A stretch of 64,000 bases of DNA. Origin: Cyanobium sp. FGCU6. GTDB taxonomy: Bacteria > Cyanobacteriota > Cyanobacteriia > PCC-6307 > Cyanobiaceae. Position 1 is the first letter of the stretch. Each line of letters starts with the position of its first letter. The stretch spans positions 1-64,000 of the forward strand of contig JANWUR010000006.1 of the NCBI GenBank assembly GCA_024958655.1. Direction: 5' to 3'. Position numbers and translations under genes: made by a program. Of the stretch, positions 1 through 64,000 are shown in pieces. The notes under the pieces are model-generated. The model was not told where the DNA came from, did not search any database, and saw only the letters and a list, made by a program, of their open reading frames with translations.

Positions 1-101
1 CCGACGGCGAGCAGAAGCGCTCCATCACCCTCGAGTTCAAGCGCTCCACCCCCGAAGCCAACGTCAACACTCGCGAAGCCGCCGTTCCCGAGTGGTTTTA
101 A
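1..101 (+). CDS. C-terminal fragment of an unidentified protein
   Basis: Only the last 32 codons lie in the window, in the frame starting at base 3 and ending with TAA at 99-101. The residues are polar and end in VPEWF. I do not recognise the family. The stop overlaps by three bases the stop of the convergent leftward gene, which supports a real gene end here. Nothing can be said about function. Confidence 0.6.
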   Translation, partial: DGEQKRSITLEFKRSTPEANVNTREAAVPEWF

Positions 102-1672
102 GGGGCCACCAGCCTGGCGGCCAGCTCCGCCAGGCTGGCCTCAGCGTCATCAAAGCCGGCAGGCACGCTGACAACCCGATCGGCCTCACCTTCCCCAAGC
201 GGTTGCCAACGCCGCAACTGATCCTCCAGAACCTCGGCATCGGCGTCGGAGGGATCACCGCCGCACCGCTGCCGCCGCTCGATTGCTGAGCGAGCCCAGG
301 CCGGATCCACACTGAGCTCCAGGATCAGAAAGTGAGCTCCCCTGGTCTTAGCGAGCTCGCGAAGGATGTGGCGATGCTCCGGCGCCAGGAAAGTGGCGTC
401 CACGATCAGTGAAAGACCAGCCTTCAGCAGCGCCGTGGCGCACTCCGGCAGGCGCGTGTTGTAGAGCCATCGGCTTGTTCCGGGGTCGTAGAGCCCGGGC
501 ACGGCACCGCCGCTGGGGCCGTCGAGGGGCAGGCCGAAGGCCCGCTTGCGCTCGAGGTCGGAGCGCAGATGGATCCAGCCGAGGCGGCGGCAGAGGCGGC
601 GTGCCAGGTGACTCTTGCCGCTGCCTGACACCCCGTGGGTGATTGCCAGGGTAGGCGGAGCTGACGGTTTTATGCTGCTGCGCCGCGCCAGCTCCAGGTA
701 GGCGGTCAGGGACTCCTCCTGGAGCTCATGTTCCTCTGGCATCAGGTCGGCCTGAGCGAGCCGAAGCGCCGCCACCTTGGCCCGCACCAGCGCCCGGTAG
801 GTGAAATACCAGTGCCAGGTGGCCATTCCGGTGTAGTCGCCGCTGCACTCGAGCCATCGGTTCAGCACCCGGGCGGCCAGATCGGGCCGCCGGCGCCGCT
901 CCAGGTCCATCGCCAGAAAAGCCATGTCGCTGATCCCATCGATCCAGCGCAGCGCCGCACTGAACTCGATGCCGTCGAAAACCGTGATCCGCCCCTGCAG
1001 CCAGGCCATGTTGCCCAGATGCAGATCGCCATGGCACTCCCGGATGCGGCCTTCGGCACGGCGACGCTCGAACACGGGGGCAAGCTCCGCAGCACTGCGC
1101 TCGCTCCAGCTCCGAAGGGCGTTCAGCGGTTCGGCAGCCACCCCGCAGGACTCCAGGGCCGCAAGGTTGGCCAGGGCGGGCTCGCGCACGGCGGCCGCAC
1201 TCCCCCAGGGGCTCGCGGCTCCGGCGACGGCCGCCTGCCCGTGAAAGAGCGCCAGCCGTTCCGCCAGAACCTCAAAGGCTTCCGGATCCAGTCCGCCTCT
1301 CTCCAGCACGGCAGGCAGCAGATCACCCTGATCGAACTCGGCCATCTGCACCGCCCATTCGATCGGCGCGGCCGCACCTGCAGCACCCGCCCCCCGGACC
1401 CGGGCCCGCTCGGGTGGCCCCTCGATGGCCACCACATCCAGGTAGAGGGCGGGGGCGAGCCTGCGGTTGAGTCGCACCTCCTCGAGACAGGCCTGGTGAC
1501 GGAGCTCGAGGCTATGGAAATCGACGAAGCCGAAGTTCACCGGTTTCTTCACCTTGTAGGCGAACGAGCCGGTGAGCAGCACCCAGGAGATGTGGGTCTC
1601 GATCAGCCTGATGGCACCGACAGGGTGGTCGTAGGCCCCGGGCCGGAGCAGGCGTGCGATCAGCGGCTCCAT
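98..1672 (-). CDS. Fused aminoglycoside-phosphotransferase-like / AAA ATPase protein
   Basis: This 524-residue protein combines an N-terminal kinase-like domain with a C-terminal P-loop domain, the architecture usually annotated as bifunctional aminoglycoside phosphotransferase/ATP-binding protein (COG2187 plus COG0645). The kinase half carries the catalytic-loop motif HGDLHLGN near residues 213-220, followed by a downstream FDGIEF element. The second half has a Walker A motif, GVSGSGKS, near residue 346. The family is widespread in cyanobacteria and proteobacteria. Its substrate is unknown and antibiotic resistance should not be inferred. It lies 10 bp downstream of the TspO gene on the same strand, so the two may be co-transcribed. 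Confidence 0.9.
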   Translation of the reverse strand: MEPLIARLLRPGAYDHPVGAIRLIETHISWVLLTGSFAYKVKKPVNFGFVDFHSLELRHQACLEEVRLNRRLAPALYLDVVAIEGPPERARVRGAGAAGAAAPIEWAVQMAEFDQGDLLPAVLERGGLDPEAFEVLAERLALFHGQAAVAGAASPWGSAAAVREPALANLAALESCGVAAEPLNALRSWSERSAAELAPVFERRRAEGRIRECHGDLHLGNMAWLQGRITVFDGIEFSAALRWIDGISDMAFLAMDLERRRRPDLAARVLNRWLECSGDYTGMATWHWYFTYRALVRAKVAALRLAQADLMPEEHELQEESLTAYLELARRSSIKPSAPPTLAITHGVSGSGKSHLARRLCRRLGWIHLRSDLERKRAFGLPLDGPSGGAVPGLYDPGTSRWLYNTRLPECATALLKAGLSLIVDATFLAPEHRHILRELAKTRGAHFLILELSVDPAWARSAIERRQRCGGDPSDADAEVLEDQLRRWQPLGEGEADRVVSVPAGFDDAEASLAELAARLVAP

Positions 1673-1682
1673 CGGCAGGAGC

Positions 1683-2159
1683 TCACGGCAGACGGTTGAT
1701 CCGCCGCACCTGCCAGATCAGCAGCGACTCCATGGGCGTCCAGAGCAGGAAGGGCAGCAGCGGTGGCAAGGCGCCGGGGCTCACACGCCAGAGCGCCAGG
1801 GCAAGCACCACCCCATAGCCCCACACCCCCAGCAGGGCGAGCGCACCGGCCCCCACCCGGTGGGAGCGGCACAGGAACCAGGTGGCGGTCTCGGCCAGGG
1901 CCACCAGGGCCAGGAAGCAGGCGATCACCAGCGGATTGCCGGTGTTGTCCCAGGCACGCACGGCGCCGAGGTAGATGCCGGCGTAGATCAGCAGCCACAG
2001 CACGGGCAGCCAGAGATGAAAGCTCTTCCAGGCCGGACGCCGCAGGCCGCGGAACCAGGCGAAATCCTCGGCGCTGGGGTTGATCGTGATGATCACCGTC
2101 AGCATCAGCACGAGGATGACGAGCCAGGCAGGCACTGGGGAGGGAAGCGATGGTGTCAT
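1683..2159 (-). CDS. tspO: TspO/MBR family membrane protein
   Basis: A 158-residue, Trp-rich integral membrane protein with about five predicted hydrophobic segments. It has the usual family size and the spaced aromatic pattern (FRGLRRPAWKSF near residue 36, then ALAETATW later) of TspO/mitochondrial benzodiazepine receptor proteins, which bind tetrapyrroles and affect their turnover. The sequence is diverged from textbook TspO, so the assignment rests on overall pattern. The 10-bp gap to the downstream kinase/ATPase gene suggests one transcript. A tetrapyrrole role would suit this photosynthetic genome but is inference. Confidence 0.75.
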   Translation of the reverse strand: MTPSLPSPVPAWLVILVLMLTVIITINPSAEDFAWFRGLRRPAWKSFHLWLPVLWLLIYAGIYLGAVRAWDNTGNPLVIACFLALVALAETATWFLCRSHRVGAGALALLGVWGYGVVLALALWRVSPGALPPLLPFLLWTPMESLLIWQVRRINRLP

Positions 2160-2249
2160 TCAACCTCCCCGCAGCGAGGAGGCCCAGGGGAGGGGATGCG
2201 GAGAAGCTGGAGGTCTGTAGCCTGAAGAGGTCCGCCCGCGACACCGACC

Positions 2250-2411
2250 ATGCATACCCACGACATGGAGAACCATGACAACCTCTACGCCGACGAGGGC
2301 GTGATGGTCATGGGAGAGACAGCGGCCGATGCCCGCAGCCACGCCCTCTGGGCCGTGGCAGCGGTGGCCCTGATGGTGGCGGGGCTGGGCATCGCCCTGA
2401 TCCTCACCTGA
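2250..2411 (+). CDS. Small single-span membrane protein, unknown
   Basis: This 53-codon ORF has a His- and acid-rich N-terminus (MHTHDMENHD) followed by one hydrophobic helix of about 20 residues at the C-terminus (WAVAAVALMVAGLGIALIL). It lacks the ExxNGR motif of high-light-inducible proteins. It starts 90 bp from the divergent TspO gene, and its stop overlaps the end of the convergent gene by 8 bp. The clean acidic/His-rich head plus transmembrane tail argues for a real gene. No function can be assigned. Confidence 0.55.
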   Translation: MHTHDMENHDNLYADEGVMVMGETAADARSHALWAVAAVALMVAGLGIALILT

Positions 2412-2646
2412 GCCGGCTGACTGCGGCGGGCTGGGATGACGGAGCACCGTCGGCCCAGCCCGCCCGGGCCGTGTCGATGAGCTGGCCGTACATCTCATTG
2501 AAGAAGTGGCTGAGCGAGGGGTTGCTGGCCCGAGGTCCGCTGATCGTGTCGGCCGGCAGGGCTGCCTCGAGAATGTCGAGCAGCAGGGCCACCTCCCGGG
2601 TGCGCAGCTGAAGGAGATGCTCACCGCCCTGATGGAGAACCCTCAT
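2404..2646 (-). CDS. Unknown 80-residue protein
   Basis: The proposed start at 2646 forms an ATGA overlap with the stop of the upstream gene on the same strand (TGA at 2645-2643). This is typical of translational coupling and is why I prefer it over the longer frame beginning at 2706. The protein is soluble, with a leucine-rich helical middle (REVALLLDILEAALP) and a C-terminal segment rich in Ser and Ala. The family is not recognised. Confidence 0.55.
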   Translation of the reverse strand: MRVLHQGGEHLLQLRTREVALLLDILEAALPADTISGPRASNPSLSHFFNEMYGQLIDTARAGWADGAPSSQPAAVSRLR

Positions 2647-3128
2647 CGCCCGGAACCGAAAGATTGTCTTAAACCTAGACCCGTTCTGTCCTGATCCGGA
2701 TCGCATGTCGGAGATCCGTCGAGATCATTGGCGGAACCGGCCGACCCGCTCCCCGCAGCCAGGCCCAGCTCCCGCCAGCAGAGGCTTCCCGGGACCGGCG
2801 GCACCCACAGCTGCAACCTCAGCGGCACTGCGGCACCGGCGCGGCAGACCAGCCGGCCGCGGCGGAACCGTGCGGAAGGAACACCCCACACGGGCGGCAA
2901 TGGACGCTGCGGCGGCCAGGGGGAGGGATAGCCCAGACACTCCAGCAGCAGGGGCAGCAGACGGCTGGCCGGCAGCACATGCTGGGCCTCGGCCAGCGGC
3001 CGCAGGCGCCGAAGCAGCAGCTCCGGACTGCACTCGTCGAGGATCAGGTGCAGGGCACACCAGCCTGGAAACCCCAGGGCACTGAGCAGGGTGGCGCTGG
3101 GCATGGCAGGAACGGGGCGGCTGTCCAT
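2643..3128 (-). CDS. Unknown 161-residue protein
   Basis: This is the most protein-like of the overlapping frames in the interval: LGFPGWCALHLILDECSPELLLRRLRPLAE near the N-terminus (split as LGFPGWCALHLILDE, residues 18-32, and what follows) reads as structured sequence. The last 40 residues are low-complexity and less convincing. It is followed by an ATGA-coupled 80-residue gene, which supports translation in this frame. The family is not recognised, and the frame choice is moderately secure. Confidence 0.45.
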   Translation of the reverse strand: MDSRPVPAMPSATLLSALGFPGWCALHLILDECSPELLLRRLRPLAEAQHVLPASRLLPLLLECLGYPSPWPPQRPLPPVWGVPSARFRRGRLVCRAGAAVPLRLQLWVPPVPGSLCWRELGLAAGSGSAGSANDLDGSPTCDPDQDRTGLGLRQSFGSGR

Positions 3129-3215
3129 TCGCCAGTGCCACCGGCGATCCCATCCGGGGCAAAGCCCCTGCGGGCACTGGCAGGATCAGCGTCGCTCCAC
3201 CCCGCTGCACGCCCC

Positions 3216-3332
3216 GTGACCCCCACCGAGCCCCGTCGTCCCGCCTGGCTGAACTGGTTGATCCTTGCTGCCTTCCTCTGGTCGAGCTGGCAGTTGGCCG
3301 GCCTCTGGTTCGAGCGCCTGCATGGGGGCTGA
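3216..3332 (+). CDS. Putative 38-residue membrane microprotein
   Basis: A short frame from a GTG codon encodes a basic N-terminus (TPTEPRRPAWLNW) and a single hydrophobic, Trp-rich helix (LILAAFLWSSWQLAGLWF). It stops two bases before the end of the convergent membrane-protein gene. A longer frame runs upstream, but the convincing part starts here. No clear ribosome binding site is visible, so the call is tentative. Confidence 0.35.
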   Translation: MTPTEPRRPAWLNWLILAAFLWSSWQLAGLWFERLHGG

Positions 3333-3333
3333 A

Positions 3334-3744
3334 TCAACCACCGGGCGGACCCGGCGGCGGTCCCAGGGGAGTGGAGAGCGCCCGGAAGATCCGCACGCCG
3401 CCGCCCACCAGCAGCAGCAGGGCCAGCAGCGCCAGGGCCACCACCATCAGCACCCCGGCCAGCTGCAGCACGCCGATGCTGAGATGGCTGAGGCCCGTGA
3501 TCAGGTTGGCGATCGCATTGCTCACCAGCAGCAGGGCATCGAGGCGATCGGGGATCTGCATCAGCCCCAGCAGCAGGCCGGCTCCGGCCGCCCCCAGCAG
3601 CAGGCCTGTGCCGACCTGGCGCCAGCGTGGTCGTGGCCCCCGCCGGCGGGGAACGGCCCGGCGCGGTCGCCCTCGCGACGGCCGGAGTGCAGGGGAGGGA
3701 AGCTCCAGCGGCCGGGCCGGCTGGGGTCGGGGCGGCTCTGTCAT
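3334..3744 (-). CDS. Membrane protein with basic, proline-rich N-terminus, unknown
   Basis: The 136-residue product has an Arg/Pro-rich cytoplasmic-type head of about 45 residues. Two hydrophobic segments follow (around residues 45-62 and 88-117) and the tail is Pro/Gly-rich. This suggests a small inner or thylakoid membrane protein. I do not recognise a family. It lies just upstream, in the direction of transcription, of the end of the rightward microprotein ORF. Confidence 0.6.
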   Translation of the reverse strand: MTEPPRPQPARPLELPSPALRPSRGRPRRAVPRRRGPRPRWRQVGTGLLLGAAGAGLLLGLMQIPDRLDALLLVSNAIANLITGLSHLSIGVLQLAGVLMVVALALLALLLLVGGGVRIFRALSTPLGPPPGPPGG

Positions 3745-3772
3745 GGCGCCGGTCGACGGGCGACGGAGCGGT

Positions 3773-4018
3773 TCAAGGTTCGAGCGGGTAGCCCGCCCCC
3801 CGCATCCAGCGCTCGAACTCCATCAGCACAAGCTCGTTCGGGCAATCGATCAGGGAGAGGGCATGGACGGTGCAATCCCCATGTCCGCCATGGTGGAGCG
3901 AGAGATGGAAGTCATCACCGCTGAGGCCGCACACCTCCGGGTCGCTGCGAACGACCACATCGAGGGCAGCACCGAGCCGGGCCACCCGTCGGCGCAGTTC
4001 CGACCAGGAGAGGGACAT
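3773..4018 (-). CDS. Unknown 81-residue soluble protein
   Basis: The start is placed at the second Met (MSLSWSELRRRV), giving 81 residues. A six-residue N-terminal extension to 4036 is possible. The sequence reads like a small folded domain with an LGAALDVVVRSDPEVCGLSGDDF segment (near residues 14-36) and a His-rich LHHGGHGDC stretch. The family is not recognised. It lies 58 bp downstream of the DUF4335 gene on the same strand and could belong to that operon. Confidence 0.55.
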   Translation of the reverse strand: MSLSWSELRRRVARLGAALDVVVRSDPEVCGLSGDDFHLSLHHGGHGDCTVHALSLIDCPNELVLMEFERWMRGAGYPLEP

Positions 4019-4076
4019 CGCGACAGGGAGGATCAAGGAAGATTTGAACTCCAGTGTTACCGCACGAGCGGCAACG

Positions 4077-4739
4077 TCAACGGCGCGGCAGGGAAGCCGG
4101 CGGCGGCGGCGGCGGCACCGGCCGGGTGAGGTTCTCGCGACGGCCCCCCCCGTCGGGGGCAGGGAGCGGCGGCAGAGGCAGAAGCGCGGCGACCCCGGCG
4201 GCCAGGCCGAGAGCGAGAGCCCCGCCCAGCGGGGCGGCCAGACGGCGGGCCAGCGGGGTGCGGCGGCTCAGTTCACGGTGGCGCAGCGGTCGCGGTGGTG
4301 GCAGGGGCAGGGGCAACTGCAGACGCGGATCCAGGCGCATCTGGTCGAGCACCCGCACCAGATCGGCCAGTTCGGCATCATCCAGTTCCAGCTGCAGTGG
4401 TTCGACACCGGGCTGGCTGCTGCGCAGCTGCAGGCGATGGCGCCCCCTCCCTTCACCGGCGGGCTCGATCGAGACGGGCGCCTCCGGATCGCCGAAAGGC
4501 CGCTCCACACCGCTGATCAGGTGGCGGGCATAGGGGAGCACGGCCGCCATGAGGGCCTCGAGGTGCTCGCGGCGCCCCTCGAGCTGGGGCCTCCCCAGCC
4601 ATTCCAGCGACCAGCGGGTCAGGATGCCGATCGCCTCGGATGACTGACCCGCGGAGACATCCGGCAGACCATCGAGCTGCAGGCGGCAGCTGATCTGGTC
4701 GTAGCGCAGGCTCTGCTTCATCGGGGCACTCTGGATCAT
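4077..4739 (-). CDS. DUF4335 domain-containing protein
   Basis: The N-terminal region (MKQSLRYDQISCRLQLDGL, then a segment reading LEGRREHLEALM and VLPYARHL) matches the cyanobacterial DUF4335 family. The C-terminus adds a hydrophobic stretch and a Pro-rich tail, suggesting membrane attachment. The start could be at 4739 or at the Met at 4721; the intervening residues are not distinctive. It directly follows a DUF3038 gene, a conserved pairing in cyanobacteria that suggests a joint but still undefined function. Confidence 0.85.
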   Translation of the reverse strand: MIQSAPMKQSLRYDQISCRLQLDGLPDVSAGQSSEAIGILTRWSLEWLGRPQLEGRREHLEALMAAVLPYARHLISGVERPFGDPEAPVSIEPAGEGRGRHRLQLRSSQPGVEPLQLELDDAELADLVRVLDQMRLDPRLQLPLPLPPPRPLRHRELSRRTPLARRLAAPLGGALALGLAAGVAALLPLPPLPAPDGGGRRENLTRPVPPPPPPASLPRR

Positions 4740-4743
4740 CGGC

Positions 4744-5289
4744 TCAGCCCACCGCATCCATCAGGCTGGCCTTCATCCGCTCGAAGCCACCGGTGCCGGC
4801 GGCAAAGGCCAGCGAGCGGATCAGCTGCAGCCGCTCCTCAGCCCCCTCCTCCGCATCAAGAAGAGTCTGGATGCCGCTGCGGCGGGGATTCATGCGCTCC
4901 CGCAGCAGTTCGCCCAGGCGGTGGTGGAAAAGCTCCCAGCGGTGCTCGGTGACCGCCGCCGGCTCCCCCCCGCTCAGAAGGGAGCGCAACATCGGGTAGA
5001 GCCGATCGGCCATGACACAGAGGATGCGAATCAGCGCGTCGGTTTCGGCAGCGGCCAGCTCGCCCCGTCGGCACACCCGGCGCAGCGGGTTGTGGCAGCG
5101 ACGCTTCCACAGTTCCACCCGGTTGGGGAACAGGCCGCCGTACCCGAGCTGCTGGCTCAGCCAGATCATGGCTTCGCCGCCATTGAAATCAAGGGCTTCC
5201 AGGCAGAGAAGCATCAGATCGAGCCGCTCCACCCCCCGCCGAGGGAGAGGGCGTTCGTCGGGTGGCGTGGGGCCGAGGTCCTGGGTCAT
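4744..5289 (-). CDS. DUF3038 domain-containing protein
   Basis: This 181-residue soluble protein matches the cyanobacterial DUF3038 family: RLDLMLLCLEALDFNGGEAM followed by a Gly/Trp/Arg-rich NRVELWKRRCHNPLRR region and ending in AFAAGTGGFERMKASLMD. Its stop lies four bases before the proposed DUF4335 start, the standard neighbour. Function is unknown. It diverges from apt with a 74-bp gap that must hold both promoters. Confidence 0.9.
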   Translation of the reverse strand: MTQDLGPTPPDERPLPRRGVERLDLMLLCLEALDFNGGEAMIWLSQQLGYGGLFPNRVELWKRRCHNPLRRVCRRGELAAAETDALIRILCVMADRLYPMLRSLLSGGEPAAVTEHRWELFHHRLGELLRERMNPRRSGIQTLLDAEEGAEERLQLIRSLAFAAGTGGFERMKASLMDAVG

Positions 5290-5363
5290 GGCTGCGATGA
5301 TGCCAGCGGCTGCGTCCCTCCGTCACCCGGTGGGTGCCGCATTCCTGCTCGATGCCCTCCGCC

Positions 5364-5900
5364 ATGACCTCCTCCAGCTCCGGCACCGATCTGCGCCGCT
5401 GGGTGCGTGATGTGCCCGATTTCCCCAAGCCGGGCATCCTCTTCCGCGATCTCACCCCGTTGATGCGGGATCCGGAGGGCTGGCAGGAAACCGTGCGGCA
5501 GCTGTCGGCTGTGGCAGAAGCGCTGCAGCCGGATCTGATCGTCGGCATCGAATCGCGGGGCTTCATCGTCGGCACCAGCCTGTCCACCGCCCTGGGCCTG
5601 GGCTTCGTGCCGGTGCGCAAACCTGGCAAGCTGCCTGGTGCTGTGCACGGGATCGACTACAGCCTCGAGTACGGCACCGACCGGCTGGAGATCCATGCCG
5701 ACGGCTTCGAGGACAACCCCCGGGTGCTGATCGTCGACGACCTGCTGGCCACCGGCGGCACCGCTGCCGCCTGTGCCGAACTGGTCACGCTGGCCGGCGG
5801 ACGCCTCTGCGGCTTTTCCTTCGTGGTGGAACTGGCCGACCTGCAGGGCCGCAGCAAGCTGCCCGATGACGTGCCGGTGGAGTCGCTGATCCTGTACTGA
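5364..5900 (+). CDS. apt: Adenine phosphoribosyltransferase
   Basis: The enzyme converts adenine and PRPP to AMP and pyrophosphate in purine salvage. The N-terminal [19 protein letters not shown] signature of Apt is complete, and the PRPP-binding loop [13 protein letters not shown] lies near residues 122-134. Starting at the ATG at 5364 gives 178 residues, the usual family length. Upstream in-frame starts at 5352 and 5334 (GTG) add nonconserved residues. The gene is monocistronic, between divergent DUF3038 and convergent DUF2949 genes. Confidence 0.95.
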
Positions 5901-5952
5901 GCGGATCCTGCAAAGAAGACCAAACAGCCGTAGGTGTGAGATCAGCAGGGAT

Positions 5953-6168
5953 TCAGATCTGCTGCTGGTCCTGCCAGGTGAGCAGCCGATCGAACTGTTC
6001 CAGGCTGATCAGCCCATAGCGCCAGAGCACCACCGGCAGGGGCGCCTGCTCGAGCTGAGCCTGGCGCAGGCCGAGTTCGAGGGCGCTGTCGGCCAGGCCC
6101 ACCTGATGGCGCAGGTAGCGCAGCAGGGCGGACGGGGGAACGGGCTGGGGGCAGGTGCTGATCACCAC
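5953..6168 (-). CDS. DUF2949 domain-containing protein
   Basis: A 71-residue cyanobacterial protein. The segment LGLRQAQLEQAPLPVVLWRY and the following GLISLEQFDRLLTW are characteristic of DUF2949. It begins with two consecutive GTG codons and overlaps the 3' end of the upstream monooxygenase gene by 7 bp, so it is probably translated from the same transcript. Function is unknown. Confidence 0.85.
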   Translation of the reverse strand: MVISTCPQPVPPSALLRYLRHQVGLADSALELGLRQAQLEQAPLPVVLWRYGLISLEQFDRLLTWQDQQQI

Positions 6169-7343
6169 CCCTGCACTGTGTCGAGCTGGCGGGCCGCTGG
6201 CAAGGGGCCGTCGGTCATCCCCCCGAGCACGAGGCGCCGCAGGGGAGAGAGGCGGGCCAGGCCCAGAAGGGCAAGCCGCCGCAGCGGAAGCAGGAGCGCC
6301 AGCCGGTTGGAGAACACCCGCACCAACAGATCGGTGGCCAGCAGGGTGAGGATCAGATCAGGCCAGCGGCGCCAGGCGTAGGCGGCGCCGATCTGCCGGG
6401 GAGCCAGGCGGCCGCGGGCTGCCCGCTCGGCCAACCGCTGCAGCAGTTCCACATCACGCCAGCAGAGATTGAGCCCCTGGCCGCCCACGGGGTGGCAGCG
6501 ATGGGCGCTCTCCCCCACCAGCACCGTGCTGCCGCGGTGCAGGCGGCGGGCCAGCAGCAGGGCCACCGGGAAGCTGCGCGGGCGATCCAGCAGGGCATCG
6601 GGCTGGAGGTCATCGGGGAGAACCCCGGCCAGTTCATCGAGGAAGGTGGAGTCCGGCAGGTCCTGCCGCCGCAGGCATCGCTCCGCGGGCGCGCTCCAGA
6701 CGAGCTGGAACTGGCCGCCGCCGAGGGGGAGCACGGCAAAGGGCCCCTCGGGCCGCAACAGTTCCCAGGCTTCGTCGTCGCCGCAGCCGCGCAGGACCAC
6801 CTGGACGGTGAGGCAGGCCTGGCGGTAGGGAATTCGCCAGCAGCCGATGCCCAGTGACGCCCGGGTGGGGGAGTCGGGGCCGTCGGCCGCCACCACCAGG
6901 TCGGGTGGACCGGCAGCGCCGGCTGCCGCCGGGGCGTCGCCGAGGTGCAGGGTCACGGCAGGGTCGGCGGCCAGGCGATCCAACAGGGTGGCCATCACCG
7001 GCTGATGCAGGCCGATCCAGCCCACAGCTCCATCGGGCCGAGCGCCACGGGGCTCCCCCAGATCCTGGAGGCCGAAATCGGCGCCCCGCCCCAGGGCGAG
7101 ATCCAGCAGGCGCAGATGGCGGAACGGAACAAGATGAGGCGCAAGAGATCCCCAGAGATCGAGGCGGCGCAGCAGACGCGCGCTGGAATGGGTGAAGGCG
7201 TAGGCCCGGCTGCGGCGGCTCAGGGCTTCGGGCCCGAGCGGATCATGGAGATCCACCCGCCAGCCGGCGGCCGCCAGGGCCAGGGCGCAGAGGGCGCCCG
7301 TTGGACCGGCGCCGTTGACCCGCGCGTGGAGTCGGGGAGGCAT
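6162..7343 (-). CDS. FAD-dependent monooxygenase, UbiH/COQ6 type
   Basis: The protein is 393 residues, a normal length for UbiH-type flavin hydroxylases. The N-terminal dinucleotide-binding motif NGAGPTGALCALALAAAGW lies at about residues 10-28. The second FAD motif GESAHRCHPVGGQGLN lies near residue 276, where most relatives read GDAAH. In cyanobacteria such enzymes are candidates for plastoquinone or other quinone ring hydroxylation, but the substrate is not evident here. Its 3' end overlaps the DUF2949 gene. Two hairpins separate it from the upstream HLIP gene, so it probably has its own promoter. Confidence 0.88.
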   Translation of the reverse strand: MPPRLHARVNGAGPTGALCALALAAAGWRVDLHDPLGPEALSRRSRAYAFTHSSARLLRRLDLWGSLAPHLVPFRHLRLLDLALGRGADFGLQDLGEPRGARPDGAVGWIGLHQPVMATLLDRLAADPAVTLHLGDAPAAAGAAGPPDLVVAADGPDSPTRASLGIGCWRIPYRQACLTVQVVLRGCGDDEAWELLRPEGPFAVLPLGGGQFQLVWSAPAERCLRRQDLPDSTFLDELAGVLPDDLQPDALLDRPRSFPVALLLARRLHRGSTVLVGESAHRCHPVGGQGLNLCWRDVELLQRLAERAARGRLAPRQIGAAYAWRRWPDLILTLLATDLLVRVFSNRLALLLPLRRLALLGLARLSPLRRLVLGGMTDGPLPAARQLDTVQGW

Positions 7344-7371
7344 CGCAGCGCTCAGGAATCGGACACAACAA

Positions 7372-7442
7372 CGCCGCAGCAGAGTCTGCTGCGGCGCGGA
7401 GGGAGTTTGGCGGCGGGCTTGAAGCCCGCCGGGAGCAAACTC
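7372..7442 (-). terminator. Two tandem hairpins downstream of the HLIP gene
   Basis: Read leftward after the HLIP stop, the first hairpin has stem AAGCCCGCC/GGCGGGCTT (7412-7430), flanked by an outer GAGTTTG/CAAACTC pair (7403-7409 and 7436-7442). The second is a perfect 10-bp stem CGCCGCAGCA/TGCTGCGGCG (7372-7381 and 7387-7396) followed by TTGTTGT. The position and stability suggest double termination of a strongly transcribed HLIP message. Confidence 0.65.
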
Positions 7443-7450
7443 AGAGGCGA

Positions 7451-7708
7451 TCAGCCGATGCCGAGCAGGCCGCGGGTGAAGGCTTCACCGCCGAGGGCGA
7501 ACTCGGTGGCGATCAGGGCAATGAAGCCGAGCATGGCCATGCGGCCGTTGAGCAGCTCGGCGCGCTGGTGGAATCCCCAGCCGTTCTCAGCAGCGTCCAC
7601 CACTTCCATGCGGGGCTCGGTGGCGAAGGCATTGAGGCGGCCGCCGTCTTCGGTGGTGACGGTGGCGCCGCGGATGGCGGCGGGAGCGGTGGCGGAGGCT
7701 TGAGCCAT
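7451..7708 (-). CDS. High-light-inducible chlorophyll-binding protein
   Basis: This 85-residue one-helix protein has the chlorophyll-binding signature [19 protein letters not shown] near residues 50-68, with the conserved Glu, Asn and Arg ligands. The start at 7708 (MAQASAT) has an AAAAGGA ribosome binding site four bases upstream; the longer frame from 7744 has none. HLIPs sit in thylakoids, bind chlorophyll and carotenoid, and protect photosystem II assembly and tetrapyrrole synthesis under excess light. Tandem hairpins follow it and inverted repeats precede it. Confidence 0.95.
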
Positions 7709-7723
7709 GTCCTTTTGAGAAGT

Positions 7724-7751
7724 GTTACGGGAACTGTAACGCAATGTTGCG
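7724..7751. promoter_or_regulatory. Inverted repeats upstream of the HLIP gene
   Basis: GTTAC-7nt-GTAAC (7724-7740) is followed immediately by CGCAA-TG-TTGCG (7740-7751), 16-43 bp upstream of the HLIP start. On the coding strand the first repeat contains GTTACAGT, which matches seven of eight positions of one half of the cyanobacterial HLR1 element bound by RpaB. The second HLR1 half is not in the expected direct-repeat spacing, so this is only a candidate operator. Confidence 0.35.
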
Positions 7752-7795
7752 ACCCTGTGGGCAGCCGGTCGCGCCCGGGGCGCCCCTTCCCCTCC

Positions 7796-8443
7796 TCAAC
7801 CCAGTCGCCGCAGGCAGAGTTCCTCGAACGCCGGACGCAGCAGGTACGGGTATTCCCCCACCCACAGCTTCAGCTGGGGCAGCCAGGCATCGCTGATCGC
7901 GCCGATGCGGGAGAAGTCACGCCGCTCGCTCAGCACCAGGGCACGCACCACCATCCCGGGGCGGATCACCTGATGCTTCTTCTCCATCGGGAAGCGGATC
8001 TGGCCCAGATAGCCGTCTTCGTCTTCGATCTCCAGGCACAGCCAGGTGCGCCGGTTCTCCACCAGCTCCAGCCGGCCGGCGGCATCCGCCTGCTCCCGGC
8101 GGTTCTCCACCACCTCCCGGCTGAAGCGATCGGCCACCACGCCCTCGAACAGGGCGGCGGCCGGGTAGCGGCGCAGGGTGGCGTTGCGACGGCCGGCCTC
8201 GATGATCGGCCCCCAGAGCACATAGAGAAGGAACACGAAGCCCGCCACCAGGAACACCGGACCGATCTGGCTGGAGAACAGCAGCGTCTGGCTGATCAGC
8301 AGGGCGATCACGCCGCCGATCACCGAGATCAGCACCCGTTGCAGGATCTTGCGGGGATCGCCGCTGCAGGCACTGAACTGGGGCCCGGTGGCCACCGCCG
8401 GGATCAGCCGGAACAATTCGCCCTCGCGCAGGGGGATCAGCAT
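7796..8443 (-). CDS. Conserved membrane protein, unknown function
   Basis: Starting at MLIPLREGELF (8443) the product is 215 residues. Two hydrophobic segments lie near residues 35-75 (ISVIGGVIALLISQTLLF and VFLVAGFVFLLYVLWGPII), followed by a soluble C-terminal domain rich in charged and aromatic residues. Relatives in cyanobacteria are sometimes labelled phosphate ABC transporter permease, but I see no permease signature. It follows dapB on the same strand with a 34-bp gap, so co-transcription is likely. Confidence 0.75.
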   Translation of the reverse strand: MLIPLREGELFRLIPAVATGPQFSACSGDPRKILQRVLISVIGGVIALLISQTLLFSSQIGPVFLVAGFVFLLYVLWGPIIEAGRRNATLRRYPAAALFEGVVADRFSREVVENRREQADAAGRLELVENRRTWLCLEIEDEDGYLGQIRFPMEKKHQVIRPGMVVRALVLSERRDFSRIGAISDAWLPQLKLWVGEYPYLLRPAFEELCLRRLG

Positions 8444-8477
8444 CGGTCCCCTCCGGGGCAGGGATGGGCTGGCCTGC

Positions 8478-9344
8478 TCACAGCAGCCGCTCCAGCCCGT
8501 ACACCAGGCCGTCGAGAGCGCGAACCCGCCGCAGCGTGAGCAGAACCCCGGGCATGTAGGCACTGCGATCGATGGTGTCGTGGCGCAGGGTGTAGGTCTC
8601 GCCAGGAGCGCCGAACATCACCTCCTGATGGGCCACCAGCCCCGGAAGGCGGATCGCATGCAGCCGCAGGCCGCTCTCGCGCTGGCCACCGCGCACCCCC
8701 GTGAGGGTCTCGTGCTCCTCCACCTGCTGGGGGTTGAAGCTCTTGCCCAGCTCCTCCATCAACTCCGCCGTCTTGATGCAGGTGCCACTGGGGGCATCGG
8801 CCTTGCGGTTGTGGTGCAGCTCGGTCAGCTCGGCGAAGTCGTAGTAACGGGCCGCGGCGGCGGCGGCCTGCTGCAGCAGCACCATGCCCACCGAGAAGTT
8901 GGGGATCACGGCCCCACCCACGCCGGCCTTGGCGGCGAAGGTGGCCAGGTCCTCCAGCTGGACGGGGGAGAGCCCGGTGGTGCCGATCACAGGATGCACC
9001 CCGTAGGCGATCGCCGCCCGGGTGTGCTCGTACACCACCGAGGGATGGGTGAAGTCCACCAGCACCGCGCCGCCGCCGGGACCGGCGTTGCGCACCGCCT
9101 GGCTGGCCTGGCAGAGGGTGCCCTCGAAATCGGCGGTGATCGCCACCTCCAGCTCCCCGAGGCCCAGTTCAAGGCCGACATCCGCTCCTTCCTTGCCCGC
9201 GGTGGTGTCGATCGCACCCACCAGCGTGCAATCGGCCGCATCGCGCACCGCCTTCACCACCTCGGCGCCCATCCGGCCCAGGGCGCCGGCCACCACCACC
9301 GGGATCGCGGACGCGGGGGCGAGGGGGGACGGGGAGCTCGTCAT
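8478..9344 (-). CDS. dapB: 4-hydroxy-tetrahydrodipicolinate reductase
   Basis: DapB reduces 4-hydroxy-tetrahydrodipicolinate in the lysine/diaminopimelate pathway. The Rossmann motif [18 protein letters not shown] is at residues 16-33 and the substrate-binding catalytic motif [14 protein letters not shown] is near residues 174-187. The length of 288 residues is normal. The first dozen residues ([12 protein letters not shown]) look like a nonconserved extension. The gene diverges from chlH. Confidence 0.95.
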
Positions 9345-9475
9345 GGCAGGGGAGCGGCCACAGGGAGGTGCAGCCGAGCCTATGGGGCGGCGCTCCTGTA
9401 ACGCCTTCGCCGCTGCGCTCGCACAGTCCGTCGCTGCTACGTAGGCTCCTTCACATTGCTCAACTCACGGCACGC

Positions 9476-12400
9476 ATGTTCACGCAGGTCCGCTCCGCCA
9501 ACCGCCGGGTCAGCCCTGCGAGCCGCGACGGCCGCCCCGTGATGAAGGCGGTGTACGTGGTGCTCGAGCCCCAGTACCAGAACGCCCTCACCACCGCCGC
9601 CACGGCGATAAACGAACAGAATGGCGCCCTGGCGATCGACCTGAGCGGCTACCTGATCGAGGAACTGCGCGATCCCGCCAACTACGCCGACTTCTGCGCC
9701 GATGTGGCCGAGGCCGACGTGTTCATCGCCTCGCTGATCTTCATCGAGGATCTCGCCCAGAAGGTGGTGGAGGCTGTAGCCCCCCACCGCGATCGCCTCA
9801 AGGCGGCGGTGGTGTTCCCCTCCATGCCGGAGGTGATGCGCCTGAACAAGCTGGGCACCTTCTCGATGGCCCAGCTGGGCCAGAGCAAGAGCGCCATCGC
9901 CCAGTTCATGAAGAAGCGCAAGGAGAAGGGCGGCTCCGCGGGTTTCCAGGACGCGATGCTCAAGCTGCTCAACACCCTGCCCACGGTGTTGAAGTACCTG
10001 CCGGTGGAGAAGGCGCAGGACGCCCGCTCCTTCATGCTCAGCTTCCAGTACTGGCTCGGCGGCACGCCCGACAACCTCAGGAACTTCCTGCTGATGCTGG
10101 CCGACAAGTACGTGTTCCCCAGGGGTGAGGCGGATCGGCCCGAACTGCTGGTGGCTGATCCGGTGGTGTTCCCCGATCTGGGCATCTGGCATCCCCTGGC
10201 GCCCGGGATGTTCGAAGACCTGAAGGAATACCTCAACTGGAGCGCCAGCCGCTCCGACCTCAGCGACAAGGCACGCAAGGGACCGGTGATCGGCCTGGTG
10301 CTGCAGCGCAGCCACATCGTCACCGGCGATGAGGCCCACTACGTGGCCGTGATCCAGGAGCTGGAGTATCGCGGCGCCACGGTGATTCCGGTGTTCTGCG
10401 GAGGTCTGGATTTCTCCAGGCCGGTCAACCAGTTCTTCTACGACCCGCTGAATCCTGAACAACCGATTGTGGACGGGGTGGTGAGCCTCACCGGTTTTGC
10501 CCTGGTGGGCGGCCCGGCCCGGCAGGACCACCCCAAGGCGATCGATGCCCTGAAGCGGCTCAACGTGCCCTACATGGTGGCGCTGCCGCTGGTGTTCCAG
10601 ACCACCCAGGAGTGGGAGGAGAGCGATCTGGGTCTCCACCCGGTGCAGGTGGCGCTGCAGATCGCCATCCCCGAGCTCGATGGAGCGATCGAACCGATCG
10701 TGCTGAGCGGCCGCGACGATGCCACCGGCAAGGCCCACACCCTGCAGGACCGGGTGGATGCGATCGCCGAACGGGCGATCCGCTGGGCCTCACTGCGCAT
10801 CAAACCCCGCGACGAGAAGAAACTGGCGATCACGGTGTTCAGCTTCCCGCCCGACAAGGGCAATGTCGGCACCGCCGCCTACCTCGACGTGTTCGGCTCG
10901 ATCTTCCGGGTGCTGGAGGAGATGAAGGCCAGGGGCTACACAATCGCCGACATGCCGCGCAGTCCCAAGGCGCTGATGCAGGCCGTGCTCATGGACCCGG
11001 AAGCCATGGAAGGGGCGCCGGAGCTGGCAATCGCCCATCGCATGAGCGTGGCGGAATACGAGCGGCTCACCCCCTACTCCGAGCGCCTCGAGGAGAACTG
11101 GGGCAAACCCCCCGGCACCCTCAACTCCGACGGCACCAACCTGCTGATCTACGGCCGCCACTTCGGCAACGTGTTCGTGGGGGTGCAGCCCACCTTCGGC
11201 TACGAGGGCGATCCGATGCGGCTGCTCTATTCCCGCAGTGCCAGCCCCCACCACGGTTTCGCCGCCTACTACACCTATCTGGAGAAGGTGTGGCAGGCCG
11301 ATGCCGTGCTGCATTTCGGCACCCATGGCTCGCTCGAGTTCATGCCCGGCAAGCAGATGGGGATGAGCGAAACCTGCTATCCCGATTCGCTGATCGGCGC
11401 TCTGCCGAACCTCTACTACTACGCCGCCAACAACCCGTCGGAGGCCACGATCGCCAAGCGGCGGGGCTACGCCTCCACCATCAGCTACCTCACCCCGCCC
11501 GCCGAGAACGCTGGGCTCTACAAGGGGCTCAAGGAGCTGGGCGAGCTGGTGGGCAGCTACCAGCAGCTGCGCGAGAGCTCCCGCGGTGTGCAGATCGTTA
11601 ACGCGATCGTGGAAACGGCACGCCAGTGCAACCTCGACAAGGACGTGGCCCTGGCCGAGGCCGATGCCGCGGAGCTGGACCTCGACGCTCGCGACGGTGT
11701 GGTGGGGGCGGTGTACCGCCAGCTGATGGAGATCGAGAGCCGGCTGCTGCCCTGTGGCCTGCACACGATCGGCAAGCCGCCCACCGCCGAGGAGGCGATC
11801 GCCACCCTGGTGAACATCGCCGCCCTTGAACGCGAGGAGGAGGGCCTGCGCTCGCTGCCGGCGCTGCTGGCCGAGAGCCGGGGCCGCAGCATCCAGGAGG
11901 TTTACAAGGGCAACGACGCCGGCGTGCTCGCCGACGTGGAGCTCAACCGGGTGATCACCGAAACCTGCCGGGCCGCGGTGGGCGCCATGGTGAGAGAGGT
12001 CACCGGCGCCGATGGTCGCGTGAGCCTGCGGCGCAACTTCGGCTGGTTCTTCGCGCTGCTGGAGCGCTTCGGCTTCCGCTTCCCCAGCCCCGCTCTGGCG
12101 GCCTGCCGCTACGCCGGCTTCCCTGAAGTGGATCAGGCCGAGCTCGATCGCACCTTCGCCTATCTGCGCTTCTGCCTCGAGCAGATCTGCGCCGACATGG
12201 AGATGGAGAGCCTGCTGCGGGCCCTCGATGGCGAATACGTGCTGCCGGGGCCCGGCGGCGATCCGATCCGCAACCCCGGCGTGCTGCCCAGCGGCAAGAA
12301 CATCCACGCCCTCGATCCCCAGGCGATCCCCACCCGCGCCGCCATCGCCGCTGCCAAGGTGGTGGTGGATCGGCTGATCGAACGCCAGAAGGCCGAGCAG

Positions 12401-13483
12401 GGCGCCTGGCCCGAAACGATCGCCTGCGTGCTCTGGGGCACCGACAACATCAAGACGTACGGCGAATCCCTGGCCCAGATCCTCTGGTTCATCGGCGTGC
12501 GGCCCCTGCCCGATTCGCTCGGCCGGGTGAACAAGCTGGAGCTGATCCCCCTCGAGGAGCTGGGCAGACCCCGGATCGACGTGGTGGTGAACTGCAGCGG
12601 CGTGTTCCGTGATCTGTTCATCAACCAGATGGGCCTGATCGATCAGGGCGTGAAGATGGCGGCCGAGGCCGAGGAGCCCCTGGAGCTGAACTTCGTGCGC
12701 AAGCACAGCCAGGAGCAGGCGAAGCAGCAGGGGATCTCGCTGCGGGATGCGGCCACCCGGGTGTTCTCCAACGCCAGCGGCAGCTACTCCTCCAACGTCA
12801 ACCTGGCGGTGGAGAACAGCACCTGGGAGGAGGAGGGCGAACTGCAGGAGATGTACCTCTCCCGCAAAACCTTCGCCTTCAACGCCGACAACCCCGGCGA
12901 GATGAATCAAAATCGCGAGGTGTTCGAATCGGCAATGAAAACGGCCGATGTCACCTTCCAGAATCTCGATTCAGCGGAGATCTCGCTCACGGATGTAAGC
13001 CATTATTTCGATTCCGATCCCACCAAGCTGATCGCCAACCTGCGCGATGATGGCAAGGCCCCGGCGAGCTACATCGCCGACACCACCACGGCCAACGCCC
13101 AGGTGCGCTCGCTGAGCGAAACGATCCGGCTGGATTCGCGCACCAAGCTGCTCAATCCCAAGTGGTACGAGGGCATGCTCAACTCCGGCTACGAGGGCGT
13201 GCGCGAAGTGGCCAAACGGCTCAACTTCACCCTCGGCTGGAGCGCCACAAGTGGCCAGGTCGACAACTTCGTGTACGAAGAGGCCAACGACACCTTCATC
13301 AACGACCCCGAGATGCGCAAGCGGCTGATGGAGCTCAACCCCCACAGCTTCCGCCGCATCGTGGGCACCCTGCTGGAAGTGAATGGCCGCGGCTACTGGG
13401 AAACCTCCAACGAGAACATCGCCCAGCTGCAGGAGATCTATCAGCAGATCGAGGATCGGATCGAAGGGGTGACGGAGGGCTGA
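9476..13483 (+). CDS. chlH: Magnesium chelatase subunit H
   Basis: ChlH is the large porphyrin-binding catalytic subunit that inserts Mg2+ into protoporphyrin IX with ChlI and ChlD, the first committed step of chlorophyll synthesis. From the ATG at 9476 it has 1335 residues, matching the usual size of about 1330. CobN-like segments such as [17 protein letters not shown] and [15 protein letters not shown] are intact. The open frame extends 36 codons further upstream, but those residues are not conserved. The region between dapB and chlH is only 131 bp and must hold both promoters. Confidence 0.97.
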
Positions 13484-13690
13484 GCCCCCCCGCACCCACT
13501 CCCTCTTCTCAGCGCGATCTCACTGAGTCTTGCGTTCCACGTCTTTTCCGCCCGATCAACCCCCCATAGCCTGAGACCTGGAGCGCGATGGCAATGGCGT
13601 GGATCGATCGGCACGCGCTGTCTGGCGCCTGGCAAGTCGCAGGCGGCGACATTCTTCGTCACCGAGAGCAGCTGGGGAACGGGTACCGAC

Positions 13691-15157
13691 GTGGGTACGT
13701 TCGCCTGGGCCATCCACCAGGCCAACATCACGCAGGGACTCGACGTGATCTCGGTGGCCGATGGGCTGCAGATCAACGTGGATGGCGCCAACCAGACCAG
13801 CAGCCCCTTCAACCTGGCCACAATCTCCGATTCCGTGACCATCCTGGGCAACAACGCCCGCCTGGTTGGCAACCCCGAGTTCGTGACCAGCGGCGGCATT
13901 GATGTCACCAAGAACAACCCACAAAAGTTTATCAACGGGTTCGACATTCTCGCCACCCCATCGTTCTCCCTCCTGAAGATCGGCACGTTCAATGCCAATA
14001 ACAGCGGCATCAACGTCTCAATCAGCAACCTCAACACCAACGGTCTCAACCGCATCGCCCAGGTGAACCAGGGGGCCTCGCTGCGCTACAGCGGCAGCGC
14101 CTTCGAGCAGTCGGTGAACTTCACCGGTGGCAGCACGGGCTGCTGCTTCTCAGGCTACGCAGGCTCCACGATCAGCCTCGACAACGTGCTGATCCGCGAT
14201 GCCCACACCTTCAACAGTCCGATCGGCCTGGCGTTCGATGCGCTGATCTCCGCAGAGGATGCCACGCTCAACATCAGTAACAGCCGGATTGAACGTTCGG
14301 CCGGCGGTGGCGCCATCTCTCTGGTGGGCGGCGTCGCCAACGTGGTGAGCTCGGTGCTGTTCGGTTCCGGGGGTGTGAGCGCGGTGGGGAGCGCCAGCGC
14401 CGGAACTCTGAAGTTCGTCAACAGCCTGGCCTACCTCACCGGCCCGCAGGAGAACGGCGGGCTTGATGACGATGTGCGCAGCAATCGCTTCATCGCTGGC
14501 AGCGGCGGCGTGATCGAGGTGATCGCCTCCACGATCCTCTCCGACAACGCCACGATCCTGGGGAACCTGGATCGTGGCTACAACAACGGCGTTCCCCTCA
14601 CCTTGGCCGGCGGCAGCATCCAGCTCAGCTCCTCCGCCGTCATGGCCACCCAGGTCGCCGGACTTGACGATCAGATCGCCTATGCCGTCACCACGGATGG
14701 TGGAAACTACAGTGCGGATGCGCTCTCCTGGGTACGGCCCACCGGCACCCAGGGAGCCAGCAGCCTGCAGACGCTGTTCAACCAGCCGGGCCTGCTCACC
14801 GGCCAGCCCGGTATCCCCGTAGCGGTGGCCTCCGTGGATCCGCTGGTGGAATTCCTGCTGCCCTATCCCGAGGGGGCCTACCCGGCCGTTCCCGGCGTGC
14901 TGCTGGGCGTGGTGCCCGATGCCGGGCCCGGGGGGGTCAACGAACTGCTCAACCCGATGGATGGCAACCCGATCACCACCGATGTGTTCGGCAATCCCCG
15001 CACCACCAACGGCCTGCGCAATGTGGGGGCGGTACAGGCGCAGGTCCCCGGGCCGTTGCCCCTGCTGGGGCTGGCGAGTGCCTATGGCTGGTGCCATCGC
15101 CTGCGGCGCCGCACCCGCGCCCTCAGCACTCCACGCCGGGGGAAGATCGAGGACTGA
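13691..15157 (+). CDS. Secreted repeat-rich protein with PEP-CTERM-like tail; 5' end unclear
   Basis: The sequence is rich in Asn, Ser, Gly and short beta-strand-like turns, as in parallel beta-helix (pectate-lyase-like) surface proteins. The C-terminus has PGPLPLLGLASAYGW followed by a basic cluster, the PEP-CTERM-like sorting signal common in picocyanobacteria. The GTG at 13691 is only a formal start. Protein-like sequence (SQAATFFVTESSWGTGTDV) continues upstream in frame to about 13635. No ATG, GTG or TTG occurs in this frame between the chlH stop and 13691. An ATG with a GGAG site (13588) lies in another frame, suggesting a frameshift in the signal peptide region. Confidence 0.7.
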   Translation: MGTFAWAIHQANITQGLDVISVADGLQINVDGANQTSSPFNLATISDSVTILGNNARLVGNPEFVTSGGIDVTKNNPQKFINGFDILATPSFSLLKIGTFNANNSGINVSISNLNTNGLNRIAQVNQGASLRYSGSAFEQSVNFTGGSTGCCFSGYAGSTISLDNVLIRDAHTFNSPIGLAFDALISAEDATLNISNSRIERSAGGGAISLVGGVANVVSSVLFGSGGVSAVGSASAGTLKFVNSLAYLTGPQENGGLDDDVRSNRFIAGSGGVIEVIASTILSDNATILGNLDRGYNNGVPLTLAGGSIQLSSSAVMATQVAGLDDQIAYAVTTDGGNYSADALSWVRPTGTQGASSLQTLFNQPGLLTGQPGIPVAVASVDPLVEFLLPYPEGAYPAVPGVLLGVVPDAGPGGVNELLNPMDGNPITTDVFGNPRTTNGLRNVGAVQAQVPGPLPLLGLASAYGWCHRLRRRTRALSTPRRGKIED

Positions 15158-15179
15158 GCCAATCAGCCCAGTTCGAACG

Positions 15180-16208
15180 ATGCCTCACATCCCCTTGCGT
15201 GAACCCCTGAGGGGTACGGGCCTTGCGCCGTTGCTGTCCACCAGGGATTTCGCCGAATGGGAAGAGGCCACGCACCGCACCCTCGGTCATCACCGCAGTC
15301 GCCTGGTCGGTCAGGCTGGGGGATTTGAGGCCCACTACCGGCTCGGCTGGGCAGGCCCTCTGCAGGTGCTGCACATTCGCGGCCGTGGAGAGGTGGAACT
15401 CCATCGCACCCAGCGCAGCAACGTGGTGCTGTGGCTGCCACTCCTTGGGCTGAGCGAGGAATGCATCAACGGCAACCTGCACAGCGCCGAATCCGGGATG
15501 GCCTTACTGTTCCGGCCAGGCGATGAGATGAGGGGCCGCAGCAGCCAGGAACTGGAGGGGATCTCGGTGCTGATGCCGGACACCCTGTTGCCTGGTGGCG
15601 GACCGTCCCTGCTGCAGCGGGGTCCCCGCGCCCGGGAGGTGGTTGACATGGCGCTGGAACTGGCCCAGGCCACGGCCTGCGGTCGACCTGGCATGGAGCA
15701 CGGCGCCTTCGGCCTGGTGGAGGCGCTGCGAGCCTGGCAGCAGGAGCAGAACGATCCGGAAAAGGAGTGGCGGGAACGTCCTGGAGCGGCTCGGGCGAGG
15801 ACGCTGGTGAATGAAGGGCTCGCCTGGATGAAGGGACGCCTGGGTGAGCCGTTCACGGTGACGGAACTGGCGGCGGGCCTGAGTTCATCAGTCAGGGCGC
15901 TGCAGTACGCCTTCCAACAGGAGCTGGGCCGGTCACCACTGGCAGAGGCCAGGCGTCAGAGGTTGCGCCTTCTGCGGGAACGGCTGCTCGACCCGCACCA
16001 GAGCCATGTGCCGATCGGCCTGGTGATGGCCGACTGCGGACTGCTGGCAGCAGGAAGCGCTGCGAGGGAGTATCGGGAACTATGGGGAGAGCTGCCGCGT
16101 GAGACGCGGCAGCAACGGACTCCATACGCAGGCCGGGGATCGAGGCTCAAGCCCCCGACTGACCGAGCTGTACGGGGATACGCGGCACCGGGAACCCGTT
16201 CTGACTGA
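15180..16208 (+). CDS. AraC-family transcriptional regulator
   Basis: From the ATG at 15180 (MPHIPLREPL) the protein has 342 residues. The N-terminal sensor region is diverse. The C-terminal part carries the AraC double helix-turn-helix: FTVTELAAGLSSSVRALQYAFQQELG (first helix pair, near residues 226-251) and a second region ending LLAAGSAAREYRELWGELP. About 40 basic residues follow the HTH and are encoded by DNA that overlaps the convergent MscS gene by 62 bp; this tail may be an accidental extension. It follows the surface-protein gene by 22 bp, so it may regulate it. Confidence 0.88.
   Translation: MPHIPLREPLRGTGLAPLLSTRDFAEWEEATHRTLGHHRSRLVGQAGGFEAHYRLGWAGPLQVLHIRGRGEVELHRTQRSNVVLWLPLLGLSEECINGNLHSAESGMALLFRPGDEMRGRSSQELEGISVLMPDTLLPGGGPSLLQRGPRAREVVDMALELAQATACGRPGMEHGAFGLVEALRAWQQEQNDPEKEWRERPGAARARTLVNEGLAWMKGRLGEPFTVTELAAGLSSSVRALQYAFQQELGRSPLAEARRQRLRLLRERLLDPHQSHVPIGLVMADCGLLAAGSAAREYRELWGELPRETRQQRTPYAGRGSRLKPPTDRAVRGYAAPGTRSD
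16091..16113. terminator. Perfect 10-bp hairpin inside the 3' end of the AraC gene
   Basis: GCTGCCGCGT-gag-ACGCGGCAGC forms a perfect stem with a 3-base loop. It lies within the AraC reading frame just after the second HTH and 34 bp beyond the stop of the convergent mscS-type gene. Read leftward it is well placed to end the channel transcript, though there is no T-run on either strand. Confidence 0.45.
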
Positions 16209-16989
16209 GGGTGTCGGCGATCACGCGGTTGGTATCGAAATAGACCTGCCAGTAATGGTCATTGTTCGTGTAGGGACGGACTGCCAGGCGGGGGCCCCGC
16301 TCGGTGAAGGTAAGCAGTTCCACATCGGGGTCCTTGCCCGGGTACTGGTTGGGCACCGCCTTGAGGGCATCCTTGAGCAGAGCGATCGCACGATTCACAT
16401 CGGCACTGCTGTCGAGCTGAGCCTCCAGTTCGACGCGGCGGAAGGGGTGGGAGGAATAGTTGACGATCGTGTCGCCGAAGAACTTGCCATTGGGGATGAT
16501 ATGACGCACGTTGTCGGGCGCGAGGACGGACGTCACGAACATTCCGATCTCCTCAACGGTGCCGGTGACACCACCAGCAGTGACGAAATCGCCGCTGCTC
16601 ACCGGACGGAAGATCTGCAGAAAGACACCGGCGGCGAAGTTGCTGAGCATTCCGCTCCAGGCTGCACCGATCGCCACACCGGCACCGGCGAGAAGGGCGG
16701 CGAAGCTGGCTGTCTGGATGCCGAAGAACCCAAGGATCGCCACAGCCAGCACCACCCGCAGCAGGGCTCCGAGGATGTTGAGCAGAAAGCCGATCAGGGT
16801 GGGATCGAGTGTGCTCTTGTTGAAGGTGCGGCGGAGCACCTTGAGAACCATTCGGATCAGCCAGGTGCCCACAATCCAGAGGGCAACGGCACCGGCAAGT
16901 TTGAACAGGAACGGCACCAGGATGGTCACCACCATCGAGGGATCGGCAACCAATGTGGTGGGACTTGGCACAGCAGCCAGGAAAGACAT
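16147..16989 (-). CDS. Small-conductance mechanosensitive channel family protein
   Basis: This 280-residue MscS-type protein has N-terminal transmembrane helices and a pore-lining helix with Gly/Ala packing near residues 95-128 (LAGAGVAIGAAWSGMLSN, then FAAGVFLQIFRP). A beta domain with GDFVTAGGVTGTVEEI and PNGKFFGDTIVNYS follows, the conserved family pattern. It should open under membrane tension and release osmolytes. It is 49 bp downstream of folP on the same strand. Confidence 0.93.
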   Translation of the reverse strand: MSFLAAVPSPTTLVADPSMVVTILVPFLFKLAGAVALWIVGTWLIRMVLKVLRRTFNKSTLDPTLIGFLLNILGALLRVVLAVAILGFFGIQTASFAALLAGAGVAIGAAWSGMLSNFAAGVFLQIFRPVSSGDFVTAGGVTGTVEEIGMFVTSVLAPDNVRHIIPNGKFFGDTIVNYSSHPFRRVELEAQLDSSADVNRAIALLKDALKAVPNQYPGKDPDVELLTFTERGPRLAVRPYTNNDHYWQVYFDTNRVIADTLSQNGFPVPRIPVQLGQSGA

Positions 16990-17038
16990 TCGTCTTATTT
17001 TTCAGTACTGACAAAAAACCAAAGAGCCAGCACCCGTG

Positions 17039-17935
17039 TCAAGGAGAGGCCGCTGCCGGTGAGGAGACACACAAATCCTGGCCGCACAGCGCATCAGCCA
17101 TCCTGGCCGTCTGCACAACCGGGCCTACATCGTGAACCCTCAGCACGGCGGCACCCCGGCTGATCGCCAGGGTACAGACCGCCACCGTTCCCCACAGCCG
17201 TGCCCGGGGTCTCGGTTCATCGAGCACAGTACCGATGAACCGCTTGCGCGAGGGGCCTACCAGCAGTGGGAAACCCTCGCCCGCAAGGCGATCCAGCCCC
17301 CGCAGCAGCGCCAGGTTCTGCTCGGAGCTCTTGGCGAAGCCGAGGCCAGGGTCCCAGAGGATCCGCTGCGGCTGCACCCCGGCGGCCAGCAGGTCGTCGG
17401 TGGCGTCGAGCAGCTCGGCCCGCACCTCCGCCAGCACATCGCCGTAGACGGCAAGCGCGTCCATGGCGAGGCTGTCGCCCCGGTTGTGCATCAGCACGTA
17501 GGGGCACCCGGCTGCCGCCACGAGGGCCGCCATCGCCGGATCGCGCAAGGTACTGCCGCCGCGCACGTCATTCACCCAGTCGGCCCCTTCCGCCAGGGCC
17601 ACCTCGGCCACGGTGGCGCGGAAGGTGTCCACCGACAGCAGGGCGGTGGGATAGGCGCTGCGGAGTGCGCGGAGCACCGGCAGCAGCCGCTGCAGTTCGG
17701 ACTCCGGCCCGATCTCGGATGCCCCCGGCCTGGTGCTCTGGGCCCCGAGATCCAGCACATCCGCCCCGGCCGCCAGCATCTTCCGGGCCTGGCGGACCGC
17801 GGCTTCCGGCCGATCGAAGCGGCCCCCGTCGCTGAAGGAATCCGGAGTGAGGTTGAGGATCCCCATCACCCAGGTGCGAGAACCATCCGGCAGCAGGGGC
17901 CTGCCCGAAGAGAGCGGATCCGCCGCAGGAGCCAT
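17039..17935 (-). CDS. folP: Dihydropteroate synthase
   Basis: FolP condenses p-aminobenzoate with dihydropterin pyrophosphate in folate synthesis. The signature VMGILNLTPDSFSDGG is near residue 24, SVDTFRA and MHNRGD follow in order, and the C-terminal GPSRKRFIG motif is present. The likely start is the ATG at 17935, giving 298 residues; a Met four codons upstream is also possible. It is 40 bp downstream of the Nmad3-type gene on the same strand. Confidence 0.95.
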   Translation of the reverse strand: MAPAADPLSSGRPLLPDGSRTWVMGILNLTPDSFSDGGRFDRPEAAVRQARKMLAAGADVLDLGAQSTRPGASEIGPESELQRLLPVLRALRSAYPTALLSVDTFRATVAEVALAEGADWVNDVRGGSTLRDPAMAALVAAAGCPYVLMHNRGDSLAMDALAVYGDVLAEVRAELLDATDDLLAAGVQPQRILWDPGLGFAKSSEQNLALLRGLDRLAGEGFPLLVGPSRKRFIGTVLDEPRPRARLWGTVAVCTLAISRGAAVLRVHDVGPVVQTARMADALCGQDLCVSSPAAASP

Positions 17936-17975
17936 CGCCGGGCACACAGATGCCCCCCATCCTGCTGCGCCACCC

Positions 17976-18848
17976 TCAGGGTTCGTCAGCGATCAGGGCC
18001 TCCAGCCAGTCGCGGTGAGGTCCCTGCTCCGGAAGCTCGATCACGAACTCCTGGCCGATGCGGGCCGAGCGCAGACGTACGCCATCACCCTGGCGCTGCC
18101 ACAGCCCGGGATCGCGGTGGTAGCTGAGTGTTGGCGCCTGCGGCTCCGGCAACCACCAGCCGGGCAGCCGCCAAAGGCTGCGTGTGGGAGCATCCGGAGC
18201 GGTGAGCTGCCGGTGGGGGGTGGCCCGCTGGAACCGCCCGGCGGCCGGCGCGGCGGAGGCCACCAGCCGGGAGTCTGGGGCCGCCAGATAGAGGGTGTTG
18301 TGGGGATCGGCCCGCAGATCGGCGCGCTGATGGTGGGGATGGTCGGCCAGCCAGGGGTGCATCGCCAGGCAGCGCTCAGACTGCCGACCCAGGGGCAGAA
18401 CCTCTCCCACCTCCAGCCAGCCGAAGATCAGATGCCGATCGGGGGCTCCACTCCGGTACACCCAGCGTCCCCGGCGGCGCTGCACGGAGCGGAACCAACC
18501 GAAGAACAGGAACAGATCCCCCGGGCCCACCCCCTCTCGCCGCAGGTGGCCGGCGGCGGCACCGGCCTGGCCCAGGCACGGGCGCCAGCCGGGCAGGGCA
18601 GCGGCCGGGGGCTGGAGCTGGGGATCCGCATGCACGCGCAAATCCGCAGCCAACCGGCCGCCACTGAGATCGCCCACCAGCTCAACGATCCGCCCGTTGC
18701 CGAGCGGCAGGGAGATCTCATCCAGGCGGGTGGTCTCGGCCGGATGGGGAATCGGCAGGGGCAGCAGGGTGCCGTCCGGCAGGATCGGACTGGGGATGCC
18801 GCCGTGGCGGGCGTCGAATCCCTTGCGGGAGAGCACCAGCTTCACCAC
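17976..18848 (-). CDS. Nmad3-type putative nucleotide-modification-associated protein
   Basis: The N-terminus (KLVLSRKGFDARHGG followed by PSPILPDGTLLPLPIPH) matches, from memory, the Nmad3 domain, a family predicted from gene neighbourhoods to take part in modifying bases in DNA. Other conserved-looking stretches are GDLFLFFGWFR and DRHLIFGWLEVGEV. Length is 290 residues. It starts at GTG-GTG (18848 or 18845), 36 bp downstream of tpiA and upstream of folP, all leftward. No phage genes or partner modification enzymes are nearby, so its role here is unknown. Confidence 0.75.
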   Translation of the reverse strand: MVKLVLSRKGFDARHGGIPSPILPDGTLLPLPIPHPAETTRLDEISLPLGNGRIVELVGDLSGGRLAADLRVHADPQLQPPAAALPGWRPCLGQAGAAAGHLRREGVGPGDLFLFFGWFRSVQRRRGRWVYRSGAPDRHLIFGWLEVGEVLPLGRQSERCLAMHPWLADHPHHQRADLRADPHNTLYLAAPDSRLVASAAPAAGRFQRATPHRQLTAPDAPTRSLWRLPGWWLPEPQAPTLSYHRDPGLWQRQGDGVRLRSARIGQEFVIELPEQGPHRDWLEALIADEP

Positions 18849-18884
18849 GTCGCCTCGCAGGCTCCCGGGCCCGTCGGGCCGGCA

Positions 18885-19625
18885 TCAGGCGGCCACCGGC
18901 ACCTGGTAGTTGACGATGCGGGCGAAGCCCACCGGATCGAGCGAGGCGCCGCCCACCAGCACGCCGTCGATGTCGCTCTGGGCCATCAGCTCATCGATCG
19001 TGGCCGGGTTCACCGAGCCGCCGTACTGCACGATCACATCACGATTGCCGACCCAACCGCGGATCAGAGCGCAGATGCGATTGGCCTCATCGGCGGCACA
19101 GGTCTTGCCGGTGCCGATGGCCCAGATCGGCTCGTAGGCCACGATCAGCCGGGAGGGATCGATTCCCTCAAGTCCCTGCTCCACCTGGCGGTGGATCACG
19201 CGTTCGGTCTCGCGGGCCTCGCGTTGATCCAGGCTCTCGCCCACGCACAGGATCGGGATCAGGTCGTGGGCCTGGGCGGTGCGGGCGCGCAGATTGATCT
19301 GTTCGTCGGTTTCGCTGTAGTACTTACGAGGCTCGCTGTGGCCCACGATCGCGTGGGTGACGCCGTGCTCGATCAGCATCGGCGCCGAGATCATGCCGGT
19401 ATAAGCACCCTTCTCCTCCCAGTGCACGTTCTGACCGGCGATCGCCACGCCGGCTCCCTCCAGATGGCGACAGAGGGTGGGAATCGAGGTGAAAGGCGGG
19501 GCGATGACCACCTGGCGATCGGCCGGCAGGTCGGCGATCAATGGTCGGAAGGCAGCGGCGAAGTCCCGCGTCTCCGCGCAGGTCATGTGCATCTTCCAGT
19601 TCCCGGCGATGACGGTCTTGCGCAC
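18885..19625 (-). CDS. tpiA: Triosephosphate isomerase
   Basis: TpiA interconverts dihydroxyacetone phosphate and glyceraldehyde 3-phosphate in the Calvin cycle and glycolysis. AGNWKMHMT contains the catalytic Lys, GHSEPR the catalytic His, and [13 protein letters not shown] the catalytic Glu; the C-terminal [10 protein letters not shown] phosphate loop is intact. The open frame runs far upstream, but the GTG at 19625 with a nearby GAGGGG site gives 246 residues, the normal length. It probably starts a leftward unit with Nmad3 and folP. Confidence 0.95.
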
Positions 19626-19657
19626 CTGCGGCCCCTCGTGATCGGATTCGGGGCACG

Positions 19658-19879
19658 CTAAGCCGCCGGCGGGCTCCCATCCCCTGGGGGCGAGCGGTCC
19701 GGGGGCATCACCAGCCGCTCGATGCCATCGATCTCCACCGCATCCCCGAGGGCGAGGCTGCGGCCGCGCCGCGTCTCGATCGCCCCGTTCACCTTCACAT
19801 CGCCGCGCTGGATGCGGTGCTTGGCTTCGCCGCCGGTGGCCACCAGGCCCTGCCATTTGAGGTACTGATCGAGCTTCAC
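19658..19879 (-). CDS. S4-domain RNA-binding protein
   Basis: A 73-residue protein made up almost entirely of an S4 RNA-binding fold: [20 protein letters not shown], then [10 protein letters not shown] and the closing [11 protein letters not shown]. The family resembles YbcJ/RlbA-type small S4 proteins. It lies 32 bp upstream of tpiA and diverges from the ABC transporter gene with only 22 bp between start codons. Confidence 0.88.
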
Positions 19880-19901
19880 GGACGGGGCTTAGGTTGCCCC
19901 G

Positions 19902-21668
19902 ATGCTTGCACCCTCGCCGGCGGGCTTCCGCAGACTCTGGCCCCTGCTGAAGCCCCATCGGCGACGCCTGGCGGCTGGCGGCCTCTGCATGCTGGTGTAC
20001 GTGGCGTGCTGGCCGCTGCTGGCCTGGCTGGCCGGCCAGCTGATCCCCGCCATCGGCGCCGGCGACTTCCCGGCCGTGCTGCGGGCTGTGGGGGGCGCGC
20101 TGGCGGTGTTCCTCATCCAGAAGATCGCCCAGTTCGGACAGGACACCCTCTTGGCCGGACCGGCGCTGCGGGTGAGCCAGGAGCTGCGGCGCCGGGTGTT
20201 CGACCGGCTGCAACGTCTGGAGTTCGGCGCCCTCGAGAAGCTCTCGGCCGGCGATCTCACCTACCGGCTCACCGAGGACGCCGACCGGGTGGGAGAGGTG
20301 ATCTACAAAACGATCCAGGACACCACTCCCAGCGCCCTGCAGCTGGTGGTGGTACTGGGCTACATGATCTGGCTGGATGTGCCGCTGGCCCTGGCCACCC
20401 TGCTGCTGGCGCCTCTGGTGGCGGTGCTGGTGAGCGTGTTCGGCGCCCGGGTGATGGCGGCGGCCGAGCGCAGTCAGAAGCAGGTGAGCGAGCTGGCGGC
20501 GCTGCTGGGTGAGGCCATCGGCGGGCTGCCCCTGGTGCGGGCGTTCGCCGCCGAACCCTGGCTGCAGCAGCGCTTCGACGAGGAGATCGACCTGCACCGC
20601 CAGGCCCGCTACCGCACACTCAAGCTGCTCGCCCTGCAGCATCCGGTGGTGGGCTTCATCGAAGCGGCCGGCATCCTGGCGGTGCTGTTGATCGGGGCGG
20701 CCCGCATCCAGGCCGGCGGCCTCGACAGCCAGAGCTTCAGCAGCTACGTGGCCGCTCTGCTGATGCTGATCGACCCGATCTCCCACCTCACCACCAACTA
20801 CAACGAGTTCCAGCAGGGGCAGGCCTCGCTGCGGCGTCTGCGGGCGATCGAGGCCGAGCCGATCGAGACGCCCGACCGACCCGGCGCCCGCGCCCTTCCC
20901 ACTGGAAGCGTGCGGGGGGAACTGGTGCTCGAGAAGGTGAGCTTCGGCTACGACCCGGCTCAACCGGTGCTCCACGATCTCAATCTGCACATCACCCCCG
21001 ACCAGGTGGTGGCCCTGGTGGGTCCCTCCGGGGCGGGTAAGAGCACCCTGTTCTCGCTGCTGCTGCGCTTCAACACCGCCCAGCGGGGCCGGGTGCTGCT
21101 CGACGGCCACGACCTGGCCGATCTCCAGGCCCGGGAACTGCGCCGAACCGTGGCCCTGGTGCCCCAGCGCTCCAATGTGTTCTCGGGGACGGTGGCTGAG
21201 GCGATCGCCTTCGGCCGCCCGGCCAGCCGCGCGCAGATTGTGCGGGCGGCCGAACTGGCCAACGCCGACGGCTTCATCGCCGCCCTGCCGGACGGCTACG
21301 ACAGCCGCATCGAGGAGCGAGGCAGCAACTTCTCCGGCGGCCAGCTGCAACGCCTGGCGATCGCCCGCGCCGTGCTCGGCGATCCGGCCGTGCTGCTGCT
21401 CGATGAAGCCACCAGCGCCCTCGACGCCGAGGCCGAAGAGGCGGTGCAGCGGGGGCTGCACCAGGCGATGGCCGGCCGCACCGTGCTGGTGATCGCCCAC
21501 CGCCTGGCCACGGTGCAGGAAGCCGATCGGATCCTGGTGCTCGAAGCGGGGCGGATCGTGGAGCAGGGCACCCACGACGGCCTGATGGCCCGGGGCGGCC
21601 GCTACCGCGACCTCTGCCTGCGCCAGTTCATCCGCCTGGAAGCCGAGGCGCAGACATCCGTATCCTGA
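19902..21668 (+). CDS. ABC exporter, fused permease and ATPase
   Basis: This 588-residue half-transporter has an N-terminal six-helix membrane domain followed by an ATPase domain. Walker [10 protein letters not shown] is near residue 373, the ABC signature [13 protein letters not shown] near 478 and Walker [13 protein letters not shown] near 497; an H-loop IAHRLATV follows. The layout is that of MsbA/multidrug/lipid exporters that work as homodimers. The substrate cannot be read from sequence. It is followed 20 bp later by the DUF6447 gene. Confidence 0.93.
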
Positions 21669-21688
21669 GCCTGAACCCCAGGATCGCG

Positions 21689-21928
21689 ATGCAGACTCCA
21701 GGCCAGCCGCAGAACCAGAATCCAGTCCTCACCTTCGAGGGCCGTCGCTACGACCTCAACAGCCTCCCTGACGACCTCAAGGAACTGGTGCGCGGCATGC
21801 AGGTGGCCGATGCCCAGCTGCGGATGCACGAAGACACCCTGAAGGTGCTGGCCGTGGGCCGTCAGTCGATGGCGGCCCAGCTCAACGAGCGGCTCAGGAG
21901 CATCGTGCCGCTCCCCGACGGCGTCTGA
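21689..21928 (+). CDS. DUF6447 family protein
   Basis: This 79-residue soluble protein contains [20 protein letters not shown] and a helical [20 protein letters not shown], followed by [13 protein letters not shown], the pattern of DUF6447 proteins of picocyanobacteria. It lies 20 bp behind the ABC exporter and ends 3 bp before the convergent DUF3386 gene. Function is unknown. Confidence 0.85.
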
Positions 21929-21931
21929 GTC

Positions 21932-22621
21932 TCAGCTCAGGGGAGTGAGGTCCTCGAAGCGGAACACCTGCCTCCCCGCAGGGGTGTCCCCGTGGGCTTC
22001 GCTCTCCACCACCCGCTCGCTCAGCACCCAGGGGCCACCCTCGACCAGGGGCATGAAGGTGTCGGTGAAGCGGCTCAGGCCGCCTTTGGGCTCGCCGGTG
22101 GTGGGATCGGCGTAGCGGCTGGTGTAGCTGCGGCTGAGGTAGCCGTGGCCGGTGTCGATCGTGCTCTCGGTGAAGATCGTCACCACCGTGCCGTGGATGT
22201 GGCGGTGCACCATCGTCACCACATCGCCCTTGATGCGGTAGCGATCGCCGGCTCCCTTGCCCCCCACGATCACCTCGGTGCCCACCGCGTCGGTGTCACC
22301 GGCGGTGAAGGTGTTCTCGCCGTGGGTCTGCTCGAAGCTGCGGCGCACCCGGTGGATGGCCACTTCCCACAGCTGGGAGGCCACGGCCTTGTGCACCTCT
22401 GGATCGTCGATGCCCTCCACCTGGGCCTTGAGGTCAGCGCCCACGGTGAAGCTGCCCTCCACACGGCGATCGTCCTGCTCCCACACGCAGCGGCCGCGGT
22501 AGCCGCCGAAACCCGGTTCCCAGGTGTAGCGGTTTTCATAAGCAGCGCGGAACGCCGCGGTGGCATCGCTGCCGGGAACCAGGGGTGCGGCGGCGGTGGC
22601 GTCCAGGGTGGAGGCGGTCAC
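21932..22621 (-). CDS. DUF3386 domain-containing protein
   Basis: This 229-residue soluble protein has the characteristic FRAAYENRYTWEPGFGGYRG segment near residues 24-43 and the later HRVRRSFEQTHGENTF and GDVVTMVHRHIHGTVVTIF elements of DUF3386, a family found in cyanobacteria and plants. No signal peptide is present. Function is unknown. Transcription starts from the gene-poor stretch to its right. Confidence 0.88.
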   Translation of the reverse strand: MTASTLDATAAAPLVPGSDATAAFRAAYENRYTWEPGFGGYRGRCVWEQDDRRVEGSFTVGADLKAQVEGIDDPEVHKAVASQLWEVAIHRVRRSFEQTHGENTFTAGDTDAVGTEVIVGGKGAGDRYRIKGDVVTMVHRHIHGTVVTIFTESTIDTGHGYLSRSYTSRYADPTTGEPKGGLSRFTDTFMPLVEGGPWVLSERVVESEAHGDTPAGRQVFRFEDLTPLS

Positions 22622-23229
22622 GGGGGAACCTTAGCTCAGAAGAAGAGGACAGAACATTAACCAGTCTCATGGAGCGAACAGGCCGGTGACTGGCGTCGGT
22701 GTTTGGTGGCAGGTTTCTGCTGTTCGGCAGTTGCATGCGGGAACGTAGGCGGGAAGCGCGGAGCGCGGAGCTCGCCGCTGATCACTGCCCGTGCTCGCCT
22801 GGATGTAGGCCGCCACCTTTTTGATGTCTTCGATGACCATCCCCAACCGACCTGGGATCGCTGGCTGAGGGGAAGGAGGTTCTGGTGGCGGGAAACAGGT
22901 CTCAGGGCCTCAGGCTGATCGCGGGCGGTGGCACCGATCGGGTACTCCCTGTCCTGGTGGCCCCGAAACTTGCCAGGAGGTCAGCGCTGATCTCAGCCTA
23001 CCGGTGCTGATCCTCACCAGCACGACGATCTCCAGGGGCGCCCCATACCTTTGAGGCGGGTGCTCGGGGCTACTGCACTGCACAGATGCACGATCTTCGG
23101 GCAAGTGGACCTTGCCATGACCTTCCAGCGGGTTGGCCGGCTGGTGGGTCAACATGGTGCGAAACAATGGGCATCTGGTGCTCCGTAAGCTTTAAGGGAG
23201 CAACCGTACCCAGGCCGCCATGCTCTTGC
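22622..23229. other. 608-bp gene-poor stretch, possibly decayed coding DNA
   Basis: No convincing intact gene is present. A leftward 57-codon ORF at 22667-22840 begins plausibly (MVIEDIKKVAAYIQASTGSD) and then degenerates into low-quality sequence. A leftward 85-codon ORF at 22910-23167 has poor composition. The segment separates the normal-GC DUF3386 gene from the lower-GC acyltransferase gene. It may be a relic of an insertion, but I could not identify a transposase or terminal repeats. Confidence 0.4.
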
Positions 23230-25254
23230 TTATAGCTGAGCTCGAGCCTTAGGGTCTCGAGGATCTCTTGGTCGATTGCCAAGAATGTGGGGGTGAGCAG
23301 AAATGAACCGCTGGAAGATGTGAGCTGCGTAGTAATCAAGGAAGTGAGCCTCATCTTTATAGTGAGAAGCCTGACAATCATCTCCATCACAGGTGGTGGG
23401 ATCAACCCCATCCCAGAAGATTCGACGCTTCCCGTCGGCCCAGGACGTGATCCAGCCAAAATCGCTCTGACGTTTTTCCAGAAACGCCCTGGCATCCACC
23501 CGGCAATCGGGGCTCAGGGCAGACTTAAACCATTGAGGGTAGCAATATCCCTCCGACATCCCTTCGAGACCAGGAAAACGCGGGGCATTGAGATAGATGA
23601 CGACGGTTGCGCCCTTATCGACAAACTTCTCAGCGATGGTCCGCAAACGCCTTGAATAGTCCACCCTTGCACGCTCAAACTGAACCTCTCCACTAACAGG
23701 GGTAAAATAAGCGGTAAGATAGTTGCCAATAAATACAAGATCTCCTGGCTGGAGTCTTCTTAGCATCTGATCGGCAACGGCTTCCTGCGAAGCGATGCAC
23801 TTCTGCTTGACGGCATTATCTGGGAAGGCGTATGATGGCAGGGCCGGAAATGGACAGGCATTGCCCCAGATTCCAACGAATCCGGCACCCTTCGATCGTG
23901 CAAAAGATGCGATTGCAGAACGGAATTGGTGGATATGGCTGTCTCCAAGCAGATAGACAACAGGCCTACCGGCAGGCGCGCTGAATCCGCACCCTGGCCC
24001 AGATGAGATCACACTCTTTGGATCTTCAAAAAGGTTACAGATTGGTGTATTGGGTATGGGCTTGACAAGGTAGGCGTCAAGCAACCTATTGCTACTACCA
24101 AGAAACAGCCTGCCCTCCAGTGGCTTGGCCAGCACAAGCAGAAATCCAGCACATGCAAAGCTGGCACCGGCACCAAAAGCAAACGTTCCCCACGAGGTGC
24201 GTGACCAGGTTGCGTGTCTTAGCGGCTTCTCAATCCAGCGATAAGAACCATAGGCAATCAGAACGATCAGCAGTAACTGGAAGGGAATCGTCCACCAGTG
24301 AATGCCTATGGTCCATCGACTCAACGACAATACAGGCCAGTGCCAAAGATAAAGCGAATAGGAAAGCAACCCAACCCAAACGAGCTTAGGAGTAGAGAAA
24401 AAATTCAGGAGAAAAGAGTTTGAAGATATTGAAACGAGCAGAATCGTAGTCGAAACTGCAGCAATAATGGTCGCGAATGGAGAAGTGGAAGGCGGGATAA
24501 CAAGTGCTACGCCCACCATCAGCAGGCAAATCAGGGGTGTCAGCCAACGGTGGCCATCTACCAAGCTGCGTCTACTGTTGCGCATCCAGAAACAGGCCAG
24601 ACAACCCAGTCCCATTTCCCAGAACCGCGATGGCATCAGGTAAAAGGCAGCATCTGGATGATCGGGCTTCAACCACACATACAGGCATAATGACAAGAGG
24701 CTGAGAGCCGCAAGGATATAGACAAAGGCAGTCGCGGCAGCCTGCCGTCTCCGGCCCAATCCGCAAGACCAGAACAAGAAGGGATAGACAACGTAAAATT
24801 GCTCCTCGACCCCCAGTGACCACGTATGCGTGAACACATTGAGATCAGTCGAACTGGCGAAATAGTCTGTCTGAAGCTTATAGAGCAGTAGATTGGATGC
24901 TCCGATCAGAGAAGCAAGTCCTGTTTGAAGGCTTAGGCCGGGATTTGGGTTGACCAGGCAGATCAAAAAGCCGACGATCGCGACTAAAATAATCAGTGCG
25001 GGCCATAAGCGCTTGATCCGCCTGACATAAAACCCGGTGTAGAAATCCGTGCTGTGATCAAACTGCCTGGCAAGAAGAGATCCGGTAATAACAAAGCCTG
25101 AAATAACAAAAAAGATATCAACCCCGAGAAACCCGCCAGGCAGAGCTCGCTTGTCAAAATGATTAATGATAACTGCCAGTATAGCGATCGCCCTCAGGCC
25201 ATCAATCTCTGGCCGATACCGAAAGGCGGAAGTGATCGGATCCGACGACGCCAC
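23230..25254 (-). CDS. Acyltransferase-3/SGNH fused membrane O-acyltransferase
   Basis: This 674-residue protein starts with the OafA-type acyltransferase-3 domain: RPEIDGLRAIAILAVIINHF, then GFLGVDIFFVISGFVI and the YVRRIKRLWPAL segment, with about ten membrane helices. A C-terminal SGNH hydrolase-like domain follows, with GDSH near residue 436 and a DEAHF block near the end. Such fusions O-acetylate cell-surface polysaccharide or lipopolysaccharide. Base composition is clearly lower in GC than the neighbours, suggesting horizontal transfer, as is common for O-antigen modification genes. It begins two bases after the carB stop. Confidence 0.92.
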   Translation of the reverse strand: MASSDPITSAFRYRPEIDGLRAIAILAVIINHFDKRALPGGFLGVDIFFVISGFVITGSLLARQFDHSTDFYTGFYVRRIKRLWPALIILVAIVGFLICLVNPNPGLSLQTGLASLIGASNLLLYKLQTDYFASSTDLNVFTHTWSLGVEEQFYVVYPFLFWSCGLGRRRQAAATAFVYILAALSLLSLCLYVWLKPDHPDAAFYLMPSRFWEMGLGCLACFWMRNSRRSLVDGHRWLTPLICLLMVGVALVIPPSTSPFATIIAAVSTTILLVSISSNSFLLNFFSTPKLVWVGLLSYSLYLWHWPVLSLSRWTIGIHWWTIPFQLLLIVLIAYGSYRWIEKPLRHATWSRTSWGTFAFGAGASFACAGFLLVLAKPLEGRLFLGSSNRLLDAYLVKPIPNTPICNLFEDPKSVISSGPGCGFSAPAGRPVVYLLGDSHIHQFRSAIASFARSKGAGFVGIWGNACPFPALPSYAFPDNAVKQKCIASQEAVADQMLRRLQPGDLVFIGNYLTAYFTPVSGEVQFERARVDYSRRLRTIAEKFVDKGATVVIYLNAPRFPGLEGMSEGYCYPQWFKSALSPDCRVDARAFLEKRQSDFGWITSWADGKRRIFWDGVDPTTCDGDDCQASHYKDEAHFLDYYAAHIFQRFISAHPHILGNRPRDPRDPKARAQL

Positions 25255-25256
25255 AG

Positions 25257-28574
<3,318 letters not shown>

Positions 28575-28708
28575 GGGGGTCGGCTGGCCAAACCGGTCCA
28601 GCCTCTCACGATCCCGGAGCCACAGGCGGTCTTCCCCCCCTCCGGCGGCTTCGGCACCCGGAGGTGATCGCTAGGGTGGGCGGATTCAGCCAACCCCTGC
28701 CGCAGCCG

Positions 28709-29344
28709 ATGAGCGAACTCCAGCGCCTGAAGGGGCTGCTGCCCCCGGAGATGCAGAGCTGGGTGTTCGTCGAAGCCGCAGCCTCGGTCGACCCCCCCCT
28801 GATCACCATCGAGGAAATCGGCCGTGACGAGATGGAGATCCAGGTGGATCTCGAGAAATGGGATGCCCTGGCCCTCGACCATCGCAACCTCCTCTTCTGG
28901 CACGAAGTCGGCCGAATCCAGAACGATGCCGTGCCCCGCGACGGCTGGGAGATGGCGGCCCTCGCCATCGGCCTGGGTGGTGCCATCGGCGAGCTGTGGG
29001 TGCAGGACGGCCTGCTGCTGTTGATGGCCATGGGCCTCTCCGGCTTCGCCGGCTACCGCCTCTATCTCAAGAACAACTCTGAAAAGCGGCTGCGCGATGC
29101 CATCAGCGCCGACGAACGGGCCATCGACCTGGCCTGCCGTTTCGGCTACAGCCTGCCCAATGCTTACAAGAGCCTGGGAGGAGCCCTCAAGGAGCTGGTG
29201 GAGCAGACCCGCAAGAAGCGCCGCCGCGCCTTCTACGAAGACCGGCTCGAGGCCCTGCGCAAGAGTGCCGGCAAGGCCCGCGCCGAGATGGCCCAGCAGC
29301 AGGGATCCCGTCAGTCGGTGAGCAGTGAGAATGTGTATGGCTGA
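28709..29344 (+). CDS. DUF3318 domain-containing membrane protein
   Basis: From MSELQRLKGLLPPEMQSWVF the product is 211 residues. A central hydrophobic pair (MAALAIGLGGAIGE and LLLLMAMGLSGFAGYRLYL) is followed by a long charged helical C-terminus (EQTRKKRRRAFYEDRLEAL). This is the DUF3318 family of cyanobacteria. The stop overlaps the rsfS start by 8 bp, so this is the first gene of a rightward operon. Function is unknown. Confidence 0.85.
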   Translation: MSELQRLKGLLPPEMQSWVFVEAAASVDPPLITIEEIGRDEMEIQVDLEKWDALALDHRNLLFWHEVGRIQNDAVPRDGWEMAALAIGLGGAIGELWVQDGLLLLMAMGLSGFAGYRLYLKNNSEKRLRDAISADERAIDLACRFGYSLPNAYKSLGGALKELVEQTRKKRRRAFYEDRLEALRKSAGKARAEMAQQQGSRQSVSSENVYG

Positions 29345-29741
29345 ACTTGCTCCCGGCAGTCAGCCCCTGGTGGTGCCCGGCGACAGCGAATCCCTGGCCC
29401 GGCTGGCCGCTGAGGCATGCGACGACCGCAAGGCGGTGGACATCCGCCTGATCCGGGTGGAGGAGGTGTCCTCCCTGGCCGACTGGTTCGTGATCTGCAG
29501 CGGCCTCTCCGATGTGCAGGTGCGGGCCATCGCCCGCTCCGTGGAGGACCGCCTTGAAGAGGAGGCCGGCCGGGTTCCCCTGCGCCGTGAGGGCCAGAGT
29601 GAAGGCCGCTGGTTGCTGCTCGACTATGGCGAGCTGATCGTGCACGTGCTCACCCCCCAGGAGCGCAGCTACTACGACCTGGAATCGTTCTGGGGTCACG
29701 GGGAGCAGATCCGCTGGGTGCCCCAGCCCCCTGCAGCCTGA
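29337..29741 (+). CDS. rsfS: Ribosome silencing factor
   Basis: RsfS binds ribosomal protein L14 (uL14) and blocks joining of the subunits when nutrients fall. The protein (134 residues from the ATG at 29337) has VEEVSSLADWFVICSGLSDVQVRAI and the later DYGELIVHVLTPQERSYYDLESFW, the hallmark of the RsfS/Iojap family. It overlaps the DUF3318 gene and is followed five bases later by CGLD27. Confidence 0.94.
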   Translation: MAELAPGSQPLVVPGDSESLARLAAEACDDRKAVDIRLIRVEEVSSLADWFVICSGLSDVQVRAIARSVEDRLEEEAGRVPLRREGQSEGRWLLLDYGELIVHVLTPQERSYYDLESFWGHGEQIRWVPQPPAA

Positions 29742-29746
29742 GCGCG

Positions 29747-30289
29747 GTGGCGAACGGCGACACCCAGCAAGGAATGCCGGCGGGTCCTGTTCCCGTTGCC
29801 CAGGAGGGTCCCTGCCCGGTGCCGCCCGAGCAGCGGCCGCTGCGGGAGTACGAGCAACTGCTGGCCTCCTGGTTCTTCTCCTGGCCGGCGGGTCCTGCCG
29901 CACGGCTTCCCAGGGTCCTGGCGTCGGCCTGGCTGATCGCCCTGCCGCTCTGCCTGCTGGTGGCCAGTGGCAGCGTCAGCCTGCGCCGCAACCTTCCCCA
30001 GCTGGCCGCCGCCGCCGCCGTGGCGGCCCTGTTGCCGCCCCTGCTGCTGCTGCTGCGCCAGTGGCTGGGATGGAGCTACGTGCGCCGCCGCCTGCTGGCC
30101 CACACCGTGGAGTATGAGGAGTCGGGCTGGTACGACGGCATGGAGTGGGAGAAGCCACTCGCCTGGCGCCAGCAGGACCTCCTGGTGGCCCGCCATCAGG
30201 TCAGCCCCGTACTCACCCGCATCGTGCGCGGGATCGCCGTGACCGCCGCCCTGCTGCTGAGCGGAACCGCCCTCTGCCAGGCTCTTTGA
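29747..30289 (+). CDS. CGLD27/Ycf36-like protein (DUF1230)
   Basis: CPVPPEQRPLREYEQLLASW followed by FFSWPAG near the N-terminus is the signature of CGLD27 (conserved in green lineage and diatoms 27), also called Ycf36/DUF1230. Hydrophobic helices near residues 60-78 and 86-104 and one near the C-terminus make it a thylakoid or inner membrane protein. The start is GTG. Plant homologues have been connected to metal or iron responses, but the biochemical role is not established. It is part of the DUF3318-rsfS operon. Confidence 0.88.
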   Translation: MANGDTQQGMPAGPVPVAQEGPCPVPPEQRPLREYEQLLASWFFSWPAGPAARLPRVLASAWLIALPLCLLVASGSVSLRRNLPQLAAAAAVAALLPPLLLLLRQWLGWSYVRRRLLAHTVEYEESGWYDGMEWEKPLAWRQQDLLVARHQVSPVLTRIVRGIAVTAALLLSGTALCQAL

Positions 30290-30306
30290 GCCTGCCCGAC
30301 CCGTCC

Positions 30307-31278
30307 ATGGCGCTCCCCTCCAGTTTCTCCGGTTCGTCCCGCCCGGGCGTGCCGCCCCTGGAGGTGAGGCTGCTGCGCAACGGCATCGTCGAGTCGCGCC
30401 ATCGGGTGCATGCGGTGGTGGGCGATCAGCGGGGACGGGTGCTGATGCGGGCCGGCGATCCCCAGCAGCTGAGCTTCGTGCGCTCGGCGCTCAAGCCTTT
30501 CCAGGCCACTGTGTTCGTGGCCAGTGGCGCCGCCGATCACGGAGCCAGCGGCGAGAGGGGATTGGCGATTGCCTGCGCCTCCCATGCGGGCACCGCCGCC
30601 CATGCCCGCGAAGCCTTCCGCCTGCTCTGGGGAGCGGAGCTCGACGCCGACCGGCTGCAGTGCCCCATCCCGGCCGGGGGCAGCAGTCCGCTGGAACACA
30701 ATTGCTCGGGCAAGCACGCCGCCTTCCTGGCGGCCTGCCGCCACTTGCACTGGCCCCTGGAGACCTACCTGCAGCCGGAGCACCCCCTGCAGCAGGAGGT
30801 GATCAAGCGCACCGGCGAGCTGCTGGGCCTCCCCGCCGCCGAGCTGGTGGCCGCCCGCGACGACTGCGGAGCCCCCACCCTGCAACTGCAACTGGCCCAG
30901 ATGGCTCTGCTCTTCGCCCACCTCGGCGCCGGCGAACAGCCCGACCTGGAGCGACTGAGTCGCGCGATGCTGGCTTTCCCCGAGCTGGTGGCCGGCGAAG
31001 GCCGCTTCGACACCGAACTGATGCGCGGCAGCCACGGACAGGTGCTGAGCAAGGGCGGCGCCGAAGGCATCCAGTGCCTCAGCCGGGTGGGGGAAGGGAT
31101 GGGCGTGGCGATCAAGGTGGAGGACGGCGCGTCGAGGGCCAAGCACGCCGTGGCCGTGCATCTGCTGGAGCAGCTCGACTGGCTGACGCCGATGACCCTC
31201 GAGGAACTACGCCAGCGCTTCCTGGCCCCAGCCGACCATCTGCAGCTGGAGGTGGTGGGCGAACTGCGTTTCGACTGA
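30307..31278 (+). CDS. L-asparaginase II-type asparaginase
   Basis: The 323-residue product belongs to the thermolabile L-asparaginase family first described in Rhizobium etli: HRVHAVVGDQRGRVLMRAGD, RSALKPFQA, then HNCSGKHAAFLAACR and CGAPTLQLQLAQMA, and the late SKGGAEGIQCL. It should hydrolyse asparagine to aspartate and ammonia. It is unrelated in sequence to the classical AnsA/AnsB enzymes. It follows CGLD27 by 17 bp and precedes tRNA-fMet. Confidence 0.9.
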   Translation: MALPSSFSGSSRPGVPPLEVRLLRNGIVESRHRVHAVVGDQRGRVLMRAGDPQQLSFVRSALKPFQATVFVASGAADHGASGERGLAIACASHAGTAAHAREAFRLLWGAELDADRLQCPIPAGGSSPLEHNCSGKHAAFLAACRHLHWPLETYLQPEHPLQQEVIKRTGELLGLPAAELVAARDDCGAPTLQLQLAQMALLFAHLGAGEQPDLERLSRAMLAFPELVAGEGRFDTELMRGSHGQVLSKGGAEGIQCLSRVGEGMGVAIKVEDGASRAKHAVAVHLLEQLDWLTPMTLEELRQRFLAPADHLQLEVVGELRFD

Positions 31279-31372
31279 TCGCCTCCAGGCGAGTGCCGTC
31301 AGGCGGGCTGGTACGATTCATTCATCGGCAAAACGCCGAAGGCCAGGGCCACACGGTTGGCACCTCACCCAC

Positions 31373-31449
<77 letters not shown>

Positions 31450-31454
31450 ACGAC

Positions 31455-31485
31455 AAGGCCCCGGCTCAATACCGGGGCCTTTGTT
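31455..31485 (+). terminator. Rho-independent terminator after tRNA-fMet
   Basis: AAGGCCCCGG (31455-31464), a 7-base loop and CCGGGGCCTT (31472-31481) form a perfect 10-bp stem that runs into TTTGTTGT. It lies five bases past the CCA end of the tRNA and should end the upstream operon as well. Confidence 0.85.
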
Positions 31486-31549
31486 GTCGGGAGGCTCTTG
31501 TGGTCGGGAGCTCTTTGTGATGGAGGTTCTCCGCAGGCAGCCGTGGCGG

Positions 31550-31801
31550 TCAGCCGCCGGTGCTGGGCAGGCCTTGACTGCGCATCACGAGGGTGCGCCA
31601 TTCACCGGCGGGTGTGCTGACCTCAACTCCGATCGCCCCGGCGAGCGGGCACGGATCCTCGCCCCTGCCCTGCCACCAGCTGAGGGCATCGGTCCAGGCC
31701 TCATCGATCGACTCGTAAAGGCCATCGAGGGAGGGGTGGGGCAGCCCGGGGAATTCCACCAGTCGGTAGAGCCGCGGCCTGGGAGCGGGTGACTTCGGCA
31801 T
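31550..31801 (-). CDS. Unknown 83-residue protein
   Basis: Starting at MPKSPAPRPRLYRLVEFPGL, this small soluble protein has well-formed sequence (YESIDEAWTDALSWWQGRG, then GVEVSTPAGEWRTLVMRSQGL) typical of conserved hypothetical proteins in picocyanobacteria. No known domain is recognised. It converges on the tRNA terminator and stands alone. Confidence 0.65.
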   Translation of the reverse strand: MPKSPAPRPRLYRLVEFPGLPHPSLDGLYESIDEAWTDALSWWQGRGEDPCPLAGAIGVEVSTPAGEWRTLVMRSQGLPSTGG

Positions 31802-32008
31802 CGGGCCTCGCATCCGGAACTTTCATTGTGCCCAGGAGTGACGGTCGCGACATCGGCACATTCGCTCATCCCGGCCCGAGCGCCTGCGGGGGGTCGGATC
31901 GTCCTGGATCCGCTTCGGTGCGGGAGGGTCTTGATGCGCACGCTCGGGAACGGCCCCATCGCCGGGGGGGTCCGGATGCGATCCTCAGCGGCTGGGTGAG
32001 GGAGCACC

Positions 32009-33700
32009 ATGACCACCGCCGACCCGATCGCGCCGGACAGCGGCGCCGGTTTCGATGCGGTGGTGGTGGGCGCGGGCGCCACAGGGGGCGTGGCGGCCAT
32101 GGCCCTGAGCGAAGCAGGGCTGCGCGTGCTGGTGCTGGAGGCGGGCCCCGAACTCACCGCCCGGCAGGCCCTGGGCAGCGAACCGCTCAACAGCCTGCGC
32201 CGCCTCGCCAACCTGGCGGGAGGCCGCCAGCGCCGTCAGGCGGAGCACCCGGGCTACTGGAAGCACAACCCCGGGCTGTTCGTCGATGAGGTGCAGAACC
32301 CTTACCTCACGCCGGACGACGCACCGTTCCTGTGGACCCGCGGTCGCCAGGTGGGGGGCCGCAGTCTCACCTGGGGGGGCATCACGCTCCGGCTCTCCGA
32401 TCACGAATTCCAGGCCGGCCGGCGGGAGGGGAAGGAGGCGGCCTGGCCGATCAGCAGCCGCGATCTGGCGCCCTGGTACTCCCGGCTGGAGCGACTGCTG
32501 GGAGTGCATGGCCACCGCGATGGACTGCCCCAGCTCCCCGATGGCGACTTCTGCTCCGCCCTGCCCTTCACCCCCGCGGAGGAGCATCTGCAAGCCGCAG
32601 TCGCCAGGGAGCTGGGCCTGCCGCTGATCCACTCCCGCGGCTTTGCCCTGCACCGCCCCAGTCCGGAGCGTCCCTGGCCACCCTCCAGCTCCCAGGGCGT
32701 CACCCTGGCCCGGGCCCTTGACACAGGTCGGGTGCGGCTGCGAAGCCACTGCATCGTGAGCCACCTGCGCCTGGCCGGCGGAGGCGCCCGGGCCGAGGGG
32801 GTCGTGGTGGTGGACGGCCGCAGCGGCGCGCACTCCTTCGTGGCGGCCCCGCTGGTGGTGCTCTGCGCCTCGACGATCGAGACGCTGCGCATCCTGCTGC
32901 ACTCTGGCGAGGGCCAGCGCCGCGGCGGGCTGATCGATCCCTCCGGCTCGCTGGGCACGGGATTGATGGATCACATCTCCAGCAGCCGCTTCTTCTCCAT
33001 CCCCGACCTGCCGGCGCCGACGCAGCCGGCGGAGCTCTCCGGTGCCGGCAGCTGCTTCATCCCCAACACACTCAATCTCGACGTGGACGGCGGCGAGGGC
33101 CGTGAGGAGGACGTGGATTTCCGCGGTGGCTATGGGTTGTGGACGGCCCTGCAGCGCTTCGATCCGCCGGCGATGCTGCGCCGCCGCCGCGGGGAGGCGG
33201 TGGGGTTCCTGATCGGCCACGGCGAGGTGCAACGGGATCCCGCCAACCGGGTGACACTGGCCGACGGGGCGGTCGATGCCTGGGGCCTGCCGGTGCCCCG
33301 GATCGAATGCCGCTGGGGAGCGAACGAGCGGGCCATGGTGGACCACATGCAGCAGCGGATGGAGGCGGTGGTCGCGGCCGCCGGCGGCGGGATCTGGCCG
33401 GTGGAGGAGCTGTTCGTGCTGCCGCTGATCGAGCCGCTGGTGCGCCGGGCCGTGGCAGTGCGTCCAGAGGCCGCACCCCCCGGTTACTACATCCATGAAC
33501 TGGGGGGGGCGGCGATGGCGGCCCGGGCGGAGCAGGGGGTGGTGGATGCCTGGAACCGCTGCTGGGGCGCCCCCAACGTGCTGGTCGTGGATGGGGCCTG
33601 CTGGCCCTCCGCCGGCTGGCAGAGCCCCACGCTCACGTCCATGGCGCTGGCCTGGCGGGCCTGCGACGCGGCTGTGCGCGAGCGGGTCTCCCTGGCATGA
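32009..33700 (+). CDS. GMC-family FAD-dependent oxidoreductase
   Basis: This 563-residue enzyme opens with an FAD-binding Rossmann motif, DAVVVGAGATGGVAAMALSE, near residues 16-35, followed by VLEAGPE. The isoalloxazine region TRGRQVGGRSLTWGG and the C-terminal block YYIHELGGAAMAA plus WQSPTLTSMALAWRA fit glucose-methanol-choline oxidoreductases. Such enzymes oxidise alcohols or sugars; the substrate is unknown. There is no signal peptide. The roughly 200 bp upstream has no gene and presumably holds the promoter. Confidence 0.9.
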   Translation: MTTADPIAPDSGAGFDAVVVGAGATGGVAAMALSEAGLRVLVLEAGPELTARQALGSEPLNSLRRLANLAGGRQRRQAEHPGYWKHNPGLFVDEVQNPYLTPDDAPFLWTRGRQVGGRSLTWGGITLRLSDHEFQAGRREGKEAAWPISSRDLAPWYSRLERLLGVHGHRDGLPQLPDGDFCSALPFTPAEEHLQAAVARELGLPLIHSRGFALHRPSPERPWPPSSSQGVTLARALDTGRVRLRSHCIVSHLRLAGGGARAEGVVVVDGRSGAHSFVAAPLVVLCASTIETLRILLHSGEGQRRGGLIDPSGSLGTGLMDHISSSRFFSIPDLPAPTQPAELSGAGSCFIPNTLNLDVDGGEGREEDVDFRGGYGLWTALQRFDPPAMLRRRRGEAVGFLIGHGEVQRDPANRVTLADGAVDAWGLPVPRIECRWGANERAMVDHMQQRMEAVVAAAGGGIWPVEELFVLPLIEPLVRRAVAVRPEAAPPGYYIHELGGAAMAARAEQGVVDAWNRCWGAPNVLVVDGACWPSAGWQSPTLTSMALAWRACDAAVRERVSLA

Positions 33701-33830
33701 CAGCTGAAGGGGTCAGCACATGAACACCGGACCCGGTCGCTGGTGTCGTTGACCACAGTTCAGCGGCCGGAGCCTGCGCACAATGCCTGGGCGACCTATC
33801 CCAATGGGTCGGGCAAGGGAGAAAATGCAG

Positions 33831-33858
33831 GGCGAGGGCTGGCACCCTCGCCTTTTTT
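33831..33858 (+). terminator. Rho-independent terminator
   Basis: GGCGAGGG-ctggca-CCCTCGCC followed by six T residues is a textbook terminator, about 130 bp after the oxidoreductase stop. A 48-codon reading frame from an ATG at 33783 runs through it and is not credible as a gene. Confidence 0.9.
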
Positions 33859-33898
33859 ATGTGCCTGTCCAGCAGTACCGACGCCAGAGTCGCTGCCT

Positions 33899-34168
33899 TC
33901 AACGCTGCAGGAACAGGCCATCGAGATAGTGCTGGGTGACCGAATGGTCGCCGCAGCCGTTCTGGAACAGGAAGCCGGCGAGGGCCGACGTGATCACGCT
34001 GTACTGGTCCCACTGGGGATGGGACCGCAGGAAGTCGCGCATGCCCTCGAACAGCACCTCTGGAACCTCGGCTTCGAGGCTGATGCTGCTGGCCCCGGCG
34101 GGGCTGGGGTCGCGATAGAGATCCACTGGGTACGGCGCTGCTCGTGGTTGGTGGTGCCAGTACGCCAC
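33899..34168 (-). CDS. DUF2811 domain-containing protein
   Basis: The core reads ISLEAEVPEVLFEGMRDFL, HPQWDQYSVITSALAGFLFQ and VTQHYLDGLF, the DUF2811 family of small cyanobacterial proteins. The 89-residue form starting at 34168 includes about 28 nonconserved N-terminal residues; a GTG 14 codons in would give the more usual length. Function is unknown. A 395-bp upstream gap contains repeated TGGGGAA boxes. Confidence 0.87.
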   Translation of the reverse strand: MAYWHHQPRAAPYPVDLYRDPSPAGASSISLEAEVPEVLFEGMRDFLRSHPQWDQYSVITSALAGFLFQNGCGDHSVTQHYLDGLFLQR

Positions 34169-34563
34169 AGGGCGTCCCCTGCCGTCAAAGGGAGGCCGGC
34201 AGGCCCGCCGCCGGGGAGTCCGGCGATGAGACAGACGGTGACAACGCCCCCCCTGCGTGAATCGGTGCTCGAGCGTTGCGTGCGAAACGCCTCAGCTTGA
34301 CCCGTCAAGGGGGAGATGAGCTATCTGCCACTTTCCCCAGCTCCACGGCGAAAAGAGCATCCAGAAGTCAACCCTGGGGAAAAGACCCCCTGAAACTGGG
34401 GAAAACCACCCTTCCGTGGGGAATCAGGCCATTGATCAGCAACCCTGATTTCAGCGAGTCCCATGAGACCACCTGCCGGATGAGTCGCATGAGGGGAGCC
34501 TGAACCCACCGGTTCTCTACAGATTGCCGTTGCGTTGTCTTGCAACGCGCTCCCGCACGCCCC
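34169..34563. repeat. Intergenic region with four TGGGGAA boxes
   Basis: This 395-bp gap upstream of the DUF2811 gene has no credible gene. It holds CTGGGGAAAAG (34374-34384), CTGGGGAAAAC (34396-34406) and GTGGGGAAT (34416-34424) as direct repeats spaced 22 and 20 bp apart, plus an inverted copy CTTTCCCCAG at 34331-34340. Spacing near two helical turns suggests a protein-binding array on one face of the DNA. Confidence 0.55.
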
Positions 34564-35703
34564 TCAGCCTTCACTGCGGCGGAGGGTCCGCGGGCCGAGG
34601 GGATGGTCGGCGTGGGGATAGGGCGCATGGCCGTGTGCATGGCCGTGCTCGTGAGCGTGGGTGTGGTGGTCGTGGGGATGGCCATGCGCCGCGCTCAGCG
34701 GCAGCGGCACGCCGTCGGGCTGGCAGGCACCGGTGCACTCGCTCTCGCACAGGGTGCAACTCTCCACCAGTCCCTCCACATGGTGGTGGTGGCTGCGCTG
34801 CGGCGCACCCACGTCCTGCTCGAATCCCAGCACCTGGGCCCGGTACTTGCAGAGGGAACAGTTCATCGCCGTGTCGCCGCGCAGGATCTCCTCCACCCGC
34901 TCGGCAAAGGTGGCCAATACAAGCGGATGGTCGCCCAGGTAACCGGCCTCGAGGAACTCCACCCCAGGGTGATCCGCCGCCACCCGCCGGGTGTGCTCGC
35001 GGATCCGGCTCACGAGTACGCCGGAGAACAGGAAGTAGGGGAACACCACCACCCGCGGGAAGGCCAGGCGCACCACCTGACGCAGGCCGGGCTCCACCAG
35101 CGGGAAGGTGACGCCGGAGTACACGGTCTCCCCCCAGCCGAAGCCGAAGCCCTCCACAAGCATGCGCGTCACCTTGGCCACATTGGCGTTGGCGTCGGGA
35201 TCGGAGGAGCCGCGGCCCACCACCACCAGCAGGGTCTGATCCGCCGGCACAGGAGCACGCCCAGCGGCAATGGCGTCGGCATCGGCCTGCTCGAGGCAGG
35301 AACGGATGCGGGCGCCGGCGGCCTGGATCATCTGACGATCCACGCCGAGTTCACGGCCGTAGTCCACCCGAATGCCCGTTTCCGCCGCCCAGGTGTTGAG
35401 CACCGAGGGGATGTCGTTCTTGGCATGGCCAGCGGCGAACAACATGGCGGGCACCGCCAGCACGTGGCGCACTCCCTGCGCAAGCAACTGCTCGAGGCCG
35501 TCCCGCAGGATCGGCCGGGCGAATTCCAGATAGCCGTGGGCCACCGGCAGCGGCGCCAGTGCCTGCCGCAACTGGTCGGCCAGGGAGGCGAACTCGCCGA
35601 CAGCGAGGCGATTGCGGCTGCCATGCCCGCAGACCAGAACGCCGAGGGGGCCTTCGGGGTCGCTGGTTCCGAGGGGAGCCGGAAGGCCGGGATCGCTGCT
35701 CAT
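34564..35703 (-). CDS. cbiX: Sirohydrochlorin chelatase, CbiX type, with His-rich tail
   Basis: From MSSDPGLPAP the protein is 379 residues. The two-lobed chelatase has GVLVCGHGSRN with the metal-binding His near residue 25, and in the second lobe LLVVVGRGSSDPDAN and FPYFLFSGVL. A C-terminal extension has Cys pairs (MNCSLCKYRA and ESCTLCESEC) and a tail with more than a dozen His (for example HDHHTHAHEHGHAHGH). CbiX-type enzymes insert cobalt or iron into sirohydrochlorin for cobalamin or siroheme; the tail probably binds metal. The longer frame to 35871 is not conserved. Confidence 0.9.
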   Translation of the reverse strand: MSSDPGLPAPLGTSDPEGPLGVLVCGHGSRNRLAVGEFASLADQLRQALAPLPVAHGYLEFARPILRDGLEQLLAQGVRHVLAVPAMLFAAGHAKNDIPSVLNTWAAETGIRVDYGRELGVDRQMIQAAGARIRSCLEQADADAIAAGRAPVPADQTLLVVVGRGSSDPDANANVAKVTRMLVEGFGFGWGETVYSGVTFPLVEPGLRQVVRLAFPRVVVFPYFLFSGVLVSRIREHTRRVAADHPGVEFLEAGYLGDHPLVLATFAERVEEILRGDTAMNCSLCKYRAQVLGFEQDVGAPQRSHHHHVEGLVESCTLCESECTGACQPDGVPLPLSAAHGHPHDHHTHAHEHGHAHGHAPYPHADHPLGPRTLRRSEG

Positions 35704-35819
35704 GGGGGCACGGAACTGGAGCGACCCTATCGCCGCCCTGCCGCCCAACAGAGCCCTCACACTGACGATCACGCAGCGGCAGCGGGAAGCAGGAAGATGA
35801 GGGGCTTCCCAGGGCCGCC

Positions 35820-36485
35820 ATGAGCCTGCGTCTCCCCCCCTACCAGCCTCTGCCGCCACCCGATGGGGCACGGGAACGCCTCCTGGTGCCCATCGGCAGA
35901 TTGCAGCCCACTCAGCTGTGTGTGGGGCTGGCCGAGGTGCGCAACCGGCAGGTTGATTTCAGCAGCGAATCGGCAGACCAGCGGTTGCGGTATCTGGAAA
36001 CCAAACCCGTTCCCCTGGTACGCAGCGCCGCCGACGAGCTGTGGATGGTGGACCGCCACCACCGCCTGCGGGGTCTGGTGGAGCTCGATCCCGACGCGAT
36101 GGCGGTGGGCTATGTGGCCCTGGAGGTGGCCAGCGACGACCGGCATGTGGTGATGGCGGAACTGGAGCGCCGGGGCTGGCTGTACCTCTACGACGGTCGC
36201 GGCCTTGGCCCCCTGCCCTCCACCGCCCTGCCCTCGCACCTGGCGGGTCTGCAGGACGATCCCTACCGCAGCCTCGTGTGGAAGCTGAAAAAGGAGGGGC
36301 GGATCGATCCGGCGCCCCTGATTCCCTTCCACGAGTTCCGCTGGGGAGCCTGGCTGCGCAGCCGGCCGCTGCCGCCCTTCAGCTCCTCCTGCCTCGAGCC
36401 CGCCCTGCCCTCGGCCCGGGCCCTGGTGGCCTCCCTGGCGGCCTCCCACATGGCCGGGTGGAAGGGACACGGCCGGCCGGGCTGA
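35820..36485 (+). CDS. ParB-like (ParBc_2 type) nuclease-fold protein
   Basis: The 221-residue product has the ParB-like N-terminal layout: LQPTQLCVGLAEVRNRQVDF, then VPLVRSAADELWMVDRHHRL, where the D-x-HH motif matches the ParBc_2 family. Later features include a conserved-looking SLVWKLKKEGRID and FHEFRWGAWL. There is no partner ParA nearby, and this family is not the chromosomal ParB; some relatives are annotated as putative nucleases. It stands between divergent cbiX and convergent Rieske genes. Confidence 0.8.
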   Translation: MSLRLPPYQPLPPPDGARERLLVPIGRLQPTQLCVGLAEVRNRQVDFSSESADQRLRYLETKPVPLVRSAADELWMVDRHHRLRGLVELDPDAMAVGYVALEVASDDRHVVMAELERRGWLYLYDGRGLGPLPSTALPSHLAGLQDDPYRSLVWKLKKEGRIDPAPLIPFHEFRWGAWLRSRPLPPFSSSCLEPALPSARALVASLAASHMAGWKGHGRPG

Positions 36486-36498
36486 CGGGTGGCCCGGC

Positions 36499-37908
36499 TC
36501 AGTCGCGGTTGCGGGGGGGGTGGCCATCGCCGCTGAGCAGCTGATGCTCCCAGCGACCGAGCTGACGATGGGCCAGGGCGGTGATCAGGGCCACGGCAAG
36601 CACGGCGAACAGCAGCGCCGGAGCGGGCCACATCACCAGAGCGAGCAGGGCCAGCCAGGGAAGCGCCGCCAACCAGGGCCGCCAGAAGCGGATCCTGGCC
36701 AGGGCATCGCGGCAGGAGCGGCAGTGGCGGGTGTGGCTGTCATGGCGGTCCATCAGGGCCGCGAGCTCAAGGCGGGGCGGCAGCGTTTCGCCGGGGAAGG
36801 GATCGCCCTGATAGGCCACCACCCAGTCGTGCAGGGCCTTCACGTACACATCCGCCGTGGTGGCCAGATGGAAGGCCCGGGCGGCGGAGCCGCTGCGGCC
36901 CCGCCGCTCCAGCACCCGTTCCTGCCAGTGCAGGAACACCTGGTCGTCTTCGAGCACGGTGTGATTACCGATGTGCTGCAGCCACAGCGGCCGCAGGCGC
37001 AGCAGCAGTGCCGGCAGTTTCGATTCGAACCTGAACGGGAAACGGGCGAACAGGCGGCACACGCCCCGGCGGATCGGCACGGCGTACACCACCGTGAGGA
37101 TGCGAGCGAACCCTTTGGCGGTGAGGTCGTGCCACATCAGGCCCGGGGCCGCGAAGGTGGTGTGCTGGGCACCGAGCCGCCCGCGGCGGGGGCCCTCCGG
37201 CCAGATCGCCGTGAAGCCCTCGGGGCCGAAACCGGTGAGTTCGGCCAGCACGGGCGCCGCGTTCTCGCGCCGGCCCACGGTGCGGTGATGGGTGAAGGGA
37301 ACGTGGCTCACATCGAGAACGTTCTCCAGCAGGGTGAGAGCATCCATCGGCAGATCCCGGAACGTGTCCTGGACCAGCCAGTCCCCCTCCTCCAGCAGCG
37401 GCACGATCGGCAGGGACACGCTGGCGGCCTCCTCGGGATCGCCGGCGAACACGAACAGGAGCCCCTGGGCCTCGGCTGTCGCATAGCGCAGGCAGCGGGA
37501 GCGGCGCTCGGAAGGTGTGGTGCCGGGCTCGGCCTGGGGGATGGCGGTGCAGCGACCGTCCCCGGCAAAGGTCCAGCCGTGGTAAGGGCACTCGAGTTCG
37601 CCCGCGTCGTTGATGCGTCCCTGGGAGAGGGGAACCAGCCGATGGGGGCAGACATCGCGGAAGGCCTGCCACACCTCCCCCTGCCGGTCCCACCACAGCA
37701 CCAGGTCCTCGCCCAGCAGGGTGAACGACTGGGGCCGGCGGCGATCGAGATCGCGCAGGTAGGCCACCGGAACCCAGTGGCGCAGCCAGCAGGAATCTTC
37801 CACGCTCTCGTCGCTCTCGTCTTTGTCCTGAGCGGTGAACTCGGAATCGGGCGCATCGGCATCGCCGGCCGTTGCAGGCGCCAGGGCTGAAGAGGAGGAA
37901 AGGCTCAT
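36499..37908 (-). CDS. Rieske oxygenase of the pheophorbide a oxygenase-like group
   Basis: This 469-residue protein has a Rieske [2Fe-2S] site (CPHRLVPL near residue 87 and CPYHGWTF near 106) and a mononuclear iron site (LENVLDVSHVPFTHHRTVG near 195). The C-terminus has HTRHCRSCRDA, whose CxxC is a feature of plant PaO, Tic55 and PTC52, followed by two membrane helices. It should act in or on membranes, taking electrons from ferredoxin. The substrate could be a chlorophyll derivative, but this is inference. A palindrome lies just upstream. Confidence 0.9.
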   Translation of the reverse strand: MSLSSSSALAPATAGDADAPDSEFTAQDKDESDESVEDSCWLRHWVPVAYLRDLDRRRPQSFTLLGEDLVLWWDRQGEVWQAFRDVCPHRLVPLSQGRINDAGELECPYHGWTFAGDGRCTAIPQAEPGTTPSERRSRCLRYATAEAQGLLFVFAGDPEEAASVSLPIVPLLEEGDWLVQDTFRDLPMDALTLLENVLDVSHVPFTHHRTVGRRENAAPVLAELTGFGPEGFTAIWPEGPRRGRLGAQHTTFAAPGLMWHDLTAKGFARILTVVYAVPIRRGVCRLFARFPFRFESKLPALLLRLRPLWLQHIGNHTVLEDDQVFLHWQERVLERRGRSGSAARAFHLATTADVYVKALHDWVVAYQGDPFPGETLPPRLELAALMDRHDSHTRHCRSCRDALARIRFWRPWLAALPWLALLALVMWPAPALLFAVLAVALITALAHRQLGRWEHQLLSGDGHPPRNRD

Positions 37909-37920
37909 GGGGGCGATTCT

Positions 37921-37935
37921 GGTCACCGGGTGACC
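37921..37935. promoter_or_regulatory. Perfect palindrome in the divergent promoter region
   Basis: GGTCACC-G-GGTGACC is a perfect 7-1-7 inverted repeat, 13 bp upstream of the Rieske oxygenase start and about 100 bp upstream of the universal stress protein start. Its symmetry and position suit a dimeric regulator site. No regulator gene is adjacent. Confidence 0.4.
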
Positions 37936-38036
37936 GCGAGCGCGGGTCGGACCGGCAGCGGCCGACGCCGCAGCGGCGGCACCCGCAGCGCCCGCCGGGC
38001 AGCATGGCCAAGCTGGAGAGGTCCTGCAGTTCGGCC

Positions 38037-38489
38037 ATGGCCCAACCCTTCCAACACCTGCTGGTGCCCAGCGACGGTTCGGAGCGCTCCGACCAGGCGG
38101 TGGAGAGGGCCCTGAGCCTGGCTGCCGCGCTCGGGGCCCGGGTCACCTTCCTGCATGTTCAGCCTCGGGTGCCGGTGTCGGTCCTGGGGATGGGCGAGAT
38201 GCTCGATGCGGCCGCCATCGAGCGGCTGGCGATCGCAGCCCGCCGGGAATCGGAGCGGATCCTCAATGACGCCGTGGCCGCCGCCGATCGCGCCGGCGTG
38301 GCAGCGGCGCGGGAGCAGGTGAGTGGCGATCTGCCGCACCGGGAGATCCTGGCGACCGCGGAGCGACTGGGCTGCGATCTGATCGTGATGGCCTCCCACG
38401 GCCGCCGAGGGTTGAGCGGTCTGTTGCTGGGCAGCGAGACCCAGCGCGTGCTGGTTCAGGCACCCTGCCCGGTCCTGGTGGTGCGCTGA
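38037..38489 (+). CDS. Universal stress protein family protein
   Basis: From MAQPFQHLLVPSDGS the protein has 150 residues, a single UspA domain. The ATP-binding signature VMASHGRRGLSGLLLGSETQ near the C-terminus, ending in PCPVLVVR, is intact, so it is probably of the nucleotide-binding type. A start at 38004 (MAKLERS) would add 11 residues. It is divergent from the Rieske oxygenase and 30 bp upstream of the acyl-CoA synthetase gene. Confidence 0.9.
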   Translation: MAQPFQHLLVPSDGSERSDQAVERALSLAAALGARVTFLHVQPRVPVSVLGMGEMLDAAAIERLAIAARRESERILNDAVAAADRAGVAAAREQVSGDLPHREILATAERLGCDLIVMASHGRRGLSGLLLGSETQRVLVQAPCPVLVVR

Positions 38490-38519
38490 AGCCCAGCCGC
38501 CGCTTAGCTGGGGGGGCCG

Positions 38520-41321
38520 ATGGGTCGCCCTCGGGGGCGGAAACCGATGAACCCCGCGCCGAAGCCCCCGCCGGCCCCGGCCACCGATCCCACCTACGAC
38601 ATCCTGCGCAGCGAGCGCCAGCCGCTCGCCGCCCTGTTCTCCCCGGCCAGCGTCGCCGTGATCGGGGCCAGCGAGCGCGAGGGGAGCGTGGGCCGTACGG
38701 TTCTGTGGAACCTGATCCGCTCGCCCTTCGGCGGCACCGTCTACCCAGTGAACCCCCGGCACCACAGCGTGCTGGGGATCCGCGCCTGCGCGGGCGTGGC
38801 CGAGATCCCCGAGCCGGTGGATCTGGCGGTGATCGCCACCCCGGCCGCCACCGTTCCCGACCTGATCGAGCAGTGCGCCGCCGCCGGGGTGCGCGCGGCG
38901 ATCGTGCTCTCCGCCGGCTTCCGGGAGGTGGGGTCCGAAGGGCTGGCCCTTGAGGCGCGCATCCGCGACAGCCTGCGGCGCAGCCGCATGCGGCTGCTGG
39001 GTCCGAACTGCCTGGGGCTGATGAACCCGCGACTCGGGCTCAACGCCACCTTTGCGGGCGCCATGGCCCTGCCGGGCCATGTGGGCTTCCTCAGTCAGTC
39101 GGGGGCGATCTGCACCGCGGTGCTCGACTGGAGCCTGCGGGAGAACGTGGGCTTCAGCGCCTTCGCCTCGATCGGCTCGATGCTCGATGTGGGCTGGGGC
39201 GACCTGATCACCTGGCTGGGGGATGACCCGGAAACCCACAGCATCGTGCTGTACATGGAGTCGATCGGCGACGCCCGCTCGTTCCTCTCCGCCGCTCGTG
39301 AAGTGGCGCTCACCAAACCGATCGTGGTGATCAAAGCGGGGCGCACCGCCGAGGCCGCCCAGGCCGCCGCCTCCCACACGGGCGCCCTCACCGGCAGCGA
39401 TGCCGTGCTGGACGCCGCCTTCCGCCGCTGCGGCGTGCTGCGGGTGGATGGCATCGAGGAGCTGTTCGACCTGGCCGAGGTTCTCGGCAAGCAGCGGCGA
39501 CGCCCAACCGGACGGCGGCTGACGATCCTCACCAACGCCGGCGGACCTGGCGTGCTGGCCACCGACGCCCTGGTGCGCAGCGGCGGGGAGCTGGCCGAGC
39601 TCTCGCCCGCCACCCTCGAAGCCCTCGAGGCCGTTCTGCCGCCCCACTGGAGCCGGGCCAACCCGATCGACATCCTTGGCGACGCCGATCCGGAGCGCTA
39701 CGCCGCAGCGATCGCCGCCGCCCTGGCCGACCCGCTCAGCGATGGGCTGCTGGTGGTCCTCACCCCTCAGGCGATGACCGATCCCACGGCCACAGCCCAA
39801 CGGCTGGTGAGCCTGGCGGCCGGAAGCCGCAAGCCCGTGCTGGCCAGCTGGATGGGCGGAGCGGAGGTGGACGAGGGGGAGCGGCTGCTCAATGGAGCGG
39901 GTATCGCCACCACCCGCTATCCCGACCGAGCCGCGGCACTGTTCGAAGCCTTGTGGCGCTACGGCGACAACCTGCGCGCCCTCTACCAAACCCCCTCCCT
40001 CCCGCATGAGGGCGAGGACGGCCCGCCCCCGGATCGTGAGCGCGTCAGCGGGATCCTCTCCGCCGACGCGGCAGCGGAGCGCGACCTGCTGAACGAGGCG
40101 GAGGCCAAGCAGGTGCTGTCCGCCTACGGCATCCCGGTGGTGGAGACGCGCATCGCCCGCACAGCGGCGGAGGCGGTGGCGGAGGCCGAGGCGATCGGCT
40201 GGCCGGTGGTGGTGAAGCTGCTCTCCTCGTCCCTCACCCACAAGACCGAGGTGGGGGGCGTGCAGCTGAACCTGCGCGACGCTGACGCGGTGGCCGAGGC
40301 CTTCGAGGAGCTGGCCCGGCGCATCAGCCGCGACCACGGCCAGGCCGCGTTCGGCGGAGTGACGGTGCAGCCGATGCTCGATCTGGAGGAGGCCTACGAA
40401 CTGATCGTGGGCAGCAGCGTCGATCCCCAGTTCGGGCCCGTGCTGCTGTTCGGCTCCGGCGGCCGGCTGGTGGAGGTGCACCGGGACACGGCCGTGGCCC
40501 TGCCGCCGCTGAACACCACGCTGGCGCGGCGGCTGATGGAACGCACCCGCATCCACAGCGCCCTGCTGGGGGTGCGGGGCCGGGCCGGGGTGGACCTGGC
40601 GGAGCTGGAGCAGGTGCTGGTGCGGGTCGCCCAGCTGGTGCTCGAGCAGCCGGCGATCCTCGAGCTCGATATCAACCCGCTGCTGGTGGCGCCTGTGGGC
40701 GCCGACCACGGCCTGGTGGCGCTGGATGCCCGCATCCGCCTGCAGGCCAGCGAGGGGGCGATCTGCCCGGCGCCCCGCCCGGCGATCCGCCCTTATCCGC
40801 GCCAGTACGTCCGGCCCTGGACGCTGCGCGACGGCTCCCCGGTAACGATCCGGCCGATCCGGCCGGAGGACGAGCCGCTGCTGGTGGCGTTCCACCGCAC
40901 CCTCTCTGAGCAGAGCGTTTACCTGCGCTATTTCCACCTGATGACCCTCAGCAGCCGCACCACCCACGAGCGGCTGACGCGCATCTGCTTCACCGACTAC
41001 GACCGCGAGATGGCCCTGGTGGTCGACCGTCGCGATCCCGATGACGGCAGCCACAGCGTGCTGGCGGTGGGTCGGCTCAGCCGCGTGCACGGTGAGGCGG
41101 CAGCCGAGTTCTCGATGCTGGTGAGCGACCCCTGGCAGCACCAGGGCCTCGGCACCGGGCTGCTGGGGCTGCTGCTGCAGATCGGCCGGGATGAGGGCCT
41201 CGAGCGTGTGACCGCCGAGATCCTCCACGAAAACCGGGCCATGCAGCGGGTGTGCAGCAAGCTCGGCTTCACCCTCACGCCCCGGGCCGACGTGGTGGCC
41301 GCCGAGATCCGCCTCAACTGA
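38520..41321 (+). CDS. NDP-forming acyl-CoA synthetase fused to GNAT acetyltransferase
   Basis: This 933-residue protein combines three parts. A CoA-binding and ligase-like region near residues 35-460 begins [19 protein letters not shown] and has the phosphohistidine segment [11 protein letters not shown] near 284. An ATP-grasp domain spans about 515-725. A C-terminal GNAT acetyltransferase runs from about 775. The last two domains match the Pat-type protein lysine acetyltransferases that control acetyl-CoA synthetase, but here the synthetase half appears complete. The start may be at 38520 or 38547. It overlaps the convergent fusion gene by 8 bp. Confidence 0.9.
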
Positions 41322-42831
41322 GCGGCCCGACCTCCAGCCCACCCTGGCGATCCGCGTGGCAGAGCTGCCAGTGGCAGAGGGGCCCCTGACCGCCGCCGAT
41401 CGCCAGGGATTGGAGCAGGCCCCCTTCCACGAACTGCTTGGCGGCCTGCAGGGCCAGCGGCAGCGGCAGGCCGCGGGCGATGCCGGCCGTGATCGCGGCT
41501 CCCAGGGTGCAGCCGCTGCCGTGGGTGTGGGGCGTGTCCACGGGCCGACGCACCAACCAGCGGGGCCCTTCGGCGTCGTGGAACAGATCCCGGCCACGGC
41601 AGGCGGCCACGCCGCCCCCCTTGATCAGCACCGCCCCGGCGGGCCTGCCGACGGAGCCGGCCCGGCGCTTCAGCAGGGCCGCCAGTCGCTCCGCCGCCGC
41701 CTCCATGTCGACGGCACCCTCCACGACCAGGCCCGTGAGCAGGCTGGCCTCATGGCGATTGGGGGTGATCAGGTCGGCGAGCGGGAAGAGGTGCTCGACG
41801 ATGGCCGTGATCGCCTCGGGCTCCAGCAGCACCGCCCCCGCCCGCGACACCATCACCGGATCGATCAGCCGGAAGGAATCGAGCGGGGCGATGGCCGCCG
41901 CCGCCGCCTCGATCAGGGCCCGGTTGGGCAGCATGCCGGTCTTGAGGGCACGCGGCGGCAGGTCGGCCGCCACCGCCGCCACCTGGGCCGTGAGGGCCTC
42001 CGGTGGCAGCATCTCGACCCTGGTGACACCGAGGGTGTTCTGGGCGGTGACGCAGCTCAGGGCGGAGCAGCCATGGACGCCGAAAGCGGCGAAGGTGCGC
42101 AGATCGGCCTGGATCCCCGCCCCGCCGCCGGAATCGCTGCCGCCGATGGTGAGGGCGATCGGAGGGTGGAGCGAGCGGGCCGCCAGGGGCGGGGGTGCCG
42201 CCCCCAGCGGCTTGCACCAGAGCGCCAGCCATTCATCAGCCCGGGGGCTGCCGTCGCGACTGGCGGCCGAGCCCTCGGCCGGCTGCCAGATCTGCCGCTC
42301 CAGGCCCGCGGCCTGCAACTGGGCAGCGATCTCGGCGGGATCGCCGCCCCAGCGGGGGCCTCCGGGTGCGTCGTGGCACCAGAACAGCCCCAGCAGCCAG
42401 CCGCCCGGCTCCAGCAGCTCCTGCACCGCCATCAGATAGTCGCCGCGGCGAGCGGGATCGATGGCGCAGAAACAGGTGTGCTCCACCACCCCCTTAAACG
42501 AGGCCGGCGTGAGCCCGAGGGCCCGCCGCTGCTGCGGATCCAGGAGGTCGCCCTGGCGCCAGAGCAGGCGCGGGTGACCCTCCCCGTGCCAGCGGCGCGC
42601 CTCCGCCAGGGCGTCGCCGCTCAGGTCGAGCCCCACCGCCGTGAAGCCAAGGTCCGCCAGCAGGCGGGCTTCGTGGCCCCGGCCGCAGCCGGGCACCAGC
42701 ACACGGCCCGGCGGCACAGGCGCCAGGGGGTGGTGGGTGAGGAAGCGGCCCAGGGGAGGGGCCGGCCGGCCCAGTTCCCAGCCATCGCCGCCGGAGCGGT
42801 AGCGCCCATCCCAGAACGCGGCATCGCCCAT
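41314..42831 (-). CDS. TPMT-like methyltransferase fused to ThiD kinase
   Basis: One uninterrupted frame encodes two enzymes. Residues 1-215 ([20 protein letters not shown], then [20 protein letters not shown] and [10 protein letters not shown]) resemble thiopurine S-methyltransferase-family SAM methyltransferases. Residues about 222-505 are hydroxymethylpyrimidine phosphate kinase ThiD ([42 protein letters not shown]), the thiamin pathway enzyme. No ATG, GTG or TTG codon occurs in the linker, so ThiD has no ordinary start of its own. The pairing is unusual. Confidence 0.88.
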
Positions 42832-42972
42832 CGTGCGGGGAGAACGGCCAGGGTGCACGCTAGGGGTCCAACCCCCTGCCCCTCCACACGCCCGCCCGCG
42901 GATCGATGAGCGGATTCCCCCCTCGTGCGGGGCGGGAACCTGCGCGAAGATCGCTGCCATCGCAGGATTCCC

Positions 42973-43488
42973 ATGAGCCGCGAACGTGATCCCCACCGGG
43001 TTCCCCAGGCCGGCCTCGAGGCGGCACCGCTGGCCGGACTGGCCGGGCTTGAGCTGAGCGGCGGGCCGGTGGGGCTCGGCACCCGCCGCTTCCTGGTGGA
43101 ATCCACCGTGGCCGGGGTGATGGTCTACGCGGCCTACCAGGCCCTGCTCACCGGGCTGCGCAGCGAGGCGATGGTGCGCCGCGGAGAGCTGGGGCGGGGA
43201 GCCCAGGGCCGTCTGATCCTGCGCACGGTGTGGTCTTCGGTGAAGGAGGGCAGCGCCGTGAGCCTGGCCATCGCCCTGCTCCTGCTGGTCTGTCCCTGGC
43301 TGAGCCTTCCGCTGGGTGTGCTGGGCGTGATCGGTGTGGGCAAAGCCTCGCTCGACCTCTTCCATGCCTTCTGGGACGGCCTCAGCCCCTGGCAGCAGCA
43401 GCAGCTGCATGAGGCGGCCTACGAGGCCGGGGTCCAGCTGGGGGGCCTGCTGAGGGCCGCCGGCGGCAACCGCTGGCTGGAGCCCTGA
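42973..43488 (+). CDS. Membrane protein, unknown function
   Basis: From MSRERDPHRVPQ the product is 171 residues. It has hydrophobic segments near residues 43-60 and 97-120 (AVSLAIALLLLVCPWLSLPL), then an amphipathic C-terminus rich in Gln and Ala (WQQQQLHEAAYEAGVQLGG). It diverges from the methyltransferase-ThiD gene with a 141-bp gap. I do not recognise a family. Confidence 0.65.
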   Translation: MSRERDPHRVPQAGLEAAPLAGLAGLELSGGPVGLGTRRFLVESTVAGVMVYAAYQALLTGLRSEAMVRRGELGRGAQGRLILRTVWSSVKEGSAVSLAIALLLLVCPWLSLPLGVLGVIGVGKASLDLFHAFWDGLSPWQQQQLHEAAYEAGVQLGGLLRAAGGNRWLEP

Positions 43489-43497
43489 GGCTCAGGT

Positions 43498-43647
43498 TCA
43501 GGAGCTCTGGAAGAAGCCCTTCGAATTCAGCCAGATCCCGATCAGCAGCATCGGCAGGAACACCGCCGCCAGGATCTGCAGCCGTACCACCAGGGCGGCC
43601 CTGGAGCGTTCGGTGGCGGTGGTGGCGTTCGGGGAGCGGCGGGGCAT
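43498..43647 (-). CDS. Small single-span membrane protein
   Basis: A 49-residue protein with a polar basic head (MPRRSPNATTATERSR) and one helix (VVRLQILAAVFLPMLLIGIWL), ending NSKGFFQSS. It follows the Nif11-like gene by 16 bp on the same strand, so the two are probably co-transcribed. No function is known. Confidence 0.55.
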   Translation of the reverse strand: MPRRSPNATTATERSRAALVVRLQILAAVFLPMLLIGIWLNSKGFFQSS

Positions 43648-43663
43648 CAAGGGGCACTCGGCT

Positions 43664-43870
43664 TCAGTTGAGCATGACGCGCGCGCCGGCCTGCGTCTCG
43701 CGGCCATGCAGACGCCAGGCACGCCAGAGATCCAGATCGGTGATGCGGTAGCCCAGCCGACGGGCCGCCAGCACCAGCTCCGCGCGGGAGCGGCAGTGAC
43801 GCAGGGACCGGCGGATCACGTCATCGGCTTCGGCTTCCTCGACCAGCCGCTCCAGTTCGCTCCAGCTCAT
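43664..43870 (-). CDS. Nif11-like domain protein
   Basis: The 68-residue sequence fits the Nif11 domain: an N-terminal helix SELERLVEEAEADDVIRRSL, then CRSRAELVLAARRLGYRIT and DLDLWRAW. Picocyanobacteria carry Nif11-type leader peptides for prochlorosin lanthipeptides, but here there is no double-Gly site followed by a Cys/Ser/Thr-rich core, and no LanM enzyme is in the window. It is more likely a stand-alone Nif11-like protein. It is coupled to a small membrane protein gene. Confidence 0.75.
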   Translation of the reverse strand: MSWSELERLVEEAEADDVIRRSLRHCRSRAELVLAARRLGYRITDLDLWRAWRLHGRETQAGARVMLN

Positions 43871-44067
43871 CGGATCTCTCCTTGGGTCACCGGTCTCTCA
43901 GCGTGGCCACGACGGACGGATCCGGCCACGGTCGCATCCGGTCACAGTTCGGCCCGTTGTGGAAAGGGGCCTGTCACAGGGGCTCGCTTGTCTGGGTGTG
44001 TTGGGGCCGGCTTCCCGGGGGGGACTTCCGGCCCCGACCTTTCCCCTCCACACCTCCTCGCACCTCC

Positions 44068-44460
44068 ATGACCTTGTTCACCACCCGGCGGATGCTCTTC
44101 GGAGCCCTCACCAGCCTCGGCCTGCTGGCCGGCGCGACGGCGGCGGAGGCCTACCCCCTCTATGACGCGCCCTGGACCCAGGCCGCGCCACCACCGCCCC
44201 CCTCCATCTCCCAGGCGGTGCCCTATGGAGCGCCCTACGGCCAGAGGCCCTACTCCGTGCCTGTGGCCCCCGGCTGGGTGGACGCCCAGACGGCTCGGCG
44301 CTGCAACGTGGGCCGTCTGGTGGGCGGACTGGTCGGTGGCGCCGTGGGCTATGGCGCCTCCAGGCAGGACGGCCGCAGCTGGGCCGTTCCCCTCGGTGCC
44401 CTGCTCGGTCAGGGGATGGGCTGCAACCTGGCCAACAACCGCACGCCCCTGCCCTGGTGA
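44068..44460 (+). CDS. Secreted glycine-zipper-like protein
   Basis: From the ATG at 44068 the 130-residue protein has a signal peptide (TRRMLFGALTSLGLLAGATA, cleavage near AEA-Y), a Pro/Tyr-rich stretch, and a C-terminal Gly-rich segment VGRLVGGLVGGAVGYGASRQ resembling 2TM glycine zippers of outer-membrane-associated proteins. Two Cys flank the zipper. The frame upstream of 44068 is nonsense-like. No specific family is recognised. Confidence 0.75.
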   Translation: MTLFTTRRMLFGALTSLGLLAGATAAEAYPLYDAPWTQAAPPPPPSISQAVPYGAPYGQRPYSVPVAPGWVDAQTARRCNVGRLVGGLVGGAVGYGASRQDGRSWAVPLGALLGQGMGCNLANNRTPLPW

Positions 44461-44514
44461 CGCCGGCGATGGGGCCCGCCCGCCGCGGCCGGGCCCCTGG
44501 ACGGGTCCCTGCCC

Positions 44515-45618
44515 TCAGGTGTTGCCGAAGGCCACCTGGCAGGCCGCGTTGACCAGTTCGGCCTCGGCGGCAGTGGCCGGTTCGCGGCCGTTGAGATAGC
44601 CGGTCTGGCAGTCGGCGCTGAGCTCATAGCTGCTGCCGGCCTGGGTCGCCACGAAGCGAACGCCCACCGTTCCGGCCGGATAGGGCTCCACCGTGCCGTA
44701 CTGGAGCTCGTAGCTGCTGTTCGGCACCACGATGTAGGTGGTGTTGGCATTCACCGCGCTGTCGACGGCGGCATTGATCACCGACGCGGTGGCCAGCGAA
44801 GCGATCCCCCAGGTGGCGGCACGGGCGCCCCACCAGCCCCAGGCGGGCGTGGCCCAGCCGCCGTACCAGCCGGTGTTCCAGGGCCTGGCATAACCCCAGC
44901 CTGGACGGGCCCAGCCGGGACGGAGATTGACATCGCCGATGTTGATCTGCCGGTTCCAGTCGACGTTGCGGTTGATGTCGACGTTGCGGTTGAAGTCGCG
45001 ATTGACGTTGCGGTTGAAATCGCGGTTCACGTTCCCGCTGAAGTCGCGGTTGATGTCGCGATTGAAATCGCGCGTCCCATCCCGGTTCAATGTGCGCTCG
45101 CCCGTGCGGTTGAAGTCGCGGGATCTGAGATCGCCGGTACGTGGGCCAAGGTTCGCCGGCGTGCGATCACCGAGGCTGCCGGGGGTTCGTCCCCCCAGAT
45201 TGCCCGGAGTGCGATCACCGAGGCTGCCGGGCGAGCGGCCGGCAAGGCTCCCCCCGGAATGGCGAACGTTCCCTCCGGACGGTCGCTGGCTGGGTCGACT
45301 GAGGGAGGGCGAGGCGCCCCCACCCCGGTTCCCCACGCTGCTGCTCCAGCCCCCGGTGGGACGGGAGGAACCACGACCGAGGCTGCTGCCACCGGATCCC
45401 CGGAAGCCGCTCTGGGCCCGGGCGCCACCCCCGGAACGCCCACCGCCGCCCCCACCTCGGCCGCCCCCGCCTCGGCCGCCACCACCGCCACCGCCACCAC
45501 GGGCAAGCAGGTCCGCTCCGGATGGGCCATCGGACTTCTGCGGGAACGCCAGGCCACTGCCCGCCGGCAAAGCGAGCAGAGCGGCAAGGAAGAGTCCAGC
45601 TGCTGCGGATGGCTTCAT
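44515..45618 (-). CDS. Secreted Gly-rich, Asn/Arg-repeat protein
   Basis: This 367-residue protein begins with a signal peptide (MKPSAAAGLFLAALLALPAG). A poly-Gly/Ser/Arg section follows, then repeats of a GxLGxRTPG unit (about residues 126-158), then Asn/Arg/Asp repeats of the type NRDFNRNV (about 160-225). A Trp/Gly-rich linker leads to a folded C-terminal domain of about 100 residues (TTYIVVPNSSYELQYGTVEP, ending CQVAFGNT). The start forms an ATGA overlap with the upstream secreted-protein gene. Function is unknown; an extracellular or periplasmic location is likely. Confidence 0.78.
   Translation of the reverse strand: MKPSAAAGLFLAALLALPAGSGLAFPQKSDGPSGADLLARGGGGGGGGRGGGGRGGGGGGRSGGGARAQSGFRGSGGSSLGRGSSRPTGGWSSSVGNRGGGASPSLSRPSQRPSGGNVRHSGGSLAGRSPGSLGDRTPGNLGGRTPGSLGDRTPANLGPRTGDLRSRDFNRTGERTLNRDGTRDFNRDINRDFSGNVNRDFNRNVNRDFNRNVDINRNVDWNRQINIGDVNLRPGWARPGWGYARPWNTGWYGGWATPAWGWWGARAATWGIASLATASVINAAVDSAVNANTTYIVVPNSSYELQYGTVEPYPAGTVGVRFVATQAGSSYELSADCQTGYLNGREPATAAEAELVNAACQVAFGNT
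44950..45110. repeat. Coding tandem repeats (NRDFNRNV type)
   Basis: The DNA repeats a unit close to GTTGCGGTTGAAGTCGCG with substitutions and variable length across this interval, producing the Asn/Arg/Asp/Phe repeats of the secreted protein. A second, separate repeat set (GATCACCGAGGCTGCCGG type) lies near 45160-45240. Both are candidates for length variation between strains. Confidence 0.7.
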
Positions 45619-46139
45619 TTGAGGATCAGCGCACAGGCGTCGTCGTAGCAGCTGGCATCCACGCGGCCGTCGGTGCCGAAATGCACCATCACCAGATCGC
45701 GGCCGTCGAGATTGCTGCCGGCCCGGTCCTCGCGGACGCTGTTGAGGTAGTTGGGGTTCACCACACACAGCCGCCGCTGGTCGAAGCAGACGGTGTTGGT
45801 GGAGAAGCGGGCCTCGGCCTGGCGCATCTGCTTCCACGACCGGCTGGCCTCATCCCAGCGGGACATCGTCACCGGCTTGTCGGTGATGCGCACCGTTTCC
45901 ACCACGCTGCCGATGGTGTGTCTGTAGAGGGTGGCGTCGCCTTCGTCGATGGCCTCGACGGTGCAGGGAACGGCGGCAGCTCCTCCGAGGGAGCATTTGG
46001 TTTCGAGTTTGTAGAGCGCCTGGCTGTGGCCGGGGGCGCCGGAGGCCAGCACGGCCAGAACCGCCAGAGGAAGCACCGCGGCCGGAGGCCATGGGAAGCG
46101 ACGCCGCAACGGCGAGGGACAGGACGCAACCTGGTGCAT
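45615..46139 (-). CDS. Secreted protein of unknown function
   Basis: From MHQVASCPSPLRRRF the 174-residue product has a signal peptide with core AVLPLAVLAVLASGA and a likely cleavage at SQA-LYKLETKC. The mature domain has several Cys (CSLGG, PCTVEAID, TVCFDQRRLCVV, SCYDDACAL) that could form disulfides. A Met at 46160 would add seven residues. The stop overlaps the start of the Gly/Asn-rich secreted-protein gene (ATGA), so the pair is translationally coupled. The family is not recognised. Confidence 0.75.
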   Translation of the reverse strand: MHQVASCPSPLRRRFPWPPAAVLPLAVLAVLASGAPGHSQALYKLETKCSLGGAAAVPCTVEAIDEGDATLYRHTIGSVVETVRITDKPVTMSRWDEASRSWKQMRQAEARFSTNTVCFDQRRLCVVNPNYLNSVREDRAGSNLDGRDLVMVHFGTDGRVDASCYDDACALILK

Positions 46140-46268
46140 GGAAGAAAGCCCGGAGTGCATGACGAACGGCAGGACGTCCCACAGGATCTGCCTTTTCCCA
46201 TCTTGTGAAACTCGGGGGCAGGCGTCCACGCCGGACACGCGGCATTCACACACGGTCACCGAAGACGC

Positions 46269-47279
46269 TCACCGCGGTAGTTCAGCGGAAGCCGAAACCA
46301 CGCAGCGGAAGCCCATGTGACAGGTGGAGGTGTCGATGCCCTGGGCCATCCGGGCCGCCGGCCGGTAGCGGCGGCAGTAACTGGGGGCACACAGAAAGGA
46401 GCCCCCCTTCACCACCTTGCGCGGTAGCGCTCCATGCTGACCGGCCGGATCGATGCTGGCCTCCCGTGCCGCTCCGCGGGGATTCCCGATCGTGCAGCAG
46501 CCCCCTGCCTCCTTGTGGGCCCGCAGGATGGCGGCATGGTCGGCGTACCAGTCGTCGGTCCACTCCCACACGTTGCCGATCATGTCGAGCAGGCCGTAGC
46601 CGTTGGCGGGGAAGGATCCCACCGGCGAGGTGCGCTCGAAGCCATCCAGCAGGCTGTTGTGGTGGGGGAACTCCCCCTGGAAGGTGTTGGCCATCGGCCG
46701 CCCGCCGGGATGGAGCTCGTCGCCCCAGGCGAATTCGGCATCTTCCAGGCCGCCGCGGGCGGCCCACTCCCATTCGGCCTCGCTCGGCAGCACCTTGCCG
46801 GCCCAGGCGGCGTAGGCCTCCGCATCCTCGTGGGCCACATGCACCACCGGGTGGTGGTCCCGCCCCTTGATCGAACTGCCGCGTCCCTCCGGATGGCGCC
46901 AGTCGGCGCCGGCGATGTACTGCCACCAGCGGTAGGGATCGCCGGTGCCGATGGGACCGGGTGGCGGCACGAACACGATCGAGGACGGCGCGAGGAGCTC
47001 CGGCAGGGCGTTCGGGTACTCCGCCGGATCGGCCGGCTTCTCCGCAAGCGTCACATGGCCGGTGGCCTTCACGAACTTCTGGAACTTGGCGTTGGTGACC
47101 GGGGCGCGGTCGATCCAGAAGCCCTCCACCTCCACCCGGTGGGCCGGCGCCTCCTCGGGGTAGTGGCGATCGGAACCCATCACGTAGGTGCCGCCCGGAA
47201 TCCACACCATCTCCCGCGCCGGCGGGCGGCCCGGGGCACGGCTGATGGAGCCATGGGAAGAGGCGCCGCTGGTGATCAT
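46269..47279 (-). CDS. Formylglycine-generating enzyme
   Basis: This 336-residue SUMF1/FGE-family protein includes MVWIPGGTYVMGSDRHYPEE, the PVVHVAHEDAEAYAAWAGK segment and GNVWEWTDDWYA. The catalytic, copper-binding Cys pair is present as GGSFLCAPSYCRRYRP (C297 and C302, CX4C), followed by STCHMGFRC. FGE oxidises the Cys of the CX(P/A)XR motif in sulfatases to formylglycine. A matching sulfatase lies about 2 kb upstream on the same strand, separated by the 5'-nucleotidase gene. There is no signal peptide, consistent with cytosolic maturation. Confidence 0.95.
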   Translation of the reverse strand: MITSGASSHGSISRAPGRPPAREMVWIPGGTYVMGSDRHYPEEAPAHRVEVEGFWIDRAPVTNAKFQKFVKATGHVTLAEKPADPAEYPNALPELLAPSSIVFVPPPGPIGTGDPYRWWQYIAGADWRHPEGRGSSIKGRDHHPVVHVAHEDAEAYAAWAGKVLPSEAEWEWAARGGLEDAEFAWGDELHPGGRPMANTFQGEFPHHNSLLDGFERTSPVGSFPANGYGLLDMIGNVWEWTDDWYADHAAILRAHKEAGGCCTIGNPRGAAREASIDPAGQHGALPRKVVKGGSFLCAPSYCRRYRPAARMAQGIDTSTCHMGFRCVVSASAELPR

Positions 47280-47432
47280 TCAGGCGAAAGCGATCGCAGC
47301 GGCCTCATCGCAGTGTGAGAAGGCCGCCGTGGGGCGGCAACTGCCATCCGGAGATCTGTCATGGGGCTGCACCCGTGCCTGCAGGGCAACGGGAGGGCCG
47401 AAGTCTCAGCGGCGGCGACTTCCATGGAAGAC

Positions 47433-49247
47433 CTAGCGGCGAATCGCACGCACTTCCCTGGCCGCGGCATCCTTGCGCAGGATCGGCAGGCCGTCGTCAT
47501 CCCGATCCGGCAGGTCGCGCAGGTAATCCATCACCGCCTGCCACTCCTTGATCTCGCGGCGGGCAGCATCGAGGGCGGTGCTGCCGGGGTCGAGGGAGGC
47601 ATGGGCCGCGAGCAGGTTGGGGGAGCTGGAGGCGCGCGGGTCGGCGATCGCCTCGGTGCGGTTGGTGAGCGGCGTGCCGTCGGCCAGCTTCGGCTGCAGG
47701 GAGAGGGCCCCGCCGCTGAGCTTCGGAATGGCCGCCATGATCAGGCCGGCATAGAGGCTCGTGCTGAGGCTGAGCAGGTCGCTGGAGCCCGGGTCGAGGG
47801 GTTCGTAGCCCCGCTGCCGATCCCCCAGCTCGATCGCGATCACCTGATCGAACCGGGGGCGGGCGGGGTCATAGGTGAACCGCATCCCGGAGACCCGCGG
47901 AAAGAATTCGCCAGGGTGATTGGGATCGTCCTGGAGGAAGAACTCGAGGATGGTGCGGATCTCGGCCGGCGTGAACCAGGCCGTCACCAGGGCACTGCCG
48001 GCGGTGGCATCGACGATGCCGCTGCCGAGGGGAGCCAGGCTGAACACGTCGTAGACGGTCTGCACGCCCGAGTGGCCCTTGATCAGCCCGGCCCGGATGA
48101 TGCCGTTGCCGGTGATCGCCACACGGCTGCCAGTGGCCAGGCGCAGGGCGTCGGTGAAGACGTTGGCCAGCGGGGTGCCGGACTCCAGGTCGCGGTAGTC
48201 CATCGGCCAGTCCTCCTCGATCCGCACCAGCGGCTCGGTGGTGGCGTAGCCGCGCGAGGCGAACGCGGCCGGACCGGAGCGGATCAGGACGTCGTCGACC
48301 ACCGCCTGGATGGCGGCGTCACCGCGGATGCGCGCGTCCACGGGGATGACGCGGTAGGAGCGCAGCGAGACCCGCCCCTGGCTCACCTCCAGCACCAGTT
48401 CTCCCAGATGTTCGCCATAGCGGCCGCTCTGCACCGCCGGGCGACCGTTCACCAGCAGCGGCTCCCGCAGCAGGGTGTGGGTGTGGCCCCCCACCACCAC
48501 ATCGATCTCCGGCACCGCCTCCAGGAGGTTCAGGTCCTCGCCCTGATCGAAGCGTCCGTCCGGGCCACGCACCACGCCGCCGTGGTGCAGCGCGATCACC
48601 AGATCCACCCGTTGGCGCAGCTCCCGAGCAAGGGTGCGGGCCGTGTCGATCGGATCGGCGAACACCACGCCGCCGGGATCGGCGGCGTACTTGAAGGCAT
48701 CGAAACCGATCAGCCCGATCAGGCCGATGCGCAAGCCACCCCGCTCGATCACCGTGGTGGGTTGGATCAGCCCCTCGCGGCGAAGACGCTGCAGATCCGC
48801 CAGCCGGATGTCCTTGGCGGAGAGGTCGCTGTTGGAGGCCACCACCGCGGGGATCGGTCCGGCCGCCGCCGCCGCGGCGATCGCCTGGCCCAGCCCGTCG
48901 GGCCCGAGATCGAACTCATGGTTGCCGATGGTGGTGGCGTCGTAGCCCATCAGGCCCATCAGCCGCAGCTCCGCGCCCAGTTCCCGGCAGGCCGCGGCCA
49001 CCGCCGTGCCCATCGAGAAGTCACCGGCGTCGAGCACCAGCACCGGGCCGAGCCGCTCGAGCTCGCGCCGGCGCTCGGCGATCAGGGCGCCGAGCCGGGC
49101 ATAGCCGCCCCTGGTGGCGTCGCTGCCGACCTCCAGCGGGGCGTAGTCCCGCAGCGGACCGACTCCAACGACATTGGAGTGCATGTCGTTGGTGTGGAGG
49201 ATCGAGACGACCGTTCCAGGAAGGGACATCGCTGCGGGAGGGGACAT
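47433..49247 (-). CDS. 5'-nucleotidase / metallophosphatase family protein
   Basis: The 604-residue product has the UshA-like two-domain layout: a metallophosphatase domain with SILHTNDMHSN, LDAGDF, TIGNHEFDLG and VVGGHTHTLL, then a C-terminal substrate domain with GNGIIRAGLIKG. It should hydrolyse nucleotides or related phosphoesters. No signal peptide is seen at either possible start (49247 or 49229), unlike periplasmic UshA. It lies 32 bp behind the sulfatase gene, so they are almost certainly co-transcribed. Confidence 0.93.
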   Translation of the reverse strand: MSPPAAMSLPGTVVSILHTNDMHSNVVGVGPLRDYAPLEVGSDATRGGYARLGALIAERRRELERLGPVLVLDAGDFSMGTAVAAACRELGAELRLMGLMGYDATTIGNHEFDLGPDGLGQAIAAAAAAGPIPAVVASNSDLSAKDIRLADLQRLRREGLIQPTTVIERGGLRIGLIGLIGFDAFKYAADPGGVVFADPIDTARTLARELRQRVDLVIALHHGGVVRGPDGRFDQGEDLNLLEAVPEIDVVVGGHTHTLLREPLLVNGRPAVQSGRYGEHLGELVLEVSQGRVSLRSYRVIPVDARIRGDAAIQAVVDDVLIRSGPAAFASRGYATTEPLVRIEEDWPMDYRDLESGTPLANVFTDALRLATGSRVAITGNGIIRAGLIKGHSGVQTVYDVFSLAPLGSGIVDATAGSALVTAWFTPAEIRTILEFFLQDDPNHPGEFFPRVSGMRFTYDPARPRFDQVIAIELGDRQRGYEPLDPGSSDLLSLSTSLYAGLIMAAIPKLSGGALSLQPKLADGTPLTNRTEAIADPRASSSPNLLAAHASLDPGSTALDAARREIKEWQAVMDYLRDLPDRDDDGLPILRKDAAAREVRAIRR

Positions 49248-49279
49248 CGCTGACGAGGCTGACGAGCGCTGAGCCGGGC

Positions 49280-50782
49280 TCAGGAATGCCCGCTGGTGCT
49301 GGCCATCTTGTCCATCACCTCCTCGAGCGAGAAGCTGGCGGCCTTCTGCCTCGGCGGATACTCCTGGAACGTGGCCAGGAACCGGCCCACGATGGTCTGG
49401 GCGGGAACGAGCATGAAGGCGTGATCGAGCATCCAGTCCCAGTAGGTGTTGGAGGTGATGTCGGCCCGCTCGTAGGGATCGGTCTTGAGGTTGAAGATCT
49501 TCGGCACCCGCAGGGCTGTGAAGGGCTCGGCCCACACCTGCAGTGTGCCGGTGGCCCGCTGCTCCATGAATACGATCTTCCAGTTGTCGTAGCGCAGGGC
49601 CGTCAGGTCGCCGTCGTCGGAGAAGTAGAAGAACTCCACCCGAGGACTCTTGTCCGTCTGGCCCGTCCAGTAGTCGAGCATATTGTAGCCGTCGAGGTGC
49701 ACCTTGTAGTGACGGTTGCCGGCCTGATACCCGCTCTTGAGCTTCTCCTTGATCTGCGGCTCACCGGCGGCGGCCAACAATGTGGGCAGCCAGTCGAGGT
49801 GGCTCACGATCTCGGTGAACTGGGTGCCCGGGGCAATCCTGCCGGGCCAACGCACCAGAGCGGGGACGCGGTAAGCCCCTTCCCAGTTGGAGTTTTTCTC
49901 GTTGCGGAAGGGGGTCATGCCGGCATCGGGCCAGCTGTTCATGTGCGGGCCATTGTCGGTGCTGTACATCACGATCGTGTCGTCGGTGACGCCCAGCTCA
50001 TCGAGCAGATCGAGCATCTCACCGATGCACTCGTCGTGATAGATCATCACATCGTGGTACTCCGACTGCCAGCGGCCTGAGCGCCCCACATCCTGCGGGC
50101 GGGCATGGGTGCGGAAGTGCATGTGGGTGGTGTTGAACCACACGAAGAAGGGTTCCCCGGAGGCCACCGCCTCACGGATGAAGCGCTTTGCCTCGCGCAG
50201 GAACTCCTCGTCGCAGTTCTGCATCCGCTGCTTGGTGAGCGGGCCGGTGTTCTCGATGCGCTGGCTGCCGTCGGGATTGGCCCAGGAGTGCAGCACGCCG
50301 CGAGGACCGAAGTTCTGGCGGAAGTTGGGAAAGTCTTCGGCGCTGGGATAATCCGGCAGCTCCGGCTCCTCCTCGGCATTGAGGTGGTAGAGGTTGCCGA
50401 AGAACTCATCGAACCCCTGGTTGGTGGGCAGGTGTTCGTCGCGGTCGCCGAAGTGGTTCTTGCCAAACTGACCGGTGCGGTATCCCTGGGGCTTGAGCAG
50501 CGCAGCAATGGTGGGATCCTCGGTTCGGTAGCCCAGCTCGGCTCCGGGCAGACCCACCTTGGAGAGGCCGGTGCGGAACACGCTCTGGCCGGAGATGAAG
50601 GCGGCGCGGCCGGCGGTGCAGCTCTGCTCGGCGTAGTAGTGGATGAAGCGGCCGCCTTCCCTGGCGACGCGGTCGATGTTGGGGGTCTGATACCCCATCA
50701 GGCCGTCGCTGTAGCAGCTGAGATTGCTCTGGCCGATGTCATCACCCCAGAGAATGAGGATGTTGGGCTTGCCGTTCGGCAT
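49280..50782 (-). CDS. Arylsulfatase-family sulfatase
   Basis: This 500-residue alkaline-phosphatase-superfamily sulfatase has the metal-binding start NILILWGDDIGQSNL and the formylglycine motif SCTAGRAAFISGQ with the modifiable Cys at residue 55 (CXAXR form). Later motifs are QFGKNHFGDRDEHLP and MYSTDNGPHMNSWPDAGMTP. It hydrolyses sulfate esters; the natural substrate is unknown. No signal peptide is present. The cognate FGE is in the same leftward cluster and an AraC regulator lies 202 bp upstream. Confidence 0.95.
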   Translation of the reverse strand: MPNGKPNILILWGDDIGQSNLSCYSDGLMGYQTPNIDRVAREGGRFIHYYAEQSCTAGRAAFISGQSVFRTGLSKVGLPGAELGYRTEDPTIAALLKPQGYRTGQFGKNHFGDRDEHLPTNQGFDEFFGNLYHLNAEEEPELPDYPSAEDFPNFRQNFGPRGVLHSWANPDGSQRIENTGPLTKQRMQNCDEEFLREAKRFIREAVASGEPFFVWFNTTHMHFRTHARPQDVGRSGRWQSEYHDVMIYHDECIGEMLDLLDELGVTDDTIVMYSTDNGPHMNSWPDAGMTPFRNEKNSNWEGAYRVPALVRWPGRIAPGTQFTEIVSHLDWLPTLLAAAGEPQIKEKLKSGYQAGNRHYKVHLDGYNMLDYWTGQTDKSPRVEFFYFSDDGDLTALRYDNWKIVFMEQRATGTLQVWAEPFTALRVPKIFNLKTDPYERADITSNTYWDWMLDHAFMLVPAQTIVGRFLATFQEYPPRQKAASFSLEEVMDKMASTSGHS

Positions 50783-50916
50783 GGAAGGAGACAGGGAGAG
50801 AGGATGAAGCGGAATCGGCAGCTGTTAACAGATCCGGAACCAGGAAACGAGGCACACAGAAAGCGGCTGCCCGATCAAACAGATCATGGGTGCACTCAGT
50901 GCCTTGGCCATCAGAC

Positions 50917-50936
50917 CAACCATTTCTTCATGGTTG
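50917..50936. promoter_or_regulatory. Inverted repeat between AraC gene and sulfatase
   Basis: CAACCAT-ttcttc-ATGGTTG is a 7-bp inverted repeat with a 6-bp spacer in the 202-bp gap upstream of the sulfatase gene, about 135 bp before its start. It could be an operator of the sulfatase cluster or a terminator-like hairpin after the AraC gene; the lack of a T-run favours an operator. Confidence 0.35.
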
Positions 50937-50984
50937 CTGCACCTACCCTGCCAGGATCTGCCACCTTTGACTGCCACCGTTCAC

Positions 50985-52016
50985 TCAGGCAAGGTTCTGG
51001 CGGGCTTCGCGCAGCACCCGCGAGGGGGAAATCCCGAAGGATCTCTGAAAATCCCGACTGAACTGGGAAAGATGGGTGTAACCCCAGCGGCGAGCGATGG
51101 CGGTGACGGAGTCCCCAGGTTGGGCCTGCAGAAGCTGGTTGCGGGCGGCCTGCATCCGTTGACGGTGGATCCACTCATGGGGACCGCAGCCGCAGCGCTC
51201 ATGAAAGGCCTTGCGCAGGGTGCGCTGGGAATAGCTGCTCCGCTGCTCCAGATCGCTGAGGCGGATCGGCTGGTCGAGATTGGCATCGATCCAGGCCAGA
51301 AGATCCTCCACGACCGCGCCTTTGAGGGTCTTGCTGCCAGGCAGGTTCTCCGGGATGGAGCGGATCAGATCACCGCAGAAGGCCATCGCGATCGCCCGGT
51401 ACAGCAGATCGTCCAGCCCAAGCATCTGCAGCAGACGCTCGTGATCGAGACAGGGAGCATCCAGCATGGTGAACAGCGTGTACAGCTGCTTCACCACCTC
51501 CATCCCGGCGCTGCCGGGGGTCGGACGGACGAGGTGGGGGCGTTGCAGCCGCTGGCGGAGTCGGTAAGTGCTGCCATGGAGCCCGGCCATCGTCGCCGCG
51601 GTGCGGATCAACCGATCCACATCGACGGAGAACAGCACGCCGCTGATCCAGCTCGAATGCTCCACGAAGGCGCAGCCGGGCAGGTAGGCCAGGTCGTGGA
51701 CCGTGCCGAAGCGCAGGGAGCCGCCCTCGTAGGAGAAGGTTGTGTCGCCTCCCAGCGCCAGAATGACCGTGGCCCGCGGCGTTTCCTCGGTGACGACATG
51801 CATCGGACTATGGAAGCCCGTGCTCGCCACCAGATCCCCCACCGTGACGGTGGACGCCCTGTAGAGGAAGGACGCTGGCGGCCCTAGGCGCTCGAAGTCG
51901 GAGAGCCTCATCGCCAGCGCCAGCCGTTCAGCAAGGGCATCGACATCGGTGTCGGTGATCGCCAGATCCGGCCGGAACAGCAGCGGCCTCGCCAGCAGGG
52001 AGTCCGGAAGATCCAC
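50985..52016 (-). CDS. AraC-family transcriptional regulator
   Basis: The 343-residue protein has a C-terminal AraC DNA-binding domain: PIRLSDLEQRSSYSQRTLRKAF near residue 250, then the second motif DSVTAIARRWGYTHLSQFSRDF and the closing SFGISPSRVLRE. The N-terminal half is a sensor-type domain without a recognised ligand signature. It is upstream of and codirectional with the sulfatase, 5'-nucleotidase and FGE genes, so it is the obvious candidate regulator of that cluster. Confidence 0.92.
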   Translation of the reverse strand: MDLPDSLLARPLLFRPDLAITDTDVDALAERLALAMRLSDFERLGPPASFLYRASTVTVGDLVASTGFHSPMHVVTEETPRATVILALGGDTTFSYEGGSLRFGTVHDLAYLPGCAFVEHSSWISGVLFSVDVDRLIRTAATMAGLHGSTYRLRQRLQRPHLVRPTPGSAGMEVVKQLYTLFTMLDAPCLDHERLLQMLGLDDLLYRAIAMAFCGDLIRSIPENLPGSKTLKGAVVEDLLAWIDANLDQPIRLSDLEQRSSYSQRTLRKAFHERCGCGPHEWIHRQRMQAARNQLLQAQPGDSVTAIARRWGYTHLSQFSRDFQRSFGISPSRVLREARQNLA

Positions 52017-52086
52017 CGCTATCGGCTCCCGGCCTTCCCCGGCCCACAGGGATCGCCAGCAGCGGGAGTCGCAGGGGGAAGCGAAC

Positions 52087-52800
52087 TCACGGGACCTTCC
52101 GTCCGGCGTAAACCTCGGCCCGGTCTGCCTGCATGCTGATCAGTCCCCAGCCCCTTGCCGGCGCCTCCACAAGGCCGCGGTACGGGCGACCGAAGGGTGA
52201 GCTGCGGTGGTGGGCCACTTCGCGCCTGGCGTGGTCTTGATGAACGGGCATGCCGAGGCTGGGCCCAGGCACGCTGGTGACCCAGCACTGCATCGCCGGG
52301 TGGTCGCCCTCGGAATTACCGAAGACGGCGATCGGCCGCCGACCGATCGCCCGTTGGTTGACCACCGGCTCGCCCGGGCCGTCGAAGAGGACCTCCATCC
52401 GGGGCTCCCGCATCTGGCGCGGAGAATTGCCGAGATTATAATAACCGGTCAACCCGCTCCAGCCCACCACCTGCCCCGGGGGAATGCGTCGTGGCCTACC
52501 GCACGAAGTCGAGCCCGCCGCCCGGAAGGCGGCCAGCCGTTCGAGCATCGGCCGCTCGCTCCAGAGCGTGCCGTCGTTGACGAAGCTGGCGATCCGCTCG
52601 TCGGGAGGCACGAACTGGACATGGCCCGGGGTGGTGACCTTGCGCAGGATCGTAACTATGCGCTCGCGGCAGGGACCCGGACGTCAGGAGGGCAGCGGAT
52701 CTGACGGCTGCGCCGCCAGCGGTGTCTCGGCTCGTCTGCCCAGCAGAGGCAGCAGCAGGGCTCCCGCCAGCACCAGGCGACGGGACAGGGCAGGCAGCAT
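52087..52800 (-). pseudogene. Decayed secreted HAD-superfamily phosphatase
   Basis: From the ATG at 52800 the frame reads MLPALSRRLVLAGALLLPLL, a good signal peptide, then AAQPSDPLPS and a TGA stop at 52684-52686 where the family usually has Trp. The same frame continues with ERIVTILRKVTTPGHVQFVP and PDERIASFVNDGTLW, in which the first Asp of the HAD motif DxDGT is replaced by Val. Roughly 100 residues between motif I and the PML-E-LA segment are missing, followed by a second, smaller loss. The end keeps IGRRPIAVFGNSEGDHPAMQ. It is not expected to be active. Confidence 0.85.
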
Positions 52801-52865
52801 CGATCCCAGCCGTGGTGTGCGGCAGGGTGGCATCTGCCAGGGGGCGACCGCCAACCGCCGCAGCG

Positions 52866-53258
52866 TCAGCGCGCCACCAGCCCCATGATCAGCAGCAGCA
52901 GGGCGAAGCCTCCGATTCCCGTGATCGCCACGGCGGTGGCCCGGGCGATCGAGCGCTGATCAGGCACATAGACGAAATCATCGCGCAGGCGCCGGAGTTC
53001 ATGGCGGTGCTGCACGGTGGCCGCCGCCATCGCCGCGATGCCGGTAATCACGAAGGCCATGGCCACCAGGCGCACCCCGAGTTCGGCATGGCCGCTGGCG
53101 CCGGCGGTGCGGCGATCGATGGCGGCGATGATCTTGTCGAGGCCGAAGCCGAAACTGATCAGCGAGAGACAGGTGCGCACCCAGGCCATGAGGGTGCGGT
53201 CGGCCGCATTGCGATTGCGCTGCTTGGCCAGTTCGTTGGTGAGGTTGGGCGGCACCAT
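52866..53258 (-). CDS. DUF202 (YidH-like) membrane protein
   Basis: This 130-residue protein contains the DUF202 motif NELAKQRNRNAADRTLMAWV followed by RTCLSLISFGFGLDK, with three hydrophobic helices near residues 27-43, 62-82 and 107-128. It follows the DUF1622 gene by seven bases on the same strand, a pairing that suggests a joint membrane function. The role is unknown. Confidence 0.9.
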   Translation of the reverse strand: MVPPNLTNELAKQRNRNAADRTLMAWVRTCLSLISFGFGLDKIIAAIDRRTAGASGHAELGVRLVAMAFVITGIAAMAAATVQHRHELRRLRDDFVYVPDQRSIARATAVAITGIGGFALLLLIMGLVAR

Positions 53259-53265
53259 CGGCGTC

Positions 53266-53649
53266 TCAGGCCTGGGAAAGCGGTGGACGGCGTTCCTGCT
53301 CCATCCGCACCTCCGCCTCGATCTCGCGGCTGAGGAACACGTTCAGGAAGGTGCGGATGACGGCCACCACGCCCAGCTGAATCAGATTCTGCCGGGAAGG
53401 GCTGGTGGTGGTGGCGACGATGTCGGCCCCGAGCTGGAACTCCAGGGCCAGCGCCAACCAGCTGCCGAAGGTGAGCCGGGCCCGGTTGGAGGGCCGCTCC
53501 GGCAGACGCAGACCCCACCGCGGCAGGGACTGTCGGAACACGGCGATCAGACCACTGAGCACCGTGAGCACCGAGAGGGATTCCAGCAGAACCCGGGTGG
53601 CGGAGGCCAGGGGCACCAGCACTTTCTCAATGCCCTCGACCGACTCCAT
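53266..53649 (-). CDS. DUF1622 membrane protein
   Basis: Starting at MESVEGIEKVLVPLAS, the 127-residue product has a first helix (LLESLSVLTVLSGLIAVF) and the conserved TFGSWLALALEFQLGADIVAT segment, followed by LIQLGVVAVIRTFLNVFLSR, as in DUF1622. A GTG four codons upstream is another possible start. It is the first gene of a two-gene unit with the DUF202 gene. Confidence 0.9.
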   Translation of the reverse strand: MESVEGIEKVLVPLASATRVLLESLSVLTVLSGLIAVFRQSLPRWGLRLPERPSNRARLTFGSWLALALEFQLGADIVATTTSPSRQNLIQLGVVAVIRTFLNVFLSREIEAEVRMEQERRPPLSQA

Positions 53650-53782
53650 GGTGACGCCCACAGGAGCAACCCCGGAACCCTAGAGACGACCCCTCCGTTG
53701 CGCCCTCCGGCGCAATCCGTGCCTTCACGCAGGGCGAAGCCGTTCGCCGCCGCTAGCGTCAAGGCGACCCTGCAGCGACGGC

Positions 53783-54157
53783 ATGGCCGTGATCAACCGC
53801 TGCGCCATCGCCGTGGCTCCCCGCGAGCCGATGCGCGCCTGGACCCGACCCTTCCAGACCCGGGAGGATATGGAGGGGCTCGGCGACGAGGAAAGCCTCT
53901 ACCTCGTGCCCACCTTCGACGACGACAAAGAGGCTCAGCGCTGCCTGGAGCATCATTGTGCGGCCATCTTCCGGGCCGAGCTCGAGCTGTGGTGCCGCGA
54001 TCGGTCCCTCTGGCCCGAACCCCTCAGCGCCGAACTCTTCCATCGCTGGTTTCAGGTGCGCCTCTTCCCACTCGTGGAGGATCTGGCTGGCCTCCCCCTC
54101 CGGAGCTACGACCCGGAGGGCTGCCTCTTCACGAGCCCGGACGTCGCCGCTTCCTGA
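53783..54157 (+). CDS. Unknown 124-residue soluble protein
   Basis: The sequence (RAWTRPFQTREDMEGLGDEE, then YLVPTFDDDKEAQRCLEHHC and ELFHRWFQVRLFPLVEDLAG) looks like a genuine small folded protein, acidic and rich in aromatic residues, of a type seen beside transglutaminase-like genes. I cannot name the family. The stop is 11 bp before the transglutaminase-like start, so they form a rightward pair. Confidence 0.7.
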   Translation: MAVINRCAIAVAPREPMRAWTRPFQTREDMEGLGDEESLYLVPTFDDDKEAQRCLEHHCAAIFRAELELWCRDRSLWPEPLSAELFHRWFQVRLFPLVEDLAGLPLRSYDPEGCLFTSPDVAAS

Positions 54158-54168
54158 TTCAGGTCTCC

Positions 54169-55038
54169 ATGCTGTTCCGTATCCGCCACATCCTCCGCTA
54201 CACCTACGAACGCCCGGTGTTCCTCGAGCCCACCATTCTGCGGCTCACCCCCCGCCAGGACGCGATGCAGCAGGTGCTCTCCCATGAGCTGCGGGTGCTG
54301 CCCACAGCAGCGGGCAAGACACGGGTGCTGGAGGCCGATGGCAACGAAGCCGTGGTGCTGTGGTTCGACGAACCGCGCGATGCCCTCACCGTGGAGGTGG
54401 ACATGGAGGTGGAGACCCTGCGGCACAACCCCTTCGACTGGATCGTCACCCATGGGCCGGCGATGACCTTGCCCGTGGCCTACCCCGAGCTGGAACACCG
54501 CTCGCTGGCAGGCTGTCTCGACCCGCAGGGGGTGGCGTCGGAGGTGGCGGACTGGGCCGCCGATCAGGCGGCGGCAGTGGGCGGCGGCGCCACCGACTTC
54601 CTGGTCCACCTGGCCGCCACCATGCACCGTGAGTTCCACCACATCGGCCGGCCCGACGGGGAGGCCCTGCCCCCGTCGCAGACCCTGGCGCTCCGCAGCG
54701 GTGCCTGCCGCGACACCGCCCTGCTGTACGTGGCCGCCTGCCGCAGCCAGGGCCTGGCGGCCCGCTTTGTGAGCGGCTACTCGATGCATCACCCACCCGA
54801 AGTCAGCGAACACGAATTGCACGCCTGGGCTGAGGTGTACGTGCCTGGAGGCGGCTGGCGGGGCTACGACCCAAGCCTGGGCCTGGCCGTTGCCGATGGC
54901 CATGTGGTGCTGGCTGCCGCCCCGGACCCCCTGCTGGCCGCGCCGTTCAGCGGCCACTATCGCGGTACCGGCGTGGGGTCGCAGTTCGACTACCAGGTGG
55001 AGCTGCATGCAGCGGATGCCACCTCGCACGATTGGTGA
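54169..55038 (+). CDS. Transglutaminase-like family protein
   Basis: This 289-residue protein has the bacterial transglutaminase N-terminal region (RIRHILRYTYERPVFLEP) and the catalytic triad: Cys in LRSGACRDTALLYVAACR near residue 180, His in HELHAWAEVYVPGGGW near 221 and Asp in GYDPSLGLA near 236. Such proteins may be proteases or amidases rather than cross-linkers. No signal peptide is visible. The end is 4 bp from the convergent DUF6671 gene. Confidence 0.92.
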   Translation: MLFRIRHILRYTYERPVFLEPTILRLTPRQDAMQQVLSHELRVLPTAAGKTRVLEADGNEAVVLWFDEPRDALTVEVDMEVETLRHNPFDWIVTHGPAMTLPVAYPELEHRSLAGCLDPQGVASEVADWAADQAAAVGGGATDFLVHLAATMHREFHHIGRPDGEALPPSQTLALRSGACRDTALLYVAACRSQGLAARFVSGYSMHHPPEVSEHELHAWAEVYVPGGGWRGYDPSLGLAVADGHVVLAAAPDPLLAAPFSGHYRGTGVGSQFDYQVELHAADATSHDW

Positions 55039-55042
55039 GCGT

Positions 55043-55915
55043 TCAGGGATTACACAGGGGGCAATGACCGGGGTCGGCCTGCAGCCGGCCGTCACGGCGG
55101 GGCTGGCGCTCCCGGTGTCCGCAGCTGCTGCAGCCCAGCACCTCCCAGAGCACAAGCACGGTGGCGGTGCCGCACCAGGCGCAGGGCAGGCCAGGGAGCG
55201 TTTCCAGTTCACCGAAGCCAGGGCTCCCGCAGGAGGGACAGCGCCTGGCCAGACGCCGCACCAGGCGGAAACCAAGCCGGCGGATGCTCGCCATCCGGGT
55301 CGGATTGCGGTGGGCCCGCATGTCGGTTTCCAGCAGGGCCTGACCATCGGCCGAGGCGGCGGCGGCCCGCCGGATGGCCTGCCACAGGTCGTCGGGGTGG
55401 TCGAGATCGCGCCAGATTGTGGGGCCATCAAGTGGCACGGACGCACGCACGAGCACGCCGTGACTGGGATGGCCGATCCGCCGCAGCCAGGGAGAAGGGT
55501 CTGCTCCGGCTGCGAGGCGGAGGTGGGAAAAATTGGTGCGTGGAGCGAGCATGTGCTCCTCCACCACCAGATCCTGCTCCTGATCGCGGAATACCAGCCA
55601 CTCCTCGCCCACCGGCAGCAGAGGAAGCAGGGGGTGAGGACCGAAGCTGCCCTCGCTGGCGAGACCGCGGGTCAGACCGGTGGCCGCCATTCCCTGTTCG
55701 GCCTTGAAGCGACAGGTCTCGCGGGCTGGAGCCGGACGGGGCCGCTCGCCATCAAACGTGCCCAGGGCATCGGTGTCGACGTCGGCGAGGACCAGCGGCA
55801 ACCCGAGCGCGAAGCGGAACGGACGCCCCAGCGCCTGGTCCTTGCCGTGTCGAGTGGCCAGGGCCACAGAGGCTCCCCGGGGGAAGGGTGGCCGGGCGGG
55901 AACCGCTGAGGACAA
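55043..55915 (-). CDS. DUF6671 family protein with C-terminal zinc-ribbon-like region
   Basis: The body contains ASVALATRHGKDQALGRPF, DVDTDALGTFDGE, MAATGLTRGLASEGSFGPHP and EEWLVFRDQEQDLVVEEHM, the DUF6671 pattern. The C-terminal 70 residues hold four CxxC pairs (CPSC, CAWC, CSSC, CPLC), likely binding two zinc ions. The start is uncertain: a TTG at 55915 gives 290 residues, while the frame stays open to an ATG at 56122 with less convincing sequence. Function is unknown. Confidence 0.8.
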   Translation of the reverse strand: MSSAVPARPPFPRGASVALATRHGKDQALGRPFRFALGLPLVLADVDTDALGTFDGERPRPAPARETCRFKAEQGMAATGLTRGLASEGSFGPHPLLPLLPVGEEWLVFRDQEQDLVVEEHMLAPRTNFSHLRLAAGADPSPWLRRIGHPSHGVLVRASVPLDGPTIWRDLDHPDDLWQAIRRAAAASADGQALLETDMRAHRNPTRMASIRRLGFRLVRRLARRCPSCGSPGFGELETLPGLPCAWCGTATVLVLWEVLGCSSCGHRERQPRRDGRLQADPGHCPLCNP

Positions 55916-56167
55916 GGAAGCCAGGGCCTTGAGCCCATACCAGCAGGAGCTGAACCCTAGAGAGGAAACCAGCGGGTTTGTCGTTGCAGAGGCGCCGCAA
56001 TCGCGGGGGCCTGGACATAGGAGAAGGGTCAGCAATCTGGGCGAGGATGACAATAAGCTGAAATCATGAGCGGGATTGAACAGACCGCCAGACCGTCGCG
56101 CCCACTCCTCGGTTGTGATCACTGCCGCCCTGGCTCACCGTTGAGGAGACCCTCTCCCTCGCCTTCG

Positions 56168-56791
56168 CTACGGCTGATCGGCACACAGCCAGGGGGCCTG
56201 GGAGCTCAGCGCGATCCGGCTCCCACGGCTCGGATGGTCGAAGGCCAGCCGGGTGGCGTGCAGGCGCAGCCGGCTGGCAAGGCCACGGCTGCGGGCGTTG
56301 CCGTAGAGGGGATCCCCCAGCAACGGATGACCCAGCCAGGCCAGGTGCACCCGCAACTGGTGGGAGCGGCCGGTGAAGGGCCGTAGTTCAACCCGGCTCC
56401 AGCCGTCATGGGCTTCCAGCAGGCGCCAGTCGGTGCGGCTGGGCCGGCCGGAGGGATCCACCCGGTAGCGGGGGGGCTGGCGGGAGGCGCGGCGCAGGGG
56501 CCGCTCGATCCGCCCGGCCGCTCCTGGAGTTCCCAGCACATCCGCCAGGTAGCTCTTCTCCACCCGCCGTTCGGCGAAGGCCAGCGAAAGGGTGCGGTGA
56601 CTGGCGGCATCGCGGGCCAGGAGCAGCAGGCCGGAGGTGTCGCGATCGAGCCGATGCACCAGCTGCAGCGGACCCCAGTGGCCCACCAGACGGCCCACCA
56701 CCGCATCGGCCTGCTCCGGCCCCAGCCCCGGCTGGCTGAGCAGCCCCGCCGGTTTGTCCACGGCCAGCAGCCAGGGATCACTGAACAGCAC
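56168..56791 (-). CDS. RluA-family RNA pseudouridine synthase
   Basis: The core has WLLAVDKPAGLLSQPG, the catalytic-Asp motif LVHRLDRDTSGLLLLAR, and the closing TGRSHQLRVHLAWLGHPLLGD (read in two parts), all standard for RluA-type enzymes that isomerise uridine in rRNA or tRNA. No S4 domain is present. The best start is the GTG at 56791 (207 residues), placed just after the upstream DUF429 stop. The open frame extends further but overlaps that gene. Confidence 0.92.
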   Translation of the reverse strand: MLFSDPWLLAVDKPAGLLSQPGLGPEQADAVVGRLVGHWGPLQLVHRLDRDTSGLLLLARDAASHRTLSLAFAERRVEKSYLADVLGTPGAAGRIERPLRRASRQPPRYRVDPSGRPSRTDWRLLEAHDGWSRVELRPFTGRSHQLRVHLAWLGHPLLGDPLYGNARSRGLASRLRLHATRLAFDHPSRGSRIALSSQAPWLCADQP

Positions 56792-56811
56792 CGTGGGATC
56801 AGGGGGCGGGT

Positions 56812-57510
56812 TCAGGCGCAGATCTCCATCACCCGGCCGCAGCCATCCTTCTCCCCGCCCAGCACCGTGGCCACCCCGCAGTGGAGGCGCCCGGCCGCAT
56901 GCAGGCAGGCGAAGGCATCCAGCAGGTCGTCGTCGGCCCAGCCGCCGCGCGGCAGAGCGGCGCGGCAGCGGGCCCAGGCGCCGGGCCAGCGGGACTGCAC
57001 CAGGGCCAGGCGCTCGGCCCGTCCCTCCGGCCGGCGCTTGGCCCAGGCCAGGGGCCGGCCGGCCCACAGCTGGAAGATCAGTTCGGGATGGGCCTCGCGC
57101 AACCGAGTGGCAAGGGCGGGCTCCCGCGCCAGCAGCCCGTCGAGCATCTGAATGCGAGGCATCAGGTTCCAGGCCTGGATCGTGAGGCCGCGACCATCGA
57201 TCCGGCGGCCGATCGCCGAGGCCTCCGCCTGGCTCACCGCCTGGAGCATCGGCCGGATCGGCGCTGGGAACACACTGCTGCCACGCCCAGGTCCAAGCAG
57301 GCGGCGGGCCTGCCGGTCGCAGGCCCGGGCTCCCGCGTCCGGCAGGCCGATCGGCATGTCGATAGCGGTGAGCACGGGAGCTCCGCGGCCGAGCAACAGA
57401 TTCGCCACGTCCGCGAGCAGGTCGGCCCTGGGTTCCCCCCCGGCCAGCGGCGCCCGCACCACCAGCCAGCCGGCGCGGCAGCCGTCGACCCCCGCCAGAT
57501 CACCGCTCAC
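56812..57510 (-). CDS. DUF429 family protein (RNase H-like fold)
   Basis: From the GTG at 57510 the 232-residue protein opens with SGDLAGVDGCRAGWLVV, followed by LTAIDMPIGLPDAGARACD, RGSSVFPAPIRPML and a late WADDDLLDAFACLHAAGRL, the pattern of DUF429 proteins predicted to have an RNase H-like nuclease fold. The acidic residues in VDG, IDMP and DDDLLDA are in the expected places. It follows the upstream secreted-protein gene by 11 bp. Confidence 0.88.
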   Translation of the reverse strand: MSGDLAGVDGCRAGWLVVRAPLAGGEPRADLLADVANLLLGRGAPVLTAIDMPIGLPDAGARACDRQARRLLGPGRGSSVFPAPIRPMLQAVSQAEASAIGRRIDGRGLTIQAWNLMPRIQMLDGLLAREPALATRLREAHPELIFQLWAGRPLAWAKRRPEGRAERLALVQSRWPGAWARCRAALPRGGWADDDLLDAFACLHAAGRLHCGVATVLGGEKDGCGRVMEICA

Positions 57511-57521
57511 CGCCTGGGAGC

Positions 57522-58472
57522 TCAAGGCGCCGGAGCTTCGCCCAGGCCTCGGCCACCCGGGGAGAGATAACCGGTGCGCAGCAGAAATGCGCGCAGGGCC
57601 TCGGGATAGGAGGCGTACTCCACGTCCGCTCCCCGGCAGCGACCGTCGCTGCCGAGGCCGGCGGCACACTGACGCAAGCCCAGGTCGGAACTCCGGTCGT
57701 AGCGGCCGAGCATGCGCCGCCAGCCATCGGCGAACTCACCCACCAGGGCCTTGGTGGCCACATAGCCAGCGAGGAAGCCATTGGCTTCCCCCCCGTCCCG
57801 GGGCTGATCGAACCAGGGGGCCATCTCCTCGAGGACACGACGATGCAGGGGAGCAAACACGCTCTGATGGCTCACATCCTCGAAGCGCTGACCCGACAGC
57901 TGCCAGATCCGCAGCGGCGGCCGGCTGCCCGCATAGCTGGAGAACTCATACAGAAAGCGATTGTCGAGATCGACCACCACCCAGCGACCGCTGCCGAGGG
58001 GATCGGTGGCCGCCCGCACCACGCCATTGAAGGGCCCCAGGGCCACCACATGCCAGCGGCTGCCGCTGGCGTCGCTGGTGAGCACGCGGGTGTCGTTGCA
58101 GCAGTGGGCACCACCGCTGAAGGACGAGAGCAGCACCTCGGGCCAGGGATTCGCCGGATCGAGCTCGACCAGCTGGAGCAGGGCCATCGGCCGGTCGGAG
58201 CCGATCTTCACGGCGCCCTTCAGGCGCCCCACCTCGCGTCCGTCGAGCCGAACCACCACGATCGGCTGCAGGGCCACAAGGCCGTCGGGATCACGGCGGC
58301 GTTCGTGCTGCAGGACCGCCACCAGCGGCCCCTGGCGCAGTTCCAACGGGCGGAGGCCGGTCTCGGCGTCGGCGGTGCGCACCTGGGTCCTGATGGGAGC
58401 GTTGATCGGGGCTGCCGGAGCCGGAGGTGTGCTGAGCAGGGCGATCCCCAGCGTCGTGGCGGTGGTCGCCAT
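57522..58472 (-). CDS. Probable secreted protein, unknown function
   Basis: Starting at MATTATTLGIALLSTPPAPA the product is 316 residues with a short signal-like N-terminus and likely cleavage after APA. The body contains beta-rich sequence (LVALQPIVVVRLDGREVGRL), a Cys pair in SSFSGGAHCCNDTRVL, and a C-terminal helical part (ATKALVGEFADGWRRMLGRY). The frame is open far upstream, but without protein-like character. The family is not recognised. Confidence 0.7.
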   Translation of the reverse strand: MATTATTLGIALLSTPPAPAAPINAPIRTQVRTADAETGLRPLELRQGPLVAVLQHERRRDPDGLVALQPIVVVRLDGREVGRLKGAVKIGSDRPMALLQLVELDPANPWPEVLLSSFSGGAHCCNDTRVLTSDASGSRWHVVALGPFNGVVRAATDPLGSGRWVVVDLDNRFLYEFSSYAGSRPPLRIWQLSGQRFEDVSHQSVFAPLHRRVLEEMAPWFDQPRDGGEANGFLAGYVATKALVGEFADGWRRMLGRYDRSSDLGLRQCAAGLGSDGRCRGADVEYASYPEALRAFLLRTGYLSPGGRGLGEAPAP

Positions 58473-58704
58473 CCAGGCAGGACAGCACCACCGGAACGGC
58501 GGGGCAGAGCAGATCAACGGGCGCCCGAGCACGAATCCCTCGGTTCTACCAGGGGGGGAGCGGCAGGAGGGCTGCGACGGGGGCTGGAGGATGCACCGGT
58601 GATAGCCCACCGCATGCTTCCAGGAAACCCGACCCTGTACCGATACCGGTGGAGGGGCCAGATTGGGTTGGATTGCCAGTGACTCCACCTTCCTTCTCTT
58701 CGCC

Positions 58705-59352
58705 ATGGCGTCCACCCATCCCCGCCTCCATCGCTTGACCGGCCGCCGGGATGGAGTGCGCCAGTGGCTGGCCGGCCAACTGATCGCCTGGGGCACCGCC
58801 CTCAGCGGCCGGGCCAACCAGCCAGCCCTGGCGGGCACCGCCACTGATTCCGCTGCCCGGCTGACCAAGCGGCCGCCCGAGTCTGCGGCCCTGGCATCAC
58901 GGGAGGCGTCGACGGAACCGCCCGTGCTGGCCTTCTGCCCCGGCCTCCGGGAACCCCTCTCGGTGGAGGATGCCGTACTGCGACGCGATCTCACCCTGCT
59001 CAAGCGGGAGGCCGCCGATGCACTGGCCGCCTTCGGCTCGGCCCATGCCCTGGTGGCCTCCGCTCGGCTGGCGGAGGTTCAGAGCCTGCGGGAGCGGTTG
59101 CGCGAAGGCGAGGATGCAAGTGAACGGCTGCTGGCCATGGCTGGTGACTACCAGGGCTGGCAGGCCGATCAGGTGCGCCTCTTCGATGCCCTCGCCCTGG
59201 TGATGAGGATGCGGGTGCCCGCTGGTAAGACTTTTGAGCAGGTGGACCCAGGACTTCACGCCGAGGCTCGCCGCCATCTGGAATCCCTTACGGTGGAGTA
59301 TCAGCGGATGCTGCTGGGGGAGCAGATCGGCGACTCCAGCGAGGAGTCCTGA
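58705..59352 (+). CDS. Unknown 215-residue soluble, helical protein
   Basis: From MASTHPRLHRLTGRRDG the protein has a variable first 90 residues, then strongly helical sequence (LLKREAADALAAFGSAHALV, SLRERLREGEDASERLLAMAG, HAEARRHLESLTVEYQRMLL). No membrane helix or motif is recognised. The 232-bp gap to the divergent secreted-protein gene holds both promoters. It converges on pstS. Confidence 0.65.
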   Translation: MASTHPRLHRLTGRRDGVRQWLAGQLIAWGTALSGRANQPALAGTATDSAARLTKRPPESAALASREASTEPPVLAFCPGLREPLSVEDAVLRRDLTLLKREAADALAAFGSAHALVASARLAEVQSLRERLREGEDASERLLAMAGDYQGWQADQVRLFDALALVMRMRVPAGKTFEQVDPGLHAEARRHLESLTVEYQRMLLGEQIGDSSEES

Positions 59353-59380
59353 TCCATCCGTTTGGCCAGGAGAGCCCCGA

Positions 59381-60370
59381 TCAGGGGGCGAGGGTCTTCA
59401 GGGCTTCAAGGCCACGGGTCGCCACCGCAGGCGGCAGGCTGACAAAGCCGAGTTTCGGCGCCTCCGCCTGGAACCCAGCCGAAAGGGTGGTCTCGAAGGT
59501 GCGCTGCAGAGGCTCGAGCCTGGCGCCGTTGCCCTGCTTGTAGAGCAGGATCCAGCTGAAGGTCACGATGGGGTAACCCCGGACCGGATTGGGATCGGAC
59601 CCCACGAGATTGGGGCCCAGATCGATGGCCGCCAGGGCCTCGGCAGCATTGGTGGGGGTGGGCGTCACGAGCTGGCCGGCGGCGTTCGTGAGTGCAGCCG
59701 CCTGCAGATTGCCTTTCACATAGGCCGCCTCGACATAGCCGATCGAACCTTCCACCTGGCTGAGCTGGGCGGCCACCCCCTCATTGCCCTTGGCCCCGAT
59801 GCCAGTGGGCCACTTCACGGTCTTGCCGCTGCCAGGACCTGCCTTCCAGGCCGGACTCACGGCGCTGAGATGGGCGGTGAAGTTGGCCGTGGTGCCGGAG
59901 CCATCGGAGCGATGGACCACCCGGAGGGGGCGGGCAGCACAGCCAAGACTGCGGAAATCGGTGATGCGGCCTACGAAGATATCGACCAGCTGGGACTGCG
60001 TGAGTTTGAGGGCGCAGCCTTTGAGGTTGTAGGCCACGGCGATGGCACCGGCGGTCATCGGCACCTGCACCACCCCTCGGGACACCTTGGCCACGTCGTC
60101 CGACTTCATCGGCACATCGCTGGCGGCGAAGTCAACGGTGCCGGCCTCGAACTGGCGCACTCCTGCTCCGGAGCCGACCGATTGGTAGTTGACGTTCACC
60201 CCCTTGGCAGCCAACTGCTGGAACCAGTGCTGATAGATGGCAGCAGGAAAGGACGCCCCCGCTCCATTGAGGGTGGTGCTGCCTCCGCAGGCGCTGAGCA
60301 GCAACCCCACCGCGCCGATCGCGAGCAAGCCGGCGAGGGAGCGCCGGTGTCCGGCAGACGGCAGGAGCAT
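59381..60370 (-). CDS. pstS: Phosphate-binding protein PstS
   Basis: This 329-residue lipoprotein has a signal peptide with lipobox LLLSAC-G near residue 28, then TTLNGAGASFPAAIYQHWFQ and YQSVGSGAGVRQF with the phosphate-binding Ser/Gly residues. VDFAASDVPM and VVHRSDGSGTTANFTAHL follow, the standard PstS ligands. It delivers periplasmic phosphate to PstCAB. None of the other pst genes is in the window. I saw no clear Pho box in the 55 bp upstream of the start. Confidence 0.96.
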   Translation of the reverse strand: MLLPSAGHRRSLAGLLAIGAVGLLLSACGGSTTLNGAGASFPAAIYQHWFQQLAAKGVNVNYQSVGSGAGVRQFEAGTVDFAASDVPMKSDDVAKVSRGVVQVPMTAGAIAVAYNLKGCALKLTQSQLVDIFVGRITDFRSLGCAARPLRVVHRSDGSGTTANFTAHLSAVSPAWKAGPGSGKTVKWPTGIGAKGNEGVAAQLSQVEGSIGYVEAAYVKGNLQAAALTNAAGQLVTPTPTNAAEALAAIDLGPNLVGSDPNPVRGYPIVTFSWILLYKQGNGARLEPLQRTFETTLSAGFQAEAPKLGFVSLPPAVATRGLEALKTLAP

Positions 60371-60425
60371 GACAGCGCCTCGGGCTGATGGCAATGTACG
60401 TGCCTGGGGTAGGGAAGCCGAGGTG

Positions 60426-61253
60426 TCAGGCCGCTGGCGGGGGGACACCAGGGGCGCCGCTCTCCGGCGGTGTTCGGCTGGGATCGAACAGATCTTCCAG
60501 ACGCTCGGGGGCCCGTGGACGCAACGGGCCACTCCCCTTTCGGCTCCAGCGGAACTCGAGGCGGGGACGGGGCGAGGCCACCATCAGCCAGGCCACCGAC
60601 AGCAGCAGGGCCGCCAGGGAATTGCGCAGGCTGCTGCGAAACACCAGCAAACCTCGCCGCTCCTCCTTGCGCCGAAGCTCGAGCGCCAAGCCATCGGAGA
60701 GACGGCTCAGCAGCAGCTGGGCTCCACGCCGTCGGGCCTGGGGATCAGGGCCAAGCTCTTCCAGACTCGGAGCGGCCACGGGCAGCTGGCGCAGCAGCCG
60801 CAGAAGCTGGGCATCATCGCCAGCGCGGCTCACCTGACGATCGAGCGCCTCCAGCCGGGACCTCAGCTGCTCGCGGCCGACGGCCTCCCGGCTGACCGCC
60901 TCGTTCCACTGGTTCCAGCTGGCGAACAGCTGCAGCGGGATCAGCAGGCCATAGCCAAGTGCCACAGCCAGAGCCAGCCGGGGCGCTCGGGCGCCTCGCC
61001 GCTCGGACAGCTCCTCATCGCTGAGATGGCGACCGATGGCCAGGAGGGAGAGGCCGATCAGGGCCATCGGCCCCTGCTGCAGAAGGGTCTGGATCTGCTG
61101 AAGCTGCCAGGAGGGCGACAGGAGGGCCGGCGGCAGCAGGCTGGACACCACCCCCAGGGCAAACAGAGCTAGCAGGGTGAGGCCGGCCCAGCGCAGCATG
61201 CGGGGCAGATCGGCGCCCAGCCCTTCGATCGACACCGGAGAAGAGGGGGGCAT
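60426..61253 (-). CDS. HpsJ-like membrane protein
   Basis: From MPPSSPVSIEGLGADLPRML the product is 275 residues. Four hydrophobic segments occur (LTLLALFALGVVSSLLPP, PMALIGLSLLAIG, ALAVALGYGLLIPLQLF and one near residue 227), with a long charged helical region between the last two. The layout and the YGLLIPLQLFASW segment resemble HpsJ-type proteins linked to cyanobacterial polysaccharide and motility genes. That resemblance is from memory and should be treated as tentative. Confidence 0.6.
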   Translation of the reverse strand: MPPSSPVSIEGLGADLPRMLRWAGLTLLALFALGVVSSLLPPALLSPSWQLQQIQTLLQQGPMALIGLSLLAIGRHLSDEELSERRGARAPRLALAVALGYGLLIPLQLFASWNQWNEAVSREAVGREQLRSRLEALDRQVSRAGDDAQLLRLLRQLPVAAPSLEELGPDPQARRRGAQLLLSRLSDGLALELRRKEERRGLLVFRSSLRNSLAALLLSVAWLMVASPRPRLEFRWSRKGSGPLRPRAPERLEDLFDPSRTPPESGAPGVPPPAA

Positions 61254-61547
61254 GATGGTCGGGTGCGAGGGACGAGGGGCCCGGATCGCCAAGGCACCGA
61301 CCGGGAATTGTTCACACAGTGCCGCATGCTTTCACCGAGGGTTGGCGACTGCATTGGCGCGCAAATAGCAGGCTAGGCACAAAGGAGAACGGCAGGATTC
61401 CGCATTTCGCATCACTCCTGCAGCAGATCACAAGCGTGGCCCAGCGGGCCGTTGCCAGCCGCCTCTGCCATTCCCATTCCCTGCAGATCGCGGCCGAACC
61501 CGGTGGGGGCCATCGCCAGCTGAGAAACGTCCAGACCAGGGATCCGC
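61254..61547. other. 294-bp gap upstream of the HpsJ-like gene
   Basis: No confident gene is present. A leftward 33-codon ORF (61412-61513, MAPTGFGRDLQGMGMAEAAG and onward) begins 35 bp after the phosphoribosyltransferase stop and has reasonable composition, but it is too short to judge. The rest is probably the promoter of the HpsJ-like gene, since AT content rises near 61355-61385. Confidence 0.3.
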
Positions 61548-62219
61548 TCAGGAGGAGGGCTGGGCGACGCGGCGTGCCTGCCGCACGGTGGCCAGCACTT
61601 CGGCATCGTCCACCGGGTCGAAGCGTCCGTAGTGCAGCCCCACAGCCACCAGATCGTCGGGGGCCGCCAGCAGCACCAGCTCATCCACCAGCTCCCGCAG
61701 AGCGGGCAGGCTCTGATGAGCCGCCACGGGAGCGGCCAGCACGACCCGGGCGGGCCCCAGGCGCTGAAGAGAGGTGAGGGCAGCCCGGACGCTGAGGCCA
61801 GTGGCGATGCCGTCATCCACCACGATCAGCTGCCTTCCCGTGAGCGCGCTCGGGTCGGCGTCGCCGTAGAGCAGGCGCCGGCGTTCGAGTTCCCGCCCCT
61901 CCCGCTCCACCACCTGATCGCGCAGGACCGGATGCTCATCAAACATCCAGGCGGTGTGAGGATCCCAGAGGATCACCCCACCCGGAGCGAGGGCTCCCAG
62001 GGCGACCTCCGGCTGGGTGGGAAGCGCCAGCTTGCGCACCGACCAGGTGGTGAGTGGCAGCTGCAGCGCACGGGCCACCTCGGCGCCCACCACCACACCA
62101 CCCCGGGGCAGGGCCACCACCACGCTGCCGGCGGGGTGGGGAGGCAGATCCCGCAGGCGGGCGGCCAGGGCGAGGCCGGCGGTGCGGCGGTCGGACCAGA
62201 ACGCATCGGAGGCGATCAT
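61548..62219 (-). CDS. Phosphoribosyltransferase family protein (COG1926-like)
   Basis: The 223-residue protein has the PRPP-binding loop LIVVDDGIATGLSVRAAL near residue 130 and the N-terminal VVVALPRGGVVVGAEVARAL typical of the stand-alone family often annotated as predicted phosphoribosyltransferase. The substrate is unknown. It is codirectional with the upstream ArsM-like gene, with a 137-bp gap. Confidence 0.9.
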   Translation of the reverse strand: MIASDAFWSDRRTAGLALAARLRDLPPHPAGSVVVALPRGGVVVGAEVARALQLPLTTWSVRKLALPTQPEVALGALAPGGVILWDPHTAWMFDEHPVLRDQVVEREGRELERRRLLYGDADPSALTGRQLIVVDDGIATGLSVRAALTSLQRLGPARVVLAAPVAAHQSLPALRELVDELVLLAAPDDLVAVGLHYGRFDPVDDAEVLATVRQARRVAQPSS

Positions 62220-62356
62220 CGCGGGCGCGGCACAGACAGACCCAGCGTGGCGCCGTCAGCCAGCGCGGCGCAACGATGCAGGGGTTCCGCCGCCGATCGA
62301 CCGCAGCGGGCGCCTGACAGCGCATCCAGCCGCTCGCTATCCCAGGCGCCGCGCGT

Positions 62357-63142
62357 TCAGCAACAGCCGGAGCCCCGGGCGGCACCGGGCCGATGGCCCA
62401 CCAGGGTGACAGCCCGGAAGGCGATTCCCTCCAGCTCCCGCCAGGGACGCTCCTGCCGGTCGGCGTAATGGACCCCCTCGAACCCCAGGGTGCGGAAATC
62501 CTCCAGGAAGCGATCCTCCTGCCAGGCGCCGCTGATGCAGCCGCTCCAGAGTTCGGGATCCTGCTGCAGATCGAGGGGCACCGGCCGATCGCTGACGATG
62601 TCGCTGATGGCGACCCGCCCGCCCGGCCGCAGCACCCGCCGGATCTCCCGCAGCAGCTCGGGGCGGGCCTCGGGGCGCACCAGGTTGAGCACGCAGTTGC
62701 TCAGCACCACATCCACGCTGGCATCAGCCAGCAGCGGCACGCCGGCGAGATCGCGGCCCAGGTCTTCGATGGCGGCCTCGCGGAAGCTCACGTTGGCGTA
62801 GCCGATCTTGTCGGCCACGATCGGGGCGGCCCACCGGGCCAGCACCAGCATCTCCCGGTTGCGATCCACGCCGATCACCCGCCCCTCCGGCCCCACCAGC
62901 TGGGCGCAGAGGAAGGCGTTCTTGCCGCTGCCGCTACCGAGATCCAGCACCGTGTCACCCGTCCGTACCCAGCGGGTGGGATCGCCGCAGCCGTAGTCGC
63001 GCTCCACCACCTCGGCCGGAATCACCTCGAGCAGGGAGGGATCGAAGGCGACGCCGCAGCACAGGCACGGCTCAGGCTCGATCGCGGCGGCCCCATAGCG
63101 GGCCTCAACGGCAGCGGTGTGGTCGATCGGGGCGGATGCCAT
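62357..63142 (-). CDS. ArsM-like SAM-dependent methyltransferase
   Basis: This 261-residue class I methyltransferase has VLDLGSGSGKNAFLCAQLVG and GVDRNREMLVLAR. Three Cys sit in the places typical of arsenite methyltransferases: YGCG (C52), SNCVLNL (C150) and GCISGAW (C202). Additional Cys occur in CLCCG near residue 26 and in a C-terminal GSGCC. Arsenite methylation is therefore plausible. There is no ars operon in the window, and the family also contains enzymes of other function. Confidence 0.8.
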   Translation of the reverse strand: MASAPIDHTAAVEARYGAAAIEPEPCLCCGVAFDPSLLEVIPAEVVERDYGCGDPTRWVRTGDTVLDLGSGSGKNAFLCAQLVGPEGRVIGVDRNREMLVLARWAAPIVADKIGYANVSFREAAIEDLGRDLAGVPLLADASVDVVLSNCVLNLVRPEARPELLREIRRVLRPGGRVAISDIVSDRPVPLDLQQDPELWSGCISGAWQEDRFLEDFRTLGFEGVHYADRQERPWRELEGIAFRAVTLVGHRPGAARGSGCC

Positions 63143-63359
63143 GGCGATGCGGGGCTGTCAGCAGCATCCTCGTCCTGGCCCGGAAGGGACCAGAATCATC
63201 CAGCACGAGACCCGTGCGACTTCACCACGCCCCGGGGTTCCCGGGGCTTTCGGTGGAGTTCCCCGGGCGGCGGTCCGGTGCGGATCCACCCACCCAGGGC
63301 GCTCCTGGCGCCCGCCAACCAGGAGCATCGTGGGAATGCCGCCCGGCCCAGCACCGCCG

Positions 63360-64000
63360 ATGTCCGTCTCCCCAGGCCCCAGCCTGGCCGTCATCGGAGC
63401 CGGTGTGGCCGGGTGTGCGTTGGTCGCCCGCCTGGTCGAGCTCGGATGGAAGGGTCCGATCAGCCTGTGGGAGACGGGCCGGGGTCCGGGGGGCCGAGCC
63501 TCCACCCGCCGCTCCCGCCTGGATCGCGGCCTGCGGATCGACCACGGCGCACCCCTGTTCAATTTTCGGCCAGGGCCCCTGGCCACGCCGCGGGCGCTGC
63601 AGGGCCTGATCGATGGGGGTTGGGTGGAGCCCTGGAACGGCAGGATCGCCGGGCTCGATGCCACCGGCGAAGTGCTGGCCCCGCCCCACGACCCGCTGGT
63701 GGAGGGAACCCTCTACCGCGGCCGTGGCGGGATGGATCGGCTCTGTGAAGGCCTCCTGCATCAAGCCGGTGACGCGGTGGTGAGCCACTTCGGCCAGCTG
63801 GTGCGACATCTGAGGGCGGTGCCCCAGGGGCCATGGGAGCTGGTGGCCGCCGATGGTGAGCCACTCGTGCAGGCCGACTGGCTGGTGCTGGCCAGCACGC
63901 TGCTGGCCCATCCCCGCGCCCGGTTGACCCTGGGCTGGGACGATGTGCCCCTGGCCCAGGCCGCCGGGACCCTGGCGGATCCCCGGCTCGAGCACGCCCT
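63360..64000 (+). CDS. FAD-dependent oxidoreductase, renalase-like, partial
   Basis: The gene starts at the ATG at 63360 and runs off the window after about 213 codons. The N-terminus has the dinucleotide-binding motif LAVIGAGVAGCALVARLVE and a following GRGPGGRASTRR, the arrangement of NAD/FAD-dependent oxidoreductases of the renalase-like group (COG3380). YRGRGGMDRLCEGLL is also typical. The substrate is unknown. The 217 bp to the divergent ArsM-like gene contains a GCCCCGG/CCGGGGC hairpin (63229-63247) of unclear role. Confidence 0.85.
   Translation, partial: MSVSPGPSLAVIGAGVAGCALVARLVELGWKGPISLWETGRGPGGRASTRRSRLDRGLRIDHGAPLFNFRPGPLATPRALQGLIDGGWVEPWNGRIAGLDATGEVLAPPHDPLVEGTLYRGRGGMDRLCEGLLHQAGDAVVSHFGQLVRHLRAVPQGPWELVAADGEPLVQADWLVLASTLLAHPRARLTLGWDDVPLAQAAGTLADPRLEHA

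Follow-up and report, generated by a model that had tools for sequence, protein, structure and literature searches.

The window analysed here is a stretch of 64,000 nucleotides from Cyanobium sp. FGCU6. On its minus strand, at 17976-18848, lies an open reading frame (ORF) of 290 codons with a GTG start, which encodes a protein of the Nmad3 family. The initial annotation had placed such a frame between tpiA and folP, and this placement agrees with the ORF list of the window and, for folP, with a Pterin_bind match. The genes tpiA, nmad3 and folP, and then a gene for an MscS-type channel, all lie on one strand, and the first three are arranged as follows:

18885..19625, minus strand: tpiA, the upstream flank, an ORF with its stop at 18885 and a putative GTG start at 19625
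17976..18845, minus strand: nmad3 with its start as probably corrected (PF18754, E 2.5e-69; FGCU52 codons; family consensus)
17039..17947, minus strand: folP, the downstream flank (Pterin_bind, PF00809, E 9.1e-83)

A Pfam search matched the window protein to Nmad3 (PF18754) at 234 bits, well above the cut-off of 27, and with an E-value of 2.5e-69, over profile positions 1-246 of 247, and Nmad3 was the sole Pfam family listed at E-values up to 1. Judged by its sequence, the ORF is a genuine, full-length member of the family, and the HMM search thus upholds an assignment that the initial annotation had made from the letters alone. An NCBIfam search of the same protein gave no match, and the PADLOC models gave no family at E-values up to 1. 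The gene probably starts at the GTG at 18845, one codon after the GTG at 18848, because the alignment with the related Cyanobium sp. FGCU52 shows CTG in place of the first GTG but a conserved second GTG, and because the family consensus starts MKIILSRKG. By a crude Nei-Gojobori calculation on one genome pair, the window and FGCU52, nmad3 has a dN of 0.136 and a dS of 0.411. The resulting ratio of 0.33, set beside 0.26 for folP and 0.05 for tpiA in the same pair, makes nmad3 look like a gene that is kept under purifying selection. A 642-codon open frame on the plus strand (17733-19661) covers nmad3 and the greater part of tpiA in antisense, and is probably a by-product of the high GC content of the window (68.5%).

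The arrangement of nmad3 between tpiA and folP is not conserved. Among 42 genomes of the genus, four were found to carry Nmad3, namely the window genome, Cyanobium sp. FGCU52 (taken to be G018), G023 and G038, and the order tpiA-nmad3-folP is found only in the first two, between which tpiA is 98% identical. The proteins of G023 and G038 are a distant version, 29-31% identical, and no tpiA or folP match was found around their genes in stretches of 19.6 and 6.8 kb. In other genus members tpiA adjoins folP directly. The folP locus was surveyed in 28 of the remaining 40 genomes, with G023 and G038 among the 12 left out, and in 27 of the 28 loci the pair is joined without nmad3, with less than 200 nucleotides between alignment edges; in one of these 27 the tail of tpiA alone was matched, and the 28th locus (L119) stopped at a contig edge ahead of tpiA. 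Given that two genomes carry nmad3 at this site and that 27 of 28 other loci are empty, the simplest history is a single gain in an ancestor shared by the window strain and FGCU52. The empty sites also speak against a conserved housekeeping role. A picocyanobacterial role in metabolism, linked to TpiA or FolP, would fit the shared order and strand in the two genomes, but with the tpiA-folP junction empty in 27 of 28 other loci it is very improbable. The location of nmad3 is probably accidental. No promoter or terminator patterns were found in 16900-20000, and a hairpin between tpiA and nmad3 was no stronger than in shuffled sequences (z of 0.93 in the window and -1.15 in FGCU52); nmad3 may be co-transcribed with tpiA and folP.

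Beyond the genus, nmad3 has a wide and patchy distribution. Scanning genome contigs yielded 266 relatives, the best 80 of which span 17 phylum labels, with 39 from Pseudomonadota and two without a label. Nmad3 was found in 8 of 400 genomes in a sample of the window's family, in 5 of 386 in a sample of the phylum, and in none of 14 well-known control genomes. The initial annotation had suggested a cellular role in picocyanobacteria, as one of two readings of what it took to be a housekeeping cluster. As stated this is not supported, given these low frequencies in genus, family and phylum and with tpiA adjoining folP without nmad3 in 27 of the 28 loci surveyed.

A donor outside the cyanobacteria is likely: a quick tree built from 95 rows places the window and FGCU52 pair, with a long branch, closest to bins of Myxococcota and Pseudomonadota. 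Their group is weakly supported (88%) and also contains a member of the window's family (G192, L014), whose branch is very long, and the row for the window protein has an unusual composition in this tree. As to the vehicle, a phage origin by direct similarity was set aside after the window protein found no match in 50,697 phage records or in PHROGs, and a plasmid was set aside as well, given that just two plasmids among 72,556 records match; they measure 3.2 and 1.6 Mb and are typed as non-mobilizable. A virus may nevertheless have been the vehicle, because nine viral contigs carry relatives. Within the window's family, another genome has a divergent Nmad3 match (L016; G146:C19, about 23897-24379) that contains an in-frame TAG and covers profile positions 4-174 only, and this is perhaps a decayed copy.

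Conservation was assessed over 65 rows, comprising the window protein and sequences from 64 of the best 80 loci. Four motifs stand out in this alignment:

18813..18830, minus strand: S-R-K-G-F-D, residues 7-12, directly after the first predicted strand (residues 2-8)
18492..18521, minus strand: G-D-L-F-L-F-F-G-W-F, residues 110-119
18333..18341, minus strand: H-P-H, residues 170-172
18045..18056, minus strand: G-Q-E-F, residues 265-268

In the first motif, S7, R8, K9 and D12 occur in 65 of 65 rows, G10 in 62 and F11 in 52. The second is invariant from D111 to W118, with G110 in 64 rows and F119 in 62. H170 and H172 are found in every row and P171 in 64, and likewise G265 and Q266 in every row and E267 and F268 in 64, with one gap each. 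The near-invariant polar residues are S7, R8, K9, D12, H73, D75, D111, H139, H170, H172, R223, H244 and E267, and because they are so many they suggest either a very specific ligand or chemistry on a ligand. The window protein keeps most near-invariant residues, but Q77 replaces the D found in 61 of 65 rows and A84 the R found in 59, such that a changed specificity is possible. The second reading in the initial annotation was that this branch falls outside the modification prediction. Compared with a typical PF18754 protein, it has the full-length match and the invariant motifs, and differs in these two residues and in being encoded by a solitary gene set in a metabolic pair.

The genes next to nmad3 in its relatives were surveyed by taking the nearest neighbours with a longest-ORF rule, after 18 loci, mostly near-duplicates, were omitted. 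Of the 150 neighbours picked, 134 were scanned; the other 16 comprised copies of Nmad2, the flanking genes of FGCU52 and a small number of ORFs from loci with Nmad2. Because contig ends cut many loci, the neighbour counts are lower bounds. The 134 proteins match 155 Pfam families, none of which occurs in more than four proteins among the best 25 listed, and 123 PADLOC families, with each of the 25 listed found in one protein. Most neighbours are ordinary metabolic or transport genes of varied kinds, and this variety also argues against a tie to TpiA or FolP. A cellular rather than a phage or defence setting is common in the relatives. To that extent the setting described in the initial annotation stands, but the housekeeping cluster that it described is not conserved.

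The most recurrent neighbour is Nmad2 (PF18753), which was sought with a home-made profile and matched in 17 of the best 80 of the 266 loci. It abuts nmad3 in 14 of the 80, including one locus (L090) where the match is below the Pfam cut-off, and lies 557 bases off in L070 and about 2.9 kb off in L083 and L085. It also abuts nmad3 in L013, from the window's family, and in the viral contigs L136 (a weak match) and L139. Both gene orders occur. When the Nmad2 label is placed on the tree, it requires at least five changes on starred branches, and none of 500 label shuffles was as clustered, a result to which near-copies contribute. In Mobilicoccus massiliensis (L081, 5004-5858), nmad3 is present as two consecutive ORFs, as if broken, and an intact Nmad2 adjoins it. 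Nmad2 was found in none of the 42 genomes of the genus. A repeated search with a positive control found it in G115 and did not find it in G000, G018, G023, G038 or G192. A profile comparison detected no sequence relation between Nmad3 and Nmad2.

Several other coupled genes are linked to DNA. In eight loci (L033, L047, L054, L066, L076, L080, L082 and L087), from seven Granulosicoccaceae bins and one Chromatiales bin, nmad3 is preceded by an ORF of a single, glycosylase-type cluster. This ORF overlaps nmad3 in five loci, lies within 40 nucleotides in two and is about 260 nucleotides off in one. Among the members checked, HhH-GPD was found in L047 and L066, and the ORFs of L047 and L087 are AlkA-like at 33-34 bits, far below the model cut-off of 229. 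An Acidobacteriota bin has a 3'-5' exonuclease/DNA polymerase gene that overlaps nmad3. A gene of the uncharacterised family DUF6994 overlaps nmad3 in three of the four genomes of f31, a group of small genomes in the cyanobacterial phylum, for instance at the nmad3 start in L017 and L019. The coupled genes of other loci, for PurK, an MFS transporter and a deacetylase, are unrelated to DNA.

One viral contig (L132, 3320-4660) carries a gene for an N6/N4 DNA methylase with a ParB_N domain directly upstream of nmad3, and a similar methylase lies about 2 kb from nmad3 in L138. These two loci, together with the Pfam family name and the many invariant polar residues, would suit an enzyme for base modification, with Nmad3 or its partners adding the modification to nucleotides or to DNA. 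That reading is doubtful, in that no nucleotide-modification genes adjoin the window gene, which is solitary in its genus, and the predicted fold resembles domains that bind bases.

The fold was modelled with AlphaFold2 from 65 sequences, giving a pLDDT of 92.8 and a pTM of 0.92. A profile search of Nmad3 against the PDB had no hit, and no convincing solved relative was found by sequence. Foldseek gave no significant match to the model (best E-value 0.16), and its non-significant rows include ATP sulfurylase, the McrB N-terminal domain (McrB-N) on m5C DNA, the TRIP4 ASCH domain on DNA, PH1033 and unrelated proteins. VIA-align was run on 461 Foldseek candidates, with 43 rows listed. The Z scores are 7.8 for MJECL36, 7.1 for PH1033, 6.6 for free McrB-N, 6.3 for McrB-N on m5C DNA, 5.8 for THYN1 on 5mC DNA and 5.7 for ZmASCH. 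Sixteen listed entries have a Z of at least 5.0 and none reaches 8, below which, according to the tool, a score may reflect a common arrangement. Many of the listed titles name ASCH, DUF55, McrB or THYN1, and nearly all of the 43 rows are proteins that we take to be PUA-like; YTH chains are absent among them, which still allows a YTH fold. A library of viral folds gave an ASCH protein as its best row (E-value 0.027) among otherwise mixed rows.

MJECL36 and PH1033 (2hd9) are presumably EVE proteins, and they align with the Nmad3 model over 137 of 145 residues, while McrB-N and THYN1 align over 149 of 171-175 residues, with Z scores of 5.8-7.8 across this set. EVE proteins differ in length, at about 145 residues versus the 290 of Nmad3, and have no sequence or profile link to it: the window protein has no EVE (PF01878) match in Pfam at E-values up to 1, and an hhalign comparison of Nmad3 with EVE (30 rows) gave an E-value of 0.28, not better than those of 28 control families (lowest 0.045). 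The window genome also encodes a separate, ordinary EVE protein. The Nmad2 model (14 rows) has a pLDDT of 81.3. Foldseek places ZmASCH first for it (E-value 0.037), and of the 50 VIA-align rows listed 45 have YTH in their title, many of them being entries for a single protein, YTHDC1. Nmad2 therefore resembles Nmad3 both as its operon partner in relatives and in a PUA-like model, nearest to YTH and ASCH, and differs from the window protein in sequence and in not being found in the genus. By these models, the most likely fold of Nmad3 is PUA-like, of the EVE/ASCH/YTH kind, with large insertions. The single scores are modest, but two separately modelled partner families reach the same superfamily, which makes the reading persuasive. 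The profile comparisons, in which no link is seen, speak against it.

Two further roles can be drawn from such a fold. The predicted likeness to McrB-N, along with the patchy, horizontal distribution, suggests a component of defence or counter-defence that senses modified foreign DNA, as in modification-dependent restriction. A domain called NMAD, without a number, appears in DefensePredictor figure legends for defence systems, both predicted and tested (PMC13092281). This role is unlikely for the window protein, which has no PADLOC match and no adjoining nuclease, and the PADLOC families listed among the neighbours of relatives each come from a single neighbour.

Nmad3 could also act in salvage by hydrolysing free modified nucleosides, in the manner of the ASCH protein YqfB. 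According to PMC9599836, YqfB-type ASCH proteins hydrolyse N4-acetylcytidine through a Thr-Lys-Glu triad and do not bind nucleic acids, and the ASCH octapeptide is G-X-K-X-X-[ETS]-X-R. The PUA-like prediction and the invariant S-R-K-G-x-D-type motif near the first strand are in keeping with this idea, and ZmASCH is similar in predicted fold. However, the octapeptide that holds the YqfB triad is missing in 65 of 65 rows of Nmad3, which leaves such a hydrolase quite improbable.

We favour, with a probability of about 0.5, the reading that nmad3 is a horizontally gained, stand-alone gene, inserted once between tpiA and folP in the ancestor of the window strain and FGCU52, and that its product is a PUA-like recogniser of a modified or damaged base. 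By analogy with PUA-like domains, Nmad3 would hold such a base in DNA, in RNA or as a free nucleotide. In the model, the pocket for the base would lie near the first strand and the invariant S-R-K..D motif, and it may act with or without chemistry, perhaps processing the base. EVE, SRA and YTH domains bind modified bases, and SRA flips them out, as described in PMC7641849. Reading of a base is also supported by the coupled genes linked to DNA in some lineages, the AlkA-like HhH-GPD gene and the exonuclease/polymerase gene. The metabolic neighbours say little about the function of nmad3, because the gene is mobile and its predicted shape is like that of modified-base recognisers.

More speculatively, Nmad2 and Nmad3 might be an unrecognised pair of the PUA superfamily that together read a single DNA modification or lesion and perhaps remove it, passing it on in some lineages to an AlkA-like glycosylase, or else to a repair polymerase; the module would have spread horizontally, with the Cyanobium gene a solitary part of it. 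Literature searches found no evidently related paper on Nmad3 or Nmad2 by name, and none on NMAD combined with PUA, the founding paper on these domains being outside the reach of both. Nucleotide modification associated domains were reportedly introduced by Iyer et al. in 2013.

The tpiA/folP locus is a clean example of misleading metabolic neighbours, in which a gene was probably inserted between two paired genes within a single small lineage. A poorly studied family named by association gains a predicted fold that can be tested and a most recurrent partner, Nmad2. The candidate ligands to which this points are modified bases in DNA, in RNA or as nucleosides, and the partner genes are those for Nmad2 and the AlkA-like glycosylase.
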